Virus record (IMG/VR): IMGVR_UViG_3300025383_000133
Span: 1 to 20,509 of that record
Reading direction: 5' to 3' (one strand)
DNA from: a virus
Length of the DNA: 20,509 nucleotides
A model generated the notes under the pieces. The model was not told where the DNA came from. It made no database searches and saw only the letters and a list, made by a program, of their open reading frames with translations. The translations under genes and the position numbers were made by a program. Positions 1 to 20,509 of the stretch are shown in pieces. The number at the start of each line of letters is the position of its first letter. Within the stretch, counting starts at the first letter, position 1.

Positions 1-33
1 GGGTCTAAATAAACATGTTTATACTATGTCTAC

Positions 34-174
34 CTAACCGCCGGGCTGTTGTTCCACTGCTGGGTCAAAGCTGCCGCGAATGCTTGTATTATATGACGCC
101 GCAACCATGCCCAATGAGGATAATTGTCCCCAGAGTGTATGCTTTTTCAGCGATATGTTACAAGTGTTAGTCAT
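34..174 (-). CDS. Possible small unknown protein (46 aa) ending in TAG
   Basis: This short open frame starts at an ATG at 174 and ends in TAG at 34-36. It lies downstream of the sigma70-like promoter at 259-287 and of a structured leader. The product begins MTNTCNISLKK and ends near EQQPGG; I recognise no domain. The nearest Shine-Dalgarno-like string (AGGA) is about 14 nt from the ATG, which is too far to be convincing. If TAG is read through, as the CUA tRNA in this window might allow, the frame continues only four more codons to a TAA at 19-21 (51 aa in total). It may be a real gene or chance; the promoter in front of it is the main support. Confidence 0.3.
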   Translation of the reverse strand: MTNTCNISLKKHTLWGQLSSLGMVAASYNTSIRGSFDPAVEQQPGG

Positions 175-206
175 AGTAAGTTTATTTAGTCCTGGTTTAA
201 AATAGT

Positions 207-246
207 GCAAATTAACGGCTAGTTTTTCAACTTTTCGTCAATTTGC
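207..246 (-). other. Structured leader RNA / possible attenuator or small RNA
   Basis: On the minus strand a 10-bp stem (one G-U pair) forms between 237-246 and 207-216. Inside it is a 4-bp stem (229-232 with 221-224) closed by a GAAA tetraloop. The structure begins only a few nucleotides after the expected start of the transcript from the promoter at 259-287. It is followed by ACTATTTTAAACC, a modest U-rich run. It could be an attenuator, a 5' stabiliser or the body of a small RNA; the sequence alone does not decide. Confidence 0.4.
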
Positions 247-258
247 GCTACATTCACT

Positions 259-287
259 CTTATATATCATTTCAAAACCGTTGTCAA
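259..287 (-). promoter_or_regulatory. Sigma70-like promoter P1
   Basis: TTGACA (282-287) and TATAAG (259-264) on the minus strand are separated by exactly 17 nt. The same geometry recurs at six other places in the window. It would transcribe leftwards into the structured leader at 207-246 and the small frame at 34-174. Confidence 0.75.
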
Positions 288-317
288 CATATTTTTTCAA
301 CAATCTGAAATTTTATT

Positions 318-494
318 TCAAGCAGGGATACCTGCTTCACGAACAATCATTCGGGCAGCATAGGCCACCGTACTACGAGTAACGTCAATCTTACCTGCGT
401 CAATCATCTTTTCGCAGATGATTGCAGCACCCTCAAAAGCATATTCTTCCCAAGCGTAAAGTTCAACGTAGCGACAAAATTCAATAACAGACAT
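318..494 (-). CDS. Small conserved-looking phage protein (58 aa), unknown function
   Basis: This frame starts at ATG 494 with a strong ribosome-binding site (AAAAGGAGA) about 8 nt upstream and ends in TGA. Directly upstream is a well-formed promoter at 526-554, so it is a single-gene unit or the first gene of one. The protein begins MSVIEFCRYVELYAWEEY and ends VREAGIPA. It looks all-helical and acidic at the N-terminus, with a basic C-terminal helix. I recognise no domain and give no function. The promoter, the ribosome-binding site and the start line up well, so I consider it a real gene. Confidence 0.75.
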   Translation of the reverse strand: MSVIEFCRYVELYAWEEYAFEGAAIICEKMIDAGKIDVTRSTVAYAARMIVREAGIPA

Positions 495-525
495 GACTGA
501 TCTCCTTTTCTCACTCTATATATTC

Positions 526-554
526 GTTATAGCACCGCGATCTTTCTATGTCAA
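526..554 (-). promoter_or_regulatory. Sigma70-like promoter P2
   Basis: TTGACA (549-554), a 17-nt spacer and TATAAC (526-531) on the minus strand. The expected start site is about 519, giving a short leader to the 58-aa gene whose ATG is at 494. Confidence 0.85.
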
Positions 555-562
555 CCTACTTT

Positions 563-793
563 TCAATCTTCGTACAAATATTCTTCATTCATATGGCGAC
601 GAACACGGCGGCGAGTAATCTGCTTGACCTTGCGCTTGTCACGGCCCCAGTATTCATCCCAGCTATCATCCGAAGTACCACGGCAGGTGTTCTTCTTAGA
701 GAACCAATCGTTCGTAGCGTGATGCTTGACACCACGATTGTCTTCGTCAGACCCGGTGATCAACTTCCAACCAATGCGACGAGTACGGCTCAT
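563..793 (-). CDS. Small basic protein (76 aa), unknown function
   Basis: The frame starts at ATG 793 behind a good ribosome-binding site (AAGGAGA, 7 nt away) and ends in TGA. It has its own promoter at 818-846. The product is strongly charged: Arg/Lys-rich stretches at both ends (MSRTRRIGWK; KRKVKQITRRRVRRH), a central WDEYWG and an acidic tail (NEEYLYED). That composition suits a nucleic-acid- or RNA-polymerase-binding early phage protein, but no family is recognisable and the role is inference only. Confidence 0.8.
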   Translation of the reverse strand: MSRTRRIGWKLITGSDEDNRGVKHHATNDWFSKKNTCRGTSDDSWDEYWGRDKRKVKQITRRRVRRHMNEEYLYED

Positions 794-817
794 TTCAAGT
801 CTCCTTGCTATACACTA

Positions 818-846
818 CTTATAGCAAAATGGGTAAATGCTGTCAA
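818..846 (-). promoter_or_regulatory. Sigma70-like promoter P3
   Basis: TTGACA (841-846), a 17-nt spacer and TATAAG (818-823) on the minus strand, immediately upstream of the 76-aa basic protein gene (ATG at 793). It lies in the 72-nt gap after the stop codon of the preceding gene at 866. Confidence 0.85.
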
Positions 847-865
847 CCGTTTTCTTGCCTTAAAG

Positions 866-1396
866 TTAGATTATAACTTTGTTGATTGATGCGATCACGG
901 CAGCAATCGTAGCCATATCCTGAACCTGTTCACGGGTGTAGTTACGATTCTTAAGAAGATCAACTAACGCAAACTCTCGTCCCTGTTTCAATACGATAGC
1001 AGCAACAAACGCATACATTGCCGCCTTACCCGTTTCATCAGTCATGATGGGTTCAAAAACTTCCAATGGATGTGATTTAGGAGAGTTATACTCTGCAATG
1101 TCAACTGCGTCAAGATACTCTAGATACACTGAATCAATAGACATACTGACTACTGCCTGAGTAACTAATTCACGTTCTGCTCGTCCAAACAATGGACCGT
1201 TCATTGAGATTTCAAATGCAAGTTCACCATTGCCTGCCGCAATAGCTGCTGCTAAAGCGCAACAATGAGCATCAATTTCATCAAGACCGTGCGTAGTCAT
1301 TGCAATATCAAGATTGCGTTCTAGATGACCCATATGTTCGGGTAGGCTCATCTTTACGGCATCAATCCAGTTGCCGTTCTTTGATAGTGGGTTCAT
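866..1396 (-). CDS. Hypothetical helical protein (176 aa)
   Basis: The ATG at 1396 overlaps the TGA of the upstream SGNH hydrolase gene by four bases (ATGA), so translation is likely coupled to it; the stop is TAA. The protein is predicted mainly alpha-helical and Ala-rich in the middle (HCCALAAAIAAGNGELAFEI at about 44-63) and near the C-terminus (MYAFVAAIVLKQG). The central pattern faintly recalls AhpD-like helical folds, but the redox CxxC motif of that family is absent, so I do not assign it. Function unknown. Confidence 0.8.
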   Translation of the reverse strand: MNPLSKNGNWIDAVKMSLPEHMGHLERNLDIAMTTHGLDEIDAHCCALAAAIAAGNGELAFEISMNGPLFGRAERELVTQAVVSMSIDSVYLEYLDAVDIAEYNSPKSHPLEVFEPIMTDETGKAAMYAFVAAIVLKQGREFALVDLLKNRNYTREQVQDMATIAAVIASINKVII

Positions 1397-1812
1397 TTTG
1401 TTTCCTTTGCTAATTGTTTATACCCCTTAGTTGTGGGGTGGTATCTGTCGGCAGTAGGCTGTGGAATATAGACTACTAGATCACTGTATATAGTTGCAAC
1501 TGATGTTACGTCATGTTGAACTTTGCTAGCTGAAATTCCGCTGTTAGGATTTACAGCAGCAGGAACTATCCAAATTACGCGCTTAGAATGGATCCTAGAG
1601 CGTAGTTGACTAAGCTCACCATATGTATCAATGTTCCTAGTATCGTTCGTACCCAAGCTGATAATGACAGTATCAGCGCCTATATACTGTTCACGATAGA
1701 AGTTATTTACCTTCTTGCTCGTCCAGCCCACATGCCCGTAATCTACGCATTCGTGGCGGTATATTGCAACACCATGTGCAATGCTATCACCAATAATCAA
1801 ACATTCAAGCAT
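1393..1812 (-). CDS. SGNH/GDSL-type hydrolase (139 aa)
   Basis: A small SGNH-superfamily esterase/lipase-type hydrolase. The hallmark blocks are visible in order: IIGDS at 6-10 with the nucleophile Ser10, a Gly at 29 in block II, SLGTND at 52-57 with the oxyanion-hole Asn56, and DRYH at 122-125, the Asp-x-x-His that completes the catalytic triad. It is shorter than most SGNH enzymes (about 180-230 aa) and has no signal peptide, so it probably acts in the cytoplasm or in the virion. The substrate (acyl ester, acetylated sugar or phosphoester) cannot be read from sequence. The gene lies 3' of the AAA+ ATPase gene, separated by a CUUCGG hairpin, and overlaps the following 176-aa gene. The ribosome-binding site is GAGGAAAA before ATG 1812. 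Confidence 0.88.
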   Translation of the reverse strand: MLECLIIGDSIAHGVAIYRHECVDYGHVGWTSKKVNNFYREQYIGADTVIISLGTNDTRNIDTYGELSQLRSRIHSKRVIWIVPAAVNPNSGISASKVQHDVTSVATIYSDLVVYIPQPTADRYHPTTKGYKQLAKETK

Positions 1813-1830
1813 ATGTTTTCCTCATAGGTT

Positions 1831-1852
1831 GGAAGGGACCGAAGTCCCTTCC
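1831..1852 (-). other. Intercistronic C(UUCG)G tetraloop hairpin
   Basis: On the minus strand, GGAAGGGAC - UUCG - GUCCCUUCC forms a perfect 9-bp stem closed by the extra-stable C(UUCG)G loop. It lies between the stop codon of the AAA+ ATPase gene (1859) and the ribosome-binding site of the SGNH gene. No U-tract follows in the minus direction, so a classical terminator is unlikely; an mRNA-end stabiliser or processing point fits better. Read on the plus strand the stem is followed by TTTT, but there is no plus-strand gene here to terminate. Confidence 0.8.
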
Positions 1853-1858
1853 TTTTGA

Positions 1859-2926
1859 TTAAAGAGCAAGTGCGCTGTAATCAAACAGTGCCTTATCCTT
1901 AACACGAGTAAGAATGAGTCGGCTACCCTTACTCTCAAAGATGAACTTGCCTTCCTGACTATTGAGGTTAATCAAGTGTTCAGGAGTGAACGAGACAGTT
2001 GCCCAATCAGCATCATCGTTGTTCGGGTCAGTGTCATATTCAATATGAACACCCTTCATAGCAAGCGGATTACCTCGCCAGATTTCAGGAGAGATTGCAT
2101 CCTTAGTCATCTCCTTGCCATGCTCAACAAGAGTAACCTCGTACCTAGCACCATCGTCATACTCAGGCTTAGCGTTGAGCATTTCAAGAGCTTCGGTCGG
2201 AGTTTCGTTGTAACGATTCATTTCTTCAACAAGCGCCTTGAGCATGTCAAAGTTGAACTCACCGAACAAGCTGGTAAGAGAACAAATCTGTTCAATGTAC
2301 TGCTTGTTGTTGAGGCGATCTTCACAGTATTCACGAATGAAGTTTACATCAAGACCCTTGAAGTCAAGCAGGTAGAAGATACGACCAGGACGATTACGCA
2401 TGTGCGAATCAACACGCCACTTGTCATTGCAAGTCAGGATGTAGAGCTTCTTAGAGCCGAACACGCCATCAAGCAGAGTGAGGATTTCTTCCTGCTTGTC
2501 ACGATCATAGACCTTCTCAAACTCATCAAAGAGAACGACACAGGGCTGATCAATGTCCTGCAACAACTTAAAGAAGCCATCCCCAGTCCAATCACGGTTG
2601 ATCACGATAGTAGGAACACCCTGCTTAGCAAGTTCAGTGCAGAGGTTCTTAGCAAGCAATGTCTTGCCACTACCCTTCTCACCGTTCAACAATACGCCAG
2701 TCTGCTGGGGACGATCCCAGAAGCTATTCATAATACGATTAGTGTGACGAAGGGCATTGCCATACAACTTAGAGGGAATCTCAAAATCGTCAATCTGCTC
2801 AAGGTAAAAGTTACCAAAAGGATCAATTGCTACAGTGTAATTACCTGCAGGAAGCTGATCGTGCAGATTCATTGCTTCCTTGCTAGAAACGCGCCAACTA
2901 GTACCATTCTTCAAAAAGTGTGCCAT
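1859..2926 (-). CDS. AAA+ family ATPase (355 aa)
   Basis: A single-domain AAA+ ATPase. Walker A is GEKGSGKT (82-89), Walker B VVLFDEFEK (130-138, with D134/E135), the sensor-1 Asn is in TCND (165-168), and candidate arginine fingers lie in the HMRNRPGRI stretch (about 176-183). Residues 1-60 form an N-terminal region of unknown type. After the ATPase module (about 60-260) comes a roughly 90-residue C-terminal domain rich in beta-type sequence, possibly a substrate or partner adaptor. The module recalls proteasomal-ATPase and moron-type phage AAA proteins, but I cannot assign a specific role. It follows the PTH2-like gene by 7 nt and shares the operon driven by P4. Ribosome-binding site GAGGA before ATG 2926; stop TAA. 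Confidence 0.9.
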   Translation of the reverse strand: MAHFLKNGTSWRVSSKEAMNLHDQLPAGNYTVAIDPFGNFYLEQIDDFEIPSKLYGNALRHTNRIMNSFWDRPQQTGVLLNGEKGSGKTLLAKNLCTELAKQGVPTIVINRDWTGDGFFKLLQDIDQPCVVLFDEFEKVYDRDKQEEILTLLDGVFGSKKLYILTCNDKWRVDSHMRNRPGRIFYLLDFKGLDVNFIREYCEDRLNNKQYIEQICSLTSLFGEFNFDMLKALVEEMNRYNETPTEALEMLNAKPEYDDGARYEVTLVEHGKEMTKDAISPEIWRGNPLAMKGVHIEYDTDPNNDDADWATVSFTPEHLINLNSQEGKFIFESKGSRLILTRVKDKALFDYSALAL

Positions 2927-2933
2927 TATGTCC

Positions 2934-3266
2934 TCAAAACTTTAGTAGGTTAAACGCAAGCAGGACGTCCCGCTTATCTTCATCAACTGGATAAACTGCC
3001 AGTGCAGTATACTCACCATCGTTTAGATCAGGTTCAAAGAACTTTTCGTACTTGAATCCAAACTTAGTGAGAATCTTTTCAACAGCCTCAAGGGCTTCTA
3101 GATTGCGAACACCAACGCAAGTGAAGTAGGTGTTGTCTGGATCAGCATCAGCATCAGCGTTCTTCCAAAGACCGTACCCAAGTTTCATAGCGACATGTGC
3201 CGTTTGTACCAACTGATACTCACGGAAGATATCTTGACGGGTGAAGAAGTAGCAATACCTTTTCAC
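2934..3266 (-). CDS. Peptidyl-tRNA hydrolase 2 (PTH2)-like protein (110 aa)
   Basis: Length and motif order match the PTH2 fold. An N-terminal strand (RYCYFFTRQD) is followed by the helix motif QTAHVAMKLG (21-30), equivalent to the QAAHAA helix of PTH2 enzymes. The mid strand is YFTCVGV, and the C-terminal signature is FFEPDLNDGEYTALAV (76-91), equivalent to the xxEPDxxxxxTALA segment. PTH2 releases peptides from peptidyl-tRNA stalled off the ribosome. The position of the PTH2 catalytic Lys is uncertain here (RQD replaces the usual R-x-D context), so it could also be a non-catalytic relative. ATG 3266 overlaps the preceding TM-protein gene (ATGA), and the gene is 7 nt upstream of the AAA+ gene. 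Confidence 0.72.
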   Translation of the reverse strand: MKRYCYFFTRQDIFREYQLVQTAHVAMKLGYGLWKNADADADPDNTYFTCVGVRNLEALEAVEKILTKFGFKYEKFFEPDLNDGEYTALAVYPVDEDKRDVLLAFNLLKF

Positions 3267-3445
3267 TTCTTTTCCTTTTCAACAAAATCGCTAACTGATG
3301 CGGACCACATTGCAGCGAACAACAGAACATATGCAAAAATAAACGAAGCATAGGGATAGTGCAAAATTGCAGCGGGCCAAATATTCAGCCACGCGCCCAT
3401 CCCGGCACCAAACAGAAAACGAGTACGATTAGAAATCTTAGTCAT
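3263..3445 (-). CDS. Small membrane protein (60 aa)
   Basis: The protein has one or two hydrophobic helices (FLFGAGMGAWLNIWPAAIL at about 10-28 and ASFIFAYVLLFAAMWSASV at about 33-51), a basic N-terminus (TKISNRTR) and a charged tail (DFVEKEKK). It is a small inner-membrane protein of unknown function. It is the first gene after promoter P4, with a GGAGTGATGAA leader before ATG 3445, and its TGA overlaps the start of the PTH2-like gene, making it the lead gene of the unit running to 866. Confidence 0.78.
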   Translation of the reverse strand: MTKISNRTRFLFGAGMGAWLNIWPAAILHYPYASFIFAYVLLFAAMWSASVSDFVEKEKK

Positions 3446-3477
3446 TTCATCACTCCGTTTGTTTAGCTTATAGTCTT

Positions 3478-3506
3478 CTTATAACAGGGGTTGACCGTAA
3501 AGTCAA
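3478..3506 (-). promoter_or_regulatory. Sigma70-like promoter P4, -35 inside a hairpin
   Basis: TTGACT (3501-3506), a 17-nt spacer and TATAAG (3478-3483) on the minus strand, upstream of the small membrane-protein gene (ATG 3445). The -35 box lies in one arm of the inverted repeat 3487-3510. Confidence 0.72.
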
Positions 3507-3510
3507 CCCC
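3487..3510 (-). terminator. Hairpin after the 65-aa gene, terminator-like
   Basis: A perfect 9-bp stem GGGGTTGAC/GTCAACCCC with a 6-nt loop lies 10 nt after the stop codon of the 65-aa gene (3520). The following minus-strand sequence (TGTTATAAG) is only weakly U-rich, so termination may be partial. The stem overlaps promoter P4, so readthrough RNA and new initiation share the same DNA. Confidence 0.6.
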
Positions 3511-3519
3511 TAATTACCC

Positions 3520-3717
3520 TTAAACCTTAGCGTTAACTCGTTTCTCAATCATATCCCAAACGATTTCATATTCGGGCCAATCTGATTCAACTACTGCTGC
3601 TTCAAGCTCAGGAAGATTAAAGCTATTGATCAACGCCATAAGTTGACCCTCTTGTTCTGCGGTAATATGCTTGCGTTTTACGACAATATATCTCCACTCT
3701 CTCTTAAATTCACTCAT
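3520..3717 (-). CDS. Hypothetical protein (65 aa)
   Basis: The frame starts at ATG 3717, 12 nt after the stop of the NAMPT-like gene. Its ribosome-binding site (TTTAAGGAG) overlaps that stop codon, so the two are very likely co-transcribed. The sequence has a basic N-terminal part (EFKREWRYIVVKRKH), a central ITAEQEGQLMALINSFN and an acidic stretch (VVESDWPEYEIVW). I recognise no family. The hairpin at 3487-3510 follows it. Confidence 0.78.
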   Translation of the reverse strand: MSEFKREWRYIVVKRKHITAEQEGQLMALINSFNLPELEAAVVESDWPEYEIVWDMIEKRVNAKV

Positions 3718-3729
3718 GATGTTTTCTCC

Positions 3730-5106
3730 TTAAATCTCAGCGTTTGCACGAACTTCGTCAAAAGTCATGTCACGGATAAGAACACCGTTTTCATACACGA
3801 CTTCCAGAACATCAAACGCCTGTTCATATCCTTCATCATGCTGGGTAAACGTAGCAAGACCGTTGTCAGTCCATGCCAGCTTCATCTTACCCTTCTTGCT
3901 CTGCTTGCCTTGGTCAGTGATCGGGTCCTTGAACACATCAATCCATTCACCGTTAACAAGTGCAGCACTGCACTTCATAGCAAACTTCTGATCGTCACGA
4001 TTGACAATCTGGAGCAATGCACCACCCTGACCAAACACTACGTTGTCAGCACTGTAGCCAGCAAGCGTGATAGTGTAGAGAATGCTGCGAATGCTTGCAT
4101 GATTGATACCATCACCCTGCAATACACGAACATTGTTCAGGACCTTGAAACCCTTGTCGTTCTTAGTAGAACCAAAGTGCTTTTCAAGAATCTGCAAGCA
4201 CTGCTTCACGACCACAGCCGGATCGCCCGAGTCAGGACGAACAACAAGAGTAGCACCACTGTCAAGCACATCCTGCTTGAGTTCCGTGCCCCACAGTTCG
4301 CAAGCCTTGAAGATGTCATAGCTATCCGACACTGCCGAAACAATGCCACCGGGCTTGCCATTCTTCTTGACCATGTTGCGATAGCTGTCAACCTCGTGTT
4401 CACGACCCCAGCTGGTTACAGTGCTGTGTTCCATAGCCGGAACAGAGAAGCCAGCAATATCAGCATTGTAATAGCGGCGAGCAAATAGAAGAGCCTCGAC
4501 AGTATCAGTTCCCATAAAATTGACAAGGTGTGCGGCACCACCGATACCTGCCGATTCCAAACTCGACACACCACGAGCGCCAAAATCATGAAGTTTGAAA
4601 TCAATAGTAGTAGGGTCACCAGTTTCCTCCAGATATTTGAGAATCAATTTCTTGTTTTCGTAGCTGTTAGTAGCAACAGTAGTCGGATACCAAATTGCAC
4701 GAAGGAGAGCAGTTTCAAGGAAGCTGGTCAGCCAGTAGCAATTGGGATCAGTGTTCTCAATCGTAGCGAGAACATTCTTGACGGGAACGATAGTACCTTC
4801 GGGCACTGCCTTGATGCGAACAGGCAGATTGCCGCCATGTTCACGCAGAATGTATTCCCAACCTTCACGATTGAAAGGTTCACCGTGTGCAAGGATAATA
4901 GCTTCGGCTTCGTCAATCATGTCTTGCGTGATTGGAGCACAAAGATATTCCTTGATGAATGCCTGCAAGCCGAAGAACACAGTAGAACTGTGAACGCCGC
5001 CGCGACTTTCAATATAGCTGTAAATGCCAGTCGTGTTAGGAGGGTATTGCACATACATTGAGTACTTGTAAGAATCTGCATTCAGGCAAATGTTGTGTTG
5101 TGTCAT
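3730..5106 (-). CDS. nadV: Nicotinamide phosphoribosyltransferase (NAMPT/NadV family, 458 aa)
   Basis: Converts nicotinamide and PRPP to NMN, the first step of NAD+ salvage. It aligns along its length with the motifs of human NAMPT as I remember them: DSYKYSMYVQYP (11-22, with the stacking Tyr13), HDFGARGVSS (173-182, stacking Phe175), GTDTV (199-203, nicotinamide-contacting Asp201), the catalytic His227 in PAMEHSTV, VVRPDSGDP (288-296, phosphate-binding Arg290), and a C-terminal VFKDP/SKKGKMKL segment. I chose the ATG at 5106 because promoter P5 lies between it and the more distal in-frame ATG at 5214, and because AAAGGAG precedes it. Family members called Namat, which use ADPR-pyrophosphate instead of PRPP, cannot be excluded, but no ADPR-pyrophosphate synthetase is in this window. 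It works with the NMNAT-Nudix at 7695-8750. Confidence 0.94.
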   Translation of the reverse strand: MTQHNICLNADSYKYSMYVQYPPNTTGIYSYIESRGGVHSSTVFFGLQAFIKEYLCAPITQDMIDEAEAIILAHGEPFNREGWEYILREHGGNLPVRIKAVPEGTIVPVKNVLATIENTDPNCYWLTSFLETALLRAIWYPTTVATNSYENKKLILKYLEETGDPTTIDFKLHDFGARGVSSLESAGIGGAAHLVNFMGTDTVEALLFARRYYNADIAGFSVPAMEHSTVTSWGREHEVDSYRNMVKKNGKPGGIVSAVSDSYDIFKACELWGTELKQDVLDSGATLVVRPDSGDPAVVVKQCLQILEKHFGSTKNDKGFKVLNNVRVLQGDGINHASIRSILYTITLAGYSADNVVFGQGGALLQIVNRDDQKFAMKCSAALVNGEWIDVFKDPITDQGKQSKKGKMKLAWTDNGLATFTQHDEGYEQAFDVLEVVYENGVLIRDMTFDEVRANAEI

Positions 5107-5163
5107 AATAAAAACTCCTTTTATTAACAATGTGCTTCGACGTCTATCGCCTTTGCATTTGTG

Positions 5164-5192
5164 AGTATAACAAACCCGAATTGATTTGTCAA
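5164..5192 (-). promoter_or_regulatory. Sigma70-like promoter P5 for nadV
   Basis: TTGACA (5187-5192), a 17-nt spacer and TATACT (5164-5169) on the minus strand: one of the best matches in the window. The -35 box contains the stop codon (TGA, 5189-5191) of the upstream HNH endonuclease gene, so the homing gene abuts the promoter without separating it from nadV. Confidence 0.87.
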
Positions 5193-5947
5193 CTTTTATT
5201 TTTGCAATTGTCAAAATGCCATCTAGGCATAACCATCATTGCTCCTACTTTTCCACAATGCGGACAAGTAACTGGTTTTGTTTTTTCTTGCCTTAACCTT
5301 TGTTTTTGATCGTCAGTTAATGGTTTCGTGTTCTTTTTCTTCCCAGTGAATCTGAGACTTTGTGCTAGTTTCTGTTCCTCTGTCCAAGCATATGATCCAT
5401 TCTGTTTCCTAGCTTCCACCATCTTGGCAATACCTGCAAGTTCTTCCGGTGTGCTAAACTTTCGTCCTTTCCTTGAGCTAACTTTGATTCTTGGTTTAGA
5501 CATATTTCGTTTAGCTTCATCACTTAACCAAGATTTTCCGTTCTGCTTTCTACTTTCAGTCCTTGCTTTAATATGATCTTCACTTTGCTTCTTTCCTTTA
5601 CCAGCAAGCGACTTCTTCATCTTAGCAACTTCGTCGGTAGAAACTCTATGGGCATGGGCACTACGCAAATGTTCATATACTCTACTCGTAACTTTGAATC
5701 GTTTCATAGTGAGGTTAGAGCAAGCCATCTTATATACTGCGTGAACCATGCCTGAGTTAGGATACATCTTGGCTAATAATCTATGAGCAACAAAATGTTC
5801 CCGTGCAGTCAAGACCACTAAGTTTTCTGGATCATCACTTCCCCCGAAACTTCTAGGGACAATATGATGAACCTCTTTATAGCCTTCTGGAATTCCTTTA
5901 CTTCTCCTTGTTTCTATCAACAACTCGTATAACTTTGTGTAGTCCAT
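5189..5947 (-). CDS. HNH homing endonuclease, free-standing (252 aa)
   Basis: The HNH core lies at 22-60: HHIVPRSFGG (27-36), the central Asn in DPENLVVL (39-46) and HFVAH (51-55). Two modular repeats follow (ESRKQNGKSWL at about 131 and EARKQNGSYAW at about 178), of the DNA-contacting kind found in phage homing enzymes. The C-terminal zinc tail is C228-x2-C231 ... H244-x3-C248, ending NCKNKS. That tail closely resembles the end of the GIY-YIG enzyme at 19789-20418. I use ATG 5947, not the distal ATG at 5995, because a late promoter octamer (5976-5983) lies between them and GAGGT precedes 5947. The gene is inserted between nadV and the 66-aa gene, within the NAD cluster. Confidence 0.9.
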   Translation of the reverse strand: MDYTKLYELLIETRRSKGIPEGYKEVHHIVPRSFGGSDDPENLVVLTAREHFVAHRLLAKMYPNSGMVHAVYKMACSNLTMKRFKVTSRVYEHLRSAHAHRVSTDEVAKMKKSLAGKGKKQSEDHIKARTESRKQNGKSWLSDEAKRNMSKPRIKVSSRKGRKFSTPEELAGIAKMVEARKQNGSYAWTEEQKLAQSLRFTGKKKNTKPLTDDQKQRLRQEKTKPVTCPHCGKVGAMMVMPRWHFDNCKNKS

Positions 5948-5982
5948 AAATACCTCATACTGATTAATATGACAGTATTTAT
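5946..5982 (-). promoter_or_regulatory. RNA hairpin hiding the start of the HNH gene
   Basis: On the minus strand ATAAATAC (5975-5982) pairs perfectly with GTATTTAT (5946-5953). A further inner stem TCATA/TATGA (5968-5972 with 5955-5959) follows. The Shine-Dalgarno (TGAGG) lies in the stem and the first base pairs of the AUG are in the 3' arm. The 5' arm is the late promoter octamer itself, so only transcripts from upstream could fold. Confidence 0.65.
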
Positions 5983-5983
5983 A
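5976..5983 (-). promoter_or_regulatory. T4-type late promoter TATAAATA for the HNH gene
   Basis: This is an exact TATAAATA on the minus strand, 28 nt upstream of the start codon at 5947. T4 late promoters consist of this octamer at -10, read by gp55-bound RNA polymerase with no -35 box. Confidence 0.75.
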
Positions 5984-6005
5984 CTTTGTAATCAAAAACT
6001 ACAGT

Positions 6006-6206
6006 TTATGACCACCTCAATAGGAATAGCATTTCAAGTTCTTTAGTAAAAACATAATCTACATAACCATACATATAGGGTTTCCACAACTTCTCTGACT
6101 GCGATTCTACCCAACTGCGAATTTCAGATGTGTATACTTTATATACGGGAAGGTCGTTGTGAATTCCAAACCTTTCCCATTTTGGAAAATCATCTAGTTC
6201 AATCAT
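6006..6206 (-). CDS. Hypothetical protein (66 aa)
   Basis: The frame starts at ATG 6206 with TTGAGGTT as ribosome-binding site, 7 nt after the macro-domain gene, and ends in TAA. The sequence is aromatic-rich (WERFG, KLWKPYMYGYVDYVF, LLRWS) and soluble-looking. I recognise no family. It probably belongs to the macro-domain unit, and the HNH insertion now separates it from nadV. Confidence 0.72.
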   Translation of the reverse strand: MIELDDFPKWERFGIHNDLPVYKVYTSEIRSWVESQSEKLWKPYMYGYVDYVFTKELEMLFLLRWS

Positions 6207-6213
6207 AATAACC

Positions 6214-6711
6214 TCAACCGAATTCTACCAGGGTCACAGACCCACCCTTAGCAGAAACCTTTTCAGCGAAGTCTTCCAGCATCGCAACGATACGATCCTT
6301 GTCTCCGCCTGCAAGCCCCATACCAATGTAGGGGAAGCCAAATCGCTTGTCAGGAAACCGAGCAGCCAGCTTACGAAGAATCAATGCGAAAGAATCATAC
6401 TCAAAATGATCAATGTCGCGTGGCATAAAGTTTACTTGAGTATAAGCGTTGACGATTGTGAACGTTTCGGCATCATTAGTAGCTTCGGTGTAGTTTCCTA
6501 GCTTCTCAAGACCCCAATTACATTCATAATCAAGACATAACGCTTGATGATACGCCGTATCAATCTCGTAAGCCTGCGGATATCGTGCGCGAATCTCCTT
6601 CGCAATACCCGAACCCATAGTGTTCTGGCAGTTGCAACCATGAACGATAACATCAAACTTGCCCTGTTCAGCAAGGTCAAGTAGATTGCCTTTAGTGTGA
6701 AGTAGTGTCAT
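6214..6711 (-). CDS. Macro domain protein, ADP-ribose-1''-phosphatase-like (165 aa)
   Basis: A stand-alone macro domain. The ADP-ribose-binding signatures are clear: HGCNCQNTMGSGIAKEI (24-40, the loop binding the distal ribose) and GFPYIGMGLAGGD (125-137, the diphosphate-binding loop). Macro domains of this type hydrolyse ADP-ribose-1''-phosphate or remove ADP-ribose from proteins or nucleic acids. With the NMNAT-Nudix and NAMPT genes on either side, the likely context is turnover of ADP-ribose into NAD+, or reversal of ADP-ribosylation. T4-like phage KVP40 is known to carry macro-domain and NAD salvage genes as well. ATG 6711 overlaps the stop of the upstream homing endonuclease (ATGA). GAGGAA serves as ribosome-binding site. 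Confidence 0.9.
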   Translation of the reverse strand: MTLLHTKGNLLDLAEQGKFDVIVHGCNCQNTMGSGIAKEIRARYPQAYEIDTAYHQALCLDYECNWGLEKLGNYTEATNDAETFTIVNAYTQVNFMPRDIDHFEYDSFALILRKLAARFPDKRFGFPYIGMGLAGGDKDRIVAMLEDFAEKVSAKGGSVTLVEFG

Positions 6712-7613
6712 TTTACGAATTCCTCTAAGACAGTTTCAATTGATACTAATGACGATATTCTAATAAGACGGATGCTATTTCGTTCTGCGTATTGTGTCTT
6801 GATACTATCAGTTTGGACAACGCTTGTCAAGTCGTAATCATTTAAATACCCTTCTGTATGATGTTGTGATCCATCATACTCAACTAAGGTGTTAAACTTT
6901 GGTAAAAAGAAATCGTATCTATATAACCAACCCCTTTCACTTTTAAGATCAGGGTAGGTTTTCTGGAAGATGAATTCTATTCCGTTGCGTAGAAGAAAAC
7001 TCCGAATGGCAGTTTCCCCTCTTGATCCTGTACAATTAGGACAACCTACTCCTTTACGATGGTCTCCTGCTCTCTGCGTAAACACCCCGTGCTTCTTACA
7101 TACTATCCTAACCACACTATTAGCTTTAGTATAATCTTCAAACACATAATTATATCCATATGTGTTACCGTGATGTTTAATGGATTCAAACAGGAAGTCA
7201 TTCACGGTAACTTCGGATTCTTCCTTAACGCAACGAGGGCAGTTATTTCCTGCTAAATGGTCTCCTAAACTTTGCTCAAAGACGCCATGTGTCTTACAAA
7301 CAATCTTTAACTTGGCGCGGCTTGTGTATTCAATATCATTCAAAGAATAATCATATCGCTCGCCATGTTTGTGTATAAGTTTAGCCTTAATAAATTCCCA
7401 ACCCTTTGGTCCAGTCGGTGAGCATTTAGGGCAAGGATATTTGCTATTCAAAACACCATACACAGACTTAGCAAACTCACCGTGAGTAGAACAGATAAAA
7501 ATTTCTCTAGCATCTACATTTTTAAAAGTAAATGAATCAGGAACAGATATCCGTCCTCCCCACTTGGTGGTTATTTCTGCCATCGCTACTTCGGTTGACC
7601 ATTTCTTCTTCAT
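6708..7613 (-). CDS. Homing endonuclease with three zinc-binding repeats and Vsr/DUF559-like nuclease domain (301 aa)
   Basis: Three repeats of about 65 residues share the pattern C-x2-H-G-x-F ... C-P-x-C: C41/H44...C61/C64, C106/H109...C125/C128 and C172/H175...C191/C194. They look like treble-clef DNA-binding modules. The C-terminal about 100 residues form a Vsr/DUF559-like PD-(D/E)XK nuclease: E200 in the first helix, YRYDFFLP with D234, and VEYDGSQHH with E246, D248 and H251-H252. This is the layout of EDxHD homing endonucleases such as I-Bth0305I. ATG 7613 has AAAGGAA as ribosome-binding site; the stop overlaps the macro gene start. It stands between the NMNAT-Nudix and macro-domain genes, a second insertion in the NAD cluster. 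Confidence 0.85.
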   Translation of the reverse strand: MKKKWSTEVAMAEITTKWGGRISVPDSFTFKNVDAREIFICSTHGEFAKSVYGVLNSKYPCPKCSPTGPKGWEFIKAKLIHKHGERYDYSLNDIEYTSRAKLKIVCKTHGVFEQSLGDHLAGNNCPRCVKEESEVTVNDFLFESIKHHGNTYGYNYVFEDYTKANSVVRIVCKKHGVFTQRAGDHRKGVGCPNCTGSRGETAIRSFLLRNGIEFIFQKTYPDLKSERGWLYRYDFFLPKFNTLVEYDGSQHHTEGYLNDYDLTSVVQTDSIKTQYAERNSIRLIRISSLVSIETVLEEFVK

Positions 7614-7624
7614 TGTATGATTCC

Positions 7625-7668
7625 TTTCTTACTTTATTTATCTTTTTACCACAAATCAAAGTAAGAAA
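7625..7668 (-). promoter_or_regulatory. 11-bp inverted repeat over the late promoter and start region
   Basis: TTTCTTACTTT (minus strand 7668-7658) and AAAGTAAGAAA (7635-7625) form a perfect 11-bp stem. The 3' arm runs into the Shine-Dalgarno (AAAGGAA) of the 301-aa homing endonuclease. The late octamer at 7635-7642 lies at the loop/3'-arm border. Confidence 0.6.
7635..7642 (-). promoter_or_regulatory. T4-type late promoter variant GATAAATA
   Basis: GATAAATA (7 of 8 to TATAAATA) on the minus strand, 22 nt upstream of the homing endonuclease start at 7613. The same variant precedes the plus-strand homing gene at 19719. Confidence 0.6.
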
Positions 7669-7694
7669 CGACAATATAACTCTTTACGGTAACT

Positions 7695-8750
7695 TTACAA
7701 ACTGAGGAAGAAACTTACTACATGATAATGGTCATCAAACATCTGGTCTTCTCGCAATTCGCTAATAGGAATCCATTTTGCGGAAATTGCGTCATCCGAC
7801 CCCTTGACCTTAGGCAGCGTGATATCGTCAGGCAACTTGAAGTGATATGCCTTAGTGATAACACGACCTAGCGTCGAACGATATGGATCGTCAAACGTTT
7901 CATGATCACGAATGCTGCCACGCAGCACAGCCTCAGGAACCTTGATCTTCGTTTCTTCACGAAGTTCGCGGATAGCACCATCAAGTTGCTTTTCGAACTC
8001 GTTCAAGTGGCCACCAGGCAATGCCCACAGACCCTTACCCGGTTCTGCTTTACGCTTGACAAGCAGAATGTGACCACTCTGTTCAACAACTGCGTCAACA
8101 GTGGCGTGCTTCACAGGATAGGGCGAAACTTCCCACTGCTTCTTGTAGTCACGAACGAACTTAAGTTCACTCTGCAACTGGGCAAAGGCTTCGGTATCAA
8201 CAAAGTCGAACAGAAAATCACAAACCGAATTCGGCACCAGATGATTGGTCAAACCAGTTGCAAGAAACTTCTCACGAATAGCAGTAGCGTGAACATCGGC
8301 TTCAATAGCAACATTGATGGACCTGTACTGCGGGAACATCTTGAGATAGTAGCTAGTGTTATCCTTACTAGCGCCGATCAGACCGACCTTAGCATCGTTA
8401 TAGCCCGAAGCCATAAAACCATCAGGATTAATAACTTCAAGTGTAGTATCCTTAACAACATCTTGAACCTGCTTGATCCAAGCAGCATCGTTGTAAGTCT
8501 TGTCATAGAGAGGCTTGATGATGAGCCGATTCTGTTCGCCACTCATGAAATCAAACGAGTCGCGGATCATCTGCTTACGTTCATCAAACGTGAACGGATT
8601 GCGGATCGTGCGGGCCTTACCCGCCGAACCTACCAGTACCAATACATTTCGAGATTTTTCTAGCGCAATATCAATGATGCGCTTGTGTTCATTATGAAAC
8701 GGCTGAAAACGCCCAACAAACACCAATAGGTCAAACTCTTTATCTTCCAT
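7695..8750 (-). CDS. nadM: Bifunctional NMN adenylyltransferase / Nudix ADP-ribose pyrophosphatase (351 aa)
   Basis: The N-terminal domain (about 1-185) is an NMN adenylyltransferase, which makes NAD+ from NMN and ATP. It has the nucleotidyltransferase motif GRFQPFHNEH (13-22) and a second signature around HATAIRE (154-160). The C-terminal domain (about 205-351) is a Nudix hydrolase with a full box: G247-x5-E253-x7-R261-E262-x2-E265-E266. In NadM-Nudix fusions the Nudix half cleaves ADP-ribose to AMP and ribose-5-phosphate, which can feed PRPP synthesis. Such fusions are known in cyanobacteria, Francisella and phage KVP40. ATG 8750 has AAGGAG. A TATAAATA octamer at 8806-8813 is the only visible promoter close by. 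Confidence 0.94.
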   Translation of the reverse strand: MEDKEFDLLVFVGRFQPFHNEHKRIIDIALEKSRNVLVLVGSAGKARTIRNPFTFDERKQMIRDSFDFMSGEQNRLIIKPLYDKTYNDAAWIKQVQDVVKDTTLEVINPDGFMASGYNDAKVGLIGASKDNTSYYLKMFPQYRSINVAIEADVHATAIREKFLATGLTNHLVPNSVCDFLFDFVDTEAFAQLQSELKFVRDYKKQWEVSPYPVKHATVDAVVEQSGHILLVKRKAEPGKGLWALPGGHLNEFEKQLDGAIRELREETKIKVPEAVLRGSIRDHETFDDPYRSTLGRVITKAYHFKLPDDITLPKVKGSDDAISAKWIPISELREDQMFDDHYHVVSFFLSL

Positions 8751-8805
8751 TGCTACAAACTCCTTGTTAGCGATTTTATATAGAAGGTCTATCCCTCTAC
8801 AAGTC

Positions 8806-8813
8806 TATTTATA
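8806..8813 (-). promoter_or_regulatory. T4-type late promoter TATAAATA for nadM
   Basis: Exact TATAAATA on the minus strand, 56 nt upstream of the nadM-like start codon, just after the hairpin at 8822-8854. No sigma70-like site is visible in the same gap. Confidence 0.72.
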
Positions 8814-8821
8814 CAAGGTTC

Positions 8822-8854
8822 ACCGGGTGAAGTCAAGAACTTTCTTCACCCGGT
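8822..8854 (-). terminator. Hairpin at the end of the GIY-YIG gene, terminator-like
   Basis: On the minus strand ACCGGGTGAAG and CTTCACCCGGT form a perfect 11-bp stem around an 11-nt loop. The stem begins inside the stop codon of the GIY-YIG gene. No U-run follows. It may block or process readthrough RNA before the late promoter at 8806. Confidence 0.55.
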
Positions 8855-9414
8855 TACCCATTTTTTACCAATCCTTTATTCCAAGGAATATGACCATCTT
8901 TGAATGTGGTTTTAGTTGGTCGTCCGGTCTTTATCCCCTTGCGAAACTGTCCCATATATTTGTTCCTGCACGGAGGAGAACACGCTATAAGAGGATCATG
9001 TAATCTCTTATCCCCCGCGGTGTATTCTCTGCTGAATGGTTCACCGCAACATTTGCAGTTGCCTGTTACTGTCATCCGTTCTTTCTTCTGTCTAGGAGTA
9101 TATGGTCTCTTTTTTCCTTTCCAATATGCTCCTCCCTGTCCGCCATCAGTTCCGTTTCGTAGTATACCGGTATTATTATCTAATCTTCCCCACCATCGTA
9201 TAAGACGGCGTTCCAACGCAAATGCACCTAGTTCGGTTAGTTTGGTTTCAAGAATGACAATAAGAGATTTATCTTTTGGCGGCTGTATAGCATCACTATT
9301 GCAGTGTTGCCAGGCTCTATTGCCGGTACCCTTACCAATATAATAAGGGGTACCGGCTTTAGCAGTTTCGGAATCTTTGCTGCGAATATACGCATATATG
9401 TAGTAATTAAGCAT
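8854..9414 (-). CDS. GIY-YIG homing endonuclease, free-standing (186 aa)
   Basis: The GIY-YIG nuclease domain occupies about 1-90: YIYAYI (5-10), YYIGKGTGNRAWQH (24-37, with the catalytic-type Arg33 and His37), the metal-binding Glu68 in ALERRL, and N81/N87 after it. The C-terminal half is a likely zinc-binding and DNA-contacting region: C120-x-C122-C123 ... C145-x3-C149, then a basic tail with the HIPWNKG motif common in phage homing enzymes. I use ATG 9414 rather than 9456 because AAAGGAGA sits just before it. That Shine-Dalgarno lies in the loop of a 9-bp hairpin. The gene is the third homing gene in the NAD region and stands upstream of nadM. Confidence 0.88.
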   Translation of the reverse strand: MLNYYIYAYIRSKDSETAKAGTPYYIGKGTGNRAWQHCNSDAIQPPKDKSLIVILETKLTELGAFALERRLIRWWGRLDNNTGILRNGTDGGQGGAYWKGKKRPYTPRQKKERMTVTGNCKCCGEPFSREYTAGDKRLHDPLIACSPPCRNKYMGQFRKGIKTGRPTKTTFKDGHIPWNKGLVKNG

Positions 9415-9437
9415 TATCGTTCTCCTTTGAACGATAA
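9414..9437 (-). promoter_or_regulatory. Hairpin presenting the Shine-Dalgarno in its loop (GIY-YIG gene)
   Basis: Minus strand TTATCGTTC (9437-9429), loop AAAGGA and GAACGATAA (9422-9414) form a perfect 9-bp stem. The last base of the 3' arm is the A of the start codon. Most of the ribosome-binding site is the six-base loop. Confidence 0.7.
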
Positions 9438-9445
9438 CACTATTA

Positions 9446-9553
9446 TAACGGCACACTGACTAGGAGCCCAGAATCTTAAAGTCAGTTAGTATTATCAAAT
9501 AGTATTTATTCTAACGGCACACACTCTAGGTACCCAATGCTTAAAGTCTGTTA
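9446..9553. repeat. Pair of imperfect direct repeats (about 43 bp each)
   Basis: The units 9446-9488 and 9512-9553 both begin TAACGGCACAC, share CTAGG-n-CCCA and CTTAAAGTC, and end in GTTA; start-to-start distance is 66 bp. They lie between the GIY-YIG gene and the coiled-coil gene. An AATAAATA octamer (minus strand, 9503-9510, 7 of 8 to the late promoter) sits between the two copies. Function unknown. Confidence 0.65.
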
Positions 9554-9577
9554 TGAAGCCTCATGCTTCAAATATAT

Positions 9578-9808
9578 TTATCTGTTACGAATGACCGTCG
9601 TAAGATTATTGATATCAGTATTTGCGCGACGAATCTGGCGGCTATTAAGCTGCAATGCTTCGGTGATTTTCGCTACCTGTTCGGCAAGCTGGCTCACTTT
9701 AGATTCAAGTTGCTTGATACGCTTGTGTTCATGGTCTCGTTCATGTGCAAGCTGAACTTCTGTTTCGGGTTGTTCAACGAGTGGTTTATTTGTGTACATC
9801 TTTGTCAT
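9578..9808 (-). CDS. Small coiled-coil protein (76 aa)
   Basis: Residues about 20-72 show heptad spacing of hydrophobics among charged and polar residues (ERDHEHKRIKQLESKVSQLA, then EQVAKITEALQLNSRQI and NNLTTVIRN), a typical parallel coiled coil. The frame starts at ATG 9808 with TAAGGT as ribosome-binding site and ends in TAA; it lies 1 nt from the RimK-like gene, so both are probably on one mRNA. The role is unknown; it could be an oligomerising scaffold or spacer protein. Confidence 0.8.
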   Translation of the reverse strand: MTKMYTNKPLVEQPETEVQLAHERDHEHKRIKQLESKVSQLAEQVAKITEALQLNSRQIRRANTDINNLTTVIRNR

Positions 9809-9809
9809 A

Positions 9810-10706
9810 TTATGTTACCTTAAGTGATACTTTGTACTTGATAAACTCTGCAATGTGATCTGCTACGTTTATGCCGCAGTACTTTTCAAATCCTTCGAAC
9901 CCCGGGGCTGAGTTGGCTTCACAAATCTTGTAGCCATCATTATCAAACAGTAAGTCAATGCCTGCAATTTGCAATCCGCATACTCTTGCTGCTTCTCTTG
10001 CAATGAAGTCAATCTCACTTGTGACTTCAAATGGTTCGCCATGTCCACCATTTGTAATATTAGCTCTAAAGTCACCTTCTGGCGCAACACGCTTCATTGC
10101 ACCAATGACCTTACCACCGACTACAAATACTCTGAGGTCTTCGCCCGGGCGAGAATCAACATATTCTTGTACGATAAGAGTCTTAGAGCTATTGAGACTT
10201 TTCACAAACTCCATGATCTTCTTGAAGGCTCTTTTGTTTTCGCAAAGAAATACACCTTCGCCATAACTACCGCTAATCACTTTAACTACGCAGGGCCAGC
10301 CGATAAGCTCAGACACTAGATTAGTATCTACTGGATGTCTTACCAACATCGTATTGGGAGTTGGAAGATTATTAGCAGCAAACAGTTGATGAGAGCGCAT
10401 CTTATCTTTAGCAATATTGATGCTTCGGGAAGAGTTTATACATTCAATCTTATCTTCTTCAAACTGCCTGATCAATGACTTAGCAAAGTTAGTCGTGCCT
10501 GATCCAGTTCTTGTCAGTACCACGCCAGGTAATGAAAATTCGGCACCTTTATGCCTGATTCCATAACCTGCGCCCTTACCTACAATAATGTCAAAGCTAT
10601 CAGGATGAGCAATAGTTACGTCAAGCCCTAGCTTGAGTAAGCTATCCTTCAAGCGACCGTTTTCGTATTCGGTCTCATCCTTCTTTGACAATATTAATAC
10701 TGACAT
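9810..10706 (-). CDS. rimK: RimK-like ATP-grasp ligase (298 aa)
   Basis: An ATP-grasp enzyme of the RimK family, which adds glutamate residues to a carboxylate; in E. coli the target is the C-terminus of ribosomal protein S6. Visible features in order are an N-terminal pre-ATP-grasp domain (about 1-90), KDKMRSHQLF (100-109), the ATP-binding Lys142 in VVKVISGSYGEGV, the hinge VQEYV (179-183), DLRVFVVGG (190-198), Asp251 in GIDLL and the Mg-binding E263/N265 in CEANSAPGFEG. Length matches bacterial RimK (about 300 aa). In a phage it could modify host S6 or another acceptor, possibly a phage peptide; no acceptor can be recognised. Ribosome-binding site AAAGGTGG before ATG 10706. Confidence 0.88.
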   Translation of the reverse strand: MSVLILSKKDETEYENGRLKDSLLKLGLDVTIAHPDSFDIIVGKGAGYGIRHKGAEFSLPGVVLTRTGSGTTNFAKSLIRQFEEDKIECINSSRSINIAKDKMRSHQLFAANNLPTPNTMLVRHPVDTNLVSELIGWPCVVKVISGSYGEGVFLCENKRAFKKIMEFVKSLNSSKTLIVQEYVDSRPGEDLRVFVVGGKVIGAMKRVAPEGDFRANITNGGHGEPFEVTSEIDFIAREAARVCGLQIAGIDLLFDNDGYKICEANSAPGFEGFEKYCGINVADHIAEFIKYKVSLKVT

Positions 10707-10729
10707 TGGCCACCTTTTCCACAGTGTAT

Positions 10730-10918
10730 TTAGCTTATGATTCTTGCCCCGTCATACTTTAACAGTAGAAAGCTAACCAATGGATGGTCTGCTGGTTCAA
10801 ACTGTATGTGATATACCGAGCCATAACTTCTAAATGGGTAGAACTTTACGCCTGACTGCTTTAGGTGTGCTGATACTTCCCTAAAATCTGATGCTGGAAT
10901 TACCATCTTAATTGCCAT
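10730..10918 (-). CDS. Hypothetical protein (62 aa)
   Basis: ATG 10918 has GGAG upstream and overlaps the end of the amber-interrupted gene (stop 10908) by 11 bases, so the two are linked. The sequence alternates strand and helix (MAIKMVIPASDFREVSAHLK, then GVKFYPFRSYG and VYHIQFEP). That would fit a small ferredoxin-like alpha/beta domain, but this is a shape guess only. No family recognised. Confidence 0.78.
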   Translation of the reverse strand: MAIKMVIPASDFREVSAHLKQSGVKFYPFRSYGSVYHIQFEPADHPLVSFLLLKYDGARIIS

Positions 10919-11183
10919 AAAGGTCTCCTGGTATCAAGGGTTTTATAGTAGCAGTATTGTCTTCGTCAATAACCAAATGACAGTTCTTGACTCGGATGCT
11001 ACCTTTGGTGCTGGGATTATCGGGAGTTTCTTTAGTGGACCACGGAACACTACAGTCAACGTGGTTTACATAATAGCTCTCACCCTTAGTTTTCAAGACC
11101 CACATGGGAATTGACGGATCGGTGAGGTGACCCTTGTTGAAATGAAATACGATATCTTTACAAATTAATTCAGTCTATGCCAT
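10908..11183 (-). CDS. Amber-interrupted gene: ATG-GCA-TAG start, 91 aa if UAG is read
   Basis: The frame begins with a strong ribosome-binding site (AAAAAAGGAG), 7 nt of spacing and ATG at 11183. Its third codon is TAG (11175-11177). After that, 88 further sense codons run without interruption to TAA at 10908. The part just after the TAG (TELICKDIVFHFNKGHL) reads like normal protein and runs smoothly into SIPMWVLKTKGESYYVNHVD and PWSTKETPDNP. Without readthrough, translation could only begin at the internal ATG at 11105 (65 aa), which has no good ribosome-binding site. The CUA tRNA at 12379-12453 could supply the missing residue. Alternatives are a nonsense mutation, a sequencing error, or use of the internal start. 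Function unknown. Confidence 0.75.
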
Positions 11184-11204
11184 TGTTATTCTCCTTTTTT
11201 GTAT

Positions 11205-11468
11205 TTAATCAATGTCGTATCGTGTAGAAAAATGATAGAGTCTATCACCGAAACATAGTTTAAGAAACATCTCTTGTTCTTCGCTGATAGTATCAATCTG
11301 TACTTCTTGGTTGCGATTTATACGAACGTTAGAATCTCGGATATAAGTAAACGTTGGGTAATCATCAGTTACTATATAACAGTTTGCATTAGTTCGTAAA
11401 AGCATATCTACATCATGTTTAGATATTTCTCCTAAGAGAGTCCAAACTTTAGTTACAACATGTTTCAT
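11205..11468 (-). CDS. Hypothetical protein (87 aa)
   Basis: ATG 11468 overlaps the TGA of the DUF3307-like gene (ATGA), and no strong ribosome-binding site is visible, so translation is probably coupled. The protein looks alpha/beta and soluble: HVVTKVWTLLGEI, LLRTNANCYIVTDDYPTF, VQIDTISEEQEMFLKLCFG. It ends at 11205, 22 nt before the amber gene's start. No family recognised. Confidence 0.77.
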   Translation of the reverse strand: MKHVVTKVWTLLGEISKHDVDMLLRTNANCYIVTDDYPTFTYIRDSNVRINRNQEVQIDTISEEQEMFLKLCFGDRLYHFSTRYDID

Positions 11469-11824
11469 TGAAATACCATTGCTACGATTGCGATATAAGT
11501 TAGTTGGTGTACTAACTGGTCAAATCCAGTAAGCTGCCAGAACTCATTGTGAGTAGTTGCTGTCCAACCCTTAAATCGGTTGATGTTCATCTTTGCGTAA
11601 TCAGTGAGATAGTGAACTGCAAACTCCATCAATGCGAGTGCCATAGCGACACCGGAGAGAGTGTAGAAGCAGAGAATAAAGAAGGTAGTGACAGCATGAA
11701 TACCGGAGTGAACCACACCACCCCAATGACCAAACGTTCCCTTGTTCTTCCACATGTAAGGTGGCTGATAAAAGAAGTCCCAGATAAAATGCTTAACTAG
11801 GAGTGCAGTTATCAGCCACAACAT
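11465..11824 (-). CDS. DUF3307-like integral membrane protein (119 aa)
   Basis: The pattern matches the DUF3307 family as I know it: KHFIWDFFYQP near the N-terminus, a Trp-Lys loop followed by HWGGVVHSGIHAVTT, a helix with EFAVHYLTDYAK, and a C-terminal FDQLVHQLTYI. Three to four membrane helices lie at about 1-15, 38-60, 62-80 and 100-118. The conserved His and Asp residues suggest a metal or enzymatic site in the membrane, but the family's function is unknown. The ribosome-binding site AAGGTAAC overlaps the 3' end of the peroxiredoxin gene, with which it is co-transcribed. Confidence 0.8.
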   Translation of the reverse strand: MLWLITALLVKHFIWDFFYQPPYMWKNKGTFGHWGGVVHSGIHAVTTFFILCFYTLSGVAMALALMEFAVHYLTDYAKMNINRFKGWTATTHNEFWQLTGFDQLVHQLTYIAIVAMVFQ

Positions 11825-11826
11825 AG

Positions 11827-12363
11827 TTAGTTACCTTGCAAATAAGCCAGGATAGATTCAGGTGAAGTTTCGCCATATGGATCAGTCTGGCAGTTATGCT
11901 CAATACCCGGTTCAATGAACCACTTTTCGATCACACCATTGTTGACAATGGCAGCATAACGCCATGAGCGAACGCCGAATCCTAGGTTGTCCTTCTGCAC
12001 AAGCATGTTCATCTGTGAAGTAAACAAACCAGAACCATCTGGAATGACCTTAACGTTTTCGATGCCCTGATCCTGTGCCCACTTGTTCATAACAAACGAG
12101 TCATTGACAGACATGCAATAGATGTCATCAATACCGAGAGCCTTGAACTGTTCAAAGTTATTTTCAAAGCCAGGAAGCTGATAAGTTGAGCAAGTTGGGG
12201 TGAACGCACCCGGAAGCGAAAATAAGATTACTCGCTTACCTGCGAAGTAATCATAAGAAGTAACGTCCTGCCAGCGATACGGATTCGATCCTTCAATGGA
12301 ATCGTCACGTACACGAGTCTTAAAGACTACAGCAGGAACAACAGTTGGTAGTTGGTCGATCAT
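11827..12363 (-). CDS. Peroxiredoxin, Prx5-like (178 aa)
   Basis: A thiol peroxidase of the Prx5 group that reduces peroxides. The active-site segment is SLPGAFTPTCSTYQLPG (49-65), with peroxidatic Cys58 and the supporting Pro/Thr of the PxxxTxxC motif (P51...T55). Further family features are the SVNDSFVMNKW segment (85-95) and Arg135 in SWRYA. Cys83 and Cys158 are candidates for a resolving cysteine. Length fits the family (about 160-180 aa). There is no signal peptide, so it acts in the cytoplasm. Phage genomes rarely carry it; a role in surviving oxidative stress during infection is inference. The gene starts 16 nt after the suppressor tRNA, with AGGAG before ATG 12363. Confidence 0.92.
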   Translation of the reverse strand: MIDQLPTVVPAVVFKTRVRDDSIEGSNPYRWQDVTSYDYFAGKRVILFSLPGAFTPTCSTYQLPGFENNFEQFKALGIDDIYCMSVNDSFVMNKWAQDQGIENVKVIPDGSGLFTSQMNMLVQKDNLGFGVRSWRYAAIVNNGVIEKWFIEPGIEHNCQTDPYGETSPESILAYLQGN

Positions 12364-12378
12364 AGTTTCTCCTAATAG

Positions 12379-12453
12379 TGGCGCGTCTGGCAGGATTCGA
12401 ACCCGCTATCCTGAGCTTTAGAGACCCGTGTGATGCCACTCAACCTCAGACGC
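12379..12453 (-). tRNA. tRNA with anticodon CUA (amber-decoding)
   Basis: A 75-nt cloverleaf with encoded CCA. The acceptor stem is a perfect 7 bp (12447-12453 with 12383-12389), the discriminator base is G (12382), and CCA is at 12379-12381. The T arm is GCGGG-TTCGAAT-CCTGC with a canonical loop. The anticodon loop is CTCTAAA (12417-12423), giving U33, anticodon CUA (12419-12421) and A37. The variable loop has 5 nt. Oddities are a weak D stem (one U-C mismatch), A instead of U at position 8, and a C-A mismatch at the base of the anticodon stem (27-43). G73 and U35 would suit glutaminyl-tRNA synthetase, but the charged amino acid is inference. Confidence 0.92.
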
Positions 12454-12482
12454 ACTTAATTTCTATTTGTTGTTTATATCAA

Positions 12483-12764
12483 TTAGTTTGGATATTTGCA
12501 ATCGTTTTGGGCATCTTTATTGATACCCTCGATAAACTTCTGTTCTTGAATACTAGGTTTGTTGAAGATTTTCTCTGAATGACATACAAGACATTTAGGA
12601 TTACCACAATCTAGTGCATGATGTTTTGCAAGTCTATGCGGCTGGTTCAATAGTTTAGGATTATGCCAAACAGACTGTTTAGCAATACGCAACTGCTTCT
12701 TGATTGCATTAGAGGTGCGTAATAGACGCTTAGACTTCTTATTCTTGGATTCCGGGTCGCTCAT
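12483..12764 (-). CDS. Small Cys-containing conserved phage protein (93 aa)
   Basis: The N-terminus is strongly basic (KNKKSKRLLR). The centre holds HALDCGNPKCLVCHSEK, with a C-x5-C-x2-C-H cluster (about 53-62) that could bind zinc, and the end is KFIEGINKDAQNDCKYPN. The arrangement resembles a short protein of unknown function that occurs in many tailed phages. It follows the 51-aa gene, whose 3' end overlaps its start, so translation is probably coupled. It ends 30 nt before the tRNA. Confidence 0.8.
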   Translation of the reverse strand: MSDPESKNKKSKRLLRTSNAIKKQLRIAKQSVWHNPKLLNQPHRLAKHHALDCGNPKCLVCHSEKIFNKPSIQEQKFIEGINKDAQNDCKYPN

Positions 12765-12894
12765 TATTTTTCACCGTGTTCTTAGTGGATGTTTGTGAAA
12801 GCTCTTGCTGTGTTTTAGACCACTGCTTAGTTTTACCCTGAGACAGAACAGTTTGCAGTAGTTGTCTACCCATTCCTAAATTATTTAGATTCAT
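12739..12894 (-). CDS. Small hydrophilic protein (51 aa), overlapping both neighbours
   Basis: The ATG at 12894 overlaps the TGA of the upstream 139-aa gene (ATGA). Its last nine codons overlap the start of the 93-aa gene in another frame, ending in TAA at 12739-12741. The product is Gln/Ser/Thr/Lys-rich (MNLNNLGMGRQLLQTVLSQG, then KQWSKTQQELSQTSTKN) and looks disordered. The overlap at both ends argues for a real, translationally coupled gene; no function can be given. Confidence 0.6.
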   Translation of the reverse strand: MNLNNLGMGRQLLQTVLSQGKTKQWSKTQQELSQTSTKNTVKNNERPGIQE

Positions 12895-13310
12895 ATTCCC
12901 CTCACTAACCAACCTAATTTGAATAGGTCTTCAATAATTTCATCGGTGACTTCACCCTCTTGTACCCATTTATCTTCTGCACCATACCCAGATAAGTACC
13001 AATCTATATAGTCACCTTGTTCTCGCATATCAGCGACTATGCCACCAGCATAACGCCAAGAACAACACCAGGTATATTCCTGTAGAATGGGCCAAACATC
13101 GTTTTTAATAAAGTCGTTATTACACAATGCAGCATAAAGGTGTTGTGCGTAAGTTTTACTATCACGAACCTTTTTCAGAATCCAATCAGTTGTACGAAGA
13201 TCGTACTCTAGATTGTTTTTCTGCCATTTAGGGTCTTTTTCTTTTTCAATCTTCAATTCAGCATAGGACTTGTACCAGTTGAGCATGTCCTCAGTTTCAG
13301 GTTCGTCCAT
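12891..13310 (-). CDS. Hypothetical protein (139 aa)
   Basis: The frame is open as far back as 13439, but the upstream part overlaps the 44-aa membrane-protein gene at 13366-13500, and the first ATG after that gene's stop is 13310 (CAGGGTAAG before it). I therefore prefer the 139-aa form starting MDEPETEDMLNWYKSYAELK. Later segments include TWCCSWRYAGGIVADMREQG and DYIDWYLSGYGAED, the latter two consistent with a helical, acidic soluble domain. I recognise no family. The stop overlaps the 51-aa gene start. Confidence 0.7.
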   Translation of the reverse strand: MDEPETEDMLNWYKSYAELKIEKEKDPKWQKNNLEYDLRTTDWILKKVRDSKTYAQHLYAALCNNDFIKNDVWPILQEYTWCCSWRYAGGIVADMREQGDYIDWYLSGYGAEDKWVQEGEVTDEIIEDLFKLGWLVRGI

Positions 13311-13365
13311 CTTACCCTGTTCAGTTTGTTTTTCAGTATACTTGTTGCGTTGAAAAGTATCTCTG

Positions 13366-13500
13366 TCAGGGCTTTTTGAAATCAATTTTACTTGACTCGC
13401 TATTACCATACCATTTAAAGGCTGCATATAAAGAACCACCTACTATACCAATCGTCAACAACATTATCAATATAGCAGCAATGAAGTTAACAATCAACAT
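13366..13500 (-). CDS. Small single-span membrane protein (44 aa)
   Basis: ATG 13500 has AAAGGA about 9 nt upstream, right after the nuclease gene's stop at 13516. One long hydrophobic helix (about residues 2-27, with LLTIGIVGGSLYAAFKW) is followed by a short polar tail (NSESSKIDFKKP). It is a type of tiny inner-membrane protein common in phages. The 3' end lies in a different frame from the 139-aa gene. Confidence 0.7.
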   Translation of the reverse strand: MLIVNFIAAILIMLLTIGIVGGSLYAAFKWYGNSESSKIDFKKP

Positions 13501-13515
13501 AGTAGGTATCCTTTC

Positions 13516-14160
13516 TTAGTGAAACTTAATACCAGTTTGCTTTTCAATCACAGAGATATCAACTGGAACAGCAGCCTTAGTGTCCTTCACGTTAGTTGCT
13601 TCAAATGCCTTGATTGTGCCATCCTTTAGATATACGATCTTGTAAAGCATAGTAGGAACTGGAACCTTGTGAGTGCCAATAACTGGAGTGAAAGTTGGGG
13701 AATAAACTGCGCCAGTTACAACGTTCTTGAACGGCATTGCGCGAACAGCAGTTTCAAGTGCCTTCCATGCAAGACGATTAACGTTCGGATACTGAGGTGT
13801 CATGTTAGTCATGAAGAATGTGTCTGACATTTCAGTAGCGTTTGCAGCGTCAGCAGCAGGGGTCATGTGACCGCGATCAAAACCAGTGTTAGTATAGTCA
13901 TCTGGGGTTGGTGAATTGGCAACAGCAGGGTCTGCACGGAATGCATCCTTACGTGGAACCTTACCAGTTTGTACTAATTCAGTTGAGAAGATATCAGCTT
14001 CATGCTTGGTGTCATAAACTGATGCATAGAATGAGTGGCAAATGACCTGTGTACCGGGTACAACAATTTCCTTGCCATTAGGGAAGAACTGATCGCAAGG
14101 ACTTGCAAATGCAGTAGCAGGTGCTAGTACTAGCAATAAAGCAGTTAATAGACGTTTCAT
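13516..14160 (-). CDS. Secreted DNA/RNA non-specific endonuclease, EndoG/NUC1 type (214 aa)
   Basis: A beta-beta-alpha-metal nuclease of the Serratia nuclease/EndoG family that degrades DNA and RNA. The active-site motif is DRGHM (95-99) with general-base His98; TNMTPQ (118-123) and Asn128 in NVNRLAW supply the metal ligand region. Residues 1-20 are a Sec signal peptide (MKRLLTALLLVLAPATAFAS) with AFA-S cleavage, so the enzyme should act in the periplasm or outside. Length is slightly short for the family. Periplasmic export would keep it away from the phage's own cytoplasmic DNA. A late promoter (14183-14190) sits directly upstream. ATG 14160 is preceded by AAGGAG. Confidence 0.92.
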   Translation of the reverse strand: MKRLLTALLLVLAPATAFASPCDQFFPNGKEIVVPGTQVICHSFYASVYDTKHEADIFSTELVQTGKVPRKDAFRADPAVANSPTPDDYTNTGFDRGHMTPAADAANATEMSDTFFMTNMTPQYPNVNRLAWKALETAVRAMPFKNVVTGAVYSPTFTPVIGTHKVPVPTMLYKIVYLKDGTIKAFEATNVKDTKAAVPVDISVIEKQTGIKFH

Positions 14161-14182
14161 AAATAGACTCCTTATTGTAGTC

Positions 14183-14190
14183 TATTTATA
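14183..14190 (-). promoter_or_regulatory. T4-type late promoter TATAAATA for the secreted nuclease
   Basis: Exact TATAAATA on the minus strand, 22 nt upstream of the nuclease start codon at 14160 and about 9 nt after the hairpin at 14200-14221. Confidence 0.75.
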
Positions 14191-14199
14191 TATAGAAGA

Positions 14200-14221
14200 G
14201 GGGGCTATTTTAAAAGCCCCC
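14200..14221 (-). terminator. Rho-independent-like terminator after the 65-aa gene
   Basis: GGGGGCT and AGCCCCC form a perfect 7-bp stem around an 8-nt loop, starting 6 nt after the stop codon of the 65-aa gene (14227). A moderately U-rich tail (TCTTCTATAT) follows. It separates that unit from the nuclease unit driven by the late promoter just beyond. Confidence 0.72.
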
Positions 14222-14226
14222 GTAGT

Positions 14227-14424
14227 TTAGACTTCAACTACTTCAATGCTAGTTGCTTGAATATAGTAGTCGGGGGCAACCCGAGCAGTGTTCTTAGCGT
14301 TAGTATCTGCCATATATTTTTCAGCTTCGGCTTTAGTGTCAAAGTCTACGTGCCAATAATCTTGGCCCCAACCACGTTCCGATTCCATCATCTGAACGCG
14401 ATACTTAACATTAACAAGTGCCAT
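14227..14424 (-). CDS. Hypothetical protein (65 aa)
   Basis: ATG 14424 is preceded by AAAAGGAG and overlaps the upstream gene's TAA by one base (TAATG). The sequence has an alternating strand-helix-strand look: VNVKYRVQMMES, KAEAEKYMADTN, IQATSIEVVEV. It resembles a small beta-alpha-beta domain. No family recognised. The terminator at 14200-14221 ends the unit. Confidence 0.8.
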   Translation of the reverse strand: MALVNVKYRVQMMESERGWGQDYWHVDFDTKAEAEKYMADTNAKNTARVAPDYYIQATSIEVVEV

Positions 14425-14783
14425 TATGCAAACTCCTTTTCATAAAGTTCAAAGCCAAAAGTCTTGCAAACATAGATGTTGCCATTGACTACGAAAAGAT
14501 CACCGATCATCGAACTACGGTGACCATACTTACGACCATTCATAATCAGAAGCGGCTGAACAACCTCAACATTTTCGCTGAAATCTTCGTTATGTTCACC
14601 ATCTTCGAAAGTCGAACCCTTACTCCAAGAACCAAAGATGTTCTGAGTGCGGGCGAAAGCATATTCACAAGCGTCGATCTCCGAATTATTATTGAAGCCC
14701 AGCTGGTATTTGGGGACGTTCACGTTAGCAACGGTTTCAAGTGAATTAGTAGCAGCATCGAAATGAACAACCTTGACTTGCAT
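14424..14783 (-). CDS. Conserved phage-type hypothetical protein (119 aa)
   Basis: The region NEDFSENVEVVQPLLI followed by NGRKYGHRSSMIGDLFVVNG and VCKTFGFELY matches a motif pattern I have seen in small proteins of many T4-like and other tailed phages, all without known function. The N-terminal half has FARTQNIFGSWS. ATG 14783 is behind GGAGACATAAG. A probable promoter lies at 14814-14842 and the terminator of the preceding unit at 14851-14874, so this starts a new two-gene unit with the 65-aa gene. Confidence 0.82.
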   Translation of the reverse strand: MQVKVVHFDAATNSLETVANVNVPKYQLGFNNNSEIDACEYAFARTQNIFGSWSKGSTFEDGEHNEDFSENVEVVQPLLIMNGRKYGHRSSMIGDLFVVNGNIYVCKTFGFELYEKEFA

Positions 14784-14813
14784 CTTATGTCTCCGTCTCT
14801 TGACTATATATTC

Positions 14814-14842
14814 ACACTAGATTAGTTTTGGATAGATGTCAA
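14814..14842 (-). promoter_or_regulatory. Possible sigma70-like promoter P6
   Basis: TTGACA (14837-14842) with, at the usual 17-nt spacing, TAGTGT (14814-14819). The -10 match is poor. The following AATATATAG string also occurs after promoter P2. Its position after a terminator and before a gene supports it. Confidence 0.42.
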
Positions 14843-14850
14843 CCAAAAAA

Positions 14851-14874
14851 TAGCCTCCCGATTAAGGGAGGCTA
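14851..14874 (-). terminator. Rho-independent terminator after the lipoprotein gene
   Basis: TAGCCTCCC and GGGAGGCTA form a 9-bp perfect stem with a 6-nt loop, followed on the minus strand by TTTTTTGG. It begins 3 nt after the stop of the 97-aa lipoprotein gene. This is the clearest intrinsic terminator in the window. Confidence 0.92.
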
Positions 14875-14877
14875 CTT

Positions 14878-15171
14878 TTACTTTGAGCAAACTGAATCAG
14901 GACTTACCCCCGGTGCTAGTAATTCCCATGAACCATTACCAGCATTGTCCCAAACCGCATACTGTCCAGAAGCTGCACCGCCAGTCAGTAAATATACCTT
15001 AGTGGAATCGCCGCAAATCTTAACAACACTAAAACTATCAGGTCTGTTTGGATCCTGTGACTGTGTTGTTTCAGTTGTAACAGTAGTAGTATCAGGATGG
15101 GTGTTGTCGGGCTTTTTACAACCCGACAACATTACCAACAGCCCAATCGTAGCAAGACCGAGCTTACGCAT
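14878..15171 (-). CDS. Small predicted lipoprotein (97 aa)
   Basis: A type II signal sequence is present: MRKLGLATIGLLVMLSGC with lipobox LSGC and acylated Cys18. A Thr-rich linker follows (TTTVTTETTQ), then a compact domain (VVKICGDSTKVYLLTGG to LLAPGVSPDSVC) with two Cys residues, probably a disulfide in the periplasm. ATG 15171 lies 2 nt after the stop codon of the SPFH gene (TGATAATG), so translation is probably coupled. Small phage lipoproteins include superinfection-exclusion and lysis-timing proteins; none of these families is recognisable here. Confidence 0.85.
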   Translation of the reverse strand: MRKLGLATIGLLVMLSGCKKPDNTHPDTTTVTTETTQSQDPNRPDSFSVVKICGDSTKVYLLTGGAASGQYAVWDNAGNGSWELLAPGVSPDSVCSK

Positions 15172-15173
15172 TA

Positions 15174-16001
15174 TCAGTGCTTAACACCAAGAGTCGGAAG
15201 AGGCATGCCGCCACCGACATACTGCGGATAGTGACCGTCCCACTTTTCAACAGCACGAAGCTGGAGAATCTGCGGGTTAGTGCTAATGGCATTAGCTTCG
15301 ATCTGCATAGCCTTAGCCTTGCCCTCTGCTTCTGCGATATGGGCACGAGCGTTAGCTTCGGCAGTAGCAACCGCTGCCTGAGCAGCAAGAGCCTGCTGTT
15401 CGTTAGCGATCTTAGCATTGATCTGATGCATCACTGCGTCAGGAACACGAATGTTCGAAGCCCAGTAAAGCTGTTCAACGTCAAGACCGACGGGCTGGAA
15501 GTACTTCTGAACGTCGGTAAGAGCCTTAGCAATCAGTTCAGCCTTCTTGTTGCCATAGATTTCTTCAACCGTGTAGTTCGAGGCATTAGCGACGATGGCG
15601 TTACGAACAGCGGTACGAAGAGGACCAGCAACGATGCCTTCCATATCAGTACGATACTTCTGGAACAGAATAGGAGCCTTCTTAGCGTCAGTGTGATATG
15701 CGATAGCAACGTCAGCCGTGACAGTCAGACCATTCTTATCCTGAAAGCTGAATTCCTCGTTAGTAGGCGAGCCTTCAGTAGGATCCTTAGTCCAAGTGTG
15801 AGTCGAGGTAAAGACAGGGTATTCATAGATGGTCGTGCCAGGACCAGAGTAGTAATAGCCTACGCCAAGCGACTCATTCGAAACGCCAGCACTCGACCCC
15901 ATAGTATCAACCTTAATACCAACATGCCCTGGATCAACTCGGCTACATGCAGCAAGACTGACAGTAGCAAGGGCAAGAAGAACGATATTACGCTTCGTCA
16001 T
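15174..16001 (-). CDS. SPFH/band-7 (prohibitin-like) lipoprotein (275 aa)
   Basis: A prohibitin/HflC-type membrane scaffold. Start ATG 16001 is chosen because AAGGAA precedes it and the next residues form a lipoprotein signal (VLLALATVSLAAC, acylated Cys19); the frame itself extends further upstream to 16061. Residues about 25-190 carry the SPFH pattern (PGHVGIKVD, LTVTADVAIAYH, LRTAVRNAIVANASNY, then GLDVEQLYWASNIRVPD). After it comes an Ala/Glu-rich coiled coil (AAVATAEANARAHIAEAEGK), and ILQLRAVEKWDG near the end is typical of the family. HflK/HflC of this fold control the FtsH protease. A phage version could reshape membrane microdomains or FtsH activity (inference). Confidence 0.88.
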   Translation of the reverse strand: MTKRNIVLLALATVSLAACSRVDPGHVGIKVDTMGSSAGVSNESLGVGYYYSGPGTTIYEYPVFTSTHTWTKDPTEGSPTNEEFSFQDKNGLTVTADVAIAYHTDAKKAPILFQKYRTDMEGIVAGPLRTAVRNAIVANASNYTVEEIYGNKKAELIAKALTDVQKYFQPVGLDVEQLYWASNIRVPDAVMHQINAKIANEQQALAAQAAVATAEANARAHIAEAEGKAKAMQIEANAISTNPQILQLRAVEKWDGHYPQYVGGGMPLPTLGVKH

Positions 16002-16203
16002 TGTTAGTTTCCTTATTGTGTGCATTAACACGATTGTAGATTTTACTGGCAACAACACCAAAAATACCGCAAGCCAGCATTACGATAGTGAGCAATCCAA
16101 TGTCTGTATGAGAGTTGAGCAGTGATGCGACAAACCTCGGTAGGGCAAAGAGAAAGACAAACAAAACCAGCGGAATGCTGGAAAACTTAAGAAAGGTATT
16201 CAC
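15988..16203 (-). CDS. Small two-span membrane protein (71 aa), GTG start
   Basis: The frame begins with GTG at 16203 behind AAGGAAA, and its 3' end overlaps the start of the SPFH gene by 14 bases. Two hydrophobic helices are visible (about 9-28, PLVLFVFLFALPRFVASLL, and 36-53, GLLTIVMLACGIFGVVA), with a polar tail (NRVNAHNKETNNDEA). Likely an inner-membrane partner of the SPFH lipoprotein. Promoter P8 at 16237-16265 drives the three-gene unit ending at the 14851-14874 terminator. Confidence 0.78.
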   Translation of the reverse strand: MNTFLKFSSIPLVLFVFLFALPRFVASLLNSHTDIGLLTIVMLACGIFGVVASKIYNRVNAHNKETNNDEA

Positions 16204-16236
16204 TGTTAATTTCCTTATTAACGCATTAGTGAACTC

Positions 16237-16265
16237 ACTATATGCTATGTTGGACTGTTTGTCAA
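16237..16265 (-). promoter_or_regulatory. Sigma70-like promoter P8 for the SPFH unit
   Basis: TTGACA (16260-16265), a 17-nt spacer and TATAGT (16237-16242) on the minus strand, 34 nt upstream of the GTG start at 16203. Confidence 0.82.
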
Positions 16266-16272
16266 CTATATT

Positions 16273-16737
16273 TCAAGCCGCTGCGAGATTTTGGGCAATA
16301 TGCTTGCTAGCATCGTTCTTGAACCACTCAAGCACAGTTTCCTTGCGCTTGTCATAGAACGTTACGTCCATACCATAGTGAACAGGGCTGTTGAAAATCT
16401 TACCCTGCCAGGCATAACCACCTGCGTTCTTAGGGCGATACTTCCACGCAAGTTCACCGACAACTACGCCGTTAAACTTGACAGCAAACGTGTGAAACTT
16501 TTCGTTGGGGAGGTCGGCAAAGCCGTTCAGAACCTTAGCAAGAGTCCATAGATTCTTTGCAGGACGAGCAACTTGTTCATCAATATAAACAGTGCGGCCA
16601 TCAAGAGTCTTGATGATGATATCCTGAATCATTTCTTCGGGATCATCTGTACGAGCGACAAAAGTGCCGATCACCTTGACTTCTTCACCCTCTGCATTGT
16701 ATTCAAGACCTTCAACAAGCTGACCAACCTGAAACAT
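16273..16737 (-). CDS. Hypothetical protein (154 aa)
   Basis: ATG 16737 (MFQVGQLVEGLEY) is chosen because AAGGAG lies 7 nt upstream and promoter P7 (16766-16794) sits between it and the further in-frame ATG at 16794. The N-terminal 60 residues look like an all-beta, SH3-like fold (GEEVKVIGTFVA, IIIKTLDGRTVYID). The C-terminal half has VVVGELAWKYRP and a final amphipathic helix (VLEWFKNDASKHIAQNLAAA). I recognise no family. It stands as a single-gene unit between the structural gene and the SPFH unit. Confidence 0.8.
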   Translation of the reverse strand: MFQVGQLVEGLEYNAEGEEVKVIGTFVARTDDPEEMIQDIIIKTLDGRTVYIDEQVARPAKNLWTLAKVLNGFADLPNEKFHTFAVKFNGVVVGELAWKYRPKNAGGYAWQGKIFNSPVHYGMDVTFYDKRKETVLEWFKNDASKHIAQNLAAA

Positions 16738-16765
16738 GAGAAGCTCCTTGCTCTTGACATATCTC

Positions 16766-16794
16766 TTTATATCAAAACAGAGCCATGATGTCAA
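16766..16794 (-). promoter_or_regulatory. Sigma70-like promoter P7
   Basis: TTGACA (16789-16794), a 17-nt spacer and TATAAA (16766-16771) on the minus strand, 29 nt upstream of the start at 16737. Confidence 0.85.
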
Positions 16795-16813
16795 CCTTTT
16801 TTATCCAAAAAGT

Positions 16814-19699
16814 TTAGTGTACCCAACAATCGCAGTTGCAAGCAGTGACATGATCTATCGCGTGATTGATGCTCAACGATGTAGGAAGCATTGTTCCGTT
16901 CGTGTAGTTTGGATCCAGATTAGGTGGCAGATTTGATGGATTATACTGAGATGGGGGCGCAATAATCACTACTGGGCTTGTAGGTGGCTGTACTACAGGA
17001 CCAGTAGGAACTGTAGTATTGACAACTGGGTTAGGGTCGCCATTCAATATAGGAGTGATGTCGCCGTTATTAGTTGCCGCAGTTTGTTGGAATCCAGGAC
17101 CAGTTGGATCATAATATCCTTCTGGTTGCACAACATTAGGCCATGCTGGCAAGGTATAAATGTTTCCATTTGGACTAGCGATACCATCAACAGCATCAGG
17201 TGCAGTACCGTTAGCTAATAGTGTCTTGGCTACTATAGGATTCATTGTGCTCGGGATATTGTTATCTGGATCAATGCCTAGCTGCTGTAATCTAGCTTGA
17301 TTGCGTTCTTCTCTCATCTTAGCAATCATGCTTTGGCCACCTAATGTAGCAACGTCACTAATAGCCTCGATGGTCTGTGCTGCCATATGTGGTCTAGTGT
17401 CTTGTGATAGGCTAGATAAAGCATCTAAGAATGTATAAGCAGTATTTGGATATTGGTTAGTGAAATAATCCTTAGGCACCGCAACAGGAGAATATGCAGT
17501 ATATCTTGCACGTTGTTCCCTTGCTAATTGAGTTCCTAAAATATTCCAATATTGATTGAGATACTTAACTGGATCAGCATTATTTTCAAAGATAGAAAGT
17601 ATTTCGCTGTTAGCTTGATCAATATAGTTTTGCACTACTGCATTCATAGGGCTAGACCAACCAGTTGTGCCATATGCAGTGTTAGTGCCGCCACCGTTTG
17701 AAGTTGGCGGGCATTCAATATGTGCATACCAGCCCGAATTGTTTGAGTGACTGCCGCCTGATACTAACGTAACACTAGTTAGTCTACCAAAGTTAGTGAT
17801 GTCGTTAGGATCAGTGCCTATAGTACAAGTTGCAGTAGCACCATATGGCAATGTGATTACGGGAGCAGGGGCTCCGTCTCTTCCATATCCTCCACCAGGA
17901 GTCACGATAGAAAGAGTGTCAATATAATAGTTGCTAGGTGAGCTATTAGCAAGAGTGTATGCTAGTACTGCGCCGTCCCAGGTAACTGCTAGATATAGTC
18001 CTTGATAAATGTTAGATAGTGCTGGTGTTTGAACCTGCTTGATTCGCTTCTCAATTAATTCCCAAGGGTACGGCAAACCTGTCATACAACCAAAGAAGTC
18101 GCTCATAGTATAAGAACCGGCTTGACCGCTTCCCAACGAACAGATACGTTTACTGTCATCAGTAGCAGCTTGATTAGCAGGCTTGCTAGTACCGTTAACT
18201 AATGGAAGATCAGTTGTATTTTCTATACCCTTAGCAACCTTAGCTAATACTTCAAAGTTTAGATTTTCAATGTTTTTGATCTGTCTGATTGAATATGAGA
18301 ATGCGCCAGATGCAGTAGCCCAATCACTAGGTACAATACCATCTAGATATGAACCAAAGCCCTTTGGTAGCTCAGTGAAGTTTTCTGGAGACACCGCAGT
18401 AGAATATGTAGGAGGAAGTCCCTTAGGGACAATTGTCCCTACGTAGTTTTGAATCTCAGGAGTATTCAATGATGAATTCAATGCACCATTTTGATAGATT
18501 AGATAATATGTCTTGCTGTTAGTAGGGAGACCCAATACACCATTGTATACAGGAACGGTAAGTGATGCATAGCTCAATGGGAACATCATTCTAAGATTTA
18601 ATAGATCAGCAAGAGTAGTTAGCCCCTGTGTTACACATTGCAATGGTGCTAGAATATGAGTTAGATTGTCTCCAGTGATGATCAAGAATGCACCAAAGAT
18701 ACTTTGCTCAAGTTTCTTTGACCAATTTGGAATAACACCATTCGTGATAGAAGCAATATCATCCTTAGTTAGCCCAGACGCAAGTAAGGCTAGTGCTAAG
18801 TCTTGTGTCATCGCGCCAGCTTTACCTATATTCATCAATAGATTGGATGGCATGCCAAACGTTTCAATTCGCTTTAGGTCAATAGCTTTGCCGAGATTTT
18901 CTAAGTCTGTACCGAACAATGTACTAGATAAGCTGATTCCAGCTATATCAGCACTAATCAAATCATTCATATTACTGTAGATGCCATCAGCGAATGTATC
19001 TGAATTGTTGATTACTTGTATAGTTTGGTTAGCGTCAGAGGTGAAACCATGAAATGTCATGAATGATGACAGAAACTCTTTATATTCAGGACTATCTTCT
19101 GACGCTGAATCACCGTTCCAATTGAATTCATTCCATGCTTGCAATGCGTGATTGCGAATCCATCCCCATTGCGTTATGCTAGTATTAGGGTTGACTGTAC
19201 TATCACCGGTATAAGGATACCAAGTTGCTTCTTGACCTTGGCCAGTTGCACTAGTGATTCCATATCCAGATGTAGCAGGTCCTGGTAATGCTCCGGAGAC
19301 ACCTTTTTGAATACCGTACTTTTCAGCGACACATGGAGTAGTAGAGTCTAATGTTGTTCTTGCCCAAACGCCAGCAGGATCAACTGCGATGTAAGTAGGT
19401 GGCTTAGAATTCCCTAATGCAGGAATAGTGTTAGCACCAATTGATATTAGATTGTTATAAGTTGCAACAGATAGAGTGGTTCCGCCACCAGGAACGCCTC
19501 TAGTGTAACCATCATGAATTGCCCACGTGAGCATATTAAGTGCAGTAGTGCTAACTAGTGATCCAAATGTATAATCACTGTTAGTTTTACTTGACCCCAT
19601 GTAACCAGCAGTAGTCGAATTGATTCTAAGCCCAGTGTTTTGCAACACTGAGCCTAGAACATTAACTGCGAGAGGGGTTTGTCTTCCTGAATCTGACAC
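16814..19699 (-). CDS. Large virion structural protein, probable baseplate/tail component (961 aa)
   Basis: The start is GTG at 19699 with GAAGG upstream; the stop is TAA at 16814. The opening segment (RQTPLAVNVLGSVLQNTGL at about 6-24, then TTAGYMG) recalls a large structural protein of T4-like phages, seen most often in marine ones. A beta-rich module around residues 590-670 carries PGGGYGRDGAP and VTLVSGGSHSNN, a Gly-rich pattern typical of repeated phage fibre and tail domains. The C-terminal about 100 residues are Pro/Asn/Gln-rich and end with a cysteine cluster (ACNCDCWVH). The preceding gene on this strand is PAAR, so a baseplate or tail-tip site is the best guess. The large size, lack of signal peptide and low charge agree. 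Confidence 0.75.
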   Translation of the reverse strand: MSDSGRQTPLAVNVLGSVLQNTGLRINSTTAGYMGSSKTNSDYTFGSLVSTTALNMLTWAIHDGYTRGVPGGGTTLSVATYNNLISIGANTIPALGNSKPPTYIAVDPAGVWARTTLDSTTPCVAEKYGIQKGVSGALPGPATSGYGITSATGQGQEATWYPYTGDSTVNPNTSITQWGWIRNHALQAWNEFNWNGDSASEDSPEYKEFLSSFMTFHGFTSDANQTIQVINNSDTFADGIYSNMNDLISADIAGISLSSTLFGTDLENLGKAIDLKRIETFGMPSNLLMNIGKAGAMTQDLALALLASGLTKDDIASITNGVIPNWSKKLEQSIFGAFLIITGDNLTHILAPLQCVTQGLTTLADLLNLRMMFPLSYASLTVPVYNGVLGLPTNSKTYYLIYQNGALNSSLNTPEIQNYVGTIVPKGLPPTYSTAVSPENFTELPKGFGSYLDGIVPSDWATASGAFSYSIRQIKNIENLNFEVLAKVAKGIENTTDLPLVNGTSKPANQAATDDSKRICSLGSGQAGSYTMSDFFGCMTGLPYPWELIEKRIKQVQTPALSNIYQGLYLAVTWDGAVLAYTLANSSPSNYYIDTLSIVTPGGGYGRDGAPAPVITLPYGATATCTIGTDPNDITNFGRLTSVTLVSGGSHSNNSGWYAHIECPPTSNGGGTNTAYGTTGWSSPMNAVVQNYIDQANSEILSIFENNADPVKYLNQYWNILGTQLAREQRARYTAYSPVAVPKDYFTNQYPNTAYTFLDALSSLSQDTRPHMAAQTIEAISDVATLGGQSMIAKMREERNQARLQQLGIDPDNNIPSTMNPIVAKTLLANGTAPDAVDGIASPNGNIYTLPAWPNVVQPEGYYDPTGPGFQQTAATNNGDITPILNGDPNPVVNTTVPTGPVVQPPTSPVVIIAPPSQYNPSNLPPNLDPNYTNGTMLPTSLSINHAIDHVTACNCDCWVH

Positions 19700-19718
19700 G
19701 ATATTTTTAACCTTCGGT

Positions 19719-19726
19719 GATAAATA
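19719..19726 (+). promoter_or_regulatory. T4-type late promoter variant GATAAATA, plus strand
   Basis: GATAAATA on the plus strand, 63 nt upstream of the start codon at 19789. It lies 20 nt outside the structural gene's start at 19699, firing away from it. Confidence 0.58.
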
Positions 19727-19731
19727 AAAGT

Positions 19732-19758
19732 GTAGTTCGCGGGATAGCAGTCCCCAAC
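19732..19758 (+). other. Leader hairpin of the plus-strand homing gene
   Basis: GTAGTT and AACTAC form an outer 6-bp stem; GGGA and TCCC form an inner 4-bp stem with a TAGCAG loop and an asymmetric internal loop between them. It lies downstream of the late promoter and about 14 nt before the Shine-Dalgarno AAAGGAG, which stays free. It may stabilise the late mRNA. Confidence 0.45.
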
Positions 19759-19788
19759 TACCCTAACGCTTGAAAGGAGCAATCAGCT

Positions 19789-20418
19789 ATGACTATTTAT
19801 CTATACAAGAAAACCCATAACCAAACCGGATTAAAGTATCTCGGCAAGACAACTCAGGACCCTCACAAATACAAAGGGTCCGGAGATTATTGGATACCTC
19901 ATATTAAGAAACACGGATATGATGTTACAACTGAAATCATTAAAGAGTGCCAATCCAAAGAAGAATTCAAGAAATGGGGAGTGTATTACAGCGAACTATG
20001 GAATATCGTTGACGAACGTGACGAGAATGGCAAAAAGACATGGGCGAATCTAAAACCAGAGTCTGGCGACGGGGATGACCCGGACACTGCTAGCATAAAA
20101 AGCAGGCTCCGGGTTGCCAACGGAACCCACAACTGGTTAGACGGCGCTAAAACTTCAAAACGAAACACCGAGCGAGTGGCGCAAGGTGTCCATCCATTCC
20201 AGAAACGACATGACGGAACGTCATTAGCCACCGATAGGGTAGCAGACGGAACGCACAATTGGTTGAATAGCGATGCACAGAGAGAAAAAATGTTGAATCA
20301 ACTAAAGAGCGGCACTCATTCCTCACAAATTAAAAAAACTTGCGAACATTGTGGGAAAATAATCAGTACAAACATGTATAGTATGTGGCACGGCGATAAA
20401 TGCAAATACAAGTCGTAG
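19789..20418 (+). CDS. GIY-YIG (Seg-like) homing endonuclease with zinc tail (209 aa)
   Basis: The only gene on the plus strand. GIY-YIG core: YLYKKTH (4-10), LKYLGKTTQDPHKYKGSG (15-32), metal-type Glu69 in YYSELWNIV, and Asn87 in WANLKPESGDG. This resembles the Seg homing enzymes of T4. Four short DNA-contact repeats follow: RVANGTHNWL (108-117), RVAQGVHPFQ (129-138), RVADGTHNWL (150-159) and LKSGTHSS (172-179). The C-terminal zinc tail is C185-x2-C188 ... H201-x3-C205, then KYKS. ATG 19789 follows AAAGGAG; the stop is TAG, unlike nearly all other genes here. It is inserted, in opposite orientation, between PAAR and the 961-aa structural gene. Confidence 0.9.
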   Translation: MTIYLYKKTHNQTGLKYLGKTTQDPHKYKGSGDYWIPHIKKHGYDVTTEIIKECQSKEEFKKWGVYYSELWNIVDERDENGKKTWANLKPESGDGDDPDTASIKSRLRVANGTHNWLDGAKTSKRNTERVAQGVHPFQKRHDGTSLATDRVADGTHNWLNSDAQREKMLNQLKSGTHSSQIKKTCEHCGKIISTNMYSMWHGDKCKYKS

Positions 20419-20419
20419 T

Positions 20420-20509
20420 TTAAGGAACGAAAACGTTATCGCTTCCCTCAGTGATAGAGTGACCACAATCATTAGCTGAACCCACTCTTAGAACAGGAAC
20501 ACCCTCAGC
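20420..20509 (-). CDS. PAAR-domain spike tip protein, C-terminal part (partial)
   Basis: Only the last 29 residues and a TAA stop (20420-20422) are inside the window; the gene continues beyond the right edge. The residues VPVLRVGSANDCG and HSITEGSDNVFVP match the end of PAAR proteins, where a Gly, a central Cys/His and a terminal T-x-G-S-x-N-V-F-V are characteristic. PAAR proteins cap the central spike of T4-like baseplates (gp5.4) and type VI secretion needles. The homing gene on the other strand ends 2 nt from this gene's stop codon, so the two converge tail to tail. Confidence 0.82.
   Translation of the reverse strand, partial: AEGVPVLRVGSANDCGHSITEGSDNVFVP

What the first reader, a model, noticed from the sequence alone, without database searches (positions are those of the whole stretch)
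10908..11183. Gene with TAG as third codon, 1.2 kb downstream of the amber-reading tRNA
An AAAAAAGGAG site, ATG, GCA, then TAG, then 88 sense codons to TAA in the same frame. The residues after the TAG read like protein and run smoothly into the downstream part. The only alternative start (11105) has no convincing ribosome-binding site. This looks like a gene whose expression depends on UAG decoding: a translational switch that would open once the suppressor tRNA accumulates. The tRNA and the gene are on the same strand and probably in one transcription region.
Basis: partly seen in the sequence, partly recalled or inferred. Interest (0 to 1): 0.92.

Follow-up and report, generated by a model that had tools for sequence, protein, structure and literature searches.

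The report
Phage stop-codon switch with matching tRNA
Many large bacteriophages carry a stop codon two or three words into one particular gene together with a custom transfer RNA that reads exactly that stop codon, so the gene can apparently be translated only when the phage's own tRNA is present; this gives a target for suppressor tRNAs whose purpose earlier genome papers could not find.

Summary
Window 11183-10908(-) reads SD-ATG-GCA-TAG-88 codons-TAA, downstream of a CUA-anticodon tRNA (12453-12379, -). It is neither an error nor an isolated oddity. 79 of 80 relatives (62-94% identity) carry TAG within the first few codons at the homologous place. Across 93 distinct sequences the base after TAG is always a purine, and the codons between TAG and the internal Met are under purifying selection (pN/pS 0.14-0.29). 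A CUA tRNA on the same strand lies in the flank of 73 of 83 loci. Relatives without TAG in this gene have it in a neighbouring PTH2 (peptidyl-tRNA hydrolase) gene. The same early UAG in PTH2-like genes, with a CUA tRNA in the record, occurs in isolates XacN1, RAS14, CBB, GAP32, XbC2, SNUABM_19, ME3, Arash and Phosso. Atu_ph07 has UGA plus a UCA tRNA. RaK2, K64-1 and Hallingskeid have neither an early stop nor a detected CUA tRNA. Genome-wide recoding does not explain it: these phages still end genes with TAG. Best reading: a dedicated suppressor tRNA gates one small operon. This offers a target for suppressor tRNAs for which the XacN1 authors found none. Why PTH2 and this unknown protein are gated is open.

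The parts
12379..12453 (-). tRNA with CUA anticodon (amber-reading), upstream on the same strand
   Evidence: ARAGORN; Rfam RF00005 39.8 bits; same-strand CUA tRNA near the homologous gene in 73 of 83 loci
11191..11200 (-). Shine-Dalgarno stretch AAAAAAGGAG, 7 nt before the ATG
   Evidence: sequence; SD-like motif present in 93 of 93 distinct amber relatives
10908..11183 (-). amber-gated gene: ATG GCA TAG then 88 codons to TAA; product MA[UAG]TELICKDIVFHFNKGHLTDPSIPMW...
   Evidence: translation; relatives
11175..11177 (-). conserved in-frame UAG, codon 3
11103..11105 (-). first internal ATG (Met27), the first in-frame ATG/GTG/TTG after the TAG; the invariant F13-H-F-N-K17, H19, L20 and P26 already lie before it, so it is not the real start
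10730..10918 (-). downstream 62-aa gene whose ATG overlaps the end of the amber gene by 11 nt (SD GGAG); a similar neighbour occurs in L030; probably co-translated
11205..12363 (-). three genes between tRNA and amber gene: peroxiredoxin 11827-12363, DUF3307 protein 11465-11824, 87-aa unknown 11205-11468; no strong terminator in between

Best explanation
The window holds a two-part translational gate. Part one is a phage tRNA with a CUA anticodon; part two is a small gene with a strong ribosome-binding site and a UAG two codons after its start. Without the charged phage tRNA the ribosome terminates after a dipeptide. With it, the UAG is read as an amino acid and the full protein (and probably the overlapping downstream gene) is made. 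This works like a coherent feed-forward (AND) switch: the gene is expressed only where and when the phage's own suppressor tRNA is transcribed, matured and charged. Shown by comparison: the UAG, the coding frame across it, and the matching tRNA are kept together over wide phage diversity; across lineages the gate sits on this FHFNK-motif gene or on a PTH2-type peptidyl-tRNA hydrolase gene beside it; and in Atu_ph07 stop codon and anticodon have changed together to UGA/UCA. Inferred: that readthrough occurs in the cell and is efficient, that the position serves gating rather than insertion of a special residue, and that the gated PTH2/FHFNK products handle peptidyl-tRNAs or stalled translation during infection (low confidence, about 0.25).
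For: TAG kept in 79 of 80 relatives down to 62% protein identity and in nearly all further ones. pN/pS 0.29 for the six codons before FHFNK and 0.14 between there and Met27, versus 0.22 after it, so the frame is translated upstream of Met27. +4 base A 87, G 6, C 0, T 0 in 93 distinct sequences, versus A 85, T 75, C 58, G 35 after TAG stops of long ORFs in the same loci. Same-strand CUA tRNA within the flank in 73 of 83 loci, 75 of 75 hits on the gene's strand; nine control anticodons occur in 1-13 loci; distances 29-38 nt in several. Most of the ten misses are explained by truncated contigs, tRNAs farther away in the record, or a UCA tRNA. Relatives without TAG have it in the adjacent PTH2/PTH2-like gene: L014, L120, L173, L259, Phosso and the L239-L258 clade; L121 has the gate on PTH2-like with no FHFNK gene. 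In Phosso and Atu_ph07 the Pfam PTH2 match of the readthrough product begins upstream of the annotated start and no in-frame start codon lies between the stop and it. XacN1, RAS14, CBB, GAP32, XbC2, SNUABM_19, ME3, Arash: early UAG and CUA tRNA. Atu_ph07: UGA and UCA (PMC6102473). RaK2, K64-1, Hallingskeid: no early stop, no CUA tRNA detected.
Against: No expression data. The stop-to-anticodon switch is a single lineage (Atu_ph07). L034/L037 have the TAG and a tRNA 180 nt upstream with an abnormal CCCTAA loop, so its reading of UAG is unclear. LR745206 has MNN[UAG] but no CUA tRNA was verified. L370, a CBB-type relative, has a stop in another frame and no CUA tRNA. In mycobacteriophages (Alice, Myrna and others) the SD spacing fits a GTG start just after the TAG. 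Transcription of tRNA and gene as one unit in the window is not shown.
Confidence: 0.84

Rival explanations
1. The UAG is a true stop: ATG-N-TAG is a minicistron (like lambda bar minigenes) that regulates or couples initiation, and the real protein starts after it by reinitiation at a non-standard codon.
For: Two- or three-codon start-stop ORFs with strong SD; the codon after TAG is often ATT, a rare initiator (68 of 93); in mycobacteriophages a GTG follows the TAG directly with good SD spacing.
Against: The codon after TAG is also ACT, AAA, ATC, GTA, AAC, so no shared initiator; any stop codon would serve, yet stop identity matches the suppressor anticodon and phages without the stop lack the tRNA; constant linkage to a CUA tRNA unexplained.
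Confidence: 0.09
2. The UAG places a particular (possibly non-canonical) residue needed at the N-terminus, as with pyrrolysine or selenocysteine.
For: Dedicated tRNA plus in-frame stop in few genes resembles Sec/Pyl; a class II aminoacyl-tRNA synthetase core gene lies 330 nt after the CUA tRNA in Phosso.
Against: UAG sits in a poorly conserved leader, its distance from the conserved core varies, and the same gate moves between unrelated genes; L014, L173 and the fusion forms use a sense or start codon there; the tables of RHph_I1_18 name no aminoacyl-tRNA synthetase.
Confidence: 0.05
3. The phages use genetic code 15 (TAG reassigned throughout), so this is one of many in-frame TAGs.
For: CUA suppressor tRNA present; code-15 jumbo phages are known from metagenomes (PMC13037316).
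Against: TAG ends 25 of 242 ORFs in RHph_I1_18 and 69 of 837 long ORFs in the relatives' loci; in complete RHph_I1_18 the scan gave one TAG-interrupted gene with homologues, this one.
Confidence: 0.01
4. Sequencing error or decayed gene.
For: One base separates TAG from CAG.
Against: TAG at the same place in independent assemblies and cultured isolates, with purifying selection on both sides of Met27.
Confidence: 0.01

Closest known systems
Phage stop-codon recoding (code 15, TAG to Q, with Sup-CTA tRNA; PMC11210395, PMC10607447, PMC13037316)
   Same: Phage-encoded CUA suppressor tRNA reads in-frame UAG in a host with the standard code.
   Different: There TAG is spread through many genes; here TAG remains a normal stop and one gene (or operon) carries a single start-proximal UAG.
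Synthetic suppressor-tRNA feed-forward loop in E. coli (PMC7969014)
   Same: A suppressor tRNA permits conditional readthrough of nonsense codons in one regulated gene, including an opal version; same logic.
   Different: Engineered; the present case is natural, evolutionarily conserved and in phages.
RF2 (prfB) programmed frameshift at an early in-frame UGA
   Same: Early stop codon in the gene makes its translation conditional on the termination/decoding balance (own knowledge).
   Different: prfB uses a +1 frameshift and no special tRNA; here the frame is constant and a cognate suppressor tRNA is encoded.
Orphan CUA suppressor tRNAs of jumbo phage XacN1 (PMC5852040) and siphophage Summit (PMC9022506)
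   Same: Standard-code phages with suppressor tRNAs and no identified target.
   Different: For XacN1 a target is proposed here: ORF364, whose true start would be ATG AAG TAG ACC, a few codons before the annotated one. Summit was not examined.
PTH2 peptidyl-tRNA hydrolase (PF01981)
   Same: In many phages the amber-bearing gene is PTH2 or PTH2-like.
   Different: The window's own gene is not PTH2 but the FHFNK protein that neighbours PTH2 elsewhere.

Membership tests
Phage genetic code 15 (genome-wide TAG recoding) | in-frame TAG in many genes | tested here: not met
   One TAG-interrupted gene with homologues in the complete RHph_I1_18 genome; none other evident in the window
Phage genetic code 15 (genome-wide TAG recoding) | TAG avoided as terminator | tested here: not met
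   25 of 242 ORFs and 69 of 837 long ORFs end in TAG; in the window 1 of 31
Phage genetic code 15 (genome-wide TAG recoding) | CUA suppressor tRNA encoded | tested here: met
Suppressor-tRNA-gated gene (as in PMC7969014) | target gene interrupted by the stop the tRNA reads, frame otherwise intact | tested here: met
Suppressor-tRNA-gated gene (as in PMC7969014) | stop codon identity matches tRNA anticodon, and neither occurs without the other | tested here: met
   UAG/CUA in isolates, UGA/UCA in Atu_ph07, neither in RaK2, K64-1, Hallingskeid; a few unresolved records (L034/L037, LR745206, L370)
Suppressor-tRNA-gated gene (as in PMC7969014) | full-length product made only with the tRNA | not testable with these tools
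   needs reporter, proteomics or ribosome profiling
Pyrrolysine system | pyrrolysyl-tRNA synthetase encoded | tested here: inconclusive
   annotation tables of RHph_I1_18 name none but no profile search was made; the window is a fragment; ARAGORN's 'Pyl' label is by anticodon
PTH2 (PF01981), for the window's gene | PTH2 profile match | tested here: not met
   no Pfam match for P0001 or the 190-aa homologue
PTH2 (PF01981), for the gated neighbour gene in relatives | PTH2 profile match | tested here: met
   Phosso 3e-20, Atu_ph07 2e-20, L014 weak 0.017; profile of six matches solved PTH2 structures to 4e-9
WW domain, for residues about 26-54 of the window's protein | two Trp 20-22 apart, aromatic pair and Pro in a three-stranded sheet | tested here: inconclusive
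   W28, Y38, W48, P54 conserved; profile vs PDB sequences E 0.19-0.85 with six of seven hits WW domains; no Pfam hit; strands 28-32, 35-39, 41-44 in the model

The most novel reading that the evidence does not exclude
Widespread phages of several host phyla carry a dedicated tRNA-gene pair in which a suppressor tRNA, usually with a loosened anticodon stem, exists to license translation of one PTH2/FHFNK operon through a start-proximal stop codon: a class of natural gene switch in which a tRNA is the activator, and the reason for many orphan suppressor tRNAs in standard-code phages.
Probability: 0.68. Interest if true: 0.95.

Novelty: new variant of a known kind. Interest (0 to 1): 0.93.

Why it matters
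Suppressor tRNAs in phages that do not recode their genomes have had no known job; authors of XacN1 searched for targets and found none. This shows a conserved target and a matching codon-anticodon change, so the question becomes directly testable in cultured phages. It would be a natural example of a tRNA acting as a dedicated translational activator, it means that annotated start sites (and database families such as the 77-aa phrog_34073) of these genes are probably N-terminally truncated, and it offers a compact genetic switch already reinvented by synthetic biologists.

Tried and rejected
Genome-wide TAG recoding: rejected. Sequencing error or pseudogene: rejected. Internal Met27 as start: rejected, invariant residues lie before it. 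Bacterial or prophage origin: no relative found in genome contigs. Function by fold: AlphaFold model of the 192-aa homologue (pLDDT 86) has no PDB match at E<=0.001 by Foldseek; VIA-align gives only middling ACT/ferredoxin-like similarity of residues 89-172 (Z up to 6.5), and the first domain was barely tested there; BFVD gives only uncharacterised phage proteins. PHROG and Pfam: nothing for the window protein. More UGA/UCA examples: the Atu_ph07 PTH2 query found only Atu_ph07 itself in IMG/VR. ARAGORN alone missed or misnamed some CUA tRNAs, e.g. as Arg(tct). Promoter and terminator scan of the window uninformative. Literature: no paper describing this pairing was found in the open-access library; subscription papers and preprints were not searchable.

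Full report
Observation. The minus strand of the window reads AAAAAAGGAG-AATAACA-ATG-GCA-TAG followed by 88 sense codons and TAA (11183-10908). A tRNA with a CUA anticodon lies about 1.2 kb upstream on the same strand (12453-12379). Between them are a peroxiredoxin, a DUF3307 protein and an 87-aa protein. No ATG, GTG or TTG lies in frame between the TAG and Met27. The record is a 20.5-kb IMG/VR virus fragment.

Conservation. A search with the readthrough product returned 211 viral relatives, of which the best 80 were read. In 79 an SD-preceded ATG is followed by 1-4 codons and an in-frame TAG, then directly the conserved sequence (I)E(Y/L)ACKDVVFHFNK. A wider set gave the same picture. In 93 distinct sequences the base after TAG is A (87) or G (6), never C or T; TAG stops of long ORFs in the same loci have A 85, T 75, C 58, G 35. 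Sequences are related, so these counts are not independent events. A purine at +4 is, from established work on E. coli, favourable for amber suppression. Codons before Met27 are under purifying selection (pN/pS 0.14 and 0.29, against 0.22 after it), and F13-H-F-N-K17, H19, L20, P26 are invariant. The protein is therefore translated across the UAG region.

The tRNA partner. A structural finder for tRNAs with a set anticodon found a CUA tRNA in 73 of 83 loci, 75 of 75 hits on the gene's strand; nine other anticodons tested the same way occurred in 1-13 loci. Distances are as short as 29-38 nt. Of the ten loci without a hit, three are cut off just upstream of the gene, four have a CUA tRNA farther off in the record, two have a tRNA with an abnormal CCCTAA loop 180 nt upstream, and one is Atu_ph07, whose tRNA is UCA. 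The suppressor tRNAs are unusual: positions 31-39 of the anticodon stem are unpaired in 45 of 65 distinct CUA tRNAs, mostly C-A or A-C, but in 5 of 272 other tRNAs of the same loci. Four-pair anticodon stems have been linked to stop-codon reading (PMC13092985). The window's own tRNA keeps a U-G at 31-39 but has C-A at 27-43 (sequence).

The gate moves between neighbouring genes. Where the FHFNK gene lacks the TAG, the stop is in an adjacent PTH2 or PTH2-like gene: L014 and L120, L173 and L259, and the L239-L258 clade, where MT[UAG], MK[UAG] or MTH[UAG] PTH2-like genes follow a CUA tRNA and precede the FHFNK gene. L121 has a tRNA about 40 nt before MKS[UAG] and no FHFNK gene. Phosso has MKY[UAG] in PTH2 and CUA tRNAs; Atu_ph07 has MIGEHF[UGA] in the same PTH2 gene and a UCA tRNA, the only suppressor that its authors report (PMC6102473). 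In both, the annotated genes start inside the PTH2 domain, and there is no in-frame start codon between the stop and that point.

Isolates. PTH2-like genes with start-proximal UAG occur in CBB, GAP32, SNUABM_19, ME3, Arash and in uncultured genomes of 462 and 735 kb, in XacN1 and RAS14 as fusions of an HD-like domain (HDIGKP motif, read from the sequence) with PTH2, and in XbC2 and a 595-kb genome. All of these have CUA tRNAs. RaK2, K64-1 and Hallingskeid have the PTH2-like gene without an early stop and no CUA tRNA was detected. The XacN1 authors reported two CUA tRNAs and no identifiable target (PMC5852040); the present data propose ORF364 with its start moved a few codons upstream to ATG AAG TAG ACC. 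The PHROG family 34073 (77 aa) matches PTH2-like products only from about residue 38 on, as expected if database entries are N-terminally truncated.

Not general recoding. In the complete genome of RHph_I1_18 25 of 242 ORFs end in TAG, and this gene is the only TAG-interrupted one with homologues that the scan showed (for the genome). In the relatives' loci 69 of 837 long ORFs end in TAG. The family has no relative in the bacterial and archaeal genome set.

Mechanism. Best supported: the tRNA is a translational activator, giving AND logic as in the synthetic feed-forward loop of PMC7969014. Shown by comparison: conservation, linkage, coding across the stop, matching stop and anticodon. Inferred: actual readthrough, its efficiency and timing, charging identity. 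Function of the gated proteins: PTH2 suggests peptidyl-tRNA handling; several relatives also carry tmRNA genes nearby, so a role in coping with stalled or dropped-off translation in infection is my preferred but weakly supported guess. The FHFNK protein has no clear fold match; a WW-like sequence pattern at residues 26-54 is a lead only.

Weak points. One opal lineage only; two loci with an anomalous tRNA; one 634-kb genome with the UAG but no verified CUA tRNA; one relative, L370, with the leader in another frame and no CUA tRNA; mycobacteriophages in which the UAG precedes a GTG with better SD spacing although a CUA tRNA is adjacent.

Noticed in passing
CUA tRNAs of L002-L081 and L122-L261; window 12379-12453: 69% of distinct CUA suppressor tRNAs have an unpaired 31-39 position (4-bp anticodon stem), against 2% of other tRNAs in the same loci; possibly tunes stop-codon reading.
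   Followed up: partly
L010:3119-3793, L011:4310-4984, L039:4308-4994, L060 and L062:4326-4994 (GIY-YIG-like, NUMOD3); L019:4223-4990 (HNH): Homing-endonuclease-like genes sit immediately upstream of the amber gene, each fused to its own ATG-N-TAG start copy (MA#IEYS..., MS#IEYA...), as if inserted at the conserved amber start.
   Followed up: no
L285, L294, L295, L330 (mycobacteriophages Alice, Myrna, ScoobyDoobyDoo, Cane17): PTH2 gene next to a CUA tRNA, with (A/G)TG TAG GTG at the start; annotated start is the GTG after the TAG. Unclear whether gated.
   Followed up: partly
L082:376-451 and 783-1535 (Phosso): A class II aminoacyl-tRNA synthetase core gene (250 aa) lies 330 nt after the CUA tRNA; could be a dedicated charging enzyme.
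   Followed up: partly
L120:3148 on, and L284 from 3001 on (735-kb phage): PTH2-like genes with a second in-frame TAG further inside the coding sequence.
   Followed up: no
L370:2960-3330: PTH2-like gene whose SD-ATG leader ends in TAG but in a different frame from the conserved body, with no CUA tRNA found; frameshift or assembly error.
   Followed up: no
L034:4744-4820, L037:1539-1615: tRNA-like gene with a CCCTAA anticodon loop 180 nt before the amber gene; possibly an altered suppressor.
   Followed up: no
L021, L022, L035, L043, L048, L049, L052, L054, L056, L059: tmRNA genes called by ARAGORN near the amber module.
   Followed up: no
window 10730-10918 (-) and L030:5503-5742: Small conserved gene (PLVSFL(L/I)LKYD motif) directly downstream of the amber gene, overlapping it by 11 nt in the window.
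   Followed up: no

Follow-up and report, generated by a model that had tools for sequence, protein, structure and literature searches.

A conserved CUA tRNA with an open anticodon stem in a jumbo phage that uses the standard genetic code

The window, the whole stretch of 20,509 nucleotides analyzed here, is part of a T4-type jumbo phage genome and encodes on its minus strand a tRNA with the anticodon CUA. This tRNA is conserved among related phages, has an unpaired 27:43 position in its anticodon stem, and occurs in a phage in which TAG is an ordinary, rare stop codon. It is probably a functional-looking, selectively kept amber-reading tRNA that acts at UAG terminators. Phage suppressor tRNAs are usually read as the sign of a changed code; here a conserved one is found without a changed code. 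The tRNA, its parts, and its neighbors are located as follows.

12379..12453, minus strand: tRNA gene, anticodon CUA, CCA encoded (ARAGORN; Rfam RF00005, 39.8 bits; identical in the related records G001 and G002)
12419..12421, minus strand: anticodon CUA (positions 34–36) in the loop CUCUAAA (ARAGORN and sequence; invariant in 12/12 lineage members)
12412..12428, minus strand: anticodon arm, with C·A at 27:43 open, leaving a 4-bp stem, G·U at 29:41, and U·G at 31:39
12430..12444, minus strand: irregular D arm, with a U·C mismatch at 12:23 and A8 just 5' of the arm
12390..12406, minus strand: T arm, all paired, loop UUCGAAU
11827..12363, minus strand: peroxiredoxin-type gene (phrog_2281), starting 15 b after the tRNA; the tRNA-peroxiredoxin pair recurs in relatives
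12483..12764, minus strand: ORF upstream of the tRNA, its TAA end 29 b before the tRNA

An earlier note, made from the sequence alone, had described a minus-strand cloverleaf with a 7-bp acceptor stem, an encoded CCA end, and a CUA anticodon flanked by U33 and A37, and ARAGORN, Rfam, and the sequence agree with it. ARAGORN calls a single tRNA in the window (12379–12453, minus strand, anticodon cta), and its 39.8 bits against RF00005 exceed the gathering score of 29. The acceptor stem has 7 bp without mismatch and is followed by G73, and the anticodon (C34, U35, and A36) lies in a 7-base loop with U33, as in an amber suppressor. The weak points of the Rfam match are the same ones as seen by eye, and the weak D stem and replaced U8 remarked upon earlier are both evident: the D stem is paired in part, and position 8 is an A. 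Beyond these remarks, the anticodon stem is itself unusual. Its pairs from 27:43 to 31:39 are C·A, G-C, G·U, G-C, and U·G, leaving 27:43 unpaired and 28:42 to 31:39 paired. The folding energy of the tRNA (single-strand, z −0.39) is like that of shuffled sequences and unremarkable alone, so the case for the tRNA rests on comparison. ARAGORN labels it 'tRNA-Pyl,' which reflects the anticodon only. The hallmarks of tRNA-Pyl are a single base between acceptor and D stems, a 3-base variable loop, and the lack of G18G19; the window tRNA has two bases between these stems, a 5-base variable region, and GG in its D loop, and this identity was rejected.

A 35-b exact pattern led to two IMG/VR records, G001 (360,683 b) and G002 (90,124 b), the latter being 99.9% the same as part of the former. 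Among named phages, the large terminase of G001 is closest to those of PA5oct, Atu_ph07, Phosso, and GAP32 (43–52% identity). The window and G001 match in five stretches, at 80–94%. Their CUA tRNAs are identical at 75/75 positions, the 100 b upstream agree in 60/110 columns, and the peroxiredoxin region agrees in 418/549. G001 has 43 tRNAs and one tmRNA; its CUA tRNA and its main tRNA cluster are 14 kb apart. The tmRNA is permuted (L009:18963–19307) and matches RF04321 at 85.5 bits as well as the alphaproteobacterial RF01849; ARAGORN also found tmRNAs in G003, G004, G005, and G021. In the window, an AGGAG (12369–12373) precedes the peroxiredoxin-type gene. The ORF at 12483..12764 had no match in Pfam, PHROGs, or NCBIfam, and a promoter scan of 11700–12800 yielded no promoter-like site.

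Relatives of the tRNA were gathered through the relatives of the peroxiredoxin (80 loci) and through tRNA patterns. Thirty-one loci, most from fragmentary records, have a peroxiredoxin at least 80% identical (L203–L233). A CUA tRNA is located just before the peroxiredoxin gene in ten of these (L203, L211, L213, L219, L222, L223, L225, L227, L231, and L232) and elsewhere on the locus in seven (L214–L218, L228, and L229). Four more (L212, L220, L221, and L224) are on contigs with a CUA tRNA before another gene, and L230 belongs to G021, which has a CUA tRNA. In L210 (near 2900–3000, before the peroxiredoxin gene) there is, by eye, an apparent remnant that retains the acceptor and T arms and has no anticodon arm, and no CUA tRNA was seen in the remaining 8/31 loci (L204–L209, L226, and L233); the tRNA thus appears dispensable in some phages. 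ARAGORN missed the tRNAs of L203, L219, L223, L225, and L227 because of their irregular D arm, and CUA tRNAs of this sort are therefore probably undercounted. Rfam accepted those of L284, L288, and L094, the latter two sharing contigs with L203 and L225, and lineage scores are modest (36.5–39.8 bits). In L440, by eye, the gene that directly follows a lineage CUA tRNA is a GroES-like ORF.

An alignment of twelve distinct lineage sequences was scored against the cloverleaf. In the acceptor stem 96.4% of cells are paired, with two-sided changes at 5/7 pairs; G1-C72 is invariant and C2-G71 usual. The T stem is 100% paired; pairing in the D stem is 62.5%, and 12:23 fails to pair in 10/12 members. 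As a control, sliding the partners lowered the paired cells from 85.3% to 31–45%. By this comparison of sequences, paired changes preserve the acceptor and T stems. The anticodon is CUA in all twelve, but 35/75 alignment columns are invariant, so that an invariant CUA is by itself weak evidence, and scans were therefore carried out with the anticodon left free. The two scans returned 13 and 10 stretches. Twenty-two of these are tRNAs, every one with CUA (22/22), and the remaining stretch, L432, does not encode a tRNA. That relatives keep the same tRNA suggests that it probably matters. With respect to ancestry from a sense tRNA, the best non-CUA match is about 66%, with several amino acids tied, and the body of the window tRNA had no match in host genomes (GTDB contigs).

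The conserved element might instead be a relic or a processing signal, that is, a tRNA-like leader that sets the 5' end of the peroxiredoxin mRNA and whose anticodon is kept by descent only. The irregular D arm is consistent with this, as are the location of the tRNA directly before the peroxiredoxin gene, both in the window and in ten relatives' loci, and the arms retained in the L210 remnant. However, related CUA tRNAs also stand before other genes (the GroES-like ORF and an ORF similar to the phrog_2470 gene of the window) or 0.5–2 kb from the peroxiredoxin gene. Moreover, the place before this gene is occupied in L222 and in L231/L232 by different CUA tRNAs (68% and 61% identical) with a canonical U8-A9. 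We consider a relic or leader unlikely.

The phage uses the standard genetic code, with TAG as a rare, ordinary stop. With our own gene caller, which uses a dicodon score, G001 has 320 genes (stops TAA 206, TGA 101, and TAG 13), and the window has 23 genes, none ending in TAG. Reading a stop as sense cost the G001 gene models a score of 46 for TAG, 692 for TGA, and 1,504 for TAA. At a stricter cut (G001, 312 genes, 12 TAG), reading TAG as sense never raised the score in ten records. Proteins of the ten records were also aligned to 14 records and an additional 99 loci. In the resulting 12,938 alignments, the in-frame stops within well-aligned stretches were one TAG, three TAA, and no TGA. The sole TAG is in a homing-endonuclease-like gene of G018 (L364, near 5002), a tRNA-bearing record; it is crossed by five query alignments, and the one inspected has Trp at this position. 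When TAG-ended genes of four records were extended past the TAG, their orthologues mostly stopped at the same place. Code 15 phages also encode CUA suppressor tRNAs, but they have many genes with internal TAG, and none was found here; a TAG-recoded phage was accordingly rejected. Phages of that type frequently encode a release factor or a synthetase to match, and no RF-1 family protein (PF00472) was found in eight records. ORF coverage as a means of telling recoded from standard CUA loci was dropped since the TGA control rose as well.

The earlier note had seen nearly all genes clean under the standard code, which these scores and alignments bear out, and had proposed that the tRNA may decode an internal UAG in one phage gene or a few. 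Such genes do exist in TAG-recoded phages (PMC10879173, PMC13037316), and the in-frame TAG of G018 falls at a Trp codon in a tRNA-bearing record. However, with no recoding and a single TAG among the alignments, and with no gene having a conserved internal TAG, this proposal is unsupported, and no phage gene needing the tRNA was found among the viral genes examined. The authors describing Xanthomonas phage XacN1, which has two CUA tRNAs per terminal repeat and 18 amber stops, likewise reported no target (PMC5852040). A decoder of a few phage genes is in our estimation very unlikely.

TAG avoidance was considered as a mark of suppression and rejected: TAG makes up 37/575 stops in records with the tRNA and 32/814 in records without it, several of these records being fragments. 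A readthrough fusion of the terminase with the small gene upstream was also rejected. The TAG of the small gene is in frame with the terminase in G001, G021, L129, L130, and L136, but an early second stop interrupts the frame in the relatives L165 and L178, and the closest in-frame stop on the upstream side is TAA in 69/80 terminase loci. In a separate observation, the in-frame stretch that follows a TAG stop had a greater length in tRNA-bearing records (G001, G018, G019, G021, and G033, as tiled loci), with a median of 17 vs 7 codons (an uncorrected, post hoc p of 0.0002), and was 7.5 vs 7 codons in other records. These stretches are not conserved in orthologues.

The tRNA might also insure a large genome against amber mutations, for example against CAG becoming TAG through C deamination, were it to carry Gln. 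Gln would be consistent with G73 and U35, and a tRNA-bearing record does contain a natural in-frame TAG. Selection for such insurance would be indirect, however, and TAG is no commoner than TAA among in-frame stops, which makes this explanation quite improbable as well. Least probable is that it would stand in as a decoy or a spare where host nucleases attack tRNAs, a role known for other phage tRNAs, as we know of no anticodon nuclease that targets CUA and the neighborhood offers no pointer to one.

The open 27:43 position recurs in the lineage, being unpaired in 11/12 members; 31:39 is unpaired in 5/12, and the middle three pairs are always formed. Among ARAGORN-called tRNAs of the gathered loci, clustered at 85%, 27:43 is open in 18/73 CUA representatives vs 45/434 other class I representatives (Fisher p 0.0017, uncorrected for relatedness), most of the CUA set coming from one pattern that fixes T31 and the T arm. 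Both 27:43 and 31:39 are open in the CUA tRNAs of XacN1 and in Stenotrophomonas phage RAS14. In contrast, the CUA tRNAs of GAP32, CBB, and Phosso (two) have full 5-bp anticodon stems, and an open stem is therefore not required. A scan for C31 with A39 returned 34 contigs, of which six lacked an ARAGORN call there and three were assigned a different anticodon. These viral contigs (L398–L431), several jumbo-sized, have the anticodon loop CCTCTAAAAC and an open C31·A39.

Work on cellular genomes has reported that tRNA-Trp CCA can read UGA in E. coli when its anticodon stem has 4 bp (PMC13092985). Older studies cited there describe a CUA tRNA-Thr whose G27-A43 form outperforms the 5-bp form in reading UAG, and a CUA tRNA-Trp that reads UAA once its top pair is opened. 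On the basis of these results we propose, by analogy, that the open 27:43 probably raises UAG decoding by the window tRNA. The tRNAs of that report share the unpaired 27:43 with the window tRNA but are mainly tRNA-Trp CCA reading UGA, and the word 'phage' is absent from its main text.

CUA suppressors in jumbo phages with the standard code have already been published, for XacN1 and RsoM2USA, and the window lineage is a structurally distinct, conserved form of these. XacN1 (AP018399), described in 2018, is a close precedent, being likewise a jumbo myovirus with the standard code, an open 27:43, and CUA tRNAs for which no target was found. Its CUA tRNAs are 60–67% identical to the window tRNA but have a canonical U8-A9 and D arm, an open 31:39 as well, and a tandem arrangement inside the terminal repeats. 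RsoM2USA, a jumbo phage of Ralstonia (41% G+C), is reported to have 44 tRNAs, one of them a CUA suppressor as in the window phage (PMC8504454), and Atu_ph07 a UCA suppressor (PMC6102473). A jumbo phage survey ties CUA tRNAs to recoding (PMC13037316). Among the literature matches listed, no paper joined a 4-bp anticodon stem, a phage, and a suppressor tRNA, and as far as our searches go the lineage and its open stem are not in print. The lineage, its kept CUA, and the open stem make it testable whether a phage profits from reading through ordinary stops.

Under the reading we favor, an amber-reading tRNA acting at terminators, the tRNA would probably be co-transcribed with the peroxiredoxin gene, and would probably be released by host RNase P and 3' trimming and charged by a host synthetase. 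The charged tRNA would then compete with release factor 1 at UAG. Its likeliest targets would be natural UAG terminators, those of the host and the few of the phage, rather than internal codons of phage genes, and readthrough would yield C-terminally extended proteins. With respect to charging, neither a GlnRS/GluRS-type enzyme (PF00749) nor a PylRS-type enzyme (PF01409; 14/14 controls matched) was found in nine phage records. G73 and U35 would suit charging by GlnRS; the acceptor of E. coli tRNA-Gln differs from the G1-C72 and C2-G71 of the lineage. A broader version of this reading, which we regard as speculative and rather doubtful, is that CUA tRNAs with an opened stem (27:43, often 31:39) evolved repeatedly in this supergroup. 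These might outcompete release factor 1, perhaps also reading UAA through a C:A pair, and during infection lengthen host and phage proteins beyond the terminators, with the phages' own genes not being decoded.

Elsewhere in the window, a nicotinamide/nicotinate phosphoribosyltransferase gene and a bifunctional NMN adenylyltransferase/Nudix gene (3730–5214 and 7695–8750) form an NAD salvage pair. Searches of Pfam, PHROGs, NCBIfam, PDB sequences, and the phage collection gave no match for a 961-residue protein (16814–19699), of which a look-alike is seen by eye in G001, just after 209760.
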